The position numbers were made by a program, and so were the translations under genes. From positions 1 to 64,000 of the forward strand of contig NZ_JAFHKK010000002.1 in the NCBI RefSeq assembly GCF_016937535.1: 64,000 nt of DNA. Direction: 5' to 3'. A model generated the notes under the pieces. It saw only the letters and a list, made by a program, of their open reading frames with translations. It was not told the DNA's origin and did no database searches. Shown here one piece after another: positions 1 through 64,000 of this stretch. Position 1 is the stretch's first letter. The number at the start of each line of letters is the position of its first letter. This DNA is from Sulfurospirillum tamanense. Its GTDB lineage: Bacteria; Campylobacterota; Campylobacteria; Campylobacterales; Campylobacteraceae.

Positions 1-129
1 GATGTGGTTAATTACTCATCTATGGCACTGGATTAAAGTGTATTCAGTTTTTAGAAATTTAATGATTGGCTTTGGTAAAATACTAATTATTAAACTTTGA
101 TTGACAAAGATATTATACGAAGGACGCCC

Positions 130-723
130 ATGAAAAATGTACTCATCATTAACGGACACCAATACTACCCCAACATCGCCGAAGGAAAGCTCACGCAGCT
201 GTTCATTGACATGGCCGAAGCCTTTTTAAAAGAGAACGGTTTTAGCGTCAAACACGCCAAGGCGCAGAGTGATTACGACCCGCTTGAAGAGGTTGAGAAG
301 TTTAAATGGGCGGATTATTTCATCATCCAATATCCTGTCTACTGGATGGGCGTGCCGTGGATGATGAAAAAATACATCGACGAAGTGTTTTCCGCGGGCG
401 CTAACAACGGCATCTATGCTGGCGATGGACGTTCGCGCAGTGACGCAAGTAAGCGGTATGGAAGCGGAGGATTGATGCAAGATAAAAAGTACATGCTTTC
501 TTTGACGTACAATTGCCCTGCTTCTGAGTTTAGCGACAAGGAGGGATTTTTTGACGGTTTGAGCCTCGATGAAGCCCATGTTGCAACCCACAAAACATGG
601 CAGTTTTGTGGTGCCAAACCCCTGCAAACCTACGCGGTGCACGACATTTTCAAAGGCGATTTGAACATCGAGGCTGAAAAAGCGAAGTTTGTGGCTGTTT
701 TGACCAAAAACTTTTTAGGATAA
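130..723 (+). CDS. mdaB: MdaB-type NAD(P)H:quinone oxidoreductase
   Basis: Flavodoxin-fold protein of 197 residues resembling MdaB, which reduces quinones by two electrons in the cytoplasm and protects against oxidative stress. It opens with a nucleotide-binding strand-loop (KNVLIINGHQ), followed by the family signatures YWMGVPWMMKKYIDEVF (about 77-93) and YGSGGLMQDKKYMLSLT. The open frame extends to a TTG at 97, but I chose ATG 130 because the purine-rich AAGGA lies just upstream and the flavodoxin strand begins there. It stands alone, followed 47 bases later by hemJ with its own promoter. Family assignment is firm; the physiological quinone is not known. Confidence 0.9.
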   Translation: MKNVLIINGHQYYPNIAEGKLTQLFIDMAEAFLKENGFSVKHAKAQSDYDPLEEVEKFKWADYFIIQYPVYWMGVPWMMKKYIDEVFSAGANNGIYAGDGRSRSDASKRYGSGGLMQDKKYMLSLTYNCPASEFSDKEGFFDGLSLDEAHVATHKTWQFCGAKPLQTYAVHDIFKGDLNIEAEKAKFVAVLTKNFLG

Positions 724-733
724 CTGTTTCGTG

Positions 734-739
734 TATAAT
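734..739 (+). promoter_or_regulatory. -10 box of hemJ
   Basis: TATAAT, 31 bases before the GTG start of hemJ and just after the mdaB stop. No clear -35 element is visible, as is common in Campylobacterota sigma-70 promoters. Confidence 0.55.
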
Positions 740-769
740 ACGTCCACGAAAACCAAAAAAGGATAAGTT

Positions 770-1285
770 GTGGCGTATTATGATTGGGTGTTGACGTTTC
801 ACATTATGGCCTTCATGTCGTGGATGGCGATGCTGTTTTACTTGCCCAGACTTTTTGTGTATCACGTCGAACACGCGGAAAATGAGGGCTTTAAAGAGGT
901 CGCCAAAATCCAAGAATACAAACTCTACAAATACATCGGCTTGCCCGCATTTTGGGCTACGTTAGCCAGTGGCGTGACCATGCTCATCCTCGACCCACAG
1001 CTACTCTCAAGCGGCGGATGGCTGTACGCCAAGTTTACGGCCCTCATCGCGCTAACGTGGTATTCGTTTTCCCTAGAAACCTACCGCAAAGCTTTGGCTG
1101 ATGGAACGTGTACTAAAAGCGGTAAGTTTTTCCGCGCCTACAACGAAGTCCCCACTTTTTTAGCCCTGCTCATCGTGGGCTACGTCATCTTCAAGACCTT
1201 CTCATGGGCCTTTACCCTCATCACCATCGGCATCTTCGCGGTCATCGCCGACTTGATTTTGGATGGGAAAGAGAAAAAGAAATAG
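770..1285 (+). CDS. hemJ: HemJ-type protoporphyrinogen IX oxidase
   Basis: Integral membrane protein of 171 residues (formerly UPF0093) that oxidises protoporphyrinogen IX to protoporphyrin IX late in haem synthesis. The N-terminal helix has the family pattern DWVLTFHIMAFMSWMAMLFYLPRLFVYH, shown here as a description of residues 5-32, with the conserved histidine and YLPRLFVYH segment. Four or more hydrophobic helices follow, and the conserved FRAYNEVPT motif lies near residue 120. It starts at GTG 770 after AAGGATAAG. Length and motifs match the family. Confidence 0.9.
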   Translation: MAYYDWVLTFHIMAFMSWMAMLFYLPRLFVYHVEHAENEGFKEVAKIQEYKLYKYIGLPAFWATLASGVTMLILDPQLLSSGGWLYAKFTALIALTWYSFSLETYRKALADGTCTKSGKFFRAYNEVPTFLALLIVGYVIFKTFSWAFTLITIGIFAVIADLILDGKEKKK

Positions 1286-1310
1286 GCTTACATGTAACGC
1301 CTAAAAAGTA

Positions 1311-1769
1311 TTACTGGCGAGAAAAAACAAAGCCTTTAAAATAGTGTTCTATCAATGGCTCCAAAGGTTCTTTCTTTTCTCGCTTGGCTTGGACACTCTG
1401 TAAGGCCCGTTTTAAAAGGTATTTTTCCACGGGGTTTAGGCTCGAAAGTTTGGTAAAAAGTGGCATGGTCTCACGTAGAGAATGCAAAGGTTCATTGCGC
1501 ATTTTTTCCAAAAAAAGGTACTCTATTTCTAGTACGGATTTGGTATCTTTAAAATTTAACTCCAGTAGCACAATCTGCTCTACCTCTTTACATGTAAAGC
1601 ACGGCGTAAGGGTTTGCGCATAGTGAGACAAGACGACGAGGAGTTCTCGCAGTTGGTCATCATTGTCTGTGCGTAAAAGCTTATAAAGTCTTGGCTTGGT
1701 CTTTTTCCAGTTGTGTAAAGTAGCGCGAGTTACTTCATAATTTTCAACAACTTCTTTTATGCTCTTCAT
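1311..1769 (-). CDS. Hypothetical protein with N-terminal helix-turn-helix
   Basis: I do not recognise this family. The 152-residue protein begins with a likely helix-turn-helix (SIKEVVENYEVTRATLHNWK, about residues 2-21) of the type that reads DNA in small regulators and transposon-associated proteins. A leucine-rich helical remainder without membrane segments follows. The internal FTCKE at about residue 59 is encoded by a copy of the TTACATGTAA palindrome. ATG 1769 is preferred over the overlapping TTG 1772 because AAGGAT lies about 10 bases upstream. It is convergent with hemJ and divergent from the MBOAT gene, so it might regulate that pair; this is only a guess from position. Confidence 0.6.
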   Translation of the reverse strand: MKSIKEVVENYEVTRATLHNWKKTKPRLYKLLRTDNDDQLRELLVVLSHYAQTLTPCFTCKEVEQIVLLELNFKDTKSVLEIEYLFLEKMRNEPLHSLRETMPLFTKLSSLNPVEKYLLKRALQSVQAKREKKEPLEPLIEHYFKGFVFSRQ

Positions 1770-1967
1770 CAAATAGTTATCCTTCTTGATTTCAGAACAT
1801 CCTAACTTCTAAATAATTAGCTATCCATTGTAGATATTATGTATTTTATTTCAAAATATTTTATGCTTACAAAAGTAAAAAGAAGATAAAATCATTTTTA
1901 TCAAAATATTAGACAATTTATTTATAAACTAATACTTTTAGATAAATTATTTTATAACTGGATTTTC
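1770..1967. promoter_or_regulatory. AT-rich divergent promoter region
   Basis: About 200 bases of strongly AT-rich DNA between the HTH protein (minus) and the MBOAT gene (plus). It holds a small inverted repeat, GATAAAA-TCAT-TTTTATC at 1885-1902, and several possible -10 boxes, but no single clear promoter. Confidence 0.35.
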
Positions 1968-3422
1968 ATGCTCTTCAATTCTTACGCTTTTATCTTCATC
2001 TTTTTACCCATTAGCTTCGGCATTTACTTTTACCTGAACCATTTACGCCTCACTACCGCTGCCAAGGGTTCTCTTGTGTTTGCCTCTTTATTTTTTTACA
2101 GTTGGTGGAACGTGCTGTATCTTCCGCTGCTTTTAGGTTCCATGTTGTTTAACTTTATCATCGGAAAAAGCTTGAGCGAAGCCAAGCGCGTGCGCCCTAA
2201 AATTCTGCTAATCATCGGTATCGTCGGCAATCTTGCCTTGCTGGGATATTTTAAATACGCTGATTTTTTCATTGCCAATGTCAATGTGCTTCTGGGTGAA
2301 GACGCACTGCCCATGCTCAATCTTGCCCTCCCGCTTGCTATTAGCTTTTTTACGTTTCAGCAGATTGCTTATTTGGTGGATTCCTACAAGGGCGAAACCA
2401 ATGAGTATGATTTTCTAAATTACGCCGTCTTTGTTACTTTTTTTCCTCAGCTCATCGCGGGGCCCATTGTCCACCACAAAGAGATGATGCCTCAATTTGC
2501 AAGCCGCTGGAACAAAGTAAAAAACTACCGTAACATTGCCCTTGGGTTGTTTATCTTTTCGATGGGGCTATTTAAAAAAGTAGTCATTGCTGATACGTTT
2601 GCGGTTTGGGCGACTAACGGGTTTGACAAGGCAGAGGTCCTTACTTTTTTTGAAGCGTGGGCGACGAGTTTGAGCTACACCTTTCAACTCTATTTTGATT
2701 TTAGTGGCTACACCGACATGGCCATCGGGGCGGCTTTGTTGTTTAACATCAAACTCCCCATCAACTTCAACTCACCCTACAAAGCGCTCAATATCCAAGA
2801 CTTTTGGCGACGTTGGCACATTACGCTCTCAAGGTTTTTAAGAGACTATGTGTATATCCCTTTAGGAGGGAGCCGAACAGGAAGTTTTCGCACCCATGCA
2901 AATCTGTTTGCCACTTTTTTGCTAGGGGGTCTGTGGCATGGGGCGGGCTGGACGTTTATCATCTGGGGAGCGTTGCATGGCTTGGCTATGGTTCTGCACC
3001 GCATTTGGAGTAAGCTTGGCATTGTGCTATGGAAGCCTTTGGCGTGGCTGGTGACGTTTATGTTTATCAATATGACATGGGTGTTTTTTAGGGCAACATC
3101 GTTTGAAGATGCGTGGAAAGTGCTAAAGGGGATGAGTGGGGCGAGTGGGGTGGTGTTACCTAATGTTCTAGCAAATAGGTTGTCTTTTTTAAAAAATCAC
3201 GGTGTGGAGTTTGGTGGTTTTGTTGAGAATATCCAAGGAGACTTTTCTATTCCTTTTTGGATTTTAGGCGCGTTGGTTTTGGTACTTGGGTTTAAAAACA
3301 CGAATGAAAAATTGGTGGCGTTTAATTTTAATCTTTGGTCGGCCATTTTTGTTGCTTTGACCTTTTCTTTTGGCATTTTGTCGCTTACGAAAGTGAGCGA
3401 ATTTTTGTATTTTAATTTTTAG
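1968..3422 (+). CDS. MBOAT-family membrane O-acyltransferase (AlgI/DltB-like)
   Basis: Polytopic membrane protein of 484 residues of the MBOAT family, the class that moves acyl (usually acetyl) groups across the inner membrane for polysaccharide O-acetylation. It has about ten hydrophobic helices. The AlgI-type core is visible: QLYFDFSGYTDMAIG, then NFNSPYKALNIQDFWRRWHITLS and the conserved histidine in LLGGLWHGAGWTF (about residue 324), the presumed catalytic residue. The start ATG has only a weak upstream GGA. The next gene, 9 bases downstream, encodes an SGNH-like protein, the usual partner. No polysaccharide synthesis genes lie nearby, so the acceptor is unknown. Confidence 0.88.
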   Translation: MLFNSYAFIFIFLPISFGIYFYLNHLRLTTAAKGSLVFASLFFYSWWNVLYLPLLLGSMLFNFIIGKSLSEAKRVRPKILLIIGIVGNLALLGYFKYADFFIANVNVLLGEDALPMLNLALPLAISFFTFQQIAYLVDSYKGETNEYDFLNYAVFVTFFPQLIAGPIVHHKEMMPQFASRWNKVKNYRNIALGLFIFSMGLFKKVVIADTFAVWATNGFDKAEVLTFFEAWATSLSYTFQLYFDFSGYTDMAIGAALLFNIKLPINFNSPYKALNIQDFWRRWHITLSRFLRDYVYIPLGGSRTGSFRTHANLFATFLLGGLWHGAGWTFIIWGALHGLAMVLHRIWSKLGIVLWKPLAWLVTFMFINMTWVFFRATSFEDAWKVLKGMSGASGVVLPNVLANRLSFLKNHGVEFGGFVENIQGDFSIPFWILGALVLVLGFKNTNEKLVAFNFNLWSAIFVALTFSFGILSLTKVSEFLYFNF

Positions 3423-3431
3423 GATATTAAG

Positions 3432-4508
3432 ATGAGTAGTAAAAAGTGGCTGAAATTATGGGTACTTATTTTTTCTATTTCTATTTTGTTAGTTGCATTA
3501 TTTAATTATAAAATTGATTCACTAGGATTGGTTGCTAAAAAAGGTTACTTGGATTTAGCTGCAAAAGCCTTAGCGAATGGAAAAATAATTTCTGGTTTAA
3601 ATAATTTTGACGAAAGGTTGTTTAGAAAAAAGATAATTGAAAATATCAATTATGAAATTGAATGGATTGCTATTGGCTCATCTCGAACAATGCAGTTAAG
3701 AAAAAGAATGTTTTTGAAAAAGGATGTCGGATTTCAAAATTATTCTGTAAGTGGGGCGTCACTTGAAGACTATATGGCCTTAATACAAGCACATTACAAT
3801 AAATTTAACTCTTATCCCCAAAATATTATTTTAGGCATAGACCCATGGATTTTTAATAGGCATAATGGCCAGAACCGATTTTTAACCTTGGAAGACGAGT
3901 ACAACCAATTTTTATCAATTCTGGGTCACGATAATAAAAAACAACATGAATCCACAAACAATTACAAAAAGCTTTTTTCAGTTGAATATTTTATTGAAAA
4001 TTTAAAATTTGTTAAAAATAATTTTGATAGTGGTCTGAAAGGCTTTGAAATAGTAACATCAATAGATATAGATACCCAGTTGCGAGAGCCGGATGGCTCT
4101 ATTCAATACCCACTCAAAAGTAGATTTCCTGATTCTAATGAAGTTAAAAAAAGTGCAATTCAATATACAAAAGGAAGTGTGTATTCGCTTGAAAGGTTTG
4201 ATAGGATAAATAATAAAAAACTATTTAATCACTTTGTTAAATTTTTGCAGCAAAACAAGATTACTGTTTATTTTTATTTGCCACCCTACAATCCATACAC
4301 ATACGATATTCTAGTTGAAAAAAAGGAGTATCAAATCATAAATGAAGTAGAACTATTTTTGAGTAGCCTTGCTAATAAGTACAATATTAAAATTATTGGC
4401 TCTTATAATCCTCATAAATATGGTTTTACTAATGAAGATTTTTTTGATGGAATGCACTCACTAGATAGTGTATATATAATATTATTTAAAGATTTGATTG
4501 CTATATAA
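3432..4508 (+). CDS. SGNH hydrolase-like partner of the MBOAT acyltransferase
   Basis: A 358-residue protein with one N-terminal membrane anchor (about 8-27) and a large predicted periplasmic domain. It has weak SGNH-type signatures: an early serine loop IAIGSSRTM (about 77-85), an internal GIDPWIF strand, and near the C-terminus DGMHS, the Asp-x-x-His pair expected of the last catalytic block. This fits AlgX/AlgJ/DltD-like proteins that finish acetyl transfer outside the membrane. Base composition is visibly more AT-rich than all neighbours (many AAA, AAT, TTT and ATA codons), suggesting separate acquisition or replacement by transfer. Function is inferred from fold motifs and pairing. Confidence 0.65.
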   Translation: MSSKKWLKLWVLIFSISILLVALFNYKIDSLGLVAKKGYLDLAAKALANGKIISGLNNFDERLFRKKIIENINYEIEWIAIGSSRTMQLRKRMFLKKDVGFQNYSVSGASLEDYMALIQAHYNKFNSYPQNIILGIDPWIFNRHNGQNRFLTLEDEYNQFLSILGHDNKKQHESTNNYKKLFSVEYFIENLKFVKNNFDSGLKGFEIVTSIDIDTQLREPDGSIQYPLKSRFPDSNEVKKSAIQYTKGSVYSLERFDRINNKKLFNHFVKFLQQNKITVYFYLPPYNPYTYDILVEKKEYQIINEVELFLSSLANKYNIKIIGSYNPHKYGFTNEDFFDGMHSLDSVYIILFKDLIAI

Positions 4509-4557
4509 TTTTTTTAAATAAGCGTCACCAAGCAAGTATTGTTCATGTAAAGCCTAC

Positions 4558-4776
4558 CTACTGCTTAGGCCGTTGCAAAAGAATCTTGATGTAAATGAAC
4601 ACGGAGAGCGCCACAAAGTAGCTGATGATGCCAAGGCCTACGCGTGTTTGTGCGCTGGCGTCTTGGGACTGAGGATAAGGGGCGCGTGCTTCAAACAAAC
4701 TTGGCAACCACTCCAGTCCTAAGACCATCATGGCGCTAATGCCAACAATCACCCAAAAGATTTTAAGATTTGGCAT
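4558..4776 (-). CDS. Small two-helix membrane protein of the Rieske/cytochrome b operon
   Basis: A 72-residue protein with two hydrophobic helices (about 6-23 and 47-67) and a short polar loop. It overlaps the end of cytochrome b by 14 bases and occupies the place where cytochrome c1 or another c-type haem subunit would be expected. It contains no CxxCH motif. It may be a small accessory subunit of the bc complex, but I do not recognise the family. Confidence 0.7.
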   Translation of the reverse strand: MPNLKIFWVIVGISAMMVLGLEWLPSLFEARAPYPQSQDASAQTRVGLGIISYFVALSVFIYIKILLQRPKQ

Positions 4777-5923
4777 CGTATTCCTTTCGTGAAAGCCACG
4801 GCAAGATAAAAAACAAGCCCATTAGTACCGTAGAAAACCCCATGCCAAGCCACAATCCCGCAGGCGTAGTAGGAAGCTTGCCAAGGACGGTGAGTGCTAC
4901 AAGGCACACCACGAGCGTCCAAAACCACCACCGAAAATAGGGCCGCTCATGGGCAGGAACACGGCGCGGGTTTTTGTCTAACAGAGGCAAAAAGATAAGC
5001 CCCGCATTGGCCACCACGAGGCACACCATGCCCACATATGCACCTTTAATCGGCCCAATATCAAAGAAAAAACTCTTCAAGGGTTGCAGCATCCACAAAA
5101 AATACCACTCAGGGTAGATGTGTGCGGGCGTGTCGGTGGGGTCGGCTGGCATCATATTTAGCGGGTCTAGGGCTAGATAAGGATGAAAAAAGACACAGTA
5201 AAAGAAAAACGCAAAAAACACAGAACACGCCAGTAGGGGTTTGAGTACGGCGTTAGAAAAAAACGGTTTAGCTTCTTTGGGCGGTAGCGCACTTTTGCTA
5301 AAGCGGGGTTCTTTGGTTACATGTAAGCCTTTGCGATTAAAGGAAAGTTTTGTGGTGGCGTGCCATTTGAAAAAGTCCGCATGAAAGAGCAAAATACCAA
5401 TGATACAAAGGGGCATCACGATGATATGCACCACATAAAAGCGCAACAGCGTCACATCGCTGACCGCAAAATCACCCCGCACAAGGCGCATGATGTCTTC
5501 GCCCGCTCCTGGAATGTAGGCTAGCAGACTGGTGATGACTTGCGCCGCCCAGTAGCTCATCTGGCCCATAGGAAGCACGTAGCCTGTAAAGCCGATGATG
5601 ACAAAGCACACGTACAGTGCCATGCCATTGTACCAGTAAATCCGCTTGCCGTGTTTGTAAAACCCAAGGTAAAGCATCCCTAAAAGGTGAATGTAGAGCA
5701 ACCAAAAAAAGAGCGTCGAGCCCATGGCGTGGATCTTGCGCCACAGCCAGCCATAGGGAACTTCGTGCATGATGATGGTATTGACACTCTCAAAAGCAAG
5801 AGCGGCGTCTGGCTTGTAGTGCATGGCTAGAAAAATGCCTGAGATGACCATGAGGATAAACAGTGCTACCATGATGGTGCCCGTATAAAGCAAAAGGTTA
5901 AAGTTAGGAATGCGCCATTTCAC
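4763..5923 (-). CDS. petB: Cytochrome b subunit of a bc-type quinol oxidoreductase
   Basis: Fused cytochrome b of 386 residues, eight or more helices, that carries two b haems and the quinol sites of a cytochrome bc complex in the inner membrane. Haem-ligand histidine pairs are H65/H79 and H166/H181, spaced 13 and 14 residues apart, the spacing seen in b6-type proteins. The Qo-site motif PEWY is at 271-274, and GYVLPMGQMSYW lies near 114-125. Its ATG overlaps the stop of the Rieske gene by four bases. A TTACATGTAA copy at 5317 encodes part of the variable linker between the b6-like and subunit IV-like halves. Confidence 0.93.
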   Translation of the reverse strand: MKWRIPNFNLLLYTGTIMVALFILMVISGIFLAMHYKPDAALAFESVNTIIMHEVPYGWLWRKIHAMGSTLFFWLLYIHLLGMLYLGFYKHGKRIYWYNGMALYVCFVIIGFTGYVLPMGQMSYWAAQVITSLLAYIPGAGEDIMRLVRGDFAVSDVTLLRFYVVHIIVMPLCIIGILLFHADFFKWHATTKLSFNRKGLHVTKEPRFSKSALPPKEAKPFFSNAVLKPLLACSVFFAFFFYCVFFHPYLALDPLNMMPADPTDTPAHIYPEWYFLWMLQPLKSFFFDIGPIKGAYVGMVCLVVANAGLIFLPLLDKNPRRVPAHERPYFRWWFWTLVVCLVALTVLGKLPTTPAGLWLGMGFSTVLMGLFFILPWLSRKEYDAKS

Positions 5924-6417
5924 CCGTTTGCCTCCATAAGTTGCATGTAGGCTTCGCCCGCTTGACCGATGAGCAATAGTTCTCCTTGAGCATCAAAAGG
6001 GGGAATCTCTAAGGGCTTTGAAACAGGCCCTCTTAAGGCGTAGCCGCGCAAGTCAAAATAACCCTGATGGCAAGGGCACACGAACTCTTTGGCTTCTTCT
6101 TCGTACTTTGGCACACAGCCAAGATGCGTGCAAATGCCTACCATGATGGTGTAGTGGTAAGCGCCAATGGCCACATCGCGCTTGGGGTCAAAAGGCACGG
6201 AGGCATCGTGTTTGTAAATAAAAATAGGTTTTTTGAGCCACGAAAAAAAAGAGACGGTGTTTGGGGACAAAGTAGTGGTGTCGATGAGCGTCGCGGCTTC
6301 TAAAAGGGCTTTTTTTGGGGGTTCAAGTGAGCCAAAAAGCGTTCCAGCGGTAAAATACCCTCCCGTCCCTGCAAGGGCGAGCAGTGAGTAATTGACCAGT
6401 CTTCGCTTAGGGTCCAT
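5920..6417 (-). CDS. petA: Rieske iron-sulfur subunit of a bc-type complex
   Basis: Rieske [2Fe-2S] protein of 165 residues that takes electrons from quinol and passes them to a cytochrome. An N-terminal membrane anchor (about 8-26) follows the positively charged MDPKRR. Cluster boxes are CTHLGC (C96, H98, C101) and CPCHQG (C114, C116, H117), with C101/C116 as the likely disulfide. The open frame runs to 6522, but ATG 6417 has AGAAGGAAA upstream and gives the normal length. It is the first gene of a three-gene operon with cytochrome b and a small membrane protein; no c1 gene follows. Confidence 0.93.
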   Translation of the reverse strand: MDPKRRLVNYSLLALAGTGGYFTAGTLFGSLEPPKKALLEAATLIDTTTLSPNTVSFFSWLKKPIFIYKHDASVPFDPKRDVAIGAYHYTIMVGICTHLGCVPKYEEEAKEFVCPCHQGYFDLRGYALRGPVSKPLEIPPFDAQGELLLIGQAGEAYMQLMEANG

Positions 6418-6616
6418 GCATTTCCTTCTAAAGCTTGTGGCGGGCATTGTACCAAAACTAAGGTCGTAGTTTAATAAAAGCAAAAAACAATAAATTAGGC
6501 ACAATGAAGAAGAAAAAAGCAAAATAGTTTTTGAACCAATTAAGAGTTTTTGCTATACAATGAGAAAACGGTTTACATGTAATGCAATGGCGGATTTATT
6601 AACAAAGGGACACTCC

Positions 6617-7711
6617 ATGGAAATTTCCGTTTCCCAGCAACTTCATATGCTACTCAAACTTGGTAACCTTATTAGCACCAAGGCTGATTTGGTGGAGATT
6701 TTGACCATTTTGGGTGACACGGCTAGAGATGTGGTGGGAGCGGAGCGTTGTTCTATTTTCGTGTATGACAAAAACACACATCAGCTTTGGACAAAAATGG
6801 CCCACGGGGTTGAAAAAATCACTGTAGATGCAGATTTTGGTGTGGTGGGAAAGGCACTGCTCGCCAAGGAAGTGCAAATTGTTGTGGATGCGTACAAGGA
6901 TTTTCGCTTTAATGCTAGTGTTGACAAACAAACGGGATACGTTACCAAGAATATCGTAGCTGTTCCTTTGCTTAATCATCTAGGAGAGCCCATTGGGGTA
7001 TTTCAGGCTCTCAATAAGCGTGAAGGCGTTTTTAGTAACATTGATGCGGAACTGCTTATTTTGATTGGAAACTACGCCAGTGTTTCTTTAGAAAATGCCA
7101 TTTTGCATGAAAAACTTCGCACGAGTCAAGCAAAAATCATCAATAAACTTACTGAAGCGGCAGAATTCAAAGATAATGAAACCTCAGCTCACACCAAAAG
7201 GGTCGGCCTTTATAGTGAGATTGTAGCTCAAACACTGGGATTAGATGAAACTTTTTCCAAGCTTATCCGTCTTACGGCACCCATGCATGACATCGGTAAA
7301 ATAGGTATTTCTGATGCGATTATCAAAAAAACAGGCGCCCTTACTCCCGAAGAGTTTGCTCTTGTAAAAACCCATGCTATGATTGGCTACAATTTACTGA
7401 AAGACCCAGAAGACGAAGTGCTTACTATGGCGGCAAATATCGCCAGAGACCATCACGAAAAAATAGCAGGCGGTGGCTACCCTGATGGCAAAAAAGGGGA
7501 AGAGATTTCGCTAGAGGGTCGCATTGTGGCTATTGCAGATGTGTTTGATGCCCTTACTTCACAACGTCCTTATAAGCAGCCGTGGAGCTTGGAACGCTCC
7601 TTGGAATACATTAAACAACGCAAAGGGACGCAGTTTGACCCTGATGTCGCGGATGCTTTTTTTAAAAAAGAAGAAGAGATAATCCAAATCCGCTTGCACC
7701 TAGAAGACTAG
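6617..7711 (+). CDS. GAF and HD-GYP domain protein, probable cyclic-di-GMP phosphodiesterase
   Basis: Cytoplasmic signalling protein of 364 residues. An N-terminal GAF sensor domain (about 15-165) is followed by an HD-GYP domain (about 175-355). The metal-binding HD motif appears as MHDIGKIG, followed by DHHEK and the GYP-type GGYPDGKKG. These residues are those needed to hydrolyse cyclic-di-GMP. I chose ATG 6617, which has AAAGGGA upstream, over ATG 6560; a palindrome copy at 6573 then lies in the leader. Its stop shares the bases CTAG (7708-7711) with the convergent mmuM stop. The GAF ligand is unknown. Confidence 0.87.
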   Translation: MEISVSQQLHMLLKLGNLISTKADLVEILTILGDTARDVVGAERCSIFVYDKNTHQLWTKMAHGVEKITVDADFGVVGKALLAKEVQIVVDAYKDFRFNASVDKQTGYVTKNIVAVPLLNHLGEPIGVFQALNKREGVFSNIDAELLILIGNYASVSLENAILHEKLRTSQAKIINKLTEAAEFKDNETSAHTKRVGLYSEIVAQTLGLDETFSKLIRLTAPMHDIGKIGISDAIIKKTGALTPEEFALVKTHAMIGYNLLKDPEDEVLTMAANIARDHHEKIAGGGYPDGKKGEEISLEGRIVAIADVFDALTSQRPYKQPWSLERSLEYIKQRKGTQFDPDVADAFFKKEEEIIQIRLHLED

Positions 7712-8634
7712 TCGCGTGTCCAAGCGCTAAGTTCGGCGATGTCTTTAGGGGTGGTTTGGCAACATCCGCCGATGAGGCGAGCACCCAGAGCGTGCCATGA
7801 GCGTGCCAAATGGGCATGGGAAGAGGCGGGTCCTTGCCATGTTTTGCTCAGTGCGTCGTACTGTGCCCCACTGTTTGGGTAGAGGATGATGGGTTTAGTG
7901 GTGCTCTCTTTGAGCGTTTGGGTGAGTGCGCTGATGTGTTCGGGTGCGGTGCAGTTGATGCCAATGGCGAGTACTTGGGGTTTTGAGTCTAGCCACTGGG
8001 CGCACGCTTGGATGCGCTCACCGCTACATGTATGTGCCCCATCTTTCGCGCTAAAACTTACCCATGCGCCCATGTGGGGGAAGTCTTGCAAAACCTCCAC
8101 AATAACCTTGGCTTCTTGGAGGCTAGGGATGGTTTCGATAGCCAAAATATCGGGTCCTGCTCCCACTAAAAGGCGCATCCGTTCACGGTGAAAATGGCGC
8201 AAGGTTTCATCGCTTACCCCATAACCCCCACGGTATTCTGACCCATCGGCCAAATAGGCCCCATAAGGCCCGATAGACGCGGCCACGAGAGGTTTGAGGC
8301 GTTTTGATTCAGTGCACGTTTCCCAAAACGCATCGCGGGTGCGTTTGGCTAAAAACACGGAAGATTGGATGAGCTCTCCCGCCTCTTTAGCGTTTAATCC
8401 ACGCGCCATAAATCCTTCAAGGCTAGCTTGGTAACTGGCGGTGATGATGACATCGGCTCCCGCTTCAAGGTAGTCACGGTGTACGCTTGCGATGGCTTTT
8501 GGGGTGTGAAGCAACAAGGCTGCCGACCACAAGGGGTCGCTAAGGTCATGGCCACGGTGGGCGAGTTCCGAGCCAAAACCACCGTCGATGACACACGCGC
8601 GTTGCTGGTCTAAAAAGGGAAGAAAAGGGTTCAT
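7708..8634 (-). CDS. mmuM: Homocysteine S-methyltransferase family protein
   Basis: Enzyme of 308 residues that transfers a methyl group, typically from S-methylmethionine, to homocysteine to give methionine. N-terminal DGGFGSEL and the zinc-ligand cysteines in INCTAP (about residue 227) and the C-terminal GGCCQTTP are all present, as in MmuM. The start ATG has AAAGGA upstream. It is monocistronic, with a nested inverted repeat 60-100 bases upstream. No S-methylmethionine transporter is adjacent, so the methyl donor is inferred from family. Confidence 0.88.
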   Translation of the reverse strand: MNPFLPFLDQQRACVIDGGFGSELAHRGHDLSDPLWSAALLLHTPKAIASVHRDYLEAGADVIITASYQASLEGFMARGLNAKEAGELIQSSVFLAKRTRDAFWETCTESKRLKPLVAASIGPYGAYLADGSEYRGGYGVSDETLRHFHRERMRLLVGAGPDILAIETIPSLQEAKVIVEVLQDFPHMGAWVSFSAKDGAHTCSGERIQACAQWLDSKPQVLAIGINCTAPEHISALTQTLKESTTKPIILYPNSGAQYDALSKTWQGPASSHAHLARSWHALGARLIGGCCQTTPKDIAELSAWTRD

Positions 8635-8693
8635 GGGCGTCCTTTGAAAAAAGCAGTGTAAAAGGTTTTGGCTTACGAAGGGCTTTTAGGAGA

Positions 8694-8735
8694 GGGTGAA
8701 AATAGATTTTGCAAAATCTAAAATCTGTTTCACCC
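8694..8735. repeat. Nested inverted repeat upstream of mmuM
   Basis: The outer arms GGGTGAAA (8694-8701) and TTTCACCC (8728-8735) enclose an 18-bp perfect palindrome TAGATTTTGCAAAATCTA (8703-8720). There is no U-run on either strand, so it is not a canonical terminator. It lies in the mmuM leader and after the DUF3047 gene; a regulatory role is possible. Confidence 0.5.
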
Positions 8736-8826
8736 CAAAAGAGCGTTATTTTGTTTTGTAAGGGTAGCCTAGTTTTGTACCTATAAAAGAGGCACTATTG
8801 TTAGTCCATAAAATTGACGAAAAAAT

Positions 8827-9519
8827 TTATTTTATAGAAAAGTGAGAACGTACGATAATGGATGAAATAACCCCTTCACTTTTTCCTTGGGTGTTGTCAG
8901 AATCTGCCATAATTCCTAGTGTCACCTTGCCGCGTGGCGGCGCACCAAAAAAAGTTTCATAATCTTTAAGGATGTTAATACGGTGAGAATTCCAGCTGTT
9001 TAAACTGCTCTGGCAATCTGCTAAAGGAACGATATGCACCTTATCTGTATAGGGACTGACAAAACTTTTTGCTTCAATGGGATAAGGGCTGATGACATAA
9101 GTTAAGGCTGCTTTTGGTGGGTAAGTACCATAAAAAAGTTTAAGAAGATTGTAGAGCACCTTTTCGCTAAAAGTGGCTTCGTTTGGGTCGTACTCCCATG
9201 CTACATAAAGACGGAGCGGGTAGTCGTCACCCTCTTTGTGTTGGGGGCTGCCTTGGATGTCGCATTGGGTAGCTTTCCACCGCATTTCTATGAGTGGAAA
9301 CATTTGGGCATCATAAGTTTTGTTGAGGCGTAGCGCGGAAGCAGAATTGTCTGAAGAGAGTAAAAGGCCATCACTTGAGAGGGCATAAGTGGATTGGCGA
9401 GGGATTTTTTCAAAAGCAATGTGTTCCCATCGCTCAAGAGATTCAAAGCGCTCATCTAAAAAAATCGTAGCATGAAGGGATGAAAAAAATAGACTTAAAG
9501 CAATAAAAACCTGTTTCAT
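8827..9519 (-). CDS. DUF3047 family exported protein
   Basis: A 230-residue protein with a short signal peptide ending near SSLHA (about residue 17), so probably periplasmic. The body matches DUF3047: an early FESLERWEHIAF segment, then EMRWKATQ, YVAWEYDP and the C-terminal GIMADSDNTQG. The family has no established function that I know of. It is encoded alone, with about 200 bases of noncoding DNA on either side. Confidence 0.75.
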   Translation of the reverse strand: MKQVFIALSLFFSSLHATIFLDERFESLERWEHIAFEKIPRQSTYALSSDGLLLSSDNSASALRLNKTYDAQMFPLIEMRWKATQCDIQGSPQHKEGDDYPLRLYVAWEYDPNEATFSEKVLYNLLKLFYGTYPPKAALTYVISPYPIEAKSFVSPYTDKVHIVPLADCQSSLNSWNSHRINILKDYETFFGAPPRGKVTLGIMADSDNTQGKSEGVISSIIVRSHFSIK

Positions 9520-9717
9520 TCTGCAAAGCCTTTGACGAAAAATTTAGAAACAAAAACGGATACTTTATCAGAAAAATAATTTAAAATAACTTTTAAAGAT
9601 AGGATTAATCTTTACATGTAAAGGCATTCAGGAGACTCAAAGAGGGGCTAAAGTACTGTACGTTTTTTAGACGTTACATGTAGCGCCTAGCTTATTCTTA
9701 GCAAAGGGAAAAATCCG
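9520..9717. other. Intergenic region with two copies of the palindrome
   Basis: 198 bases between two divergent genes. It contains an exact TTACATGTAA at 9612 flanked by CT/AG (CTTTACATGTAAAGG) and a one-mismatch copy at 9674. I see no hidden gene and no clear promoter. Confidence 0.5.
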
Positions 9718-10200
9718 ATGACCATCTCTCCCATGACTTCCGAAGATTTTCAACTCTTTTGGCCAGAATTTGAAGCCATTATTAGCGCCCAAGAAACGTA
9801 CGCTTACGACCCAAACATGACTTACGCGGAGGCGTACGCGTTGTGGTGTGAAAGCCCACAACGGTGCTTTGTGGCCAAAGAAGGCGAAGAGGTGCTGGGG
9901 ACATACTATCTCAAGCCCAACGGCATGGGCCCAAGTAGCCATGTGTGTAATTGTGGCTACATGGTAAGCATGCACGCTAGAGGCAAAGGTGTGGCGCGGG
10001 CGTTGTGCGAACACTCCCAAGAAGTAGGCCGAGTTTTGGGCTACCACGCCATGCAGTTTAATGCGGTGGTTTCGGCCAACGCCGTGGCTGTAGCCTTGTG
10101 GCAAACATTGGGTTTTGCTATTGTGGGCACCATTCCCAAAGGCTACAAACACGGAAAGCTCGGGTATGTCAATACCTACGTGATGTACAAGGAGCTTTAG
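9718..10200 (+). CDS. GNAT family N-acetyltransferase
   Basis: Acetyl-CoA-dependent acyltransferase of 160 residues. The GNAT core is clear: a strand GYMVSMHA, then the pyrophosphate-binding loop ARGKGVARALCEHS (about 90-103), and the C-terminal ALWQTLGFAIVGTIPKG motif. The start ATG has AAAGGGA upstream. Its stop codon is part of a 28-bp perfect palindrome. Substrate cannot be told from sequence. Confidence 0.87.
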   Translation: MTISPMTSEDFQLFWPEFEAIISAQETYAYDPNMTYAEAYALWCESPQRCFVAKEGEEVLGTYYLKPNGMGPSSHVCNCGYMVSMHARGKGVARALCEHSQEVGRVLGYHAMQFNAVVSANAVAVALWQTLGFAIVGTIPKGYKHGKLGYVNTYVMYKEL

Positions 10201-10223
10201 CCCTTTACATGTAAAGGGCTAAA
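10196..10223. repeat. 28-bp perfect palindrome between convergent genes
   Basis: Left arm TTTAGCCCTTTACA and right arm TGTAAAGGGCTAAA, centred on a TTACATGTAA copy at 10205. It includes the GNAT stop codon and sits 10 bases from the end of ald. It would fold in RNA, but the T-run is on the 5' side and the A-run on the 3' side on both strands, so it is not a standard intrinsic terminator. Confidence 0.85.
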
Positions 10224-10232
10224 AAAGTAGAG

Positions 10233-11339
10233 TTAAAAGCTCGCGGGTGTAAAGACGAGTCCGAGGCTTTTAGCCACAGCTTCGTTGGTACAGTTGCCTT
10301 GGTGGCAATTAAGACCGTTGAGAAGTCCAGCGTCCGCTTTGAGGGCGGCTTCTAGTCCTTTGTCGGCGATGGAGAGGCCGTATCCAAGGGTGGTTGAGGT
10401 GAGTGCCATGGTTGAGGTGAGCGACACGGCGCCAGGCATGTTGCCCACGCAGTAGTGCACGATGCCTTCTTGGGTGTACGTGGGTGCGTCGTGGTAGGTG
10501 ACTTTGGAGGATTCAAAACATCCCCCTTGGTCGATAGCGACATCTACGATGACCGCGCCTTTTTTCATGACTTTTAAATCCTCAGTTTTGACAAGCTTAG
10601 GCGCACTCGCTCCAGGCAACAGCACCGCGCCGATGACCAAATCCGCTTCTTTAAGCGCGTCTACAAGGTTGCTACGATTGGAGTAAAGCGTCGTGACTTT
10701 GGAGCCAAAAATATCATCATAATACCCAAGGCGCGGCGCGGCAATGTCCATGACCGTCACGTTTGCACCCAGTCCCACGGCCATCTTGCACGCATTCATG
10801 CCCACAACGCCACCACCGATGATGAGCACATTGCCCCGTTTTACACCCGGTACACCACCTAACAACACACCGCGTCCGCCGAAGGGTTTTTCGAGGTATT
10901 TGGCTCCTTCTTGCACGGCTAAACGCCCTGCGATTTCACTCATGGGCGTGAGGCATGGCAAATGGCCATTGCGGTCGGTGATGGTCTCGTACGCTACGGC
11001 ACTAACCCCTTTTTCCATGAGTGCTTTGGCTTGGGCAGGGTCGGCCGCAAGGTGCAAGTAAGTGAAAAGAATTTGGCCTTTTTTAAAGTAATCGTACTCC
11101 CCAGGCAACGGTTCTTTGACTTTGACAATCATATCCGAGGCATCAAATAGGGCGTGTTTGTCCGTTTCGATGCGCGCACCCGCGGCTTCATAAGCATCAT
11201 CTTCAAACCCAGCCCCCTCTCCCGCACCCTTTTCGACGATGAGCGTATGGCCGTGGGCTACATAGGTAGCAACATTTTCAGGCGTAAGCCCAACGCGGTA
11301 TTCGTGAACTTTGATTTCTTTGACTAGACCGATAACCAT
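10233..11339 (-). CDS. ald: Alanine dehydrogenase
   Basis: NAD-dependent alanine dehydrogenase of 368 residues (reversible conversion of L-alanine to pyruvate and ammonium). The N-terminal MVIGLVKEIKVHEYRVGLTP is typical, as are the substrate-site KVKEPL segment (about 72-77), the nucleotide loop IIGGGVVG (about 173) and DVAIDQGG. The length is usual. It lies 12 bases after the NDH-2-like gene, so the two are likely one operon, divergent from an XRE-cupin regulator. Confidence 0.94.
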   Translation of the reverse strand: MVIGLVKEIKVHEYRVGLTPENVATYVAHGHTLIVEKGAGEGAGFEDDAYEAAGARIETDKHALFDASDMIVKVKEPLPGEYDYFKKGQILFTYLHLAADPAQAKALMEKGVSAVAYETITDRNGHLPCLTPMSEIAGRLAVQEGAKYLEKPFGGRGVLLGGVPGVKRGNVLIIGGGVVGMNACKMAVGLGANVTVMDIAAPRLGYYDDIFGSKVTTLYSNRSNLVDALKEADLVIGAVLLPGASAPKLVKTEDLKVMKKGAVIVDVAIDQGGCFESSKVTYHDAPTYTQEGIVHYCVGNMPGAVSLTSTMALTSTTLGYGLSIADKGLEAALKADAGLLNGLNCHQGNCTNEAVAKSLGLVFTPASF

Positions 11340-11351
11340 AAGAGACTCCTG

Positions 11352-12458
11352 TTAAAAGATACGCGTGTGCAAGCGACACACAAGGCGTTTGACGAGGTAA
11401 GCGGGTTTTCCCCAAAGAGGCACTCCAAAAGAGAGTCCCGCGGCATTTTTTCCTCCAAGATCCACTAAAACCCCCTTATTGATGACGGGTTTTGGGCGCG
11501 GTAAGGCACGTTTGGCCAAAAGGGCTTTGAGAGTTTTGGCAACGTGTTTGGCTTGCTGTTTGGCCACTTGGGCCGTGGGCAGGTTTTGGTTGCCGTTAGC
11601 ATCGTACGAACACACGATGTCGCCAAGGGCAAAGATACTTTCAAGCCCACGCACGCGGTAGTGAGCATCCGTTTCCACAAGCCCATGGGGTGTAAGAGGT
11701 AGAGCGGGTGTGAAAGTTGGAAGAGTTGGGCTCACACCAATGACAAAAAGAGCTAGAGAAAAGGGCACTTCGCGCTCATCGCTTAATCGAAGAATCCTAT
11801 CATTGACTGCGGTAACAAAAGCACCATGGTAGCGTTTGATGCGCAAGGTTTCACAAGCTTTCAGAGCGGCTTTGGTGAGGTGAGCGTCCATGCCTGGAAG
11901 TGGGGTGGGTTTTTGCTCCACCAACGCGATGTGCACATGGGGAAAGCGTTTGGCTTTTTGGGCCAACTCTAGGGCAATTTCTGCCCCGCTAAGTCCGCCG
12001 CCAATGATGGCGATAGTGTGCTCGTGCTCTTTATCTTCAAAAAGTGCTTCGGTGCGTTTTTTGGCTTCTTGTAAGTGGCTTGGAAGCTTGACGTCGATGG
12101 TGTGAGCGTGGATATTTTCGATTTGTTTAGGGAAAAACGAGGTACATCCTGTGGCAACCACCAAGGTGTCATAAGAGAAGGTTTCGTTTTCGGTGTAGAC
12201 GTGTTTGGTGAGAGGGTCTACATGCGTGACGCGCTCTTGCACAAAGTCCGCCCCGTATTTGGTGCAAAAACGTCCCAAATCGTAGGCTACTTCCTCGAAA
12301 GGCAAATCGCCCGCCAAGTAGCGGTGGAGCTTGGCTTGGACAAGGTGTACAGGGGATGCATCGATGAGTGTAATGCGAAGGTTGGGAGTACGTGCAAGCT
12401 GAAACACAAGGGTGGTTCCCGCGTAGCCGCCTCCGATAATAACAAGAGAGTGTTGCAT
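11352..12458 (-). CDS. FAD-dependent pyridine nucleotide oxidoreductase (NDH-2-like)
   Basis: A 368-residue flavoprotein with two dinucleotide-binding folds: FAD loop VIIGGGYAGTT at the N-terminus and a second loop AIIGGGLSGAEIALELA at about 155. The ALGDIV motif near 283 binds FAD. This resembles type II NADH dehydrogenases, which reoxidise NADH at the membrane quinone pool. ATG 12458 is preferred to ATG 12485 because AAGGA precedes it. Pairing with ald suggests it reoxidises NADH formed from alanine, which is inference. No transmembrane helix is evident. Confidence 0.8.
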   Translation of the reverse strand: MQHSLVIIGGGYAGTTLVFQLARTPNLRITLIDASPVHLVQAKLHRYLAGDLPFEEVAYDLGRFCTKYGADFVQERVTHVDPLTKHVYTENETFSYDTLVVATGCTSFFPKQIENIHAHTIDVKLPSHLQEAKKRTEALFEDKEHEHTIAIIGGGLSGAEIALELAQKAKRFPHVHIALVEQKPTPLPGMDAHLTKAALKACETLRIKRYHGAFVTAVNDRILRLSDEREVPFSLALFVIGVSPTLPTFTPALPLTPHGLVETDAHYRVRGLESIFALGDIVCSYDANGNQNLPTAQVAKQQAKHVAKTLKALLAKRALPRPKPVINKGVLVDLGGKNAAGLSFGVPLWGKPAYLVKRLVCRLHTRIF

Positions 12459-12521
12459 CGTTGAATCCTTGCTGTTGTAATTCACGAAAAGTATAACAAA
12501 AAAAGAGAGAGATGCGTGCTA

Positions 12522-12585
12522 AAAATTTAATCATACTAAAATAAATTTAGTTTTGTTGATGGTTATGTTACTTAAATTAAATTTT
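12522..12585. promoter_or_regulatory. Inverted repeats in the divergent ndh-like/XRE-cupin promoter region
   Basis: ACTAAA-ATAAA-TTTAGT at 12535-12551, and a wider pair AAAATTTAAT (12522-12531) with ATTAAATTTT (12576-12585). Their place between divergent promoters fits operators for the XRE-cupin regulator. Confidence 0.4.
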
Positions 12586-12650
12586 ACTTCATGGGTGCTA
12601 AAGCCAAAAAGGGTTACAATGGCTAAAAAGATTCTTAAGAAGAGGCTAAA

Positions 12651-13226
12651 ATGGAAGAAGAGTTTAGCGTAGGTAAAACCGTCAAAACGTTGCGCTTGGC
12701 GCAAAGTATGAGCGCCAAAGACCTTGCTACGCAAGCTGGCATTTCCTATGGGATGCTCTCTCAGCTTGAAAACGGCTCCACGCAAGGTTCGGTAGAAACC
12801 TTGCGCCGCATTGCCAAGGTGTTAGATGTGACCCTTGCCCAACTCTTTGCCGATGAAGAAAGTCCCTTGGCCTCTGGTGACGAATCTGCCCTCATTGTGC
12901 GTAAAAACGCCCGCAAAACCATCTCCTTTCCTGACCCGCTTTACTCCTGTCAACTGCTTACACCTAATCTGCAAGGGAACATCGAATTTGTTTTGGTGAC
13001 TTTGCAGCCGGGCCGCATCACCGAAGAAATCTTGCCCCACACCCGCGGGGGCGAAGAGTGCGATTATGTGCTTGAGGGGGTCATTGAAGTGACCCTTGGA
13101 GAGAAGGCCTTTACGCTGTATGCGGGGGATTGTATCCGTTTTGACCCTTCCATGCCCCATAAAATCGAAAACAAAGGCGACCACGTAGCGACGTACATCA
13201 GTGCTATCACGCCGCCCTCTTTTTAG
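12651..13226 (+). CDS. XRE-family transcriptional regulator with cupin domain
   Basis: A 191-residue DNA-binding protein. The HTH (about 8-62) carries SAKDLATQAGISYGMLSQLE, and the C-terminal cupin barrel (about 110-185) carries HTRGGEECDYVLEG and GDCIRFDPSMPHKIEN. The class (PuuR/SinR-like) usually senses a small metabolite and acts on the adjacent genes. It is divergent from the NDH-2/alanine dehydrogenase operon, so alanine or a related amine is a reasonable guess for the effector. The start ATG follows AAGAAGAGG. Confidence 0.88.
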   Translation: MEEEFSVGKTVKTLRLAQSMSAKDLATQAGISYGMLSQLENGSTQGSVETLRRIAKVLDVTLAQLFADEESPLASGDESALIVRKNARKTISFPDPLYSCQLLTPNLQGNIEFVLVTLQPGRITEEILPHTRGGEECDYVLEGVIEVTLGEKAFTLYAGDCIRFDPSMPHKIENKGDHVATYISAITPPSF

Positions 13227-13241
13227 TCTTACATGTAAAGG

Positions 13242-14534
13242 TTAGGATGAGACTTGAGGGGAAGGTCGGTCGATAAAATAGCCTTGTGAAAAGTCAATGC
13301 CTAAAGTTTTTACCGCCGAGAGTACCGTGCTGGAGTGGACAAATTCTGCCACGGTTTGAATGCCAAGTTTTTTAGAAAAATCCACAATCGTTTCCACAAT
13401 CATTTGCGCGTTTTTATCCACATCAATGTTTTTAATGAGGCTACCGTCGATTTTGATGAAGTCGGGGTTGAGTTTGATGATGTAGGAGAAGTTGGAAAAT
13501 CCACTGCCAAAATCGTCGATGGCAACCTTGGCGCCGTGGCGTCTGATTTCATTAAAAAAGCGCACCACTTCGGCAAAATCATGCACTTGGTCAGATTCAA
13601 GGAGCTCAAACGTGACTCGCTCTCCCAAGGCTGAGTCTTTGAGTTTTGTGATGATGAACTCGGAAATGTGCGGGTTAATGATGTCTTCAAAGGAGAGGTT
13701 GACGCTAAAATCAAAAGGGTCTTTGGTAAAGATTTCAAAGCTTTTTTCGATGATGGTGGTGGTGATTTTGTCGTACACCTTGATGGTTTTGGCTACAGGG
13801 ATGAAATTGTTGGGCGAGTGAATGATGCCTTCTTTGTCGACCAAACGCGAGAGGGTTTCAAACTTGACGATTTTTCCTGTTTTGTTGTCTATAATGGGCT
13901 GGAAGTAGGGCACAATACCTGAAGATTCGACGATAGCTTTTCGGATTTTGGTGGCGTATTTTAAATTGGCTTCATACTCCTTGGAGAGTTGCATCATGTC
14001 TTCGTAAATCCAAAATTTTAAGCGTTTTTCTTTGGCGTATTTGAGTGCCATGTTGACTTTTGAGAAGATGTCGTCTTGTTCGTAGCTCACGCACGAAGAA
14101 AAAGTACAATCCACAAAAATTTCTGTTTGAGCGTATTGGTAGCACAGGTGTGAAAAGCGTTGGATTAAGATGCCTAAATACTCCCTTAGAGCATAAAAGT
14201 TCATCTTTTCATGTTTTAAAATGGCAAACTCATCACCAGCGATACGGTAGACTTTGGCGTCTTTAAATTCATCTTTAAGGGTTGTGGCAAAAGATTCTAG
14301 AACAAAATCACCGACGATAAATCCGTAAAAATCATTTAAAAGTTTGAAGTTGTCAATGTCTACAACGATGAGGGTAAAGTCGTTCATTTCCTCAAGGTCA
14401 TAGCGAAGTTTATAAAGGTTGGGAAGAGAGGTGAGCGTGTCAATGTAAAATTGGCTTAAGAGTTTTTTTCGGGTGAGTTCAAGTTCGCAAGAAAGTTCCT
14501 GAATGCGTGCTTCAAGCATACGCTGTTGCTCCAC
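13242..14534 (-). CDS. GGDEF and EAL domain protein
   Basis: Cyclic-di-GMP signalling protein of 430 residues: a short coiled coil, a GGDEF domain (about 30-185) with active-site motif AGDEF, then an EAL domain (about 200-430). In the EAL domain the signature is ETLSR rather than EALxR, but the catalytic set looks intact: FSVNLS, FELLES, IDDFGSG, KIDGSL, TVAEFV and QGYF. Both activities are therefore possible. GTG 14534 has a good AGAGGAG six bases upstream; an ATG at 14582 would add 16 residues and lacks a ribosome site. No sensor domain is present. Confidence 0.85.
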   Translation of the reverse strand: MEQQRMLEARIQELSCELELTRKKLLSQFYIDTLTSLPNLYKLRYDLEEMNDFTLIVVDIDNFKLLNDFYGFIVGDFVLESFATTLKDEFKDAKVYRIAGDEFAILKHEKMNFYALREYLGILIQRFSHLCYQYAQTEIFVDCTFSSCVSYEQDDIFSKVNMALKYAKEKRLKFWIYEDMMQLSKEYEANLKYATKIRKAIVESSGIVPYFQPIIDNKTGKIVKFETLSRLVDKEGIIHSPNNFIPVAKTIKVYDKITTTIIEKSFEIFTKDPFDFSVNLSFEDIINPHISEFIITKLKDSALGERVTFELLESDQVHDFAEVVRFFNEIRRHGAKVAIDDFGSGFSNFSYIIKLNPDFIKIDGSLIKNIDVDKNAQMIVETIVDFSKKLGIQTVAEFVHSSTVLSAVKTLGIDFSQGYFIDRPSPQVSS

Positions 14535-14707
14535 AATTAACTCCTCTGTCAAAATCTTGAAAAGATTGTAACAAAGCTTCATAAAAAAAGAGATTATGTG
14601 CCTTATTTGTTAAAAATGATGAGCAAGGGTTAAGCTTACATGTAAGCATCTCGCAGTTGACAACAAAGCGCAAATAGCAGTAAGATTCCCATCAAAAAGG
14701 CCCCTTT

Positions 14708-15700
14708 ATGCACGCATTCATTCATGCTCTTCCCAAAGCCGAACTGCACGTTCATCTTGAAGGCACCCTAGAGCCCGAACTCTTGTTGCGCTTGGCTCAA
14801 AAACACGGCATCCCCACGCCCTATGAAAGTGTCGAAGCGGCGCGCACGGCATACCAGTTTGACTCCTTGCAGTCTTTTTTAAACCTCTATTACAAGGGCG
14901 CGGATGTGTTGCGTGACGCGGAGGATTTTTACACCCTCACATGGGAGTACCTCACCCGCGCCCACGCGCAAAATGTCTGCCATGTGGAGCCCTTTTTCGA
15001 CCCCCAAACCCACACCGCTAGAGACATCCCTTTGGACGCAGTGTTTGAGGGCATCACGGGGGCGCTACGCCAGGGGGAGAAAGAGTTTGGCATCACATCG
15101 GGGTTGATTTTGTGTTTTTTGCGCGACCTGAGCGAAGAAGCGGCACTGGCCACCTTTGAAGCGGCCTTGCCTTTTCGCGACCAGTTTGTGGGTGTGGGGC
15201 TAGACTCCGCGGAAGTGGGTAATCCGCCCAGTAAATTTACCCGCGTCTTTGCCAACGCCAAGGCCGAGGGCTTACACCTTGTGGCCCATGCGGGCGAAGA
15301 GGGTGACAGCAGTTATATTTGGGACGCGCTGAACGCTTTACATGTAACGCGCATCGACCACGGCATCGCGTGTGAACAAGACCCTGTGTTGGTGGCCTAT
15401 TTGCGTGAACATGCCATCCCTTTGACAGTGTGTCCCCTTTCTAACCTCAAACTCAAAGCAGTGCCAAGTATGAAAGAGCACAATATTTTGCGCTTGCTAA
15501 AAGAGGGGGTGTGCGTCACGGTAAACTCCGATGACCCTGCCTATTTTGGCGGGTACATGAACGAAAACTACGAAGCGTTAGTAACCCATTTGGGTGCGAC
15601 TAAAGAAGAACTAAAAGCCCTTACATGTAACAGTTTTCGCGCCTCCTTTTTGGGCGAAAAAGACAAGCAAGCCCATCTGGCGCGCGTGGAGAGTATGTGA
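14708..15700 (+). CDS. add: Adenine/adenosine deaminase family protein
   Basis: Zinc amidohydrolase of 330 residues. Metal and catalytic motifs are present: HVHLEG (about 16-21), HAGEEG (about 196), RIDHGI and NSDDPAYFGG. The segments DSLQSFLNLYY, FFDPQTHT, GLDSAEVGNPP and PLTVCPLSN are those I associate with the adenine deaminase branch (Aah1 type) rather than true adenosine deaminase, so adenine to hypoxanthine is the more likely reaction. Two TTACATGTAA copies fall in the gene, at 15338 and 15621, in different reading frames. It is followed immediately by sigZ. Confidence 0.88.
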   Translation: MHAFIHALPKAELHVHLEGTLEPELLLRLAQKHGIPTPYESVEAARTAYQFDSLQSFLNLYYKGADVLRDAEDFYTLTWEYLTRAHAQNVCHVEPFFDPQTHTARDIPLDAVFEGITGALRQGEKEFGITSGLILCFLRDLSEEAALATFEAALPFRDQFVGVGLDSAEVGNPPSKFTRVFANAKAEGLHLVAHAGEEGDSSYIWDALNALHVTRIDHGIACEQDPVLVAYLREHAIPLTVCPLSNLKLKAVPSMKEHNILRLLKEGVCVTVNSDDPAYFGGYMNENYEALVTHLGATKEELKALTCNSFRASFLGEKDKQAHLARVESM

Positions 15701-15701
15701 G

Positions 15702-16238
15702 ATGGAAGAGGCATTTTTAGCCCACCAAAAAGCCCTTTTGGGGTACGTGTACAAGCGGGTGAAAGACAAGCACATTGCTCAAGACATCGTGCAAGAAGTT
15801 TACCTCAAAGCCCTAGAAAAACAGACAACATTGCGTTCACCTGAACGTTTGGTGGGGTGGTTGTACACAATTGCGGCCCATGCGATTGTAGATTTTTACC
15901 GCGCCAAATCTCCCGCGTTGCCCCTTTGCGATGACCACGCCCAGCCCCAAGTGCGCAAAGAATCCTTGGAAGAATTAAGTGCGTGCGTGGAGCCACTGCT
16001 TGCTTTGTTGCCGAAGCATCATGCCCTTGCTTTGCGCTTGTATGAGCTAGAAGGCCTTTCGCAAAACGCCATTGCAAAGGAGTTAAACCTCTCTTTATCC
16101 GCCACCAAATCCCGCATTTTACGGGGCAGAAAACAACTCAAAGAGCGTTTATTGGCGTGCTGTGAGATTGAATACGTGCGTGGCAAAGTGGCAGGATTTA
16201 CCCCACGAAAGGACTGCGATAGCACGTGTGCGTGCTAA
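15702..16238 (+). CDS. sigZ: ECF sigma factor of the SigZ type
   Basis: RNA polymerase sigma factor of 178 residues with region 2 (about 10-70, including AQDIVQEVYLKAL and GWLYTIAAHAIVDFYRAK) and region 4 (about 105-150, AIAKELNLSLSATKSRILRGR). The C-terminal tail carries cysteines C153, C154, C172, C176 and C178, a feature of SigZ-like factors. Its start lies one base after the deaminase stop, and arsM follows 62 bases later. No anti-sigma factor is adjacent, so the cysteine tail may be the sensor, possibly for arsenite or another thiophilic metal (inference). Confidence 0.85.
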   Translation: MEEAFLAHQKALLGYVYKRVKDKHIAQDIVQEVYLKALEKQTTLRSPERLVGWLYTIAAHAIVDFYRAKSPALPLCDDHAQPQVRKESLEELSACVEPLLALLPKHHALALRLYELEGLSQNAIAKELNLSLSATKSRILRGRKQLKERLLACCEIEYVRGKVAGFTPRKDCDSTCAC

Positions 16239-16300
16239 GGGTTGCATCTTTTTTGCTCTTTTTCCGTCTTTACATGTAAAGCATTCACAAAGGAGAAAAG

Positions 16301-17068
16301 ATGATAACGACCAAAGAGCAACTTTACGAAGAGGTGCGTACGGTGTACGGGGAAATTGCCCAAGGTAAGCGTTGCGGATGTGGGCCAAGTTGTTGCGGGG
16401 ACGCACAAGCGCAAAGTTTGGGGTTGGGTTACAGTGCCACAGCCTTGGCTTCGGTGCCAAAAGAGGCCAACAAGGGGCTAGGATGTGGAAATCCCACGGC
16501 CATAGCAAGCCTCAAAAAAGGCGAAGTAGTGGTGGATTTGGGCAGTGGCGCGGGACTTGACGCGTTTTTGGCGGCGCACCACGTGGGCGAAGAAGGGCGA
16601 GTGATTGGCGTGGACATGACCCCGCAAATGCTCACTAAAGCCCGCGAAAACGCCCGTAAAGGAGCGTATCAACACGTCGAGTTTCGCCTAGGGGAAATCG
16701 AAAACTTGCCCATTGCTAATGGCGTGGTGGATGTGATTATTTCCAACTGCGTCATCAACCTCTCCCCTGACAAACCCCGCGTGTTTAAAGAAGCCTACCG
16801 CGTGCTAAAACCTGGCGGCCGCTTGGCTATCTCAGACATGGTAGCCCTAGCGCCATTGCCTGAGATTTTAGCCCAAGACATCGCCTTGTACACAGGATGT
16901 TTAGCGGGGGCGTCGGTGGTGGGTGAACTGGAAAACCTGCTCACCTCCTGCGGGTTTGAAGCGGTTTGCATTACCCCAAAACACACTACCACCTGCGGCA
17001 CAGGCCAAGAGCGCATTGAAGACTACGTGGTTTCAGCGACCATCGAAGCGGTGAAGCCAAAACCGTAG
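16301..17068 (+). CDS. arsM: Arsenite S-adenosylmethionine methyltransferase
   Basis: Cytoplasmic enzyme of 255 residues that methylates arsenite stepwise using S-adenosylmethionine. The SAM loop is VVDLGSGAGLD (77-87), followed by VIGVDMTPQML. The arsenic-ligand cysteines of the family are visible as C62 (LGCGNP), C150 (SNCVINLSP) and C200 (YTGCLAGA), and an N-terminal cluster C25, C27, C31, C32 is also present. AAAGGAGAAAAG precedes the ATG. Next to sigZ, this forms a likely arsenic or thiophilic-metal response unit. Confidence 0.93.
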   Translation: MITTKEQLYEEVRTVYGEIAQGKRCGCGPSCCGDAQAQSLGLGYSATALASVPKEANKGLGCGNPTAIASLKKGEVVVDLGSGAGLDAFLAAHHVGEEGRVIGVDMTPQMLTKARENARKGAYQHVEFRLGEIENLPIANGVVDVIISNCVINLSPDKPRVFKEAYRVLKPGGRLAISDMVALAPLPEILAQDIALYTGCLAGASVVGELENLLTSCGFEAVCITPKHTTTCGTGQERIEDYVVSATIEAVKPKP

Positions 17069-17074
17069 TATAAT
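17069..17074 (+). promoter_or_regulatory. -10 box of the antiporter gene
   Basis: TATAAT followed by GCG, directly after the arsM stop and 28 bases before the antiporter ATG. The same TATAATGCG sequence recurs at 41553 and 42687. Confidence 0.55.
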
Positions 17075-17101
17075 GCGCAAAATTCTTCTAAGGCGAGCAA
17101 A

Positions 17102-18073
17102 ATGACGTGGTACCTTTTAGGCTTAGTGGCAGGGTTTGGGCTACTGGTGTGGAGTGCGGGAAAATTTGTCGAAGGTGCGGCGTCTACAGCGAAACAGTTG
17201 GGCGTGCCCATGCTGCTCATCGGGGTCTTGGTGGTGGGCTTTGGGACGAGTGCGCCAGAGATGGTTGTCTCCGCCATGGCGGCCATGGAGGGCAATCCTG
17301 CTCTAGCTTTGGGCAATGCCCTTGGGTCAAACATCGTCAACATTGCTCTCATTTTAGGCGTAACAGCGGTGATTGCGCCCATTGCGGTGCATTCGGGTAT
17401 TGTCAAAAAAGAGTTGCCGTTATTGCTTGGCATTAGCCTTTTGAGTGGGGTTTGTGTGCTAGATGGTCGACTCAGTCTTGGCGAGGGCTTAGTGCTGTTG
17501 GCGGGATTTTTTGGGCTCATCGGGTGGTCGGTGGTGGCGGCACTTAAGGGCAAAAACGACACGCTAGAAACGGGAGTTGAAGCAGAAATCCCCGCGATGA
17601 GCTTAGGGGCAAGCGTGGCGTGGCTCGTGGTTGGTTTGGTGCTGTTAGTGGCAAGTTCGAGGTTGTTGGTGTGGAGTGCGGTGGGCATTGCTGAGGCTTT
17701 TGGCGTGAGTGATTTAATCATCGGGCTGACCATCGTGGCCCTTGGCACCTCCCTTCCCGAACTGGCCGCATCTATTGTTGCTATTAAAAAAGGGGAACAC
17801 GACTTGGCCGTTGGCAATGTGGTGGGGTCAAACATGTTTAACATCCTTGCCGTCATTGGCATCGCAGCGGTGATTCACCCGATGGAAAACATCGCGCGTG
17901 AAGTACTAACTCGCGACTGGGTGGTGATGATGGGCCTTACCCTTGCGCTTTTTGCCATGGCGTATGGGCGCAAAGGACGGCAAGGGCGCATCAACCGCGT
18001 CGAGGGCGCGTTGTTGCTTGGCGTGTACGTGGGGTACAATCTTGTGCTTGGGGCCTCCATAGGGGCGTTTTAG
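17102..18073 (+). CDS. Calcium/sodium antiporter family protein (CaCA, YrbG-like)
   Basis: Inner-membrane cation antiporter of 323 residues with about ten helices in two inverted halves. Each half carries an alpha repeat: GFGTSAPEMVVSAMAA with GNALGSNIVNIALILG, and ALGTSLPELAASIVAIKKGE with GNVVGSNMFNILAVIG. The acidic residues in the PE motifs bind the cation. It has its own promoter and is probably a single-gene unit. Ion specificity is taken from the family. Confidence 0.92.
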   Translation: MTWYLLGLVAGFGLLVWSAGKFVEGAASTAKQLGVPMLLIGVLVVGFGTSAPEMVVSAMAAMEGNPALALGNALGSNIVNIALILGVTAVIAPIAVHSGIVKKELPLLLGISLLSGVCVLDGRLSLGEGLVLLAGFFGLIGWSVVAALKGKNDTLETGVEAEIPAMSLGASVAWLVVGLVLLVASSRLLVWSAVGIAEAFGVSDLIIGLTIVALGTSLPELAASIVAIKKGEHDLAVGNVVGSNMFNILAVIGIAAVIHPMENIAREVLTRDWVVMMGLTLALFAMAYGRKGRQGRINRVEGALLLGVYVGYNLVLGASIGAF

Positions 18074-18079
18074 GGGGAA

Positions 18080-18122
18080 TTTTTTGCCTCACCCTAGTCT
18101 CTCTTGGTGGCGAGGCAAAAAA
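18080..18122. repeat. 14-bp imperfect inverted repeat after the antiporter gene
   Basis: TTTTTTGCCTCACC (18080-18093) pairs with GGCGAGGCAAAAAA (18109-18122) with one mismatch and a 15-base loop. The T-run leads and the A-run follows on both strands, so it is not a standard terminator. It ends a few bases before a palindrome copy (18126) and the AAGGAG of the next gene. Confidence 0.7.
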
Positions 18123-18143
18123 TCTTTACATGTAAGGAGTCAA

Positions 18144-18686
18144 GTGATAGAATTTTTGCTGTTTTTAGGCTTGCTTGGGGCGCTTAGTTCTATCGTCTTT
18201 TGGAGTGTTTTGCTGGGTATTTCACCTATGCCTTCTCTTCCTAAAACCGCCCGAAAAATTGCCCAACAGGTAAAGAAACACCCCGCTTCTACGGTGGTAG
18301 AGCTTGGAAGCGGTTGGGGGACGTTGGCTCTTTGCATCGCTAGGCATAACCCCACGAAACAGGTGTTGGCGTATGAGCGCTCTTTTGTGCCGTACGCTTT
18401 TTCTTTGCTTCTTCAAGCCCTTTGGCGCACGCCTAATGTCACGTTTAAAAACGCCAATTTTCTTACCCACACTTTTACGAACGAGCAGATTGCCGTGGCG
18501 TATTTGTGTCCTCGCAGCATGGTATCTTTGTGGGAGCATTGGAGCAAGAACGGCTTTCCTAGGGTGCTTGTGAGTGCCACCTTTGCTTTACGTGGAGTCA
18601 TCCCGACGCAAACCTTAAAGCCCTCAGGGTTTTTGGAGGCTATCTTGTTTGAATACACCACGTTTAAACCCACCGTGCTAAAATAG
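18144..18686 (+). CDS. Class I SAM-dependent methyltransferase, membrane-anchored
   Basis: A 180-residue protein with an N-terminal hydrophobic helix (about 1-22, VIEFLLFLGLLGALSSIVFW) and then a Rossmann methyltransferase loop VVELGSGWGTLALCIA (about 53-68). The frame is open from 18084, but that would read through an inverted repeat. GTG 18144 has a strong AAGGAG five bases upstream, so I take it as the start. The small size and lack of specific motifs leave the substrate unknown. Confidence 0.75.
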   Translation: MIEFLLFLGLLGALSSIVFWSVLLGISPMPSLPKTARKIAQQVKKHPASTVVELGSGWGTLALCIARHNPTKQVLAYERSFVPYAFSLLLQALWRTPNVTFKNANFLTHTFTNEQIAVAYLCPRSMVSLWEHWSKNGFPRVLVSATFALRGVIPTQTLKPSGFLEAILFEYTTFKPTVLK

Positions 18687-18719
18687 CCCATCAAAAACAA
18701 CAATATGAAGGAGTAGTGT

Positions 18720-19343
18720 ATGAACTTAAAAACCCAATTTTTAGACGCCATGCAGTTTCGCCATGCGTGCAAACTGTTTAATGAGCAAAAAATCTCCAAA
18801 GAAGATTTACGGTTTATCTTAGAAGCAGGGCGGGTAAGTCCTAGTTCTTTTGGCGCTGAACAATGGAAATTTATTGTAGTGCAAAACGAAGTCCTAAAAA
18901 AAGAGATAGAGGCGGCTTCTTGGGGTCAAAAACAAGTTTCCACTTCCAGTGATTTGATTGTCATTTTAGCACGCAAAGACGTGCGCAGTTCTGATGTGTA
19001 CACCAGAGCCCAACTACGCCGTTTTGGGTTGGCGGAAGAAGCCTTTAATGGTTTTATGGAAATTTACAAAGCGTGGATTGATGGCAGAGATGACCAAACT
19101 TTAGAATTATGGAGTGAAAAACAGTGCTACATCGCCGCGGCGAACATGATGAGTGCAGCGGCGTTTATTGGGATTGATTCATGCCCTATCGAAGGGTTTG
19201 ATGCCGCTAAGGTCAATGCTATTTTAGGCATCGATACCGCCGTGTTTCACACCGCTTTGCTCATCCCCTTTGGCTACCGCGCTAGCGAACAACGCGCCAA
19301 GCACCGCTTGAGCTTTGACGAAGTCGTAGAATTTCGAGTCTAG
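18720..19343 (+). CDS. Nitroreductase family FMN oxidoreductase
   Basis: A 207-residue NfsB-like flavoprotein that uses NAD(P)H to reduce nitroaromatics, quinones or related compounds. Family features are the N-terminal MQFRHACKLFNEQKIS, LEAGRVSPSSFGAEQWKF (FMN site), AAANMMSAAAFIGIDSCPIEGF and a C-terminal IPFGYRA. AAGGAG lies upstream of the ATG. The DUF309 gene starts one base after its stop, suggesting co-transcription. Confidence 0.88.
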   Translation: MNLKTQFLDAMQFRHACKLFNEQKISKEDLRFILEAGRVSPSSFGAEQWKFIVVQNEVLKKEIEAASWGQKQVSTSSDLIVILARKDVRSSDVYTRAQLRRFGLAEEAFNGFMEIYKAWIDGRDDQTLELWSEKQCYIAAANMMSAAAFIGIDSCPIEGFDAAKVNAILGIDTAVFHTALLIPFGYRASEQRAKHRLSFDEVVEFRV

Positions 19344-19344
19344 T

Positions 19345-19677
19345 ATGCTAAAAGCCCTTGAGACCTTTTTACATGTAGTGGAAAAGGAGGATTTTGTGGA
19401 AGGCCATGAAGTTCTTGAAGACACGTGGCGTGCGTGGAAAAATGACCCCGCGACCCGTCAAGAAAGCTACATCCTCAAAGGTCTCATCAACGGGGCTACA
19501 GCCTTGGCCTTGGTGCGTTTAGGGCGGGAGCCATCGGCACACAAAGTGTGGGAAACCTATGAAAAATACCGCCCGCTCATCGACACCACCCCTTCGCCGC
19601 TTACGCCCAACTACCGCCAAGCGTGCGCCCTTTTGGAAGAAAAATACACGAAAGTGTTTTCTGATTTAGCTCCTTAG
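19345..19677 (+). CDS. DUF309 family protein
   Basis: A 110-residue protein with the DUF309 signature EGHEVLEDTWRAWK (about 21-34) and a following LKGLINGATALALVRLG helix. The family is helical and functionally uncharacterised. It begins directly after the nitroreductase stop and overlaps the convergent DUF748-like gene by four bases. A one-mismatch copy of the palindrome (19369) encodes FLHVV. Confidence 0.8.
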   Translation: MLKALETFLHVVEKEDFVEGHEVLEDTWRAWKNDPATRQESYILKGLINGATALALVRLGREPSAHKVWETYEKYRPLIDTTPSPLTPNYRQACALLEEKYTKVFSDLAP

Positions 19678-22600
19678 GCACCTACTTCTACCACGGTTTC
19701 AATCCAGCGGTCAGATTTTACCTTCCCTTCCTCAGGCGCTTGTATGCCAAGTTTTTCAGGGGCCACACCCGCTTTTTTTAAGGCTTCTGCGAGAGCTTGT
19801 GCTCGCGCGTTAGCAAGGGCGTGAAGTTCTTGTTCCAAGACTAAGATACTCTTTTTTAGCGCTGCTAATAGCGCTTCGTGAAAGAGGGCAAGGTCCAGTT
19901 TTCCCTCTTTGGTGTGGGTTTTTTGCAAGGCTTCGTACGTTTCTTTGGAAAAAGTCTCATGAAACCATGCACTAAGAATCTCCTCGTACGCTTTTCCCTT
20001 TTTAAGCTCCGCCTCAATGCGTGCCATGGCCGCTGTGTGTTGCAAAGCCGCGGTATCGCGCGCCGCATGGTAGGTGCCTGTAATGTTCAGGCGCAACTGA
20101 GGGCGCTCTTCTAGAATCTTGCGGTAATGGACCATTTTTTCCTCTTCGGAAGGTAACAAGGTCGTCACGCCCGCGTCAAAATCGATGGCTTTTAAAGTCT
20201 CGCCATCGATGCCAAGTAAGCTTCCTAGCAAGCGAAAAGGAGAGGTGACAATGTTGGTGAGCACGTTGGTGAGCGCACGCCAAATGATGGCTCCGTAACT
20301 AAACTGCGGGTCGTTTAAATCCCCGTGAACTGGCAGGTTCAAGTCGATGCGCCCGTTGCGGTCTTTGAGTAAGGCGATGGCAAGGTTTAGGGGCAGATTC
20401 AACGCTTCTGGACTTTCGATGCGCTCCCCGAGGGTCAAGGTTTGAAGCACGATGGTGTTGTTGCCTTGGAGAGACTTTTGGCGCACCTTGTAACCCAAAT
20501 CCAAATCCAATCGCCCGTCACTGATGGCGTAGCCTACAAATTTTCCCGAATAGGGCGAAAGGCGCGTGAGGTCGATATTTTTAAACAAGACCCCGATGTC
20601 GATGTGGTTGGCAAGGTCAAAAGGAAGCATCTCCCCGTCAATTTGCACGTAGCCGTAGCGGTCAACAGCTCCCGTGAGCGCTAACTTAGAGGGTTGGGTG
20701 GAAGTGAAATTCAACGTGGAAAGTGTGCCTTTGAGGGAGTGAATTTGGGTGGCAAAAGGCAAAGGTAAAGAGTCGTCTTTAAAATCCATCGATCCTTTTT
20801 CGAGCCCAAAGCGACTTAGCGTGACATCCGCAGGAGCTGATTTTTCAGCAGGGGTTTGGTCGGATGTTTCAGGAAAAAGTTCTCCTATGTTGGTACTCAT
20901 GTCGGAGCGAATGTGTAAGGAAGCGTAAGGCTCCAAAAGTGCCACATCCTTTACATGTAAGGCAAAGGGATGAGTTTGAAATTCTAATGCTTTGACTCCA
21001 AGGTTTTTCCAGCGCACCAAAGGCGTGTTGGCACGGTCGCTAATGGCAATATTTTTGAGGTTAAAGGCACTGGTAGTATGGAGGGAAAAATCCTCTTTTA
21101 CAGCGTAAGAACTTTGCAACTCTAGCGATCCTGAGGTAAACGCGCCACGGAAAAAAGGCTTCAAATAAGGTGCGTAGTAGGGAAGGTTGGGGTGAGAAAG
21201 GGTGAACATGCCTTGGGCATTAAAAGGACTCACGTGAAGAGTTCCTGTGTTTACCACTTCTGCCCCGTCGGCTAAAGCCTTCAGGGTGTAGGCAATGGGT
21301 TTAGAAAAATCACTAAGAAGAGGTGAAGCTTCTAAAGATAGCTCTTCTAGGCGGTGGGTTTGTGGACCCCCTAGAAGCACTGCCTTGCCTTCTTTGAGTT
21401 GCAGGGTTTCCACTTGTGCTAAAAAGGGTGATTTGGGGGTTTCTTGCTCTTCTTTTGAAGGAGGCAAAAGATGCGCCAAATCCAAGGTTCCCTCCTCTAG
21501 TAATGTAGCCTGAACAAAAGGCGCATCTAGACCAATATTCTTTACATGTAACGCTTCCTCTTGGAAGGTTATATCCGTTACATGTAAGGTTTTTAAAGTT
21601 CCAAAAGGAGTATCTTCGCCAGTTTTAGCTATCCAAAAACCCTCCATGCGTGCCAACGGCAAGGTGGCAAAAACGTGTTGACTTTTGAAGACACCCTGCA
21701 TGTTGCGTAGGGCGATAGCGTTAAGTTTGGCGTGGAGAGTGTTGGCGTAGGAAAAAGCAAGTGTTGAAGCATCAAAATCAGCCTGCCCAAGAACGCCTTT
21801 CCAGCCCTCTTTGTTCATATCAAAATTAGCTCTCACGTTAGAAATTCCTAAACCAGAAGCATTAAAAAAGGGTTGTCCGCGCTCTAAAAGTGCCACATCC
21901 CTAAGCTCTAGTTTTGCCCCATCAAGGCTTACATGTAAGCCTTCTTCACCCCACGTCACGAGATAGGGAAGTTCTAAGGTGGCACGAGCGTTAGTGAGGG
22001 TGTAGAGTGAATCATGCAACAAATAATCCCAAAATGCTTTAAGCCTCGCGTTTTCAAGCCGTGCATTACCGTAGAGTTTGAATGGATTCAGGCTTACGCC
22101 CCCTTCCCAGCCTAGCTCATCAAGCAACGAACCCACCCCGTCAAACTGTTGCGCTCCTATGGCGCCTCGTTTGGTGCTTAAGTCTTGCGCGGTGTAGTTT
22201 AGGCCTCCTAATGTCGTAGAAAACACCTCGGCTTTGCTTGCGTCTGTGTAGGTAAGGCTCCCTTCTTTGAGGTGAAAATGTTTTAAGAGAAAGTGTACAG
22301 AAGAGGAGGAAGAGGAGGTTTTTTCTTTTGGCGAAGAAGACGGTAGAAGATGGGCCAAATTTAAGCGTCCTTGGGTGGTAATGGTGATAAAAACCCGAGG
22401 GTTTTCAATGCGCAAAGCTTCAACAACCACCGTTTTGGTAGCGAGTGCCGTGGGATTTACATCTACAAAAAGCGTTTCAATGCGCAAGGCGGTGGCGCCG
22501 TATTGGTCGTCCAGACGCACATCATGAAGGCTTAGGGCAAAGGTAAAAGGATTAAAACGCGCGTGGGAAAAATCAAAGTAAATATGGTGGTTTTTTGCCA

Positions 22601-22715
22601 AATAAGAGGGCAAAAAAACAGGGAGAAGCAGGGGCAAAAAAAGTGCGCCAACAAGAGCATAGCCAGCAATGATGCCGCCTATCCAAAGGCTTAAGCGTTG
22701 GTAAAAAGGACCCAT
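19674..22715 (-). CDS. DUF748/AsmA-like large envelope protein
   Basis: A 1013-residue protein with one N-terminal membrane helix (about 8-33). A long predicted periplasmic region follows, rich in short beta segments typical of the AsmA/DUF748 group, which are thought to bridge inner and outer membranes and carry lipids. Near the C-terminus is a typical block with RIDLNLPVHGDLNDPQFSYG and KSILVLEQELHALANARAQA. ATG 22715 has AAAGGAGGA upstream and is chosen over ATG 22802. Four palindrome copies lie in the gene (20951, 21542, 21578, 21929), the highest density in the window. It is divergent from queH. Confidence 0.78.
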   Translation of the reverse strand: MGPFYQRLSLWIGGIIAGYALVGALFLPLLLPVFLPSYLAKNHHIYFDFSHARFNPFTFALSLHDVRLDDQYGATALRIETLFVDVNPTALATKTVVVEALRIENPRVFITITTQGRLNLAHLLPSSSPKEKTSSSSSSVHFLLKHFHLKEGSLTYTDASKAEVFSTTLGGLNYTAQDLSTKRGAIGAQQFDGVGSLLDELGWEGGVSLNPFKLYGNARLENARLKAFWDYLLHDSLYTLTNARATLELPYLVTWGEEGLHVSLDGAKLELRDVALLERGQPFFNASGLGISNVRANFDMNKEGWKGVLGQADFDASTLAFSYANTLHAKLNAIALRNMQGVFKSQHVFATLPLARMEGFWIAKTGEDTPFGTLKTLHVTDITFQEEALHVKNIGLDAPFVQATLLEEGTLDLAHLLPPSKEEQETPKSPFLAQVETLQLKEGKAVLLGGPQTHRLEELSLEASPLLSDFSKPIAYTLKALADGAEVVNTGTLHVSPFNAQGMFTLSHPNLPYYAPYLKPFFRGAFTSGSLELQSSYAVKEDFSLHTTSAFNLKNIAISDRANTPLVRWKNLGVKALEFQTHPFALHVKDVALLEPYASLHIRSDMSTNIGELFPETSDQTPAEKSAPADVTLSRFGLEKGSMDFKDDSLPLPFATQIHSLKGTLSTLNFTSTQPSKLALTGAVDRYGYVQIDGEMLPFDLANHIDIGVLFKNIDLTRLSPYSGKFVGYAISDGRLDLDLGYKVRQKSLQGNNTIVLQTLTLGERIESPEALNLPLNLAIALLKDRNGRIDLNLPVHGDLNDPQFSYGAIIWRALTNVLTNIVTSPFRLLGSLLGIDGETLKAIDFDAGVTTLLPSEEEKMVHYRKILEERPQLRLNITGTYHAARDTAALQHTAAMARIEAELKKGKAYEEILSAWFHETFSKETYEALQKTHTKEGKLDLALFHEALLAALKKSILVLEQELHALANARAQALAEALKKAGVAPEKLGIQAPEEGKVKSDRWIETVVEVGA

Positions 22716-22771
22716 GAAATCCTCCTTTGGTGGTGCTAAGATTGTAACACAAAGCCCTTGAAAAAGTGTGT

Positions 22772-22777
22772 TATAAT
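22772..22777 (+). promoter_or_regulatory. -10 box of queH
   Basis: TATAAT, 24 bases before the queH ATG, in the 85-base divergent region between queH and the DUF748-like gene. No -35 element is evident. Confidence 0.5.
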
Positions 22778-22800
22778 CGCCCCAAAAACGAGGTTTTTGC

Positions 22801-23856
22801 ATGCTTGTGCATATTTGTTGCTCGGTGGACAGCCACTATTTTTTACAACGTCTTCAAGAAACCTTTCCCCAAGAGTCCCTTGTGGGGTTTTTTTACAACC
22901 CCAACATTCACCCTTACGAAGAATACCTTTTGCGCCTTGGAGATGTGCGGCGCAGTTGTCAAGAGCTGGGTATTGGACTACTAGAAGGTGAATACGCCCT
23001 TGAAGCGTGGCTAGAAGAAGCCAAAGGGCTGGAATGTGAGCCCGAAAAGGGCAAGCGCTGTGAAATGTGCTTTACCATGCGTCTCAATGCCTCGGCCCAA
23101 AAAGCGGTGGAGCTGGGCATTAAGCGCATCACAACGACCTTGCTCATGAGTCCTAAAAAATCCCTCCCACAGCTTGAAAGTGCCGCCAAAGAAGTGGAAC
23201 GCGCCTTTGGTGTTTCTTTTGTATCAGTGGATTTTCGCAAAGGTGGGGGCACCCAAGCCCAGTTTGCGTTGGCTAAAGAAGCGGGGTTGTACCAGCAAAA
23301 TTATTGCGGGTGTGTGTTTGCCCTTACCGCCCAACGCGAAGCCCAAAAAAAACCCTGTGTGGAACTGACTTTCTCTCTTGCCAACCAAATCCAACCCGGC
23401 TCTATCAACGAGCGTTTGGAGCTTTATGAAACGTCCCAACCCAAACGCCGCCAACGTTTTTTAAATTACCGGTTGAACCACGCACGGGTGATGCAAAAAG
23501 AGCAGGTAATTCCCTCGTATGTATTGTTTTATTCCTTGCCTAGTAAACCGTTGCTTCAAGGGGAGTGGAAAGAGGTAGAAAAAGGCATAGCTTTGTTTTC
23601 CAAAGAACCCGCTTTGATGCTTACGTTGGAAGTGTTTAACGCGCTTGTAGCGACACAATTTCAGGATTTAAAGCAGCTTTTAGCTTCGCCTGTGGGTGTT
23701 GAAAAAGAGTTACATGTAAGGCAAAAACTCGAAGGTGCACTTTTCTCTTTGACGCCCATTCTTGTGGTTGAGCATATCCCCCAAGGCAAAACAACCCTTT
23801 CCCTAGAGGCGACACTCTTTGATGATGTTAGAGAACTTTTAGCAACCTTTCGCTAA
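22801..23856 (+). CDS. queH: Epoxyqueuosine reductase QueH
   Basis: Iron-sulfur enzyme that reduces epoxyqueuosine to queuosine in tRNA, the non-orthologous counterpart of QueG. The N-terminal HICCS gives the diagnostic paired cysteines (residues 5-6), followed by [25 protein letters not shown] (about 82-90) and NYCGCVFAL (about 161-169), which supply the remaining cluster and disulfide cysteines. The 351-residue length includes a C-terminal extension of about 150 residues that I do not recognise. A palindrome copy at 23710 falls in this extension. Confidence 0.88.
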
Positions 23857-23885
23857 AATTGACAGATTTTGCTTATGAGGTACTT

Positions 23886-24332
23886 ATGATCGATATTAAT
23901 GAAATTCAAACCATTCTTCCCCACCGTTATCCGTTGCTACTCATCGACCGTGTCACGGAGATGGAAACGGGGAAATCCATTGTTGCGTATAAAAACGTCA
24001 CCATCGGCGAGCAGGTATTCCAAGGCCATTTTCCTGGACATCCCATTTACCCTGGCGTGATGATTATTGAGGGTATGGCCCAAGCGGGTGGCGTACTGGC
24101 ATTTAAAAGCATGGCGCCTAGTGCCCAAGAGGAGACCAAAGAAAAAGTGGTCTATTTTATGAGCATCGACAAGGCCAAGTTTCGCGCACCCGTTACCCCA
24201 GGTGACAAGCTTGTGTACTGCCTTAGCGTGCTCAAACACAAAGGCGCTATTTGGGTCCTAGATGCCAAAGCTTATGTGGATGAAAAGCTAGTGGCTGAGG
24301 CCGAGCTTAAAGCCATGATTGTAGACAAATAA
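23886..24332 (+). CDS. fabZ: 3-hydroxyacyl-ACP dehydratase FabZ
   Basis: Hot-dog fold dehydratase of 148 residues in fatty acid elongation. The pattern [13 protein letters not shown] at the N-terminus and the active-site helix [21 protein letters not shown] (about residues 52-72, with the catalytic His and Glu) are typical. The frame opens at TTG 23859, but ATG 23886 gives the standard length and has GAGG upstream. It starts a run with lpxA, clpX, mreB and mreC. Confidence 0.95.
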
Positions 24333-25130
24333 ATGCCGCATATTCACCCTACCGCTACTGTTGAAACAGGCGCTACTTTAGCCGAAGATGTCACGGTTGG
24401 CCCTTATGCGTTTGTGAGCGCGCAATCGGTTTTACACGAAGGGGTTGAGGTGATGCAAGGGGCGCAAGTGTGCGGAAAAACCACCTTGCATGAAGGGGCG
24501 AAAGTCCACCAATACGCCATCATCGGTACCCCGCCCCAAGACCTTGGCTACCAAAAAGAAGACGACGTGGGTGTGGTGATTGGCGCGCGCACCATCGTGC
24601 GTGAGTTTGCGACCATCAATGCAGGTACCAAAAAAGGCGGTGGCACGACACGCATTGGTGAGGATTGTTTTATCATGATTTACTGTCACATTGGGCACGA
24701 CTGCCAAGTGGGAGACCGTGTTATTATGGCCAACAATGCTACCTTGGCGGGCCATGTGGAGATAGGCTCCTATACGGTTATTGGTGGGATGACACCCATC
24801 CATCAGTTTGTGAAAGTAGGTGAGGGATGCATGATTGGCGGGGCTAGTGCCATTAGTCAGGACATCCCACCTTTTTGCCTTGCTGAGGGAAACCGTGCTT
24901 TGGTACGCGGACTCAATGCCATCGGCCTTCGCCGCCGATTTGATAAAGAAACAATTGGTGCGCTCAAAGAAGCATACCGGCAGTTATTTCGTAGCACTTT
25001 GCCTATCAAAGAGAGCGCTCAAATGTTGCTTGAAAAAAGCATTAACCCCCAAGTGCAAGCACTATGCCAATTTATTGTAACAACAAAACGGGGAATCCCA
25101 TACGAGAGGGCAGAACAAAATGAATTATAG
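24333..25130 (+). CDS. lpxA: UDP-N-acetylglucosamine acyltransferase LpxA
   Basis: First enzyme of lipid A synthesis, 265 residues, transferring a hydroxyacyl chain to UDP-GlcNAc. It has a left-handed helix of hexapeptide repeats (about 1-190), the catalytic-region histidine in [12 protein letters not shown], and the family block [22 protein letters not shown] (about residues 185-206). It begins directly after the fabZ stop, and its 3' end overlaps clpX by 11 bases. Confidence 0.95.
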
Positions 25131-26346
25131 AGAATGTAGTTTTTGTGGCGCAAAAGAGAGCAATGACACCCGTTTAATCGCAGGAAACCATGTGTATATT
25201 TGCGAGCACTGTGTTATTTCGGCCCACAAGATTTTCTTTGGCGAAAGCAAAGAAAATGATACTGGTGTGGCTGTTGATAAAGAGCTTTTGGCTCCCAAGG
25301 CGCTCAAAGCTATGCTAGATGAATTTGTCATTGGACAAGAAAAAGCCAAGCGCGTTTTTTCAGTGGGCGTTTATAACCACTACAAGCGTATTTTTAAACA
25401 AGGGCTTGTGGAAAAAGATGATACAGAGATCTCCAAATCCAACATTTTGCTCATCGGACCAACAGGAAGCGGAAAAACACTCATGGCGCAAACCATGGCC
25501 AAGTTTTTGGATGTACCTATTGCCATTTGTGATGCTACAAGCCTCACCGAAGCTGGGTACGTGGGTGAAGATGTGGAAAATATTTTAACCCGTTTGCTTC
25601 AAGCGGCGGATGGGGATATTAAAAAAGCAGAACAAGGCATTGTCTTTGTGGATGAGATTGATAAAATTGCCCGCATGAGTGAAAACCGTTCCATTACCCG
25701 TGATGTTTCGGGCGAGGGAGTGCAGCAAGCGCTTTTAAAAATCATCGAAGGTAGTGTGGTCAACATTCCACCTAAAGGCGGGCGCAAGCATCCTAACCAA
25801 GAGTTTGCCCAGATTGACACGTCTAATATTTTGTTTGTGTGCGGGGGTGCCTTTGATGGGATGGAAGAGATTATTAAACGGCGCATCGGCAACAATGTAT
25901 TAGGCTTTGGTCAAGAAAAACGCGGCAAGAGCGAAGAAGAAGGGTTGCTAGAGCTCATTGAGCCGGATGATTTGGTACATTATGGGCTTATTCCTGAACT
26001 TATTGGCCGTTTACATGTAGTGGCGACCTTGGGCAAGATTGGGCAAGAAGAGATGGTGCGTATTTTAACCGAACCCAAAAATGCCATTTTTAAACAATAC
26101 AAAAAACTGTTTGCCATTGACGGGGCAGATTTAACCTTTGAACCCGAAGCCCTTGAGGCGGTAGCAAGTTTAGCCATTAAGCGCAAAACGGGCGCGCGGG
26201 GACTGCGAAGCATCATGGAAGAGTTGATGATTGATATCATGTATGAACTTCCTGAATTGGAGGGGTATGAAATCCTTATCACAGAAGACACGGTTGTTAA
26301 TGGCGCCAAGCCCTTGCATATTAAAAAAGATAAAAAAAGCGCCTAG
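25120..26346 (+). CDS. clpX: ATP-dependent Clp protease ATP-binding subunit ClpX
   Basis: AAA+ unfoldase of 408 residues that feeds substrates to ClpP. It has an N-terminal zinc-binding domain (CSFCGAKES and CEHC), Walker [13 protein letters not shown] (about 110), Walker [12 protein letters not shown], and sensor 2 [14 protein letters not shown]. Length and order are normal. The neighbourhood fabZ-lpxA-clpX-mreB-mreC matches Campylobacter as I recall it. Confidence 0.97.
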
Positions 26347-26365
26347 CGCACAAAAGGTAATGTGA

Positions 26366-27400
26366 ATGATATTAGATCAGTTAATCGGTTTTTTCTCTAG
26401 CGACATGAGTATTGACCTTGGTACGGCCAATACCTTAGTGCTTGTAAAGGGCAGAGGTATCATTATCAACGAACCTTCTGTTGTGGCAGTACAGCGTGAT
26501 AAATTTGGGCGTCAAAAGATTTTAGCCGTAGGTCACGAAGCTAAAGAGATGGTAGGAAAGACTCCCGGCGACATTGAGGCAATTCGCCCCATGCGCGATG
26601 GTGTTATTGCGGATTTTGACATGACAGAGAAGATGATCCGCTACTTTATCGAAAAAGCCCACAAGCGCAAAAGCTTTTTGCGCCCGCGCATCATTATCTG
26701 TGTGCCTTATGGGTTGACACAAGTGGAACGCAAGGCGGTACGCGAGTCTGCCATGAGTGCAGGAGCACGTGAAGTGTTTTTGATTGAAGAACCTATGGCG
26801 GCGGCTATTGGCGCGGGATTACCTATTCGCGAACCCCAAGGAAGTTTGGTTGTAGATATTGGGGGCGGTACGACAGAGATTGGTGTGGTTTCATTGGGTG
26901 GGCTAGTTATCAGCAAATCCATCCGTACCGCGGGTGATAAAATCGACATGTCTATTGTGGATTACGTGAAGCGTAAATACAACTTGCTTATTGGCGAACG
27001 CACAGGCGAGCAGATTAAAATCGAGGTAGGCAGTGCGGTGGCTCTTGATTCAGAACTCTCTATGATGGTCAAAGGTCGTGACCAAGTGAGCGGGTTGTTG
27101 AGCCGGATTGAACTGACCAGTGAAGATGTGCGTGAAGCCATGCGCGAACCCTTAAAAGAGATTGCCGACGCGCTCAAAGACGTGCTTGAAGTCATGCCAC
27201 CAGATTTGGCAGGGGACATCGTGGAAAACGGCGTGGTGCTCACGGGCGGTGGCGCGTTGATTCGGGGTATTGACAAGTACTTGGCTGACATTGTGAAGTT
27301 GCCGGTGTTTGTTGCGGATGAGCCGTTGTTGGCCGTAGCTAAAGGTACGGGCAAGGCTTTGGAAGAGATTCAGCTTTTACAACAATTGGCGAATGAGTAG
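26366..27400 (+). CDS. mreB: Rod shape-determining protein MreB
   Basis: Actin-like cytoskeletal ATPase of 344 residues that organises lateral cell wall growth. Phosphate loops are visible as SIDLGTANTLV (about 15-25) and DIGGGTTEIGVVSLGG (about 163-178), with the adenosine motif LTGGGALIRGIDKYL near 289. It overlaps mreC by eight bases, indicating translational coupling. Confidence 0.97.
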   Translation: MILDQLIGFFSSDMSIDLGTANTLVLVKGRGIIINEPSVVAVQRDKFGRQKILAVGHEAKEMVGKTPGDIEAIRPMRDGVIADFDMTEKMIRYFIEKAHKRKSFLRPRIIICVPYGLTQVERKAVRESAMSAGAREVFLIEEPMAAAIGAGLPIREPQGSLVVDIGGGTTEIGVVSLGGLVISKSIRTAGDKIDMSIVDYVKRKYNLLIGERTGEQIKIEVGSAVALDSELSMMVKGRDQVSGLLSRIELTSEDVREAMREPLKEIADALKDVLEVMPPDLAGDIVENGVVLTGGGALIRGIDKYLADIVKLPVFVADEPLLAVAKGTGKALEEIQLLQQLANE

Positions 27401-28136
27401 TAAGCTTAAATTTTTTTTTATCATTGGGGCATTTATCTTTGTCTCACTAAAGTATGGCGGTAGTGCACGTGGTGTGGTGGCAGATTTTTCTACTGCCATT
27501 ACCACGGGGTATCTTGCTACGGTTGAGCGTATTGGGGAGTGGACACAAGAATACTTGTTGCAGCGGGATACGATTCGTTCGTTGCGGGCCCAAAACAGTG
27601 AACTAGAACGTTCAGCGCTGCTTTCTATTGCTTTTGCAGGAAAATTAAACGAACTACTAAAAGACCACGAAAAGCCTTCTTTTGCGCCAGATGTGCAATT
27701 GGTAGAGGCTATTTCTTATGCTAATTTAAGCAACTACCACCGCGTTTGGCTTGATTTTGAAGACTTTAATGCATCGCGAATTTATGGGCTGGTTTATCAA
27801 GGAAATACAGCGGGGATTGTCATTTCTGAAAACGGAAGGCCACTGGGGCTTTTGCAAGGTGATCCTAAGTCCATTTTTTCAGTCACAGTAGGAGAAGAGG
27901 GTATTCCTGGGATTGCCATGGGAAGCAACCAACACATTCATGTGCGCTATATCCCCATGTGGATGGAGCCAAAAGTGGGAGATGAGGTTAAAACTAGCGG
28001 GATGGATGAAACCTTTTTTGCAGGAGTCCCAGTGGGAAAAGTTGTCGAAGTAATTCAGGAGGAATCTTACCAAAGTGCGGTGGTGTTGCCTTATACTCAA
28101 GCCAAAGCCCCCATGTACATGTATGCCATTAAATAA
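27393..28136 (+). CDS. mreC: Rod shape-determining protein MreC
   Basis: A 247-residue membrane-anchored periplasmic scaffold that works with MreB. It has an N-terminal helix (about 5-20), a coiled coil around residues 60-90, then a beta domain with IVISENGRPLG and DEVKTSGMDETFFAGVPVG. MreC proteins vary in length and this one is at the short end, as in other Campylobacterota. Confidence 0.92.
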   Translation: MSSKLKFFFIIGAFIFVSLKYGGSARGVVADFSTAITTGYLATVERIGEWTQEYLLQRDTIRSLRAQNSELERSALLSIAFAGKLNELLKDHEKPSFAPDVQLVEAISYANLSNYHRVWLDFEDFNASRIYGLVYQGNTAGIVISENGRPLGLLQGDPKSIFSVTVGEEGIPGIAMGSNQHIHVRYIPMWMEPKVGDEVKTSGMDETFFAGVPVGKVVEVIQEESYQSAVVLPYTQAKAPMYMYAIK

Positions 28137-28207
28137 AGCCAGAACACCAAAAAGTCTAGACTAGAACCCAAAGGGTTGTTGTGTAAACTTTGAGCGAGGA
28201 ACAAACA

Positions 28208-31200
28208 ATGCCAAAACGTGAAGACATTAAGACCATATTATTGATCGGTTCAGGGCCCATTGTCATCGGGCAAGCGTGTGAATTTGACTATTCTGGAACG
28301 CAAGCGGCCAAAACACTCAAAGAACTTGGCTATCGGGTGGTGCTCATTAACTCCAATCCTGCAACCATTATGACAGACCCTGAGTTTGCCGACCGCACCT
28401 ATGTGGAGCCCATTACCCAAGAAGTCATTGAGCGCATTATTGAAAAAGAAAGCGTAGATGCTATCTTGCCTACCATGGGCGGCCAAACTGCGCTTAATGC
28501 GGCAATGAAACTGCATGAGGGCGGAAGATTGGGCAAGACGATTTTTTTAGGAGCAAAGCCTGAGGCTATCAAGAAAGGGGAAGACCGCCAAGCATTTAAA
28601 GAAGCGATGCAAAAAATAGGTATGGATTTACCTAAAAGTTTTTACGCGTACAACATGGATGACGCCATGAAGGCTGCTTCAGAGATCGGCTTTCCTCTTA
28701 TTATTCGTGCTTCTTATACCCTTGCAGGTGGCGGAAGTGGTGTGGCTTATAATATCGATGAATTTAAAGAATTGGCGCAATCTGGCATCGAGATTAGTCC
28801 CATTAATGAAATTCTTATTGAAGAGTCACTTTTGGGTTGGAAAGAGTACGAAATGGAGGTTATTCGGGATAAGGCAGATAACTGCATCATCGTCTGCTCC
28901 ATTGAAAACCTTGATCCCATGGGGGTGCACACGGGCGACTCCATCACTATCGCTCCTGCCCTGACCCTTACCGACAAAGAGTACCAAAAAATGCGCAACG
29001 CTTCTTTTGCTATCTTGCGTGAAATCGGTGTAGATACGGGTGGGTCTAACGTACAATTTGCCGTGCATCCTCAGACAGGGCGCATGATTGTCATTGAGAT
29101 GAACCCGCGCGTAAGCCGCTCTTCGGCTCTTGCTTCTAAGGCGACAGGCTACCCGATTGCTAAAGTAGCAACCCTTTTAGCAGTTGGCTTTACACTGGAT
29201 GAGATTACAAACGACATTACGGGTACGCCAGCGAGTTTTGAACCCGTTATTGACTATATTGTCACCAAAATACCTCGTTTTACTTTTGAGAAATTCCCGC
29301 AAGCAAACTCCACTCTTGGTACGTCTATGAAGAGTGTGGGTGAAGTCATGGCGATTGGCCGTACTTTCAAAGAATCTTTTCAAAAAGCCCTGTGTTCTAT
29401 GGAGACAGGTTGGTCGGGATTTGAGTTTGTAAAGGTGAGTGATGAGGAGCTTATTAAGGACATTCGTCGCGCCCACAGTGAACGCATTTTGTACGCAGTT
29501 GATGCTTTTGGGCGCGGGTTTAGCGTGGAGCAAGTACACGAGTGGAGCAAGATTGATCCGTGGTTTTTGAATGAATTTAAAGAACTGATGGATTTTGAAA
29601 AACGCATTGATATGGACATTCTAAACGACGAGCCTTTGTTGCGCGAAGCAAAAACCATGGGCTTTTCAGACAAAATGATTGCCAAGCTCATCAACCGCCA
29701 AGACAATCTAGAGCTGACCCAAAACGACATTTACACTGCCAGAATGCGCCTTGGTATTGATTTTGAGTACAACGAAGTGGACACGTGTGCCGCGGAGTTT
29801 AAGGCCTTAACACCTTACTTGTACTCTTCTACCAACATTACCCGATTGCCCAAAAAAGAGCTGCCAAAAAGCGATAAAAAGAAAGTCATGATTATCGGCG
29901 GTGGACCAAACCGCATTGGGCAAGGGATTGAGTTTGATTATTGTTGTGTGCACGCGGCTTATGCCCTTAAGGACATGGGGGTGACGACTATCATGTACAA
30001 TTGTAACCCTGAAACCGTCTCCACTGACTACGACACTAGCGATATTTTGTACTTTGAGCCTATCGATTTTGAACACGTGCGCAGTGTGGTCGAAAAAGAG
30101 CAGCCCGATGGGGTGATTGTGCATTTTGGAGGGCAAACCCCGCTTAAGCTTGCCAAACGGCTTACGGTTGTGGGCGCCAAGATTATCGGAACTACCGCGC
30201 GGGTCATTGATATGGCCGAAGACCGTGAAAAATTTGCAGGATTTTTGCGTAAATATGACATCAAGCAACCCGAAAATGACACCGCAACCAGCGAAAAAGA
30301 AGCCCTAGAAAAAGCCTCTAAAATTGGTTATCCCGTCCTTGTGCGGCCTAGTTATGTTCTTGGCGGGCGTGCCATGCGTACAGTCTACAGCGAAGAAGAA
30401 CTGCGCACCTACATGAACGAAGCGGTAAGTGTGAGCCATAATTCTCCTGTGCTCTTGGATAAGTTTTTAGATAACGCCATTGAGCTAGACGTGGACGCGA
30501 TTTGTGATGGCACAGAAGTCTACATCGGTGGCATCATGCAACACATCGAAGAAGCGGGCATTCACAGCGGAGACAGCGCGTGTTCGTTGCCGGCCATTAG
30601 CATTAGTGAGCGCTTGCTTAAAGAAGTTGAAGCGCAAACCAAGACCATTGCCTTAAATCTGGGAGTAGTCGGGCTAATGAATATCCAGTATGCCATTTAT
30701 AACGACATGTTGTATATGATTGAGGTAAATCCACGCGCTAGCCGTACGGTGCCTTTTGTGAGCAAAGCGACAGGCGTGCCTATGGCAAAGGTGGCTACGC
30801 GCGTAATGTTCCAAGGAAATCTACGCGAAGCATTGGCCTTTTACGATACCTTTAACGTGGTCTATGAAGAAAACGGTATCTTAAAACCCAAAATGAAAGG
30901 CCATGTGGCTGTTAAAGAGGCGGTATTTCCGTTTAATAAACTCCAAGGGGCCGACCTTATTCTTGGGCCAGAAATGAAATCCACGGGCGAAGTGATGGGT
31001 ATTAGTGACTCCTTTGCCATCTCCTTTGCCAAAAGCCAAATTGCTTCCCATAACATTTTGCCAAAAACGGGGACAGTGTTTATCTCCCTTACGGATGTGG
31101 ATAAAACCCACGCCAAAGCGATTGGTGAAAAATTCCAAGCCCTCGGGTTTAAAGTTTTAGCCACGTCAGGGACATATAAAATGCTTCAAGAATCAGGCGT

Positions 31201-31465
31201 GAAAAGCGAATTTGTCTATAAAATTAGCGAAGGTCGCCCCAACGTGGAAGATATGCTCAAAAATAAAGAGATCGATTTGGTTATCAATACCAGTGATAAC
31301 AAATCCAGTAAAGACGATGCCAAAAAGATTCGCCAATCGGTCTTGCGGTTTAAGATTCCCTACTTTACGACCATCTCCGCTGGTCTTGCAGCAACCACAG
31401 CCATCGAAGCAATTCAAAATGAAAGCGCTTTAGAACCTAAATCCTTACAAGAGTACTTGAGCTAA
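28208..31465 (+). CDS. carB: Carbamoyl-phosphate synthase large chain
   Basis: Enzyme of 1085 residues that makes carbamoyl phosphate for arginine and pyrimidines. It contains two ATP-grasp halves (roughly 1-550 and 551-940), each with a biotin carboxylase-like start ([18 protein letters not shown] and [18 protein letters not shown]), then a C-terminal allosteric MGS-like domain (about 940-1085). ATG 28208 is preceded by GCGAGGAA; an upstream TTG at 28190 would add six residues. The small subunit carA is not in the window. Confidence 0.96.
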
Positions 31466-31467
31466 CC

Positions 31468-31908
31468 ATGGACCCCCGCCGCGTCTATCTTGTTCAGACT
31501 GACACCACGGTGGGGTTTTTATCTCAAGATAAGGCCAAACTCAATACCATTAAAGGACGAAATCCCAACCAGCCTTGTTTGAAAAGTGTGTCTACATGTA
31601 AAGAACTTCAGCGCCATGCGCGCGTTCCCCATTCTTTTAAAAAACGGGTAAGATACGCTAAGAAAACCACGTTTTTGTTTCCAAACGGCGAGGCGTTGCG
31701 TCTGGTGGCCCCAGGCGAACATGCCCGTTTTTTGGAGGCGTTTGGGTGGATGTATTCTACTTCGGCCAATCCCACTGGCAGAGGCTTTGATTTGGCTTTT
31801 GCTAAGGAAAATGCAGATGTGGTGGTGGAGAACCAAGGCGGCTTTTTTGAAGCCCCGCCCTCGCGCCTTTTTCAACTTGGGCGCATTCGTGCAAGGAGGA
31901 AGCGATGA
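31468..31908 (+). CDS. Short Sua5/YciO/YrdC-type protein
   Basis: A 146-residue member of the YrdC fold, related to the TsaC/Sua5 enzymes that make threonylcarbamoyl-AMP for tRNA modification. The N-terminal VYLVQTDTTVGFLSQD and the STSANPTGRGFD block are typical, but the protein is shorter than TsaC (usually about 190-200) and the segment between them is reduced. It lies two bases after carB. It may be a divergent paralogue rather than the main tRNA enzyme. Confidence 0.75.
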   Translation: MDPRRVYLVQTDTTVGFLSQDKAKLNTIKGRNPNQPCLKSVSTCKELQRHARVPHSFKKRVRYAKKTTFLFPNGEALRLVAPGEHARFLEAFGWMYSTSANPTGRGFDLAFAKENADVVVENQGGFFEAPPSRLFQLGRIRARRKR

Positions 31909-32357
31909 TTTATAAAATCGTGAACGGATTTATCCTTGGGCTCGCGCTGACGTTGATGGTGGATTTTTTAGTGTTTATTGGCCTAAAACTGCATTATTTT
32001 GACGCATTGAAAATCACTGAGTATTTTAACATCTACTTTTTTGACCACCAATCTTTTGTACTTTTGGGTATCAGTGCGCTTTTTTTTGGCATCGGTGTTT
32101 TATATACCCCTTTTGCAAAACTGTTTTGGTGGGGGTATTTGGTGCTTCTTGGCGTGAGCAGTCTTGCCCTCATGGAGTCCGTTGGTCGTAGCCTTGGCGA
32201 AGCGTTTTTTTTGCAAGAAAACCAACAATTTCAAGTGGGAAATGTGCGCTTTGTAGGAGATTTACTCTACGAGGGCCGCCACGCTATTTACGTTAAGCGG
32301 CCCGATGTGGAACATACCATAAGAATTGTAAAAAGCGATGTTAGGTGGGGTCTTTAG
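31905..32357 (+). CDS. Hypothetical membrane protein
   Basis: I do not recognise this 150-residue protein. It has three or four hydrophobic helices (about 7-27, 47-64, 70-95) and a C-terminal soluble tail of about 45 residues. It overlaps the end of the YrdC-like gene by four bases (ATGA) and the convergent tcdA by 17 bases. Confidence 0.7.
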   Translation: MIYKIVNGFILGLALTLMVDFLVFIGLKLHYFDALKITEYFNIYFFDHQSFVLLGISALFFGIGVLYTPFAKLFWWGYLVLLGVSSLALMESVGRSLGEAFFLQENQQFQVGNVRFVGDLLYEGRHAIYVKRPDVEHTIRIVKSDVRWGL

Positions 32358-33006
32358 CCAGCAACGTTTTAAGGGCGAGGCTAGCAAGTGTGAGCCCAAA
32401 ACTACCCGTCACGCCCACAAAACTTCCCAGCTCTGTGCAGTTGGGCGGCTCGCTTGAGTAGACCACGTTTAAGTCTCCCTTAAACCCCGCTTTGCGTAAC
32501 TCGTAGCGAAATTTTTTAGCCAGTGCGTCTTGTTGGGTGTTCCAAATGGAATCCATATGAATGCGCGTAGGGTCAAGGCGTTTGGCGCCTCCCATGGAGC
32601 ACACCAGCTTCCCCTCCTTTACATGTAAGGCCAATGCCACTTTAGAACGCATATCGTCAATGGCGTCAATTACTACATCATACGGGCTAAAATCATATGT
32701 CCTAATCCACGCTTCATCCACCCTTACATGTAAAGGAATGGCGCGCGGGTAAAGGGTTGCTAGATGGTGCACTTTGACTTCGCCTACGGCCTCACTTCCA
32801 ATTTGTCGGTTTTGGTTGGTGATGTCGTACACGTCCCCGTCCACAATAGTGATTTTACCCACACCGGTGCGCATCAGCGCGTCAAGACAATAACTTCCCA
32901 CGCCACCCACGCCAAAGAGCAAAACATGACTTCGTTGGAGTTTTTTGAAGGCTTCTTCGCCAACTAAAAGTTTGACACGGTCGTAACGGGTTTTTAATTC
33001 AACCAC
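32341..33006 (-). CDS. tcdA: tRNA threonylcarbamoyladenosine dehydratase TcdA
   Basis: A 221-residue E1/ThiF-fold enzyme that cyclises t6A in tRNA to ct6A using ATP. The nucleotide loop VLLFGVGGVGSYCLDAL (about 28-44), TIVDGDVYDITNQNRQ and VIDAIDDMRSKVALA are family features, as is the C-terminal GVTGSFGL. Two palindrome copies fall in it at 32619 and 32724. It overlaps the start-side neighbour surE by 13 bases, so the two are coupled. The presence of a YrdC-like gene nearby is consistent with tRNA t6A metabolism. Confidence 0.88.
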   Translation of the reverse strand: MVELKTRYDRVKLLVGEEAFKKLQRSHVLLFGVGGVGSYCLDALMRTGVGKITIVDGDVYDITNQNRQIGSEAVGEVKVHHLATLYPRAIPLHVRVDEAWIRTYDFSPYDVVIDAIDDMRSKVALALHVKEGKLVCSMGGAKRLDPTRIHMDSIWNTQQDALAKKFRYELRKAGFKGDLNVVYSSEPPNCTELGSFVGVTGSFGLTLASLALKTLLAKDPT

Positions 33007-33782
33007 TGGGAAAGTCCTTCCATCTCATCGTATGCGCTTAAATCCAAATGAATGGGCGTAACAGATACAAACCCTTCGTGAATGGCCGTGAGATCGCAAA
33101 ATTTTTCCTCTTTGCTTTTCCATAACAAGGAAGGCGCACCTATCCAGTAGTACTCCAAGCCTCTAGGGTTGCGGTGCAAGTGGGCTTCGTTGCCGTAAAC
33201 CCGTTTGCCAAGATTAGTTACGCGTATTCCCTTGCACGCCGCAGGGGCGCAAGCAGGAATGTTGACATTTAAAAAGCGCCGTTTTTTCAGAGGAAATCCC
33301 CCGTTTAGAACTTTTTGCGCTAACGTATGCGCCGTTTGTTTGGCTAATTCAAATCCAAAGCGGTCTAAAGATGCGCCACCGTCTTCAAAGACTTGGGAAA
33401 AAGAGATGGCAGGGATGCCTTGCAAGACTGCTTCCATAGCAGCACTTGCTGTGCCGCTATAGGTAATGTCTTCGCCAAGGTTTGCTCCAAGGTTGATGCC
33501 ACTGACAACCAAATCGGGTTTTTTATCCTCTTTAAAAAGGGCATGCAGTGCCAAATAAACGCAGTCGGTGGGCGTGCCATCATCAAGTTTAAAAAAGTCA
33601 TCGGCAATTTGCACAAAGCGCAAAGGACGCGTAAGGGTCAAAGAGTGCCCGCAAGCAGATTTTTCAGTGGTGGGGGCCACAACAGTGACCTCGCCAAGGG
33701 GGCGCATGGCTTCAGCAAGGGCTAGCAGCCCTTCGCTTTCAAAGCCATCATCATTAGTGATTAGGATACGTTTTTTTTGCAT
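32994..33782 (-). CDS. surE: 5'-nucleotidase SurE
   Basis: Survival protein E, 262 residues, a metal-dependent nucleoside monophosphatase. It begins RILITNDDGFESEG with the metal-binding DD pair, and has PTTEKSACGHSLT and VVSGINLGANLG downstream. The frame is open to 33878, but ATG 33782 has GAGG six bases upstream and gives the usual length. It is the first gene of the minus-strand pair with tcdA and faces away from the transporter operon. Confidence 0.94.
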   Translation of the reverse strand: MQKKRILITNDDGFESEGLLALAEAMRPLGEVTVVAPTTEKSACGHSLTLTRPLRFVQIADDFFKLDDGTPTDCVYLALHALFKEDKKPDLVVSGINLGANLGEDITYSGTASAAMEAVLQGIPAISFSQVFEDGGASLDRFGFELAKQTAHTLAQKVLNGGFPLKKRRFLNVNIPACAPAACKGIRVTNLGKRVYGNEAHLHRNPRGLEYYWIGAPSLLWKSKEEKFCDLTAIHEGFVSVTPIHLDLSAYDEMEGLSQWLN

Positions 33783-33928
33783 AAAAAACCTCATGGTATA
33801 GTGTGTGAATTTCCTCAAAGACGCAGATTTAGCGCATGGCATTATAGCAAAAGCCAAGCTAATCCAAGAAAGGGCCAAAGGGGTAAAATACCAATAATAA
33901 TCATTTTTATAAATATATACATATTTTT

Positions 33929-33973
33929 AGCAAAACATAAGATTTAATAAAACTCCAAGTTTTGCTTTACTAT
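33929..33973. promoter_or_regulatory. Promoter region of the TRAP operon with an inverted repeat
   Basis: AGCAAAAC (33929-33936) and GTTTTGCT (33959-33966) form a perfect 8-bp inverted repeat with a 22-base spacer. It ends just before a possible -10 box TACTAT (33968-33973). Upstream DNA is very AT-rich. This is a plausible operator for an unknown regulator. Confidence 0.45.
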
Positions 33974-34024
33974 CATGAAAATAACCCCTTTTTTAGGGAC
34001 AATTTATTACTTTAAGGAGTAACC

Positions 34025-35032
34025 ATGAGACCAAGTGGAGTATTACGATTGGTGCTTATGGCATTTTTTTTGATGTCATCAATGCACGCAGCTACATGGA
34101 AGTATGCCATGGGCGAAGGCGAGAGTGATCCTCAGGGTATTTATGCCATGAAGTTCAAAGAAGAGATTGAGAAAAACTCTGACCATAAGATTCAAGTGTA
34201 TCCCGTGGGAACCTTGGGCGAGGAAGCCGACATTCTGGAGCAAGCACAAGCGGGCTTGTTGCAATTTATCGGTCAATCTACAGGCTATATGGGCGCAAGT
34301 ATTCCTGAGATGGATGTTTTTTTCGTACCCTACTTGATGCCAACAGACCCTCAGCAGCTTGATACGTTTTTTCGCAACAGTAAGGCTATCAATGAAATGT
34401 TTCCCGAGATTTTCAGAAAGCACGGACTAGAGCTTTTAGCCATGTTCCCTGAAGGCGAGCAAGTGGTTACTACAATGGAAGAGTTTCGCTCCCCTGAAGA
34501 TTTAAGAGGCAAGAAAATCAGGGTTATGCCAGGTTCTCCGTTACTTATTGAAACGTATAGAGCCTTTGGCGCTTCACCGACGCCTATGAGTTGGGGAGAT
34601 TTGATTGGGGCCCTTAAGACCAACATGGTCGATGGACAAGAAAACCCCACGGTGTGGATTGAAGCGTACGGACTAGATGAACTTACTAAAGTCATGACTT
34701 ACATGGGCCACAATCACTTTACTGCAGCTGCGATGGCAGAATCGAACTTTTTCAATAGCCTTAGCGATGCAGATAAAAAACTCATTAAGAATGCCTCTGA
34801 TGCTGCGTTAAAGCACATCTTAAAAGTGGCACAAGAGTTGGATGCAACAGGGTTGGAAAAAATCAAAAAAAAGAATCCAAGTTATAAAATCGTTCGCCTA
34901 AGCGAAAAAGAGCGTGATGCATTTCGCAAGCGCGTTGTCCAGGTGGAAAAAAGCTTTGTAGAAAAAGCAGGAAAGAGTGGAGAGGGCATTTTAAAACAAA
35001 TGAAAGCTGACCTAAAAGCAGCAATGCAATAG
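34025..35032 (+). CDS. teaA: TRAP transporter substrate-binding protein, TeaA-like (ectoine type)
   Basis: Periplasmic solute receptor of 335 residues with a signal peptide ending near SSMHA (about residue 20). From memory of TeaA of Halomonas elongata, the similarity is close across the whole length: NSDHKIQVYPVGTLGE, FVPYLMPTD, SKAINEMFPEIF, HGLELLAMFPEGE, ETYRAFGASPTPMSWG and VDGQENPTVWIE all have direct counterparts. TeaA binds ectoine and hydroxyectoine with nanomolar-to-micromolar affinity, so that is the predicted ligand. AAGGAG precedes the ATG. It heads a seven-gene block. Substrate rests on remembered similarity, not a search. Confidence 0.82.
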   Translation: MRPSGVLRLVLMAFFLMSSMHAATWKYAMGEGESDPQGIYAMKFKEEIEKNSDHKIQVYPVGTLGEEADILEQAQAGLLQFIGQSTGYMGASIPEMDVFFVPYLMPTDPQQLDTFFRNSKAINEMFPEIFRKHGLELLAMFPEGEQVVTTMEEFRSPEDLRGKKIRVMPGSPLLIETYRAFGASPTPMSWGDLIGALKTNMVDGQENPTVWIEAYGLDELTKVMTYMGHNHFTAAAMAESNFFNSLSDADKKLIKNASDAALKHILKVAQELDATGLEKIKKKNPSYKIVRLSEKERDAFRKRVVQVEKSFVEKAGKSGEGILKQMKADLKAAMQ

Positions 35033-35042
35033 ACCAAACAGT

Positions 35043-35071
35043 GCCACGCATGGCTTTTAGCTGTGGGTGGC
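35043..35071 (+). other. Stem-loop between TRAP receptor and membrane genes
   Basis: GCCAC (35043-35047) pairs with GTGGC (35067-35071), and the stem extends inward with one mismatch. A hairpin here often lowers expression of the membrane genes relative to the abundant binding protein. Confidence 0.4.
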
Positions 35072-35096
35072 GCGATTACTAACCAAGGATGCAGTG

Positions 35097-35666
35097 ATGG
35101 AAGAGAAAAAAGCAACATATTCTTCTATTGTGTTTCGTTTTGTGGATACACAAATTAGCAGATTAGAAGGATTTATGCTGGCCGTAAGTGTGGTATTGAT
35201 GGCTGCCAATACAATAGCCGGCGTCATTAGCCGCTTTGTTTTTAATTATTCGTTTTCATTTACCGATGAACTTAACAGTATTTTTATTATTCTCGTTACC
35301 TTTTCAGGCATTAGTTATGCTGCTCGCCAAGGGCGACACATTCGTATGTCGGCAATTTTCGATACATTCCCTGATTGGTTGCGAAAGGGATTTACTATTA
35401 TCATTTCCGCCATAACAGCGGCAGTGATGTTTTTTTTATGTTACTACGCCGTAGAGTATATCCAGACGCTTATGCAGCGCGGGCGGATTATGCCTGCTCT
35501 TGGAATACCTATTTGGTGGGCTTATGTGTGGGTGCCTGTTGGGTTTTTTGTTACAGGTGTTCAGTATGTGCTGACAGTGGTCAAGAACTTACGCGAAAAA
35601 GACATTTACCTCTCTACGGATATGCTAGACGGGTACGGCGACATTGACGCCGATATTGAAGTATAG
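35097..35666 (+). CDS. teaB: TRAP transporter small permease subunit, TeaB-like
   Basis: DctQ-type protein of 189 residues with four hydrophobic helices (about 24-46, 60-80, 100-122, 143-163). The motifs NYSFSFTDELNSIFI and GISYAARQGRHIRMSAIFD are typical of small TRAP subunits. ATG 35097 is chosen over the upstream TTG/ATG frame because AAGGA lies about eight bases ahead. It sits between receptor and large permease genes. Confidence 0.88.
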   Translation: MEEKKATYSSIVFRFVDTQISRLEGFMLAVSVVLMAANTIAGVISRFVFNYSFSFTDELNSIFIILVTFSGISYAARQGRHIRMSAIFDTFPDWLRKGFTIIISAITAAVMFFLCYYAVEYIQTLMQRGRIMPALGIPIWWAYVWVPVGFFVTGVQYVLTVVKNLREKDIYLSTDMLDGYGDIDADIEV

Positions 35667-35675
35667 GGGGAAGTG

Positions 35676-36965
35676 ATGGCATTGATGATTTTTTCTATCA
35701 TGGTAGTGTTGTTGCTGCTAGGATTTCCCATGATGATTCCCCTGATTGCGGGGGCTACAGTAGGTTTTTGGGAGCTTTTTAACGGTGATTTGAGCCGTAT
35801 GGAGTTCTTGATTCAACAGATGATGGGCGGTATTCGTCCTGCGTCACTCATTGCTGTGCCGATGTTTATCCTCTCTGCAGACATCATGACCCGTGGCCAT
35901 TCGGCAGATCGATTGATTAATTTGGTAATGGCTTTTGTACGGCACATTAAAGGAGGACTTGCGGTCAGTACAGCTTCGGCGTGCACGTTGTTTGGGGCGG
36001 TTTCAGGCTCAACCCAAGCAACCGTAGTTGCTGTTGGTTCACCTTTGCGCCCACGCTTAAAAGCAGGTGGCTACAAAGACTCTTTTATTTTAGCGCTCAT
36101 TGTTAATTCGAGCGACATTGCTTTTTTAATTCCTCCAAGTATTGGGATGATTATTTATGGGGTAGTGTCTAAGACATCCATTCCTGAACTTTTTATCGCA
36201 GGGATTGGGCCAGGATTGTTTATTTTGATGATGTTTTCAATTTACAGCATTATTTATGCGTACAAACACAATATTCCCACTGAGCCTAAAGCAACATGGA
36301 AAGAGCGGGCTATTGCCATCTATGAAGCATTATGGCCTCTTGGGTTTCCTGCCATTATTATCGGTGGTATTTTTACAGGGATTTTTAGCCCTACGGAGGC
36401 TGCGGCGGTGAGCGTGGCGTACGCTCTTTTTTTAGAAATGGTTGTTTTTCGTACACTAAACCTAAAAGGATTGTACGATACAGCCCTTTCGACAGGCCTT
36501 GTAACAGCTGTGGTGTTCATTTTGGTGGCTGCAGGCGCTGCTTTTGCATGGGTACTCTCTTTTGCCCAAGTGCCCCAAGAAATTCTCTCTTCTATTGGCA
36601 TTTATGATATGAGTGCCACTAGTGTGCTGTATGTTATCTCTATCGCCTTTTTTGTAGGGTGTATGTTTGTAGACCCTATTGTGGTGATTTTGGTTTTAGT
36701 TCCTATTTTTGCCCCTGTGGTGCAAAGCGTTGGGCTTGACCCTGTGCTAGTGGGGACAATCATCACACTTCAAGTAGCGATTGGTTCGGCAACACCGCCC
36801 TTTGGATGCGATATTTTTACGGCTATTGCGGTGTTTAAGCGACCATATATTGAGGTAGTGAAAGGGACGCCACCTTTTATTTTTATGTTGTTGAGCATGG
36901 CGGTATTGCTCATCCATTTTCCAGACATCGCCCTCTTTTTACGCGATATCGCTTTTAACAAATAG
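35676..36965 (+). CDS. teaC: TRAP transporter large permease subunit, TeaC-like
   Basis: DctM-type permease of 429 residues with about twelve helices, which drives sodium-coupled uptake. Characteristic segments are AVPMFILSADIMTRG (about 59-73), SACTLFGAVSGSTQATVVAVG, PPSIGMIIYGVVSKTS and the C-terminal QVAIGSATPPFGCDIF. A GTG three bases upstream is an alternative start. The stop is 11 bases before the universal stress gene. Confidence 0.93.
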   Translation: MALMIFSIMVVLLLLGFPMMIPLIAGATVGFWELFNGDLSRMEFLIQQMMGGIRPASLIAVPMFILSADIMTRGHSADRLINLVMAFVRHIKGGLAVSTASACTLFGAVSGSTQATVVAVGSPLRPRLKAGGYKDSFILALIVNSSDIAFLIPPSIGMIIYGVVSKTSIPELFIAGIGPGLFILMMFSIYSIIYAYKHNIPTEPKATWKERAIAIYEALWPLGFPAIIIGGIFTGIFSPTEAAAVSVAYALFLEMVVFRTLNLKGLYDTALSTGLVTAVVFILVAAGAAFAWVLSFAQVPQEILSSIGIYDMSATSVLYVISIAFFVGCMFVDPIVVILVLVPIFAPVVQSVGLDPVLVGTIITLQVAIGSATPPFGCDIFTAIAVFKRPYIEVVKGTPPFIFMLLSMAVLLIHFPDIALFLRDIAFNK

Positions 36966-36976
36966 GGAGGGGAGAC

Positions 36977-37417
36977 ATGTTTCAAAAAATACTAGTTCCC
37001 ATTGATGGTTCAGAAAAATCCATTGAGGCCGTTAAAGTTGCTAGCAATATCGCCAAAACATACGATGGTGAAATGTTAATCCTTTCTGTTTTTCGTCACC
37101 ATAGTCTAATGGAACGCTCTTTTTCTATGGCGGGCGTTTCTAAACGTACAGAAAGCCTAGATGAAACACTCAGTGCATATGCTAAAGAGATAGTAGAAGA
37201 GGGAAAAAATGTAGCCAAAGAGCTTGGCATTACAAAAATTAGAGGTTTTGTGCGAGGCGGTCAGATTGCTAAGCAGATTTTGAGTTTTGCAAAAAAGAGT
37301 GAGGTGGACTTGATTGTTATTGGTTCTCAAGGACAAGGAGATTTAACAGGCTATTTGCTTGGTGGCGTTTCTCATAAAGTAGCGGGCCTTGCTAAATGTC
37401 CCGTCATGGTTATCTAA
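36977..37417 (+). CDS. teaD: Universal stress protein, TeaD-like
   Basis: UspA-fold protein of 146 residues. It has an N-terminal ILVPIDGSEKS and a C-terminal ATP-binding type loop IGSQGQGDLTGYLLGGVSHKV, in which the usual G-S before VS is G-G. In Halomonas the teaABC genes are followed by teaD, an ATP-binding universal stress protein reported to modulate transporter activity; the same order here supports the TeaABCD reading. AGGGAGGGGAG precedes the ATG. Confidence 0.88.
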   Translation: MFQKILVPIDGSEKSIEAVKVASNIAKTYDGEMLILSVFRHHSLMERSFSMAGVSKRTESLDETLSAYAKEIVEEGKNVAKELGITKIRGFVRGGQIAKQILSFAKKSEVDLIVIGSQGQGDLTGYLLGGVSHKVAGLAKCPVMVI

Positions 37418-37499
37418 TGCCTATTAAGATTTCAAAATACTTGGGTGTATTGGCGGTGAACTAGTCAGAATAAAAACATGCCTTCACTGTTTTTTTACG

Positions 37500-37536
37500 A
37501 CTTTACTCACCGACTGATTAAGCCGGTGAGTAAAGT
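37500..37536. other. 13-bp perfect hairpin between transport and catabolic genes
   Basis: ACTTTACTCACCG (37500-37512) and CGGTGAGTAAAGT (37524-37536) with an 11-base loop, in the 158-base gap between teaD and the aminotransferase gene. There is no U-run after it, so it is not a classic terminator. It could be an operator, an mRNA processing or stability element, or an attenuator. Confidence 0.75.
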
Positions 37537-37578
37537 TCTAATCAAACTTGTAACCAATTCTAATCCAAGGAGTCAGTG

Positions 37579-38865
37579 ATGGCGAACAACATGGAGATTT
37601 TCGAGCAGTGGGAATCAAAAATCAGAGCGTATTGTCGTGCGGTACCCACGGTATTTGCCTCGTCAAGTAACGCGACGATGCAAGACGAGAATGGTAAATC
37701 CTACCTCGATTTCTTTGCCGGAGCAGGAGTGCTGAATTTTGGTCACAACAACGCAGCAATGAAGCGTGCTGTGATTGATTTTATTGAAAAAGATGGTGTA
37801 ACACACAGTTTGGATATGTACACATCCGTGAAACGTGATTTTATTGAAACCTTTGTGGAGACGATTCTAAAACCCCGTGGCATGAACCACAAACTACAAT
37901 TTACGGGTCCAACAGGTACCAATGCCGTAGAAGCTTCACTAAAACTCGCCAGACGCATTACAGGGCGCGAGAACATTGTGGCGTTCACTAAAGGTTTCCA
38001 TGGCATGACGTTGGGTGCCCTTACATGTACAGCTAACCAGTACTTTCGAAACGCCGCGGGCGTGAGTTTGGATTATGTGATTCGACAGCCCTTTGGGTGT
38101 GAGAGCCCGTGTAAAGGATGTAGTTTGGGGTGCGGTATGGAGTCGCTAAATGCATTGCGCGCTACCTTTGAAGACCCCGCTTCTGGCGTAAAAGCTCCTG
38201 CGGCATTTTTGGTAGAGACCATTCAAGCCGAAGGCGGTGTGCGTGTGGCGAGTCGCGAGTGGCTCCATGGTGTGCAACAACTGGCCAAAGATTTGGGCGC
38301 ACTGTTTATCATCGATGACATTCAAGTAGGCTCAGGCCGCACGGGCAATTATTTTAGTTTTGATGGCATGGAATTAGACCCGGACATCGTAGTGCTTGCT
38401 AAAGGCATCGGGGGGTTTGGAACACCACTGGCCATGACGCTCAATAAGCCCGAGTGGGATGAGCACTGGAGTCCGGGTGAGCATACGGGCACCTTTCGTG
38501 GTCAAGGCATTTCGTTTGTAGCGGGTAAAGTGGGCATTGAGTATTTTAAAGACGAGGTATTTGGAAAGGATGTTAAAACCAAGGGAGTATTTATGCAGCA
38601 AACCTTGTTGCGCGTGGTGGCCAAACATCCTGAACTTCAACTGCGAGGCAAAGGGATGATTTGGGGTATGGACTTTGGCGTAGGTGAGCCAGTCAAAGCC
38701 ATTGCGACAGCATGTTTTCAAAATGGTCTAATCATTGGGGCGTGTAGTGGTAAAGGCGAGGTGTTAAAATTTATCCCCCCGCTTACGATTCCCCAAGAAG
38801 AACTGGAGCGTGGATTGAAAATTTTTGAAGAGGCATGTGATAAAATCCTAGGAGTAGCCCAATGA
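37579..38865 (+). CDS. doeD: Class III aminotransferase, diaminobutyrate/DoeD-like
   Basis: PLP enzyme of 428 residues. The cofactor-binding DDIQVGSGRTG (about 253-263) and the lysine in VLAKGIGGFGTPLAMTL (about 275) are present. The HTGTFRGQG segment is close to EctB/DoeD diaminobutyrate transaminases. In ectoine breakdown DoeD converts L-2,4-diaminobutyrate to aspartate semialdehyde. A cysteine cluster, C174, C178, C181 and C185 (CESPCKGCSLGC), is inserted where related enzymes have a loop. ATG 37579 follows AAGGAG by six bases. The exact substrate is inferred from context. Confidence 0.75.
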   Translation: MANNMEIFEQWESKIRAYCRAVPTVFASSSNATMQDENGKSYLDFFAGAGVLNFGHNNAAMKRAVIDFIEKDGVTHSLDMYTSVKRDFIETFVETILKPRGMNHKLQFTGPTGTNAVEASLKLARRITGRENIVAFTKGFHGMTLGALTCTANQYFRNAAGVSLDYVIRQPFGCESPCKGCSLGCGMESLNALRATFEDPASGVKAPAAFLVETIQAEGGVRVASREWLHGVQQLAKDLGALFIIDDIQVGSGRTGNYFSFDGMELDPDIVVLAKGIGGFGTPLAMTLNKPEWDEHWSPGEHTGTFRGQGISFVAGKVGIEYFKDEVFGKDVKTKGVFMQQTLLRVVAKHPELQLRGKGMIWGMDFGVGEPVKAIATACFQNGLIIGACSGKGEVLKFIPPLTIPQEELERGLKIFEEACDKILGVAQ

Positions 38866-40142
38866 GAGAACGCGATGATATGACTTTCCCTTTTGAGGAG
38901 TACAAGCGTCGAGTTGATGAGTTGCGTGGGCGCATGATGGAACGCTTGTTGGACGTGGTAATTGTCACAGACCCCGAAAATTTATACTATCTTACGGAAT
39001 ACAAAACCACAGGCTACTCTTTTTTCCAAGCCCTTGTGGTGCCACTTGAGGGCGAGCCTTATATGGTTACGCGTAAGCTTGAAGCCTCTAATGTCATCGC
39101 GCGTACATGGGTGGAGATTACCCGTTCATACTCGGATACAGAAGATGCCATTCAAATGCTAGTTACTAGCCTTAGGGAGATGGGTTTGGCCAAAAAACGC
39201 ATTGGGTATGAGCGTAACAGTTACTTTTTGCCTGCGTACCAACAAGACTCTTTGCTTCATACCCTTACAGGCGGCCAATTGTGTGATTGCTTTGGGATTG
39301 TGGAACAAGGTAGGATTATCAAATCTTCCTATGAGATTGAAGTGATGCGCCGTTCTGCCAAGGCAACCCAAGCGGGGATGCGCGCAGGAATCGCGGCAGC
39401 CAAAGCGGGCGTGACGGAAAATGAAATTGGAGCAGAAATCTCTTCGGCCATGTTTAAAGCTGGCGGTGAGCCTCCTGCGGTGATGCCTTACGTAACTTCA
39501 GGTCCAAGAACGATGATTGGCCATGCTACATGGGAGGGGCGGATTGTGCGGCCTGGCGAACACGTATTTCTAGAAGTGGGTGGGTGTTATCGCCAGTATC
39601 ATACGGCTATGATGCGCACGGTAGTGTTGGGCGAATTAACCGACAACATGGCATACGCGGAGGAGCGGATGAAATTGGCCCTTAAAAGCGCCAAAGCCTT
39701 GATTCGACCAGGGATTAGTGTGTCGGATTTGGATAATTTAATTCGCAACATCATCACCGTGGACGAAGAGCGTGGGATTTTGATTACCCGCTCGGGGTAC
39801 TCCATAGGGATTGCCTTTCCTCCTAGTTGGGACGAGGGGTATATTTTGAGCCTAGCCCATGGCAACCCTACGGTATTGCGCGAGGGGATGACCTTCCATA
39901 TCATCCCGTGGACATGGGGAGTGGACGGGGATAAGACGTGCGGCATTTCAGACACCATTCGTGTTACAGCAACGGGATGCGAATCCTTTTTTGAGCTGGA
40001 TGAGGATTTTGTGGTGAAGAAAGAAGAGGGCAAGGTTGTGCTTCCAGAAAAAAAAGAAGTGTTGCCCTGCGACGAGCCACCGTGCGAGATAGAGGAGCGC
40101 AAAAGAGAAGCAAAAAAAGCCAATAAAAAAGGATCAAAATGA
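38862..40142 (+). CDS. doeA: M24-family hydrolase, ectoine hydrolase (DoeA)-like
   Basis: Creatinase/prolidase-fold protein of 426 residues: an N-terminal domain (about 1-160) with VIVTDPENLYYLT and VVPLEGEP, and a C-terminal pita-bread domain (about 165-385). The segments YHTAMMRTVVLGE, GYSIGIAFPPSWDEGYILSL and REGMTFHIIPWTW resemble DoeA/EutD ectoine hydrolases, which open the ectoine ring. The last 35 residues are a charged lysine/glutamate tail with an internal CDEPPCE, which I do not know from the family. The start overlaps the doeD stop (ATGA). A general Xaa-Pro peptidase is the alternative. Confidence 0.72.
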   Translation: MRERDDMTFPFEEYKRRVDELRGRMMERLLDVVIVTDPENLYYLTEYKTTGYSFFQALVVPLEGEPYMVTRKLEASNVIARTWVEITRSYSDTEDAIQMLVTSLREMGLAKKRIGYERNSYFLPAYQQDSLLHTLTGGQLCDCFGIVEQGRIIKSSYEIEVMRRSAKATQAGMRAGIAAAKAGVTENEIGAEISSAMFKAGGEPPAVMPYVTSGPRTMIGHATWEGRIVRPGEHVFLEVGGCYRQYHTAMMRTVVLGELTDNMAYAEERMKLALKSAKALIRPGISVSDLDNLIRNIITVDEERGILITRSGYSIGIAFPPSWDEGYILSLAHGNPTVLREGMTFHIIPWTWGVDGDKTCGISDTIRVTATGCESFFELDEDFVVKKEEGKVVLPEKKEVLPCDEPPCEIEERKREAKKANKKGSK

Positions 40143-41521
40143 GTCAAGCACTAACAGCACGCAATCCTTATACCGAAGAAATTATTTATGAAAAACCCTT
40201 AGAGAGCGAAGAAACAATCAATGAAAAACTAGGCAAGGCACAAGAAGTCTACCGCGCGGTGTGGAAAAAAACCACGTACGAAGAACGAGCAGTTTACCTT
40301 AATAAAGTCGCTAAAGTTTTGCGCGATGAGGTGGACTATTTTGCCATGCCAATGGTGGAAGAGATGGGCAAGCCCATCAAAGAAGCCAGAGGCGAGGTGT
40401 TGAAATCCGCGTGGTGTGCCGAGCATTACGCCGAACATGCAGGGGCGTATCTGGCAACCGAACACATCGCATCAGATGCGACAAAAAGCTACGTACAGTA
40501 TCTGCCTTTGGGGACAATTCTTGGGGTGTTGCCGTGGAATGCGCCATTTTGGCTAGCCTTTCGCTTCTGTGCCCCCGCACTTATGGCGGGCAATACGTGT
40601 GTGATGAAGCACGATTCGCACGTGCCAAAATGCGCCGAAGTAATTGAGCAAGCGTTTATTAAAGCAGGTGTTCCAGAGGGTGTATTTCAAAATCTAGCCA
40701 TTAATTCAAGCTTGATTGAACCTGTGGTTAAACACGACGCTATCAAGGCAGTTTCCTTTACAGGTTCAGATATGGCAGGCTCAAAGATTGCTGCCCTTGC
40801 TGCATCCTTAATTAAACCGTGTGTACTAGAACTAGGCGGGTCAGACCCTAGTATCGTGTTGGCTGATGCAAACCTTGAAGAAGCGGCGGATGTGATTTGC
40901 CTTTCGCGCATCATCAACGCGGGCCAATCGTGCATCGCAGCCAAGCGGATTATCGTAGAAGAAGCCGTGTATGAGCCGATGATTGAGCTCTTAAAAACGC
41001 GGCTTGCTCAGTTGAAAATGGGTAATCCCAAAGAAGAGAGCACGGACATAGGCCCTATTGCACGCGAAGATTTGCGCGACGAACTACACAGGCAAGTGGA
41101 AGCGTCTGTAAAGGCGGGTGCAAGGCTGTTGCTTGGCGGTGAAATCCCTGAGGAAAAAGGGTATTTTTACCCTGTGACGCTGTTGGTTGATGTGACCTCA
41201 GAAATGGTGGCAAGTTGTGAAGAGACCTTTGGCCCCATCGCGGTGGTGATGAAGGCTAAAGACGCCAAAGATGCCCTAGGCATCGCCAATAACACCCCTT
41301 ATGGCTTGGGTGCGAGCGTGTGGACAGAGGGCGCTAAAGGCGAAGCCATAGCTAGAGAAATCGAGGCGGGCCAAGTTTCGGTGAATGGGATTGTCAAAAC
41401 CGACCCACGCCTGCCTAGTGGGGGCGTAAAGCGTTCAGGCTACGGGAGAGAGCTTGGACCACATGGCATTAAAATGTTTGTGAGTGCCCAACAAGTGTGG
41501 GTAGGCCCCAAAAAAGCTTAG
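40139..41521 (+). CDS. doeC: NAD(P)-dependent semialdehyde dehydrogenase, DoeC/GabD-like
   Basis: Aldehyde dehydrogenase of 460 residues. The catalytic glutamate region LELGGSDPSIVL (about 232-243), the catalytic cysteine in NAGQSCIAAKRII (about 260-272) and the NPKEESTDIGPIA block are as in succinate-semialdehyde dehydrogenases. In ectoine catabolism DoeC oxidises aspartate semialdehyde to aspartate, which fits this place after DoeD and DoeA. The start overlaps the doeA stop by four bases, and a weak terminator follows. Without a biochemical test, succinate semialdehyde remains possible. Confidence 0.78.
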   Translation: MSQALTARNPYTEEIIYEKPLESEETINEKLGKAQEVYRAVWKKTTYEERAVYLNKVAKVLRDEVDYFAMPMVEEMGKPIKEARGEVLKSAWCAEHYAEHAGAYLATEHIASDATKSYVQYLPLGTILGVLPWNAPFWLAFRFCAPALMAGNTCVMKHDSHVPKCAEVIEQAFIKAGVPEGVFQNLAINSSLIEPVVKHDAIKAVSFTGSDMAGSKIAALAASLIKPCVLELGGSDPSIVLADANLEEAADVICLSRIINAGQSCIAAKRIIVEEAVYEPMIELLKTRLAQLKMGNPKEESTDIGPIAREDLRDELHRQVEASVKAGARLLLGGEIPEEKGYFYPVTLLVDVTSEMVASCEETFGPIAVVMKAKDAKDALGIANNTPYGLGASVWTEGAKGEAIAREIEAGQVSVNGIVKTDPRLPSGGVKRSGYGRELGPHGIKMFVSAQQVWVGPKKA

Positions 41522-41539
41522 CGCTAGGGGGCGCTCTTT
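41520..41539 (+). terminator. Weak terminator after the tea-doe block
   Basis: AGCGC (41520-41524), loop TAGGGG, GCGCT (41531-41535), then CTTTA. The stem is short and the U-run poor, so activity is uncertain. Confidence 0.4.
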
Positions 41540-41540
41540 A

Positions 41541-41573
41541 TGACCAGTTTGTTATAATGCGACAAACTGGCCA
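41541..41573 (+). promoter_or_regulatory. lpxB promoter: -10 box inside an inverted repeat
   Basis: TGACCAGTTTGT (41541-41552) and ACAAACTGGCCA (41562-41573) form a 12-bp inverted repeat with one mismatch. The 9-base spacer TATAATGCG is itself a consensus -10 box. A protein bound here would cover the promoter completely; alternatively the repeat may form a hairpin at the 5' end of the message. Confidence 0.6.
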
Positions 41574-41583
41574 AAGGATTTTT

Positions 41584-41679
41584 ATGTTACCCCTTTCTTT
41601 TTTACGCGAGCCTTTTACATGTAAGGATTTTCAAGAAAAAACCACTGCGACGAGGGTGCTCCATGAAACTGCTTGTTAG
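41584..41679 (+). CDS. Possible 31-codon leader peptide upstream of lpxB
   Basis: An ATG with AAAGGA nine bases upstream opens a 31-residue frame (starts MLPLSFLREP, ends HETAC). It runs through a TTACATGTAA copy and ends 17 bases inside lpxB. If translated, it would be coupled to lpxB. No homologue is known to me, and lpxB has its own GAGGG site, so this could equally be a chance frame in a leader. Confidence 0.3.
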   Translation: MLPLSFLREPFTCKDFQEKTTATRVLHETAC

Positions 41680-42691
41680 CGCTCTTGAGCCCTCGGCCAA
41701 TTTGCATTTAAAGCCTGTGTTGGAAAAGTTGGGACATGTTCAGTTAGAAGGTATTTTTGACCCTGCTTTTGGGACGCCTCTGCTTCCCTCTTCGGCCTTT
41801 TCGGTGATGGGTTTTTTGGACGTTGTGCCAAAAATCGCTAAAGCCAAACGGTCGATTAAAGCATTAGCACACATGAGCGAAACCGCAGACCATGTACTGC
41901 TCATTGATTCGCCCGCGTTTAATTTGCCTTTAGCTAAGGCCATCAAAGAGCGCAACCCTAAGGCAAAAATCACCTACTATATTCTTCCTCAGGTGTGGGC
42001 ATGGAAGGCAAAGCGAGTGGCCAAAGTAGAGAAGTATTGTGATAATCTAGCAGCTATCTTGCCTTTTGAAACCCAGTGGTATGCTAAGGCTACGTATGTG
42101 GGCCATCCGCTGCTAGATGAAATTTCACAGGTCAAAAAAAGCCTTACATGTAAAGGGGTTATCGCCTTTTTGCCAGGAAGCAGGCCTAAAGAAATCGCAA
42201 GGTTAATGCCGTTGTTTAAAAAGGTAGCAGCAAAGCTGGGTCAAAAAGCCTTATTGGTTGTTCCTTCTTTTATTGCTCCAGAAAATATCCCCGCGCTTTA
42301 TGGTGACACGAGCGGATTTACCGTGTGTTTTAATACCCACGAAGCGCTGTATGCGAGTGATTTTGCTTTTATCTGTTCGGGAACAGCGACACTAGAAGCG
42401 GCGTTGATTGGAACTCCTTTTGTGCTAGCATACAAGGCCAATGCGCTGGATTATCAGATTGCAAAGCGGTTTGTGAAGCTCCCTTTTGTGGGCCTAGCCA
42501 ATGTGATTTTTCACTTTTTGAACGAGCCACCATTGCACCAAGAATTGCTCCAAGGTGCGGTGAGTGAAGCTGCCCTTTTGGAAGCGTATGCGGCGACAGA
42601 TGGCGCTGCTTTTTTTGAACGCGCGCAAGGGCTTCGGACTATGTTAGGGCAAGGAAGCGCCTCAAATGTTGCAAAGATGATTCAGGTATAA
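41663..42691 (+). CDS. lpxB: Lipid-A-disaccharide synthase LpxB
   Basis: Glycosyltransferase of 342 residues that joins UDP-diacylglucosamine and lipid X. It begins KLLVSALEPSANLH and has VLLIDSPAFNLPLA, YYILPQVWAWKAKR, AILPFE, FLPGSRPKEI and the nucleotide-binding CSGTATLEAALIGTPFVLAYK motif. The palindrome copy at 42144 encodes LTCKG immediately before the conserved FLPGSR strand. GAGGG precedes the ATG. Confidence 0.95.
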   Translation: MKLLVSALEPSANLHLKPVLEKLGHVQLEGIFDPAFGTPLLPSSAFSVMGFLDVVPKIAKAKRSIKALAHMSETADHVLLIDSPAFNLPLAKAIKERNPKAKITYYILPQVWAWKAKRVAKVEKYCDNLAAILPFETQWYAKATYVGHPLLDEISQVKKSLTCKGVIAFLPGSRPKEIARLMPLFKKVAAKLGQKALLVVPSFIAPENIPALYGDTSGFTVCFNTHEALYASDFAFICSGTATLEAALIGTPFVLAYKANALDYQIAKRFVKLPFVGLANVIFHFLNEPPLHQELLQGAVSEAALLEAYAATDGAAFFERAQGLRTMLGQGSASNVAKMIQV

Positions 42692-42692
42692 T
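42687..42692 (+). promoter_or_regulatory. -10 box of greA
   Basis: TATAAT followed by GCG, overlapping the lpxB stop codon (42689-42691), 29 bases before the greA ATG. Confidence 0.5.
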
Positions 42693-42720
42693 GCGGGTTT
42701 ACTTTTAACAAGGAGCGCTC

Positions 42721-43206
42721 ATGCAACAAGAGCCAATGACACAGTACGGATACGAAAAACTTGAAGCAGAACTCAAAGATTTAAAGCAAGTTCAACGTCC
42801 AGAAATTGTGCGTGAGATTGACATTGCCCGTAGCCACGGCGATTTAAAAGAAAATGCAGAGTACCATGCAGCCAAAGAAAAACAAGCTTTTATTGAGTCG
42901 CGTATTCATGAGTTGAGTAATTTATTGAGCCGTGCCAAGATTGTGGATCCTAGCCAGTACGAGCACAGTTCCATTCGGTTTGGTTCAACCTTTACGCTTG
43001 AAAACTTGAACACCGAAGAGGAAGTGACCTACACGATTGTTGGGGTTACGGAGAGCAGCCTTGAAAAAGGACTTATCTCAGTAGGTTCGCCCCTTGCCAA
43101 ACAGCTAATGGGGAAAAAAGAGGGTGATGAGGTGGTAGTGACCTTGCCCTCGGGTCAACAAGAATACGAAGTGCTAAGCGTTGGTTTTGTGCCAATCGTG
43201 TTTTAA
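42721..43206 (+). CDS. greA: Transcription elongation factor GreA
   Basis: A 161-residue factor that rescues backtracked RNA polymerase by stimulating transcript cleavage. It has an N-terminal coiled coil (about 10-78) with [22 protein letters not shown], including the acidic tip residues, and a C-terminal FKBP-like domain ([17 protein letters not shown]). AAGGAG precedes the ATG. Length is standard. Confidence 0.97.
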
Positions 43207-43216
43207 AGGAGGAGTC

Positions 43217-44233
43217 ATGGCAGAGAAAATTAATGTAGCGGTCATTGGGGCTAGCGGGTACACAGGGCTTGAGCTTTTAAAAATTTTAACCGTGCATCCC
43301 ATGTTTCACATCACCTATGTGGGCACCAGCGAAGGGGGCGAAGATGTGGTAAAAATGCACCCCTCTTTGCTCAATGTTGCCAAAGGAAAAGCCCAAAAAA
43401 GTGAAGCAAGCCAGATTGCCAAAGTTGCTGATTTGGCCTTTTTGGCCTTGCCACATCAAGCGTCTATGGGCTTTGCTAAAGTGCTGTTAGTCCACGGGGT
43501 AAAAGTGGTGGATTTATCGGCGGATTATCGGTTGAGTCAAGAAGTGTACGAGGCTCACTATTGCCCCCACGAGGACCCAGAAAACATCCCCAAAGCCGCG
43601 TACGGGTTGCCAGAATTACACCGTGAGGCGATTAAATCCGCGCAACTTGTGGCCAATCCTGGGTGTTACCCTGCGGCGTCGCTTTTGGCATTGGTGCCAT
43701 TTTTGCCTTACATGCGCGCGGATGCACCCGTTTTTATTGATGCAAAAAGCGGGATTTCAGGAGCAGGGAAAAAACCAAACCCCCTGACGCAATTTGTCAA
43801 CATTAATGAAAACATGATGGCGTACAATCCTTTTTCTCACCGCCATGAACCTGAGATAAAAGAGCAACTCTTTTTGCGTAACAACCAGCCAAAACAGGTT
43901 TTTTTCGTTCCTCAGCTTATCCCAATAACGCGCGGCATGTTAGTAAACGCCTATGTACAGCTTAAAGAAAACATCGACCCCGTTGCCGTGCTTGAAGCGT
44001 TTTATGCCAATGAACCTTTTGTGCGTGTTCGCAAAGAACCCGTAACGCTTAAGGCGACGGCAGGTAGTCATTTTTGTGATATCTTTGCCAAAGAGAAAGA
44101 GAGCGTGTTGTTTCTCTCTTCGTCTATCGACAACCTGCTGCGTGGCGCCTCTTCCCAGGCAGTCGTTAATGCCAACATCATGTGTGGACTGGACGAATAC
44201 ATGGGTATTCCTACGTTGAGCTATGTGCCCTAG
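43217..44233 (+). CDS. argC: N-acetyl-gamma-glutamyl-phosphate reductase
   Basis: NADPH-dependent enzyme of arginine synthesis, 338 residues. It has the N-terminal nucleotide loop VIGASGYTGLELLK, the catalytic cysteine in VANPGCYPAASLLA (about residue 145) and AKSGISGAGKKP. ATG 43217 has AAAGGAGG upstream; the open frame to 43181 overlaps greA and is not used. It overlaps the LpxH-like gene by 11 bases. Confidence 0.95.
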   Translation: MAEKINVAVIGASGYTGLELLKILTVHPMFHITYVGTSEGGEDVVKMHPSLLNVAKGKAQKSEASQIAKVADLAFLALPHQASMGFAKVLLVHGVKVVDLSADYRLSQEVYEAHYCPHEDPENIPKAAYGLPELHREAIKSAQLVANPGCYPAASLLALVPFLPYMRADAPVFIDAKSGISGAGKKPNPLTQFVNINENMMAYNPFSHRHEPEIKEQLFLRNNQPKQVFFVPQLIPITRGMLVNAYVQLKENIDPVAVLEAFYANEPFVRVRKEPVTLKATAGSHFCDIFAKEKESVLFLSSSIDNLLRGASSQAVVNANIMCGLDEYMGIPTLSYVP

Positions 44234-44969
44234 CGTTGTCCTCGAAAAAGGTGCTGTTTTTCTTGCGGATGGGCATGAGAATGACCAACGCTCTTACTTA
44301 AAAGAGTTTCTCTCCAATGTTGCGTCGGGAGAAATCCCACTTCCGACGCAGCTGTTTCTCATGGGCGATATGTTTGATTTGCTCGTGGGAAACATCTCCT
44401 ATACGCGTCAATTGCACGCTCAGACCCTTGAAGCCCTTGAGGCCCTAGCCCAGCGTATTCCTGTGTACTACTTGGAAGGCAACCACGATTTCAACCTCTC
44501 TGTTTTGTTTTTACATGTAAAGGTGGTTCCCATCGAGCAGCAACCTTTACATGTAAAGACTCCGCAGGGGACATGGCTTTTGTTGCATGGGGACAAGTAC
44601 GGCTATTGGAAACACCGTTTTTATACACGCTTTATTCGTTCTTCATGGGTGCTATGGGTGCTTGAAAAACTAGACATAGGGTTTTCACGCAGTATCTCAA
44701 AGAATCTTTTGGCTTTCTTGGCCCAAAAACATATTTGCAGAAGTATCGAAGGATTTGAGGCAAAAACGCGTGGACGTTTAGAGTTGTATCCATTAAATGG
44801 GGTTGTGGGCGTGATGGAGGGCCATTTTCATCAAGACGCTCAGTTTGAGGTGGGATCGGTGCGGTATATTAACTTTTCGAGTTTTGCGTGTGACCAAAGT
44901 TATTTTGTTGTACAATGCGTCAACAGCATACACTGTGCCAAACAGTATTTAAGGGGCAACAATGTTTGA
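44223..44969 (+). CDS. lpxH: UDP-2,3-diacylglucosamine pyrophosphatase, LpxH-like
   Basis: Metallophosphoesterase of 248 residues, likely the step producing lipid X for LpxB. The five metal blocks are visible: LADGHEN, MGDMFDL, EGNHDFN, LLHGDKYG and EGHFHQD. The first block reads AD-G-H rather than the usual SD-x-H. Two palindrome copies, 44511 and 44547, lie only 36 bases apart and encode FLHVK and PLHVK. LpxB lies two genes upstream, supporting the role. Confidence 0.82.
   Translation: MCPSVVLEKGAVFLADGHENDQRSYLKEFLSNVASGEIPLPTQLFLMGDMFDLLVGNISYTRQLHAQTLEALEALAQRIPVYYLEGNHDFNLSVLFLHVKVVPIEQQPLHVKTPQGTWLLLHGDKYGYWKHRFYTRFIRSSWVLWVLEKLDIGFSRSISKNLLAFLAQKHICRSIEGFEAKTRGRLELYPLNGVVGVMEGHFHQDAQFEVGSVRYINFSSFACDQSYFVVQCVNSIHCAKQYLRGNNV
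44911..44916 (+). promoter_or_regulatory. Possible -10 box of cheV inside lpxH
   Basis: TACAAT followed by GCG, 46 bases before the cheV ATG. It resembles the TATAATGCG boxes elsewhere in the window. Confidence 0.35.
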
Positions 44970-45912
44970 CGATAACGTGCTCAAGGTGGGCTCGAATGAA
45001 ATGGAATTGGTCGATTTCCGTATTTTTAAACAGGATAAAGACCGCGTGTATGAGGGGATTTATGGTGTAAACGTCGCCAAAGTCCGGGAAATTATCAAAA
45101 TCCCAAACCTCACTGAACTTCCTGGTGTTCCTGAATATATTGAAGGAATTTTTGATTTGCGAGGTGTGGTCATTCCCGTGGTAAACCTTGCCACATGGAT
45201 GAACATCCAAGAACCCACTCAGATGAATATCAAGCCTCGGATTATCATTGCAGAATTTAGCAATATTCTCATCGGATTTATTGTTCATGAGGCTAAGCGT
45301 ATTCGGCGTATCAGTTGGGATGATATTGAGCCCGCCTCTTTTGCAACGGGCGTGGGTGCCCTTGACCGCAGTCAGATTACAGGTGTGACGCGGATTGAAA
45401 ATGACGAAGTGTTGCTCATCTTGGACCTTGAGAGTGTTGTGGAAGAGTTGGGCATTTACAAACCCAAAGTAGATGAAAACGATTTCCATATCGAGCAAGT
45501 TGTTGGAACGGCACTCATTTTGGACGACAGCACCATAGCGCGCAAGTTGGTACACGATGCGCTCAATAAAATGGGTCTTAAAGTTATTGAAGCCAAAGAT
45601 GGTATCGATGGCATGAAGAAAATTGAAGAACTCTACGAAGCTTATGGCGCAGACCTTAAAAAAGAATTACGCATTATCGTGAGCGACGTGGAAATGCCAA
45701 AAATGGACGGCTTTCATTTTGCAGCCAATCTAAAAGAAGACCCACGGTTTGCAAGTATTCCCATTGTCTTTAACTCTTCAATCAGTGACCATTTTAGTGA
45801 ATTACGCGGAAAAGAGGCGGGCGGTGAAGCCTATTTGACAAAATTTGATGCTGCGATCTTCTATAAAGAAGTGTCCAAAGTCATCAAAGCACATATTAAA
45901 GCTCCAGAGTAG
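44962..45912 (+). CDS. cheV: Chemotaxis coupling protein CheV
   Basis: A 316-residue CheW-REC fusion that couples receptors to CheA. The CheW-like domain (about 10-160) has VREIIKIPNLTELPGVP and GIFDLRGVVIPVVNL. The receiver domain (about 175-310) has LILDDSTIARKL and the phosphoacceptor in IIVSDVEMPKMDG. Its start overlaps the LpxH-like gene by eight bases. It begins the cheV-cheA-cheW group usual in Campylobacterota. Confidence 0.94.
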   Translation: MFDDNVLKVGSNEMELVDFRIFKQDKDRVYEGIYGVNVAKVREIIKIPNLTELPGVPEYIEGIFDLRGVVIPVVNLATWMNIQEPTQMNIKPRIIIAEFSNILIGFIVHEAKRIRRISWDDIEPASFATGVGALDRSQITGVTRIENDEVLLILDLESVVEELGIYKPKVDENDFHIEQVVGTALILDDSTIARKLVHDALNKMGLKVIEAKDGIDGMKKIEELYEAYGADLKKELRIIVSDVEMPKMDGFHFAANLKEDPRFASIPIVFNSSISDHFSELRGKEAGGEAYLTKFDAAIFYKEVSKVIKAHIKAPE

Positions 45913-45923
45913 AGGTGGGAATC

Positions 45924-48233
45924 ATGGAAGATATTCAAGAAATTCTCGAAGATTTTTTGGTCGAAGCCTTTGAGCTGATTGAGCAAATTGACCAAGATTT
46001 GGTGGAGTTAGAGGCCAAGCCTGATGATTTAGAACTGCTTAATCGTATTTTTCGCGTAGCGCACACCGTCAAGGGATCTTCGTCTTTTTTAAATTTTGAC
46101 GTACTGACACGGTTGACGCATCACATGGAAGATGTTCTAAACAAAGCACGCCGTGCTGAACTAAAACTGACTTCCGAAGTCATGGACGTGGTGCTAGAAT
46201 CCATCGATATGATGAAAGCCCTGTTGCATGGCATCCGAGATCACGGTAATGATGTGGATGTGGGTATTGACATCGATGACATCTGCGTACGTTTGACTGC
46301 CGTCTCTGAGGGCGATGAAATTCCAGCTGCAGGAGAGGCTTTCATTGATCCCGCTCCTTCCTCACAAATGGTTGAGGAGACGGAAGAAGAGGTAGATGTG
46401 TCTGCACTAAATGACGATGAAGTAGAGGCAGAAATTGAGCGTTTGCTTAAACTTCGTAAAGAAGAAGACAGACAGCGTCGTGCACAAAAAAAACAAGAAA
46501 CACCCAAAGAGAGCTTAAAAAAAGAGTCCGAAGAAGAAGCTGTGGTTGCAAAACCTGTGCGAGCGAGTTCTTCTGAGGAGAGAAGTGCTCCTGCCAAAAA
46601 AGGTGCTACCGCTGTTGAGCAAACTATTCGCGTAGAAGTGAAGCGCTTGGATGATTTGATGAATCTCATTGGGGAATTGGTGCTTGGTAAAAACCGTCTC
46701 ATTAAGATTTACGATGATGTGGAAGAGCGTTATGAGGGTGAGCAATTTTTAGAAGAACTTAACCAAGTGGTTTCAGCGATTTCTATCGTTACAACGGATT
46801 TGCAAATCGCGGTCATGAAAACACGCATGTTGCCTATTGCAAAAGTCTTTAATAAATTTCCCCGCATGGTGCGCGACCTTTCTCGTGAACTTGGCAAATC
46901 GATGGACCTTGAGATTACAGGGGAAGACACCGAACTAGACAAATCTATCGTAGAAGAGATTGGTGATCCTCTAGTGCATATGATTCGCAATTCATGTGAT
47001 CATGGCATCGAAGATGCGGCCACGCGCGCCAAAATGGGCAAACCAGAAAAGGGACTTATTGAGCTAAAAGCTTATAATGAAGGTAACCATATTGTCATTG
47101 AAATTACTGACGATGGCAAGGGGTTAGACCCTGACATTTTACGCTCCAAGGCGATTGAAAAAGGCATTATTACTGAGCGTGAAGCTGATAGCATGAGCGA
47201 TAAAGAAGCTTTTGCACTCATCTTTAAACCAGGCTTTTCCATGGCCAAGCAAGTCACCAACGTTTCGGGTCGTGGTGTAGGCATGGATGTGGTGCGCACC
47301 AATATTGAAAAACTTAATGGCATTATTGATATTGACAGTGAAATAGGGCGTGGCACGGTAATGAAGCTTAAAATCCCCCTTACGCTCGCGATCATTCAGG
47401 CGTTGCTAGTGGGTGCTCAAGAAGAATATTACGCGATTCCTTTGGCCTCAGTGCTTGAAACCGTGCGGGTTCCTATTGATAATATTTACACCATTGAGGG
47501 CAAAAACGTCTTGCGTTTACGGGATGAGGTGCTTTCTCTTGTCCGCCTTTCGGACGTATTTGGCGTGAAGCAAGTATTTGAGGGCGGCGATATGACCTAT
47601 GTGGTGGTCATTGGTCTTGCTGAATCAAAACTTGGCGTTATTGTCGACACTTTGGTGGGCCAAGAAGAGATTGTCATTAAGTCTATGGGGGATTATTTAC
47701 AGGGCATCGAAGGGATTGCAGGGGCAACCATTCGAGGGGATGGTCGCGTGACACTGATTGTGGATGTGGCGGCGTTGATGGAGATGGCTAAGGGCATTAA
47801 GGTTGACATTCGCGCAGCAGCCAAAGAGAGCTTGGCCCATAAGAGTAAACCAAGTGACTACAAAGTACTTGTGGTAGATGACAGTAAGATGGATCGCAAT
47901 ATCATGATGAAATCCATGGAGCCTATTGGTATTACGCCGATTGAGGCTGCTAATGGCCTTGATGCGCTTAATATCATCAAATCAGGTGAGCATAGTATTG
48001 ATGCGGTGCTTATTGACATTGAAATGCCTCGCATGGACGGTTATACCTTAGCAGGAGAGATTCGTAAATACTCTAAGTATAAAAACCTACCTCTAATTGC
48101 TGTAACTTCGCGTACCTCAAAATCTGACCGGTTGCGCGGCGTTGAAGTGGGCATGACCGAGTATATTACTAAACCCTACTCTCCAGAATACCTAGAGAGT
48201 GTGGTGCGTAAAAATATCAAACTATCGGAGTAG
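45924..48233 (+). CDS. cheA: Chemotaxis histidine kinase CheA with C-terminal receiver (CheAY)
   Basis: Kinase of 769 residues. The HPt domain has the phosphorylated H47 in RVAHTVKGSSSFL. A charged linker (about 130-225) is followed by dimerisation and kinase domains with MIRNSCDHGIE (N box), DDGKGLDP (G1) and GRGVGMDVVRTNI (G2), then a CheW-like domain and a receiver (about 645-769) with VLVVDDSKMDRN and LIDIEMPRMDG. The receiver fusion is typical of Helicobacter and Campylobacter and is thought to act as a phosphate sink. AGAGGTGGG precedes ATG 45924. Confidence 0.95.
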   Translation: MEDIQEILEDFLVEAFELIEQIDQDLVELEAKPDDLELLNRIFRVAHTVKGSSSFLNFDVLTRLTHHMEDVLNKARRAELKLTSEVMDVVLESIDMMKALLHGIRDHGNDVDVGIDIDDICVRLTAVSEGDEIPAAGEAFIDPAPSSQMVEETEEEVDVSALNDDEVEAEIERLLKLRKEEDRQRRAQKKQETPKESLKKESEEEAVVAKPVRASSSEERSAPAKKGATAVEQTIRVEVKRLDDLMNLIGELVLGKNRLIKIYDDVEERYEGEQFLEELNQVVSAISIVTTDLQIAVMKTRMLPIAKVFNKFPRMVRDLSRELGKSMDLEITGEDTELDKSIVEEIGDPLVHMIRNSCDHGIEDAATRAKMGKPEKGLIELKAYNEGNHIVIEITDDGKGLDPDILRSKAIEKGIITEREADSMSDKEAFALIFKPGFSMAKQVTNVSGRGVGMDVVRTNIEKLNGIIDIDSEIGRGTVMKLKIPLTLAIIQALLVGAQEEYYAIPLASVLETVRVPIDNIYTIEGKNVLRLRDEVLSLVRLSDVFGVKQVFEGGDMTYVVVIGLAESKLGVIVDTLVGQEEIVIKSMGDYLQGIEGIAGATIRGDGRVTLIVDVAALMEMAKGIKVDIRAAAKESLAHKSKPSDYKVLVVDDSKMDRNIMMKSMEPIGITPIEAANGLDALNIIKSGEHSIDAVLIDIEMPRMDGYTLAGEIRKYSKYKNLPLIAVTSRTSKSDRLRGVEVGMTEYITKPYSPEYLESVVRKNIKLSE

Positions 48234-48237
48234 CACG

Positions 48238-48735
48238 ATGAATGATAAATTAAATAAAATATTGCAAAAACAGCAAAAACAAGTGACAGACCCCGAAGCC
48301 AAAAGCCGCGAGGAAGTTATTCAGCTTGTAGGGTTTATTGTTAGTGATGAAGAGTATGCCATTCCGATGCTAAACATCCAAGAAATTATTAAGCCTCTAG
48401 AATACACGCGAGTGCCCAGCGTGCCTGATTATGTTCTTGGGGTCTTTAACCTGCGAGGAAATGTCATTCCACTCATAGATTTGCGTAAGAAATTTAACCT
48501 TGATTCGACCAAGCAAAGCGAAGATTCACGCTACATTGTTATGAAAGGGGAAAACAATATCGCAGGATTCGTGATTGACCGCTTAACGGAGGCTATTCGC
48601 ATCCGCCAAGACCGCATCGACCCAGCACCCCAAACCCTTCATGCCGACAAAGGAATGATTTATGGTATTGGCAAACGCGAAGATAGCATTTTGACCATCT
48701 TGCGCGTGGAAGCACTGTTAAAACGCGACTTCTGA
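48238..48735 (+). CDS. cheW: Chemotaxis adaptor CheW
   Basis: A 165-residue adaptor linking receptors and CheA. After a short polar N-terminus come VQELVGFIVSDEEYAIP-like residues (about 22-40), IIKPLEYTRVPSVPDYVLGVF, and NLRGNVIPLIDLRKKF. GGAG lies just before ATG 48238; the longer frame from 48199 overlaps cheA. A hairpin terminator follows. Confidence 0.94.
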   Translation: MNDKLNKILQKQQKQVTDPEAKSREEVIQLVGFIVSDEEYAIPMLNIQEIIKPLEYTRVPSVPDYVLGVFNLRGNVIPLIDLRKKFNLDSTKQSEDSRYIVMKGENNIAGFVIDRLTEAIRIRQDRIDPAPQTLHADKGMIYGIGKREDSILTILRVEALLKRDF

Positions 48736-48739
48736 TACT

Positions 48740-48771
48740 GGGCCGTTTTTAATAGCGGCCCCTCCTCTTTT
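48740..48771 (+). terminator. Terminator after the chemotaxis operon
   Basis: GGGCCG (48740-48745), loop of 10, CGGCCC (48756-48761), then CTCCTCTTTTG. A strong GC stem followed by a pyrimidine-rich, moderately U-rich tail. Confidence 0.6.
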
Positions 48772-48800
48772 GTACTTTGAAATAAGGAATATTACCTACC

Positions 48801-49424
48801 ATGATAAAATTATGTGTTTTTGATTTTGACTCCACGTTGATGGATGGTGAAACCATTGACTTTTTTGCTAATGCGATGGGTGTTGGTGAAGAGGTGAGTG
48901 TTATTACTGAAAAAGCAATGCAAGGTGAGTTGGATTTTTTTGAATCACTTACACGTCGCGTGGGCCTTCTTCGAGGTTTGGACGTTTCTCGTGTTAATGA
49001 AATTTGTACATCCTTGCCCTATATGCCCAACACTAAAGCATGTATTGATGATCTAAAAGCTAGAGGTATTAAAGTGGTTGTGTTTAGTGGCGGTTTTAAG
49101 AGTGCTACAAACATAGCAAAAGAGGCGTTAGGATTTGATGCGCATTTTTCAAATACGTTACATGTAAAAGAGGGCAAGCTTACGGGTTTAGTGGGAGGTG
49201 AAATGATGTTTGACACCTCTAAAGGCGAAATGCTCCAAGCCCTTCAGGCTCTTTTGCATGTAAAGAAAGAAGAAACCATGGCAGTGGGCGATGGCGCCAA
49301 TGACCGATCCATGTTTGCCCATGCAGGTACCCGTGTCGCCTTTTGTGCTAAACCCATTTTGAAGCAAGCAGCCAATGTTATTGTGGATCATAAAGATCTC
49401 AATGAAATTTTGAATCATCTGTAA
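48801..49424 (+). CDS. serB: Phosphoserine phosphatase SerB
   Basis: HAD-superfamily phosphatase of 207 residues, last step of serine synthesis. The catalytic motif is CVFDFDSTLMDGETID (about 5-20), motif II VVFSGGFKSATN and motif III MAVGDGANDRSMF. A palindrome copy (49158) encodes LHVK just before EGKLTG, and a one-mismatch copy follows at 49254. It lacks the N-terminal ACT domain of longer SerB proteins. Confidence 0.92.
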   Translation: MIKLCVFDFDSTLMDGETIDFFANAMGVGEEVSVITEKAMQGELDFFESLTRRVGLLRGLDVSRVNEICTSLPYMPNTKACIDDLKARGIKVVVFSGGFKSATNIAKEALGFDAHFSNTLHVKEGKLTGLVGGEMMFDTSKGEMLQALQALLHVKKEETMAVGDGANDRSMFAHAGTRVAFCAKPILKQAANVIVDHKDLNEILNHL

Positions 49425-49432
49425 GGACGAGC

Positions 49433-50419
49433 ATGTATTTACTAAACGAACGTTTTTCATTGTGGTGCGATTTTGTGGAAAAAGAGTTTTTAGCGAATGG
49501 GTTTTTGGATTTAATCAAAGGGGGAAGAATCAATGGCGCAACCAGCAACCCCTCTATCTTTAAAAGCTCTTTTTTAACCTCTCCCGCCTACCAAGAGAGC
49601 AAAAAAGCACTAGAAGGAAAAACACCCAAGGAGATTTACGAGGCCCTAGCCATTGCTGACATTCAACAAGCAGCTAAAGTGCTTTTGCCTCAGTATAAAG
49701 CTGGGGACGATGGCTTTATTAGTATTGAGGTAGATCCTTTTTTAAGTAATGATGCAAAAGGAACCATCGAAGAAGGAAAGCGTCTTTTTAATGCCATCGG
49801 TATGCCTAATGTGATGATAAAAGTACCTGCGACCAAGGCTGGCTTTGAAGCCATGGAGGCACTCATGGGCGAGGGGATTCATGTTAACGCCACTTTGGTG
49901 TTTTCCCCTGCGCAAGCCAAAGGTTGTCTGGATGCTTTTGAAGCAGGCGTCAAGGCATGTACTAAAGAGACACCAAAGGGTGTAATTAGTGTTTTTGTAA
50001 GCCGTTTTGACCGTAAGTTGGATAGCGTGTTGGCGCAACACGCTATGGCACCTTTTAAGGTGGGGGTAGTTAATGCTATGTCTGTTTACCGCCTGGTTCA
50101 AGAGCGCGGACTTTCTCATGTGCGCTGTTTGTTTGCAAGTACAGGCGTTAAGGGCGAAGGGGTGCAATCAGATTATTATGTGCGAGCCCTGCTTTTCCCT
50201 AATGCCATCAACACTGCTCCTCTTGAGACCCTTCAGTCCTTTTTGGCTTCAGGCGCCAAAGGGGCACAAGAGCCATTAAATGAGGCGCAAATAACCGCAT
50301 ATTTTCAGGAAATTTCTAACGCCGGGGTGGTGATGGATGAAGTGTATGAGTCCTTGATGAACGAAGGACTAGAAGCCTTTCATCAAGCCTTTCGCGAACT
50401 ATTAGACGCCCTGCAATAA
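49433..50419 (+). CDS. tal: Transaldolase
   Basis: Pentose phosphate enzyme of 328 residues moving a dihydroxyacetone unit between sugar phosphates. The N-terminal GRINGATSNPSIFKSS, the Schiff-base lysine in VMIKVPATKAGFEAM (about residue 127), and NATLVFSPAQAKGC are typical. It follows serB by eight bases, an arrangement conserved in Campylobacter. Confidence 0.93.
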   Translation: MYLLNERFSLWCDFVEKEFLANGFLDLIKGGRINGATSNPSIFKSSFLTSPAYQESKKALEGKTPKEIYEALAIADIQQAAKVLLPQYKAGDDGFISIEVDPFLSNDAKGTIEEGKRLFNAIGMPNVMIKVPATKAGFEAMEALMGEGIHVNATLVFSPAQAKGCLDAFEAGVKACTKETPKGVISVFVSRFDRKLDSVLAQHAMAPFKVGVVNAMSVYRLVQERGLSHVRCLFASTGVKGEGVQSDYYVRALLFPNAINTAPLETLQSFLASGAKGAQEPLNEAQITAYFQEISNAGVVMDEVYESLMNEGLEAFHQAFRELLDALQ

Positions 50420-50428
50420 GGAGACACT

Positions 50429-51619
50429 ATGGCCCTAGCAGAAGTAAACGTTAGTGAATTGACCTTTGAGCAAACCAAGAAACTAAAGCATTACCTTGCT
50501 AGACTTATTGAACTGGGCGGAAGTGATTTACATGTAAAGACAGGTTCGACCGTGCGAGGTAGAATCAATGGGGAGATAGTCTCTTTTTCGGATGAGATAT
50601 TAAGCCATCAAGAAGGGCTTGTGTTAGCCAAAGAGCTACTGCGCTCACGGTTTCCAGAACTTGTAGCACAGAAAAATATTGATTTTACGTTTAAACTCAA
50701 TGAAGAGTACCGTTTTCGCGTTAATCTTTTTTTTCAAGTGGACGGTGTTTCAGGTGTTTTTCGGACTATCCCTTCAGTGCTCCCTACTTTTGAATCCTTA
50801 AAGCTTCCTTCAATCGTCGAGAAGTTTTGTGGTATAACACGCGGTATAGTGTTGGTAACTGGTCCTACAGGAAGCGGAAAAACAACTACATTAGCTTCTA
50901 TGATTAACTATATCAACCAGACGCGTAAAAAACACATCATTACCATTGAAGACCCTGTAGAGTATGTGTACAAAGATGATCAATGTATTATTAATCAACG
51001 TGCCATCGGGCAAGATGCGTTGAATTTTTCTGACTCTTTGCGTGCGGCATTGCGAGAAGACCCCGATGTAATTTTGGTAGGGGAGATGCGTGATCTTGAA
51101 ACCGTCGAAACCGCACTTCATGCGGCAGAAACAGGCCATCTTGTGCTCTCAACGCTCCACACAGTGGATGCCAAGGAGACCATCAACCGCATTATAGGCA
51201 TGTTCCCAGGAAGCGAGCAAAATCGCATTAAAATGTCTCTCTCTTCTGTGTTGCAAGGGGTGGTTTCGCAGCGCTTGGTGCGTACAAAAAAAGGTGGACG
51301 TATGGCGGCCGTGGAAGTACTTGTTAAAAATGCACGCATAGAAGCATTGATCCTAGAAGGGCGTGATGGCGAAATTTTGGATGCCATCAAAGAAGGAAAA
51401 GAAGCCTATAAATCCCAAAGCTTTGACCAAGCTCTTCTAGAACTCTATGCTCAAGGCCATATTAGTTTTCAAGAAGCACTACTAAATGCCTCTTCATCTA
51501 GCGATTTGAAAATGAAACTGGAATTTTACGATGCTCAATTGGAGCAAGAGAATACAACACGAGAAGAGTTTTACGCGCAAGAGCGAGTAGATACTGATAT
51601 TCTGCGTTTAAAACTTTAG
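50429..51619 (+). CDS. pilT: PilT-like type IV pilus retraction ATPase
   Basis: Secretion/pilus ATPase of 396 residues. It has an N-terminal PAS-like domain with GGSDLHVKTGS, Walker [14 protein letters not shown] (about 151-163), the Asp box EDPVEYVY, Walker B VILVGEMRDLETVETAL and the His box HLVLSTLHT. This is the pattern of PilT/PilU, which depolymerise type IV pili in twitching and DNA uptake. A palindrome copy at 50528 encodes the LHVK. The C-terminus has an extra charged helix. No other pilus genes lie in the window. Confidence 0.88.
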   Translation: MALAEVNVSELTFEQTKKLKHYLARLIELGGSDLHVKTGSTVRGRINGEIVSFSDEILSHQEGLVLAKELLRSRFPELVAQKNIDFTFKLNEEYRFRVNLFFQVDGVSGVFRTIPSVLPTFESLKLPSIVEKFCGITRGIVLVTGPTGSGKTTTLASMINYINQTRKKHIITIEDPVEYVYKDDQCIINQRAIGQDALNFSDSLRAALREDPDVILVGEMRDLETVETALHAAETGHLVLSTLHTVDAKETINRIIGMFPGSEQNRIKMSLSSVLQGVVSQRLVRTKKGGRMAAVEVLVKNARIEALILEGRDGEILDAIKEGKEAYKSQSFDQALLELYAQGHISFQEALLNASSSSDLKMKLEFYDAQLEQENTTREEFYAQERVDTDILRLKL

Positions 51620-51628
51620 CTTTTCTTT

Positions 51629-51656
51629 AAGGGAAACTTGGTATAATCCAACCCTT
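51629..51656 (+). promoter_or_regulatory. rplY promoter with symmetric flanks
   Basis: TATAAT (51642-51647) is bracketed by TTGG/CCAA (51638-51651) and, further out, AAGGG (51629-51633) and CCCTT (51652-51656). The ATG follows at 51680. Confidence 0.5.
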
Positions 51657-51679
51657 ATTTTTTCACAAGGATCAACACT

Positions 51680-52216
51680 ATGTTGGAAGGTATCATTAGA
51701 GAGAGTATCGAGAAAAAGAGCACTAAAGCTCTTAGACGAGATGGTTATCTAATTGCCAATATTTATGGCAAGGGATTTAACAATATCAATGCAGCGTTCA
51801 AAGAGAACGAGTTTATTAAAACCGTTCGCAAAAAAGAGACGTTAGCGTTCCCTGTCAAAGTGGGCGAACAGACATTGCAAGTCGTGATTGTAGAGTACCA
51901 AAAAGACCCCATTACAAGCCGTTTGGTGCACGTTGATTTAAAAGTTGCACAAGAGGGTGTCGTGGGTAAGTACATGGTTCCTGTTAAGCCTGTTGGTACC
52001 CCCATTGGTTTAAAAAATAAAGGCGTTTTAGTACAATCTAAAAAACGCTTAAGCGTACGCTGCAAAGCAGAAAATCTTCCTGCATTTTTTCCAGTAGACG
52101 TAAGCCGGCTTGATGTGGGCGATACAATTTTAGTACGCGACATGGAAACTCCTGAGACTGTCGAAATGTTAGACGCAGATCGCATTGCTGTTCTTGGGGT
52201 TATTAAAGCCAAATAA
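51680..52216 (+). CDS. rplY: 50S ribosomal protein L25/general stress protein Ctc
   Basis: 5S rRNA-binding protein of 178 residues: an L25 domain (about 5-90) with [15 protein letters not shown] and [20 protein letters not shown], then the Ctc-type C-terminal beta domain (about 95-178). AAGGA precedes the ATG. It is followed ten bases on by pth, a very common pairing. Confidence 0.94.
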
Positions 52217-52225
52217 GGCTAAGTT

Positions 52226-52789
52226 GTGACTTTGATTGTGGGGCTCGGTAATCCCACACAAACGTATGCAAACACACGCCACAATATCGGATTTATGGTC
52301 ATCGACGCTCTTGTTGGTGACCATGCCGTTACTTCTGTTTCCAAGCCCCAGTTTAAGGGCGAATTGTTTAAATCCTCTCAAACTCTTTTTTTAAAACCTC
52401 ATACTTACATGAACCTTTCAGGTGAAAGCGTTCGGGCTGTGTGTGATTATTTTAAACCTGATTTGGTAGTAGTTATTCATGATGATTTGGATCTTGATTT
52501 AGGTGTGGTGCGCTTTAAAACGGGAGGCGGACACGGTGGGCATAACGGATTAAAATCAATTGACCAACACATTGGTTCGGCCTATTTTAGAATGCGTCTT
52601 GGCATTGGGAAGCCTGCCCAAAAAAGTGCGGTTGTTTCCTATGTTCTTCAAGGATTTAAGGCAGAAGAACTCCCTTGTCTTAAGCAAGTGATTAGTCATG
52701 GTGCATCCGCAATGGTTGCGCTTCAAAAAAGTTCTCCAGAAGAAGTCACAGCAGCGTTTACATGTAAAAAAGGAGTATGTGCACCATGA
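52226..52789 (+). CDS. pth: Peptidyl-tRNA hydrolase
   Basis: A 187-residue esterase that frees tRNA from dropped-off peptidyl-tRNA. It has a GTG start, then LIVGLGNPTQTYANTRHNIGF with the catalytic His, FLKPHTYMNLSG, VVVIHDDLDLDLG with the catalytic Asp, and GGGHGGHNGLKSI. A palindrome copy (52758) encodes FTCKK in the variable C-terminal tail. Its stop overlaps the next ATG (ATGA). Confidence 0.95.
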   Translation: MTLIVGLGNPTQTYANTRHNIGFMVIDALVGDHAVTSVSKPQFKGELFKSSQTLFLKPHTYMNLSGESVRAVCDYFKPDLVVVIHDDLDLDLGVVRFKTGGGHGGHNGLKSIDQHIGSAYFRMRLGIGKPAQKSAVVSYVLQGFKAEELPCLKQVISHGASAMVALQKSSPEEVTAAFTCKKGVCAP

Positions 52790-53850
52790 CAAAACTCTAC
52801 CAGCGTTACGTAGGAATGGTGTATTTAAAAAATGTCGTTGTCATTTTTGTGGGATTGGTGTTTTTTTACGCGGGAGTAGATTTAATCACCAATGTGAAAG
52901 ATCTCCCCGATTCGGCAAATCTCCAACTTTTGTATGTGGCTTTAAATGCTTTAACAGCGGTTAATTATGCTTTGCCTTTGGCGATTGTCTTTGGGATGAT
53001 TGTGTCAAAATTTTCCATGATTCGCTCCAATGAACTTATCTGTATGTACGCTGCTGGTATCTCCAAAACACAACTTCTTAAACCGCTATTTGTGTGCGCT
53101 ATGGCACTAACAACTGTGTATATTAGCCTTAATTTTACCCCTTTTGTCTACGCCTATGAGTACCGTAGTCATTTGCTTAAAAACCACAACATCGCTCCTA
53201 TTTCATCAGACTTATTTTTAAAATACGAAACCCGCTATGTGTATATTACCACCCTTGACCCCATCAAGCAAGAGGCCCAAGGGATTAAAATATTTGATGT
53301 GGAAGGGACGCGGTTAAAAAGTGTCATGGAGGCAAAGCGAGGTGTTTTTCAGCGTAATGAATGGTACCTTGAGGATGTAACGCTCACCCAAAAACCCACT
53401 GTAGAGTCTTTGGAAAGTCCAGGCCTTAATGTCACCACGATGCCACATGCAAAGGCACTTCAGGGGTTTAAGCCAAAAATTATTGAAAATGCCCACCAAG
53501 GCGGCATTGCGCTAACCATTGTTGACGCCTTGGATGCTTTGCATTTTTTTTCTGCCCAAGGCATTGATACAAAGGGTGTTAAAACATCCCTTTATACTAT
53601 GGTTCTTTTTCCGCTGTTTGCGCCTCTTATGGTGGTTATTTTATACTTCTTTTTGCCCGCTTCTGCGCGCTTTTTTAACTTGGCATTGTTGAGCTTTATG
53701 TTTGTGATTGCCACATTGAGCACTTGGGGACTTTTGTTTGTGTTGAGTAAATTTTCTACCACAGGGGTGATTTTGCCTGAACTTGGTATTGCTCTTCCTA
53801 TCGCAGTTATGGCTGGTATTGCTTTATCCCTGTTTTATCAACACCGCTAA
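52786..53850 (+). CDS. LptF/LptG family lipopolysaccharide export permease
   Basis: Inner-membrane protein of 354 residues (YjgP/YjgQ family) with three N-terminal helices (about 12-35, 53-75, 97-120), a periplasmic domain of about 140 residues and three C-terminal helices. It forms the LptBFG exporter that moves LPS to the outer membrane. ATG 52786 is chosen over 52777 because GGAG is too close to the latter. Whether it is LptF or LptG cannot be settled here. Confidence 0.88.
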   Translation: MTKLYQRYVGMVYLKNVVVIFVGLVFFYAGVDLITNVKDLPDSANLQLLYVALNALTAVNYALPLAIVFGMIVSKFSMIRSNELICMYAAGISKTQLLKPLFVCAMALTTVYISLNFTPFVYAYEYRSHLLKNHNIAPISSDLFLKYETRYVYITTLDPIKQEAQGIKIFDVEGTRLKSVMEAKRGVFQRNEWYLEDVTLTQKPTVESLESPGLNVTTMPHAKALQGFKPKIIENAHQGGIALTIVDALDALHFFSAQGIDTKGVKTSLYTMVLFPLFAPLMVVILYFFLPASARFFNLALLSFMFVIATLSTWGLLFVLSKFSTTGVILPELGIALPIAVMAGIALSLFYQHR

Positions 53851-53868
53851 ATCACAAAGAGTGTTGAG

Positions 53869-53888
53869 ATGCCTTTTAAAAAAGGCAT
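53869..53888. repeat. Short inverted repeat after the LptF/G gene
   Basis: ATGCCTTTT (53869-53877) and AAAAGGCAT (53880-53888) separated by AA. There is no trailing U-run; it may form a small hairpin at the end of the message. Confidence 0.45.
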
Positions 53889-53925
53889 GCAAAGCGTTGT
53901 TAACTTAGTTTTAGCCTACTTTTAG

Positions 53926-53931
53926 TAAAAT
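53926..53931 (+). promoter_or_regulatory. -10 box of lysA
   Basis: TAAAAT (within AGTAAAATG), 32 bases before the lysA ATG, in a 112-base gap after the LptF/G gene. Confidence 0.4.
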
Positions 53932-53962
53932 GAGAGCTTGACCTACCCAAACAAGGAAATTC

Positions 53963-55162
53963 ATGCAGTTTGAGGCGTTAGCGCAACAGTACAAAACCCC
54001 CCTTTATGTTTACGATTTTGATGGGATTACTTCCCAGTATGAAGCACTTAAGAATGCCTTTAAAGCCCGCAAATCTCTTATCTGCTATGCCGTAAAAGCC
54101 AACTCCAATCTATCAGTCATTCGCCATCTAGCCCAGCTTGGCTCAGGGTGCGATTGCGTGTCAATCGGCGAAGTAAAGCGCGCCTTAAAAGCAGGTGTGC
54201 CTCCTTATAAAATTATTTTTAGCGGAGTTGGAAAAAGAGACGAAGAGATTAAAGAGGCCCTTGAATGCGGTATTTTAATGCTTAATCTTGAAAGCGAAGC
54301 AGAGATGTATCGCGTCGAAACCATTGCTACGTCTCTTGGCGAAGTGGCGCGCATTAGTATTCGTGTAAATCCCAACATTGACCCCAAGACCCACCCTTAC
54401 ATCTCCACGGGCCTCCATGAAAACAAGTTTGGCGTAGACCTCGATACGGCCAAGCGGCTTTATATTCACGCAAAACACTCTGCCGCGCTAGATCCCGTGG
54501 GCATTCATTTTCATATTGGCAGTCAAATTACAGAATTGGAACCTTTTTACGAAGCCGCCAAGGTGGTTTCAGACTTGGTGCGCAACCTCAAAGCCCTTGA
54601 TATTGAGTTGAAATTTTTTGATGTAGGTGGCGGACTTGGAATTAAATACAGTGAAGAAGAGACCATCAATCCCTACAACTACGCGCAGGTTATTTTAAAT
54701 ACACTTAAGGGCCTTGATGTCACCTTGGTGTGTGAACCTGGGCGCTTTTTGGTAGGAAATTGCGGCTATTTTTTAACCCGTGTGTTGTACGAAAAGACAA
54801 ACGCAGGGAAGCGCTTTGTAGTAGTGGATGGTGCCATGAACGACTTAATTCGCCCCAGTCTTTATCAAGCATACCACCATGTAGAGTTGCTTGATGGAAA
54901 AGGAGAGGAAACGCCTGCAGACATCGTTGGTCCTGTGTGTGAAAGCGGCGATTTTTTTGCGAAAAATATTATGCTCCCTTTAACCCAACATAATGATGTG
55001 TTGGTGATTCACAGTGCAGGGGCCTATGGGTTTACTATGAGCAGTAACTACAATACCAGAGGACGTGCAGCAGAAGTGGCAGTTGAAGCAGGACAAAGCC
55101 GACTGATTCGAGTACGAGAAGATTTTGAAACGATGATTGCCCTGGAAGAAGCATGCCTGTAG
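53963..55162 (+). CDS. lysA: Diaminopimelate decarboxylase
   Basis: PLP enzyme of 399 residues, last step of lysine synthesis. The cofactor lysine is in CYAVKANSNLSVIRHL (about residue 43), with GIHFHIGSQI, FFDVGGGLGI, CEPGRFLV and the substrate-binding CESGDFFAKN. It overlaps the next gene by ten bases and begins a lysA-HAD-pheA-hisC run found in Campylobacter. Confidence 0.96.
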   Translation: MQFEALAQQYKTPLYVYDFDGITSQYEALKNAFKARKSLICYAVKANSNLSVIRHLAQLGSGCDCVSIGEVKRALKAGVPPYKIIFSGVGKRDEEIKEALECGILMLNLESEAEMYRVETIATSLGEVARISIRVNPNIDPKTHPYISTGLHENKFGVDLDTAKRLYIHAKHSAALDPVGIHFHIGSQITELEPFYEAAKVVSDLVRNLKALDIELKFFDVGGGLGIKYSEEETINPYNYAQVILNTLKGLDVTLVCEPGRFLVGNCGYFLTRVLYEKTNAGKRFVVVDGAMNDLIRPSLYQAYHHVELLDGKGEETPADIVGPVCESGDFFAKNIMLPLTQHNDVLVIHSAGAYGFTMSSNYNTRGRAAEVAVEAGQSRLIRVREDFETMIALEEACL

Positions 55163-55926
55163 GGTACTTGGTGGATGTGCAAGGCACCTTGCTAAGCGAT
55201 GCAGATAAATCTCCATTGCCTGGAGCACACGCTTTTATTGAGCACTTAAACGCTTCAAAAACTCCTTATTGTGTGATTACAAACAACACCAAAGAAAAGA
55301 GTGAAGATTTTTTAACCCTCTTGCATCAAAAAGGTTTACATGTAAAGCATTACTTGGATCCTTTTATGGTGCTTGATAGCGTCATTGGCACAAAAGAAGT
55401 TTTGGTTTTTGGGCCTCAGCCCTTTGAGAAAGTGCTTACATGTAAAGGCTACAACACTCAGCCTAAAGCACCCAAAGCCATGCTCATTGCTAGCGATACA
55501 GCCTTCGATGCGCCTGTGTTTGCTACTATGATTGAAGCTGCTTTGAGCGGGGTTCGGATTGTAGGGATGCACGGAACGAGCGTCTACGCAAAAAATGGAC
55601 GTAAATACCCCGGCGTAGGGGCAATCCTAGCGATGCTCTCCTATGCCACAAGCCGTGAGGCCACGGTGGTTGGCAAGCCAAGCCCTGCTTTTTATGAAGC
55701 TGCGCTTGCTTGTTTAAAAACGCAAGATAAAACCCTCTCGTGGAAAAATATTCGTATTGTTAGTGACGATGCTAAGGGTGACTTGCTAGGTGCTAAAGCT
55801 CTAGGAATGCACACAACACTTGTGTTGAGTGGAAAATGTCAAAGTAGTGAAGAAATTGCTCCCATCAGAGGAGATATTGACGCGGTGCACCCAACACTGT
55901 TAGATGTTTTGGAGGAGATAGTGTGA
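55153..55926 (+). CDS. HAD superfamily hydrolase, NagD/HAD-IIA type
   Basis: A 257-residue protein with the HAD-IIA layout: motif I near the N-terminus, TNNTKEKS (motif II), a cap with ASDTAFDAPVF, GKPSPAFYEAAL (motif III lysine) and VSDDAKGDLLGAKALGM (motif IV). In motif I the usual DxD is D8-V-Q10, so the second Asp (general acid/base) is Gln, as in LHPP/HDHD2-like members that have Ser there. Two palindrome copies encode LHVK (55336) and LTCK (55436). Substrate is unknown. Its stop overlaps the pheA GTG. Confidence 0.82.
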   Translation: MPVGYLVDVQGTLLSDADKSPLPGAHAFIEHLNASKTPYCVITNNTKEKSEDFLTLLHQKGLHVKHYLDPFMVLDSVIGTKEVLVFGPQPFEKVLTCKGYNTQPKAPKAMLIASDTAFDAPVFATMIEAALSGVRIVGMHGTSVYAKNGRKYPGVGAILAMLSYATSREATVVGKPSPAFYEAALACLKTQDKTLSWKNIRIVSDDAKGDLLGAKALGMHTTLVLSGKCQSSEEIAPIRGDIDAVHPTLLDVLEEIV

Positions 55927-56993
55927 ACCAAATTGAAATGTACCGCAATGCCATTGATGCCATTGATGACCAAATCATTGCCTTGCTCAATGAGCGTATG
56001 AAATCTGTTAAAGCTATTGGTCTATTAAAGCAAACCAGCGGTACTTCCATCTACCGACCAGAGCGCGAGCGGGAGATTTTGGACCGCCTCAAAAAAATAA
56101 ACAATGGTGATTTAAATGATGCCGCCATCGAAGCTGTTTTTTTTGAGATTTTTGCGGTGAGTCGCAACCTTGAAATGCCAGAAAAAGTAGCTTTTTTGGG
56201 CCCCAAAGGAAGCTATACTCACCAAGTAGCCCAAAGCCGTTTTGGCGCCATGGGGAATTACCTTTCTCTTAATTGTGTTGAGGCTGTGTTTCGCGTGCTA
56301 GCCAATAAAGAAGCCAAATACGGTGTTGTACCGATAGAAAACAATACCGAAGGGGCAGTGGGCGAAACGCTAGATTGTTTGGGTAATTACGATGAGATTA
56401 AAATTGTTTCAGAAATCTACATGGACATCCACCACTCTTTTGCAACCTTGTCTGAAGATTTGGAGCATATTAAGCGCATCTATTCACACCCGCAAGGGTA
56501 TAACCAGTGCCGTAAGTTTTTAGAGGAGCATCAGCTTTTGGATGTAGAGTTCATACCCACCAAATCCACCGCAGAAGCAGCCCAAAAGGCGAGCAAAGAG
56601 CCAAAATCTGCCGCTATTTGTTCACATATTGCCGCAAAACTTTACAATGTGCCTATTTTGTTTGGCAAGATAGAAGACAACCTTGCCAACAAAACCCGTT
56701 TTTTGATTTTGAGTGATTTTAAAAACAAACCAGGTGAACACAACAAAACGTCAATTCTAGCCAAAACAGATGACAAGCCTGGTGGCTTGGTGGAGTTTTT
56801 ACAATCTTTTCAAGACAACAAAGTCAACCTCACGAAAATAGAATCCAGACCAGCTAAAGAGCGTGGTTTTAAAACAGTGTTTTACTTGGACTTCGAAGGA
56901 CATATTGACGATGAGAATGTTCAAAACGTATTAGAACAAAATAAAAACAAACACCAAATCAAATGGCTAGGAAGCTATGTTGCAGGAGAATAA
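55923..56993 (+). CDS. pheA: Bifunctional chorismate mutase/prephenate dehydratase
   Basis: P-protein of 356 residues making phenylpyruvate for phenylalanine. It has an AroQ chorismate mutase domain (about 1-85), a prephenate dehydratase domain (about 90-270) with FLGPKGSYTHQVA and the TKSTAEAAQ motif containing the catalytic Thr, and a C-terminal ACT domain (about 275-350) with KPGGLVEFLQSF and ESRPAK that binds phenylalanine. GTG start. Confidence 0.95.
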   Translation: MNQIEMYRNAIDAIDDQIIALLNERMKSVKAIGLLKQTSGTSIYRPEREREILDRLKKINNGDLNDAAIEAVFFEIFAVSRNLEMPEKVAFLGPKGSYTHQVAQSRFGAMGNYLSLNCVEAVFRVLANKEAKYGVVPIENNTEGAVGETLDCLGNYDEIKIVSEIYMDIHHSFATLSEDLEHIKRIYSHPQGYNQCRKFLEEHQLLDVEFIPTKSTAEAAQKASKEPKSAAICSHIAAKLYNVPILFGKIEDNLANKTRFLILSDFKNKPGEHNKTSILAKTDDKPGGLVEFLQSFQDNKVNLTKIESRPAKERGFKTVFYLDFEGHIDDENVQNVLEQNKNKHQIKWLGSYVAGE

Positions 56994-56994
56994 C

Positions 56995-58098
56995 ATGACG
57001 TTTAACCCCGTATTGGACGGTCTAAAGAACTACGAAGCAGGCAAACCCATTGAGCTTGTTGTGCGAGATTATGGGATTGCACCTCAAGATGTAATCAAAC
57101 TTGCAAGCAACGAAAATCCACGAGGGTGTAGTCTTGGCGTGTTGGCTGCAATGCAACAGGAAAGTACACGTGCCCATTTGTATCCGGATGATAGCATGTA
57201 CGAACTCAAAGATGGGCTAGCATCACGTTTTGGTGTAAAAAAAGAAAACGTAATTATTGGCGCAGGGAGTGATCAGGTTATCGGGTTTGCTTTGCACGCC
57301 AAGGCAAACCCCAATCAAGCAATTTTGATGGCAGGAGTAACCTTTGCCATGTATGAAATTTATGGCAAACAAACGGGGGCAACCATTCTAAAAACACCTT
57401 CAAAAATGCATAATTTGGAGGATTTTAAACAAATGCTTGCCACCCACAAGGGTGCTATCGGCGTGCTTTTTTTATGCCTCCCCAATAATCCGTTGGGTGA
57501 AGCGCTTGATGCTGATGAAGTGAAACTCTTTTTGAGGGAAGTCGACCCCAATATTTTGGTGGTCGTGGATGGTGCCTACCAGGAATATGCTAGTTATAAA
57601 GACCAAACCAAAGCCCTTGATCCTAGGGCGTTAATTGAGGAATTTCCCAATGTGCTTTATCTTGGCACCTTTTCAAAAGCCTATGGTTTGGGCGGTATGC
57701 GATGCGGTTACGGGATTGGTGAAGCAGGCTTAATCCATACATTGCATAAATTGCGCCCTCCCTTTAACATCACGACGTTGAGTTTAAAAGCAGGTATCGA
57801 GGCACTCAAAGACGAAGGGTTTGTTGCGCGATGCATGGAGGAGAATTTTTCTGAAATGAAGCGGTATGAAGCAGAAGCAAGGGCACTCGGATTTGATTTT
57901 ATTGAGAGCTATACTAATTTTATTACGCTAGAGTTCCCAGAGGGAAAAATTGCCTCAAAAATTGCCCAATCCCTACTTGAAAAAGGTATAATTATTCGTG
58001 ACCTCTCTGCTTATGGGATGAATGCCGTGCGAGTGACTATCGGCACGCCCGAGCAAAACAGCCGATTTTTTGAAAATTTTAAACGCGTATACTGTTAA
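56995..58098 (+). CDS. hisC: Histidinol-phosphate aminotransferase
   Basis: PLP class I/II aminotransferase of 367 residues in histidine synthesis, possibly also acting on aromatic amino acids given its place after pheA. It has KLASNENPRGCS, the cofactor lysine in LGTFSKAYGLGGMRCGYG (about residue 229), and a C-terminal VRVTIGTPEQN. ATG 56995 follows AGGAG by seven bases; the frame from 56977 overlaps pheA. Confidence 0.93.
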   Translation: MTFNPVLDGLKNYEAGKPIELVVRDYGIAPQDVIKLASNENPRGCSLGVLAAMQQESTRAHLYPDDSMYELKDGLASRFGVKKENVIIGAGSDQVIGFALHAKANPNQAILMAGVTFAMYEIYGKQTGATILKTPSKMHNLEDFKQMLATHKGAIGVLFLCLPNNPLGEALDADEVKLFLREVDPNILVVVDGAYQEYASYKDQTKALDPRALIEEFPNVLYLGTFSKAYGLGGMRCGYGIGEAGLIHTLHKLRPPFNITTLSLKAGIEALKDEGFVARCMEENFSEMKRYEAEARALGFDFIESYTNFITLEFPEGKIASKIAQSLLEKGIIIRDLSAYGMNAVRVTIGTPEQNSRFFENFKRVYC

Positions 58099-58110
58099 GA
58101 TGGGAGTTTA

Positions 58111-59820
58111 ATGGACGTTAAGGTACTGCTCCACCAGATTGGCTCATTGTTTCAAACCCTTTCCTTGCGGCAACGCATTGTTGCAGCGGTTTCCATTGCT
58201 GTCGTGATCGGTTTTTTGGTTTTTTTGAGTTTTTATAAGGGTGGTAAATCTTCAGGGTACGCGGGGTATAGCGTATTGTTTGAGAATACTTCTGCTGAAG
58301 ACTCAGCTTTGATTATTCAGCAATTGGAACTGCGCAAAATTCCTTATCAGATTCATAACGAAGGAACGGTACTTGTTCCTTCGGATGTGGTCTATAAAGA
58401 GCGCATCGCAATCGCTGCTTTAGGAATCCCAAAAAACAGCAAAGTGGGTTTTGAAATTTTTGATAAAAACGAATTTGGTGCTACTGATTTTGAACAGCAA
58501 ATTAAATATTTGCGTGCCCTTGAAGGGGAGCTTTCACGCACCATTGAAAATCTCCAGCCTATCGCAAAGGCAAGCGTTCATATTGCTATTCCAAAAGAGA
58601 GTGTTTTTACCGAAAGACAAGCTCCTCCTACGGCGTCGGTGGTTTTGGAACTTCGCCCTTCTATGCGCTTGTCGCCCAACCAAATTACAGGTATAAAAAA
58701 TCTTGTAGCAGCTTCAGTGGTACGCATGAGTGCGGAGAATGTCAAAATAGTTAATCAAGATGGTGTTCCTTTAGGAGATGATGAGGGGCTTTATGAAAAT
58801 GATTTAATTCAAAACCAAATCAAATACAAACGGGATTTTGAAGCAGCCTATGAACGCAAGATTACGAATGTTTTGGCACCTGTTATTGGGGGTGTTGATA
58901 AGGTTGTGGCAAAGGTTAACATTGACTTTGATTTTGCTAGAAAAGAGAGCATGAGCGAAGAGTATGACCCTGAATCTGTTCCGCGCAGTGAGCAGTTTGT
59001 TGAAGAAAACAGAGAAGGAAGACGTCCTGCACAAGTGGGTGGTGTTCCAGGAGCTGTGAGCAATATAGGCCCCGTCGAAGGACTAGAAAGCGATCAGGTT
59101 GTGGAAAAACAGAGCAAAAGTTCCGCCACAACAAATTATGAAATTTCAAAACGCGTTACTAATATTAAGGGGCAGTTCGCGACAATTAACCGAGTGAGCG
59201 CAGCTGTTGTGGTAGATGGAAAGTATGAATTCCAAACAGGAGAAGACGGGCCAAGAAAGCTAGAGTTTGTAGCTCTCACTCCTGAGCAATTAAGAAGCAT
59301 TGAAGCGATTGTGCGCCAAACCATTGGGTTTCAAGAGGCAAGGGGGGATGAAGTTACAGTAAGTAACTTTGAATTCAAGCCGCTTCAGCCTGATGGCAGG
59401 GTCGCTCCTACTAAAACTTTTGTGAGTATGGCCCATTACTACCTTGAGCCACTTATTCCTCTTTTGAAGTATTTGCTTGTTGGAATTTTGCTCTTTGTCT
59501 TTTACAAAAAAGTCATCCTTCCTTTTAGTGAAAGAATGATTGAAGCCAAGGATGATACGGCTGAACTTTCTAGGGCACTGGAAGAAGTGGATGAGGATGA
59601 AAGCGCTGAAGACACTTTGGAAAAATTTAGACAAGCACGTAAAAAAGTAGAAGAACAGCTTGGTATCGGGGATGATTTTAATGAAGAAGAGTTGCGTTAT
59701 GATGTACTTTTGGAAAAATTAAAAACAATGGTAAATGACCGCGGTGAAGATGTTGCCGCCTTGCTTCAAGGTATGATTAAAAGTGAAACAGAATATGGGC
59801 CGCAAGGGAAGGATGGGTAG
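58111..59820 (+). CDS. fliF: Flagellar MS-ring protein FliF
   Basis: MS-ring protein of 569 residues with two membrane helices (about 25-44 and 448-465). It has ring-building domains with VLFENTSAEDSALI and VHIAIPKESVFTERQAPPTASVVLEL, and a cytoplasmic tail that binds FliG. It opens the fliF-fliG-fliH-dxs order conserved in Campylobacter and Helicobacter, 12 bases after hisC. Confidence 0.96.
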   Translation: MDVKVLLHQIGSLFQTLSLRQRIVAAVSIAVVIGFLVFLSFYKGGKSSGYAGYSVLFENTSAEDSALIIQQLELRKIPYQIHNEGTVLVPSDVVYKERIAIAALGIPKNSKVGFEIFDKNEFGATDFEQQIKYLRALEGELSRTIENLQPIAKASVHIAIPKESVFTERQAPPTASVVLELRPSMRLSPNQITGIKNLVAASVVRMSAENVKIVNQDGVPLGDDEGLYENDLIQNQIKYKRDFEAAYERKITNVLAPVIGGVDKVVAKVNIDFDFARKESMSEEYDPESVPRSEQFVEENREGRRPAQVGGVPGAVSNIGPVEGLESDQVVEKQSKSSATTNYEISKRVTNIKGQFATINRVSAAVVVDGKYEFQTGEDGPRKLEFVALTPEQLRSIEAIVRQTIGFQEARGDEVTVSNFEFKPLQPDGRVAPTKTFVSMAHYYLEPLIPLLKYLLVGILLFVFYKKVILPFSERMIEAKDDTAELSRALEEVDEDESAEDTLEKFRQARKKVEEQLGIGDDFNEEELRYDVLLEKLKTMVNDRGEDVAALLQGMIKSETEYGPQGKDG

Positions 59821-60849
59821 ATGATTAAATTAACTGACCAACAGCAAACCATTTACAATGAACTAACCATGCCTGAAAAAGTGGCTATTTTAATGATTCA
59901 GCTAGGGGAAGATACAGCAACGACACTGTTTTCACATATGGACGTAGATATTGTAACAGATATTTCCCGTTATATTGCCACAGTAAAGAACATTGACCGA
60001 CAAGTGGCAGGGGCGGTACTTGAAGAGTTTTATGCTATTTTGCAATCAAACCAGTTCATTCGCAGTGGGGGTATGGAGTATGCCAAAGAGATCTTATACC
60101 GAACGTTTGGACCAGAAGTGGCTCAAAAGATTTTAGATAAATTGGCAAAATCCATGGAAAACACCCAAAGTTTTGGGTATCTTTCTCAAATTAAGCCCCA
60201 GCAGTTGGCGGATTTTATCATTAACGAGCACCCTCAAACAATCGCATTGATTATGGCACACATGGACCCTACGAGTGCGGCAGAAACTATCTCCTTTTTC
60301 CCAGATGAGTTGCGCAGCGAAGTGACAATCCGTATGGCAAATTTGGGCGATATTTCCCCTTCAGTTATCAAGCGCGTTTCTGCTGTTTTGGAGAGCAAGC
60401 TTGAGTCTCTTACGTCTTACAAGGTTGAGGTGGGTGGACCTCGAGCGGTGGCGGAAATTCTCAATAGATTGGGTCAAAAAGCCTCTAAAGCAACAATTAG
60501 CTATATTGAGCAAACCGATGAAAAACTTGCTACTATTATTAAAGAGATGATGTTTACCTTTGAGGACATCATGAAGCTTGACAATAGCGCTATTCGCGAA
60601 ATACTAAAGGTTGCCGATAAAAAAGACTTAATGGTTGGGCTCAAGGGAGCTGCAGAAGAGTTGCGCAATAAATTTATGGAAAACATGTCCCAGCGTGCCT
60701 CGGAAGCTTTTTTGGAAGAGATGCAATTTTTAGGGGCAGTGCGTGTAAAAGATGTGGAAGAGGCCCAGCGTCGTGTTGTGGATGAGGTGCAAAAACTAGC
60801 CGAACAAGGTATCTTGCAAGTAGGTGAGACCGAAGAGATGGTTGAATAA
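59821..60849 (+). CDS. fliG: Flagellar motor switch protein FliG
   Basis: Switch-ring protein of 342 residues on the cytoplasmic face of the MS ring. It has an N-terminal FliF-binding domain, a middle domain with NEHPQTIALIMAHMD, and a C-terminal torque domain with charged residues in FTFEDIMKLDNSAIREIL and LRNKFMENMSQRASE. It starts directly after the fliF stop. Confidence 0.97.
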   Translation: MIKLTDQQQTIYNELTMPEKVAILMIQLGEDTATTLFSHMDVDIVTDISRYIATVKNIDRQVAGAVLEEFYAILQSNQFIRSGGMEYAKEILYRTFGPEVAQKILDKLAKSMENTQSFGYLSQIKPQQLADFIINEHPQTIALIMAHMDPTSAAETISFFPDELRSEVTIRMANLGDISPSVIKRVSAVLESKLESLTSYKVEVGGPRAVAEILNRLGQKASKATISYIEQTDEKLATIIKEMMFTFEDIMKLDNSAIREILKVADKKDLMVGLKGAAEELRNKFMENMSQRASEAFLEEMQFLGAVRVKDVEEAQRRVVDEVQKLAEQGILQVGETEEMVE

Positions 60850-61619
60850 TGATACGCACGGTTATTTCTTCAAAAAATATGCACGATCACAATGTGGAGC
60901 CTTACCGCTTTAAGGTTTTGGGCACAACGTTTGAGCCAAAGCAAAAACCAGAGCCTTTGGAAGAAAAAAAAGAAGAGGAACCCAAAAAAGAGTCTCCAGC
61001 ACCCGAACCAACCAAGCCCCTTGAATCAGCGTTTGTGGAAGAGCTTCTTAAGAAAACAGATGAACTTTCTACAAATATTATTAAGCTCCAAATCCAAATA
61101 GAAAATCAAGAAAAAGAGTTTGAAAAACGCCTTCACGATGAGATTCACCGTGCCAAAGAAGAGGGCGCTTCCCAGGGCTATGTTAAGGCGCAAGAAGAGC
61201 AGCGCGAGGCATTAAAGGCTCTTCAGGGACATTTTTCACGCTCTTTACATCTTTTAGAAGAAGAGCACCAGCGCTTTAAAGTTTTTTTGGAAAAAAGCGA
61301 GGCAGAGCTTTCAGAAGCTGCGATTGATGTGGCTAAGGAGGTGGTCAAAAAAGAAATTTCTCACCACTCAACTGCCGTTTCCATTGCTCTTTCGACTGCG
61401 CTTATGCGAGAGCTTCAAGATGCAACAAAGCTTGAAATACGGGTGAATCCAAAAAACTATGAAGGGGTCAAAGAGGCACATGAAAAATTTGAGCATATTC
61501 AAGTAGGGGTCGATGATGCAATTACGGAAGGCGGCGTGATTATCCTAAGCGATGTGGGCAATATTGATGGGACGATTTCAACACGTTTGGAAAAAATAAA
61601 ACAAATGATGAAAGAGTAG
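60849..61619 (+). CDS. fliH: Flagellar assembly protein FliH
   Basis: A 256-residue regulator of the export ATPase FliI. It is proline/glutamate-rich at the start (about 30-55), has a long coiled coil (about 60-145) with GASQGYVKAQEEQ, and a C-terminal domain with LEIRVNPKNYEGVKE and ITEGGVIILSDVGNIDGTI. It shares one base with the fliG stop. Confidence 0.9.
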   Translation: MIRTVISSKNMHDHNVEPYRFKVLGTTFEPKQKPEPLEEKKEEEPKKESPAPEPTKPLESAFVEELLKKTDELSTNIIKLQIQIENQEKEFEKRLHDEIHRAKEEGASQGYVKAQEEQREALKALQGHFSRSLHLLEEEHQRFKVFLEKSEAELSEAAIDVAKEVVKKEISHHSTAVSIALSTALMRELQDATKLEIRVNPKNYEGVKEAHEKFEHIQVGVDDAITEGGVIILSDVGNIDGTISTRLEKIKQMMKE

Positions 61620-61638
61620 CAATAAGGATAATGGGCAA

Positions 61639-63453
61639 ATGAATATTAGAGAAAAAAATCATGAAGAACTAAAAGAGATATGCCATCAAATACGTGAAAA
61701 AATTTTAGCTACTGTCAGTAAAAACGGGGGCCATTTAAGCTCAAATATTGGGGCGGTTGAGCTTACTGTGGCAATGCATTATGTTTTTAATATAGAAAAA
61801 GACCCTTTTATTTTCGATGTAAGCCATCAATGTTATGCACACAAATTACTTACAGGGCGTTGGGATTCTTTTGAAACATTGCGTCAATTCAATGGAGTTT
61901 GTGGCTACACAAAACCCACAGAGTCTCCTTGCGACTATTTTGTTGCGGGCCATAGCTCCACGTCCATCTCATTGGCAATTGGTGCGGCAAAAGCTATCAA
62001 GCTTAAAGGCGAAGATCGTATTCCTGTTGTGTTGATAGGAGATGGGTCTATGAGCGCAGGGATGGTGTATGAAGCACTGAATGAACTGGGAGACAGAAAG
62101 TATCCTGTTGTGATTATTTTAAACGATAATGAAATGAGCATTGCAAAACCTATTGGTGCAGTTAGTAAGTATTTGTCTCAGGCCATGGCAGGAAAGTTTT
62201 ACCAAAAAATTAAGCAAAGAATGGAGCAATTTCTCACCTACTTGCCTGAGGGTGCAACATACATGGCGAAAAAATTTGAAGAGAGCTTGAAGCTCATCAC
62301 TCCAGGACTTTTGTTTGAAGAGCTTGGCCTTGAATACATTGGACCTGTAGATGGGCATGATTTGGAATCTTTGATTGAAACCTTGCAAATAGCCAAAGAG
62401 ATGGGCAAGCCCGTCATTGTCCATGCTCAGACGCTAAAGGGAAAAGGGTATGAAAAAGCAGAAGGGTATTATGAAAAATGGCACGGCGTAGGCCCCTTTG
62501 ATTTAAAGAGTGGTAAATCACTAGGCACTTCATCCTCCAAAAACGCCACAGAGCTTTTCAGCGAAGGGTTATTGCGTCTTGCTTCATTACACGAAGATGT
62601 AGTGGGAGTAACTGCTGCCATGCCAAGTGGGACAGGAATGGATAAATTAATTGAAAAATTTCCTGAACGTTTTTGGGATGTGGCCATCGCAGAACAACAT
62701 GCTGTAACATCTATGGCAGCCATGGCCAAGGAAGGGTTTAAGCCTTTTATAGCCATCTACTCGACATTCTTGCAGCGGGCGTATGATCAGATTATTCATG
62801 ATTGTTGCTTGATGAATCTTAATGTTGTTTTTGCTATTGATAGAGCAGGCATTGTGGGAGAAGATGGAGAGACACATCAAGGCGCATTTGATCTCTCTTT
62901 TTTATATCCAATTCCTAACATGACCCTCTTTGCTCCGCGCTGCCCGCAAAGCATGGAACATGCCATTACCTATGCTTATGCACACCAAGGGCCTTGTGCT
63001 TTTCGCTACCCACGCGGTACGTTTTTAGAGTGTGGTGAACATGCGGGAAGTGTTTTTGAGTATGGTAAAGGCGAAGTTCTTGAAGAGGGTGAAACCTCTG
63101 TATTTATTGGTTATGGCAAGGGTGTGGGAAAGGCATGGGCAACCAAACAACTGGTTAAAAAAGAGATGAATCCTGCTTTGGTTGATTTAAAATTTCTAAA
63201 ACCTCTTGATGAGGAGTTGTTGTTAGGCTTGGCACAACGCTATAGCCAATGGTATGTTTTTAGCGATTCAGCAAAATGTGGAGGCGTGGGTGCAATTTTG
63301 AGTCATTGGCTCCAAACGCAGGGTATTTTAACTGTACATGTAAAGAGTTTTGAATACGGCGATGCGTTTATTGAACATGGAAAAACAGCGCTAATAGAAG
63401 AGCACTTGGGGGTTTCCCCTGAAACGATAGCAAAAAGCTTAAAAATAACCTAA
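61639..63453 (+). CDS. dxs: 1-deoxy-D-xylulose-5-phosphate synthase
   Basis: Thiamine-diphosphate enzyme of 604 residues, first step of the MEP isoprenoid pathway. It has GGHLSSNIGAVELTVAMHYVF, the cofactor motif GDGSMSAGMVYEALN (about 138-152), the YIGPVDGHDL block, and FAIDRAGIVGEDGETHQGAFD. Its position after fliH is the usual one in Campylobacterota. AAGGAT precedes the ATG. Confidence 0.96.
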   Translation: MNIREKNHEELKEICHQIREKILATVSKNGGHLSSNIGAVELTVAMHYVFNIEKDPFIFDVSHQCYAHKLLTGRWDSFETLRQFNGVCGYTKPTESPCDYFVAGHSSTSISLAIGAAKAIKLKGEDRIPVVLIGDGSMSAGMVYEALNELGDRKYPVVIILNDNEMSIAKPIGAVSKYLSQAMAGKFYQKIKQRMEQFLTYLPEGATYMAKKFEESLKLITPGLLFEELGLEYIGPVDGHDLESLIETLQIAKEMGKPVIVHAQTLKGKGYEKAEGYYEKWHGVGPFDLKSGKSLGTSSSKNATELFSEGLLRLASLHEDVVGVTAAMPSGTGMDKLIEKFPERFWDVAIAEQHAVTSMAAMAKEGFKPFIAIYSTFLQRAYDQIIHDCCLMNLNVVFAIDRAGIVGEDGETHQGAFDLSFLYPIPNMTLFAPRCPQSMEHAITYAYAHQGPCAFRYPRGTFLECGEHAGSVFEYGKGEVLEEGETSVFIGYGKGVGKAWATKQLVKKEMNPALVDLKFLKPLDEELLLGLAQRYSQWYVFSDSAKCGGVGAILSHWLQTQGILTVHVKSFEYGDAFIEHGKTALIEEHLGVSPETIAKSLKIT

Positions 63454-63502
63454 ATAGTAAAAATTATTAAATAAATAAAATACTTTTTAAAAATATTTTT
63501 GG

Positions 63503-63508
63503 CATAAT
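63503..63508 (+). promoter_or_regulatory. -10 box of perR
   Basis: CATAAT, 24 bases before the ATG, in an AT-rich 78-base gap that also has AAAAATTATTAAATAA (63464-63479), a candidate Fur/PerR-type autoregulatory site. Confidence 0.4.
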
Positions 63509-63531
63509 GGAATAAAAATTAGGAAAATCCC

Positions 63532-63942
63532 ATGAAACAGTACCTTGAACTCTTAAAAGAAAGAAATTTAAAGGCCACACCGCAACGTCTTTCTGTTTTG
63601 AAGACGTTGGGTGAGCACATGCACCCTACGATGGAAGAGCTTTATGAGAAAATCAAAGAAGATCACCCTTCGGTTTCGTTGGCTACGGTTTATAAAAATG
63701 TCAACACTTTAAAAGAAGAGGGGCTGATTGCAGAAATCAATACACCTGGGTCTAAAACCCGCTATGATATTTTTTGCCATCCGCATATCCATCTTGTGTG
63801 TGCTGCATGCGGCGATATTCAAGACTTCCCGTGTGATATTGGTTTTGAAGCGTACCAGCATGACATTGAGGCTAAAGCGGGAAAAGAGATTAAACGCATT
63901 GATGTTGTTGCGACAGTGGAGTCGTGCAAAAAGTGTTCCTAG
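63532..63942 (+). CDS. perR: Fur-family peroxide-responsive repressor PerR
   Basis: Metal-dependent repressor of 136 residues. It has a winged helix (about 1-75) with SLATVYKNVNTLKEEG, then the metal domain. The five regulatory ligands of Bacillus PerR (H37, D85, H91, H93, D104) line up, six residues earlier, with H31, D79, H85, H87 and D98. The last is Asp as in PerR, where Fur has Glu. Zinc cysteines are C90, C93, C132 and C135. Its place after dxs matches Campylobacter perR (Cj0322 by memory). Confidence 0.88.
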   Translation: MKQYLELLKERNLKATPQRLSVLKTLGEHMHPTMEELYEKIKEDHPSVSLATVYKNVNTLKEEGLIAEINTPGSKTRYDIFCHPHIHLVCAACGDIQDFPCDIGFEAYQHDIEAKAGKEIKRIDVVATVESCKKCS

Positions 63943-64000
63943 GAATTTAAAGGGTGAGCATGTCACCCTTTAAAGAGGTGCTAGTTCAAAGTTTTTCTAC

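Follow-up and report, generated by a model that had tools for sequence, protein, structure and literature searches.

A putative ectoine import and degradation locus without a recognizable DoeB gene in a Campylobacterota genome carrying ectoine synthesis genes

Seven genes at positions 34025-41521 of the window (the 64,000-nucleotide stretch of Sulfurospirillum tamanense DNA analyzed here) most probably constitute a locus for the import and degradation of ectoine, a solute that protects cells under salt stress. The locus would recapture and recycle leaked or surplus ectoine, allow the use of foreign ectoine, and convert it to aspartate. Three of the four known ectoine-breakdown enzymes are encoded in this locus, and the second one is missing. 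The pieces of the pathway are known; what is unusual is to find them in this group, without the second enzyme, and in a host that makes ectoine. The proposal builds on gene content, family membership, pocket residues, synteny, and the lack of a recognizable DoeB, from which we infer the ligand, the direction of flux, the deacetylating enzyme and the physiological role. Ectoine synthesis has already been published for Arcobacter and other Campylobacterota (PMC5495459, PMC10336517, PMC12174138). In agreement with the earlier note, which knew of no ectoine use in the phylum, the open-access literature searched yielded no account of either the uptake or the catabolism of ectoine in Campylobacterota, and both are unlisted for the phylum in a 2026 pathway survey (PMC13188858). 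Thus, the locus would extend ectoine uptake and catabolism to Campylobacterota, for which the literature found describes synthesis only.

The ORF check gave seven intact open reading frames without internal stops, all on the + strand, in the order teaA-teaB-teaC-teaD followed by doeD-doeA-doeC. The encoded proteins belong, in gene order, to the Pfam families DctP, DctQ, DctM, Usp, class-III aminotransferase, M24 peptidase with a creatinase N-domain, and aldehyde dehydrogenase. The number and extent of the genes, and a receptor-to-teaD order as in Halomonas, are therefore as the earlier note had given them. Its assignment of the host to Campylobacterota was likewise borne out, since ClpX and FabZ were nearest to Helicobacter pylori and Campylobacter jejuni structures and the genes cheV-cheA-cheW occur in this order. 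Contamination was rejected as an explanation, because the operon is embedded in a contig of 188 kb and flanked there by conserved genes common to the same-genus genome G428.

The tea genes are closely spaced, with gaps of 34 bases between teaA (34025..35032) and teaB (35067..35666), 6 bases between teaB and teaC (35673..36965), and 11 bases between teaC and teaD (36977..37417). A gap of 158 bases separates teaD from doeD (37576..38865), and overlaps of 4 bases join doeD to doeA (38862..40142) and doeA to doeC (40139..41521). This spacing divides the genes into two blocks, tea and doe, the latter with translational coupling. The start codon of teaB is probably the ATG at 35097, as a same-genus homologue (75% identical) aligns from residue 14, and that of doeD is probably the ATG at 37579. 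Between teaD and doeD, an inverted repeat with 13-base arms (ACTTTACTCACCG/CGGTGAGTAAAGT) forms a strong hairpin on the + strand (37499..37538; RNA fold z = -4.6), which is possibly a processing or attenuation element. A second copy was not found in the window by a pattern search, which was a weak one since the spacer in the pattern was one base short. The region upstream of teaA (33879..34024, + strand), including AAAACTYCAAGTTTTGCTT, is conserved in the same-genus relative when the two sequences are set side by side, and is a probable control region. A sigma-70 scan gave fewer sites than in shuffled sequences, and neither EnuR nor AsnC regulators were found among the ORFs beside the operon.

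teaA encodes a periplasmic TRAP receptor of the TeaA/UehA type. Against PDB chains, the receptor scored 338-342 bits (E about 1e-100) with 3gyy, 3fxb (UehA) and 2vpn (TeaA). The next chain, 4pfi, scored 142 bits, and the sialic-acid receptor SiaP and DctP scored about 94 and about 82 bits, respectively. The ectoine pocket of Halomonas TeaA, which we take to consist of E9, F66, R144, W167, N184, W188 and F209, maps by alignment to E31, Y88, R166, W190, N207, W211 and F232 of the window receptor. Six of the seven positions are thus identical, and F66 is replaced by Tyr. In 4pfi, both pocket Trp residues and an aromatic residue at position 66 are absent. The same pocket positions, with Y or F at 66, are kept in nine campylobacterotal receptors, namely that of the window and eight others. 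teaB encodes the small permease (DctQ; PF04290, 98 bits) and teaC the large permease (DctM; PF06808 and TIGR00786 above cut-off), and TeaC is 81-83% identical to the proteins encoded by teaC genes adjoining doe genes in other Campylobacterota. The universal stress protein TeaD (PF00582) is encoded directly 3′ of teaC, likewise in G428. These results support the identification of the TRAP system as a predicted ectoine receptor and transporter of the TeaABC/UehABC type, as the earlier note had suggested. Since TRAP receptors are diverse and relatives carry tea without doe genes, we considered whether the system takes up a different solute (C4-dicarboxylate, sialic acid or isethionate) and adjoins the doe genes by accident. 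This is very improbable: the receptor scored 142 bits or less with receptors other than those for ectoine, all seven pocket positions are identical or conservatively replaced, and the tea and doe genes are also neighbors in three of the four further genomes described below, which belong to the same taxonomic order. The grouping with C4-dicarboxylate or sialic-acid receptors, which the earlier note had named as a refutation, was not observed, and these two identities were rejected from the receptor scores.

The DoeA protein passed the model for ectoine_DoeA_2 (NF038259; 738 bits, cut-off 575) and failed that for classic DoeA/EutD (TIGR02993; 194.5 bits, cut-off 613). Over the core, it is 72-77% identical to 22 DoeA_2 homologues, and the best match of its predicted fold is DoeA of Halomonas elongata. 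Thus, judged by family, it is a DoeA_2-type ectoine hydrolase with the creatinase/M24 fold. This type has been shown to act on ectoine in a methanotroph, and a DoeA of this kind converted ectoine to N-alpha-acetyl-diaminobutyrate (N-alpha-acetyl-DAB) when present in E. coli (PMC7192451). DoeD passed the diaminobutyrate transaminase subfamily NF006733 (584 bits, cut-off 438) and failed EctB (TIGR02407; 509 bits, cut-off 552), for which the genome's own EctB scores 650. DoeC, the putative aspartate-semialdehyde dehydrogenase (PF00171, 434 bits), is 56-67% identical to DoeC of doeBDAC-type operons; this identity and its tree placement carry the assignment. All three genes are intact with conserved motifs, and the identities given in the earlier note stand. 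All 80 related loci that were retrieved show the same doeD-doeA-doeC order; most of them come from halophilic and marine Gammaproteobacteria and some from Actinomycetota. Therefore, a chance arrangement is excluded.

In G428, surE-teaABCD-lpxB occupies the same site, and no DoeA is present anywhere in this genome. The lpxB promoter, followed by lpxB, lies directly 3′ of teaD there. The corresponding probable element in the window (GTTTGTTATAATGC...CCAAAGGAT; 41545..41578, + strand), conserved beside teaD in G428, marks the right edge of the doeDAC segment (37418..41544, + strand), which is missing from the same place in G428. Thus, the doeDAC genes form a cassette that can be separated from the resident transporter next to it, and the difference at this site may be either a gain here or a loss in G428. 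The GC contents are 0.48-0.50 for doeDAC and 0.40-0.45 for tea. Ectoine catabolism genes also occur in four other genomes of the same taxonomic order (G122, G273, G310 and G395), which are probably Arcobacteraceae; these carry doeD-doeC-doeA clusters with doeB2. In trees, DoeD (100/98) and DoeC (99/96) of the window group with those of the four genomes, and a grouping with Halothiobacillaceae/Guyparkeria alone was rejected (p 0.008 for DoeD and 0.014 for DoeC). DoeA_2 of the window is sister to that of Halothiobacillaceae/Guyparkeria (98). It appears that one cassette was reshaped differently, with doeA_2 kept and doeB lost here, and with doeA replaced and doeB2 kept in the four genomes. The tea transporter would be the older resident at the site, and the doeDAC cassette may ultimately share its ancestry with the doeBDAC operons that sulfur-oxidising Gammaproteobacteria carry.

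The three enzymes do not carry out successive steps, as the earlier note had supposed, because DoeB, the deacetylase of the second step, is missing. The operon contains no doeB, and across the genome (a 63-contig draft, completeness 100) every gene scored below the cut-offs of both known DoeB families. The best genome-wide matches were 117-126 bits for DoeB2 (cut-off 550) and 88 bits for EutE (cut-off 403). Since 67 of the 77 testable relatives have doeB2 immediately 5′ of doeD and G428 possesses no DoeA, the locus might be a broken remnant, non-functional after the loss of doeB; however, an adjacent doeB2 is also missing in the other 10 relatives, and the three enzymes retain intact frames, conserved motifs and 4-base overlaps, so that we regard a remnant as unlikely. 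Rather, the acetyl group may be removed by an enzyme encoded elsewhere. Of the four M20 proteins of the genome, three were rejected as DoeB: that at contig C31 is DapE (over cut-off), that at C14 is carboxypeptidase-like, and the hydantoinase-type protein at C21 is allantoate-amidohydrolase-like. An AstE-type protein at C1, encoded near a RimK-like gene, was likewise rejected. The fourth M20 protein, an M20D amidohydrolase on C21 (L099:8274-9587), is the most likely candidate for the deacetylation; it is the nearest relative of DoeB2 in the genome and is encoded two genes from aspartase. M20D relatives of similar score are present in many family genomes without doe genes, and thus the protein is not dedicated to ectoine. 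In Bacillota, putative eutE-less clusters with the amidohydrolase gene abgB have been reported (PMC13188858), which makes a substitute deacetylase of such a kind plausible here. ArgJ is also encoded in the genome, and a side reaction of ArgJ on N-alpha-acetyl-DAB is conceivable, although only a guess.

Another route would retain the acetyl group: DoeD would transaminate N-alpha-acetyl-DAB directly, DoeC would make N-acetylaspartate, and the aspartoacylase-family enzyme encoded at C1 near the rimK-like gene would cleave it. The absence of DoeB and the presence of this AstE/aspartoacylase-type protein are consistent with such a bypass. However, the AstE-type gene sits with a RimK-like gene both here and in G310, suggesting an unrelated peptide-modifying role, and DoeD is close to enzymes thought to use free diaminobutyrate; the bypass is therefore distinctly unlikely. 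That ectoine degradation works here without DoeB at all, by a non-orthologous deacetylase or with the acetyl group retained until N-acetylaspartate, is a tentative and rather doubtful proposal. As DoeB is missing, the second step is directly testable. The case also cautions that adjacent genes alone do not establish a complete pathway.

On contig C17, ectA, ectB, ectC and an aspartate kinase gene form an operon (ectABC-ask). Judged from these genes, the host makes ectoine itself, and the locus would then serve the recapture of leaked ectoine and the recycling or consumption of surplus or foreign ectoine. The earlier note had named algal and bacterial ectoines as the source; because of the genome's own synthesis, foreign ectoine is only one possibility. 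Of 397 sampled genomes of the phylum, 29 carry ectC; the 8 with TeaA and the 5 with DoeA all belong to these 29 (hypergeometric, relatedness ignored: 3e-10 for TeaA and 1.5e-6 for DoeA). This confinement makes it more likely that the locus serves, at least in part, to recapture and turn over ectoine. A narrower form of our explanation, to which we give a little under an even chance, is that teaABC does no more than recover ectoine made by the cell itself, that doeDAC reduces the ectoine pool following an osmotic downshift, and that ectoine from outside is not of real importance as food. Besides ectABC-ask and the confinement to ectC genomes, four sampled genomes with TeaA and without DoeA (G207, G256, G299 and G393) are consistent with this narrower role, as is a methanotroph with the same enzymes, in which ectoine degradation serves turnover and not growth (PMC7192451). 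However, the transporter adjoins catabolic genes here, and producers may also eat ectoine, as does Vibrio diabolicus (PMC13188858).

In the broader proposal of import and degradation, TeaA would bind ectoine in the periplasm, TeaB and TeaC would bring it into the cell on an ion gradient, and TeaD may modulate the transporter. DoeA would open the ring to give N-alpha-acetyl-DAB, and a distant or unrelated hydrolase encoded elsewhere would remove the acetyl group. DoeD would then transaminate diaminobutyrate to aspartate semialdehyde, DoeC would oxidize this to aspartate, and aspartase could convert the aspartate to fumarate. The same-genus pair with and without doeDAC at one site offers a natural case for studying how an osmolyte transporter locus gains or loses catabolic genes.

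Among known systems, the doeBDAC operons of Methylotuvimicrobium alcaliphilum and relatives (PMC7192451) are alike in DoeA_2, DoeD, DoeC and the D-A-C order, and likewise occur in an ectoine-making host with EnuR and AsnC absent from the cluster. The window locus differs in lacking doeB (DoeB2) and in having a TRAP transporter upstream; teaA was found in none of the 80 related D-A-C loci within the flanking sequence covered. The EnuR-controlled eutDE-atf-ssd clusters of Alphaproteobacteria and Vibrio share the chemistry and possess a TRAP or ABC ectoine importer, whereas the window cluster is without an EutE-type deacetylase, the regulators, and eutABC for hydroxyectoine. The eutE-less abgB clusters of Bacillota (PMC13188858) also combine an ectoine hydrolase and a transaminase without EutE, with the Abg-type amidohydrolase as a possible substitute; their amidohydrolase gene lies in the cluster, whereas the only candidate here is unlinked. 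In the four genomes of the same order, DoeD and DoeC belong to one clade with those of the window and three carry a tea transporter of the same type. They differ in having doeB2, another gene order, and a DoeA that is closer to the classic type and shares 27-29% identity with that of the window. The tea genes of H. elongata are not linked to doe, whereas tea directly precedes doeDAC in the window, and F66 of the Halomonas receptor is Tyr here. TeaABC-TeaD of H. elongata and UehABC of Ruegeria pomeroyi are nevertheless alike with the window system in receptor family, ectoine pocket, teaA-B-C-D order, and association with ectoine metabolism.

The S. tamanense genome carries an ectoine biosynthesis operon, ectA-ectB-ectC-ask, on its contig C17 (locus L098:7571-11235).

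In the tea-doe locus of the window, a strong hairpin with perfect 13-base arms (folding z of -4.6) was found between teaD and doeD at 37499-37538. The region 5' of teaA (33879-34024) is strikingly similar in the same-genus relative and contains the palindromic AAAACTYCAAGTTTT; this region is possibly an operator. Elsewhere in the window, at 15702-17068, an ECF-type sigma factor gene is followed by a methyltransferase gene, the product of which has a Cys-rich N-terminus and resembles arsenite methyltransferase.

In two f6 genomes, teaD and the deacetylase gene doeB2 are separated by proline-racemase-like and zinc alcohol dehydrogenase genes (L093:2832-5019; L096:2634-4819), which may encode hydroxyectoine or side-pathway enzymes. 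At L094:3118-5060, L095:13217-15118 and L096:13438-15478, an aspartase gene and an asparaginase-like gene adjoin doeD in divergent orientation, which fits aspartate as the pathway product.

Two other ectC-positive Campylobacterota genomes without DoeA (G207 and G256; L144 and L145) have a different type of TeaA, which shares 52-53% identity with the TeaA of the window. Judged by eye, this type is closer to that of Halomonas.
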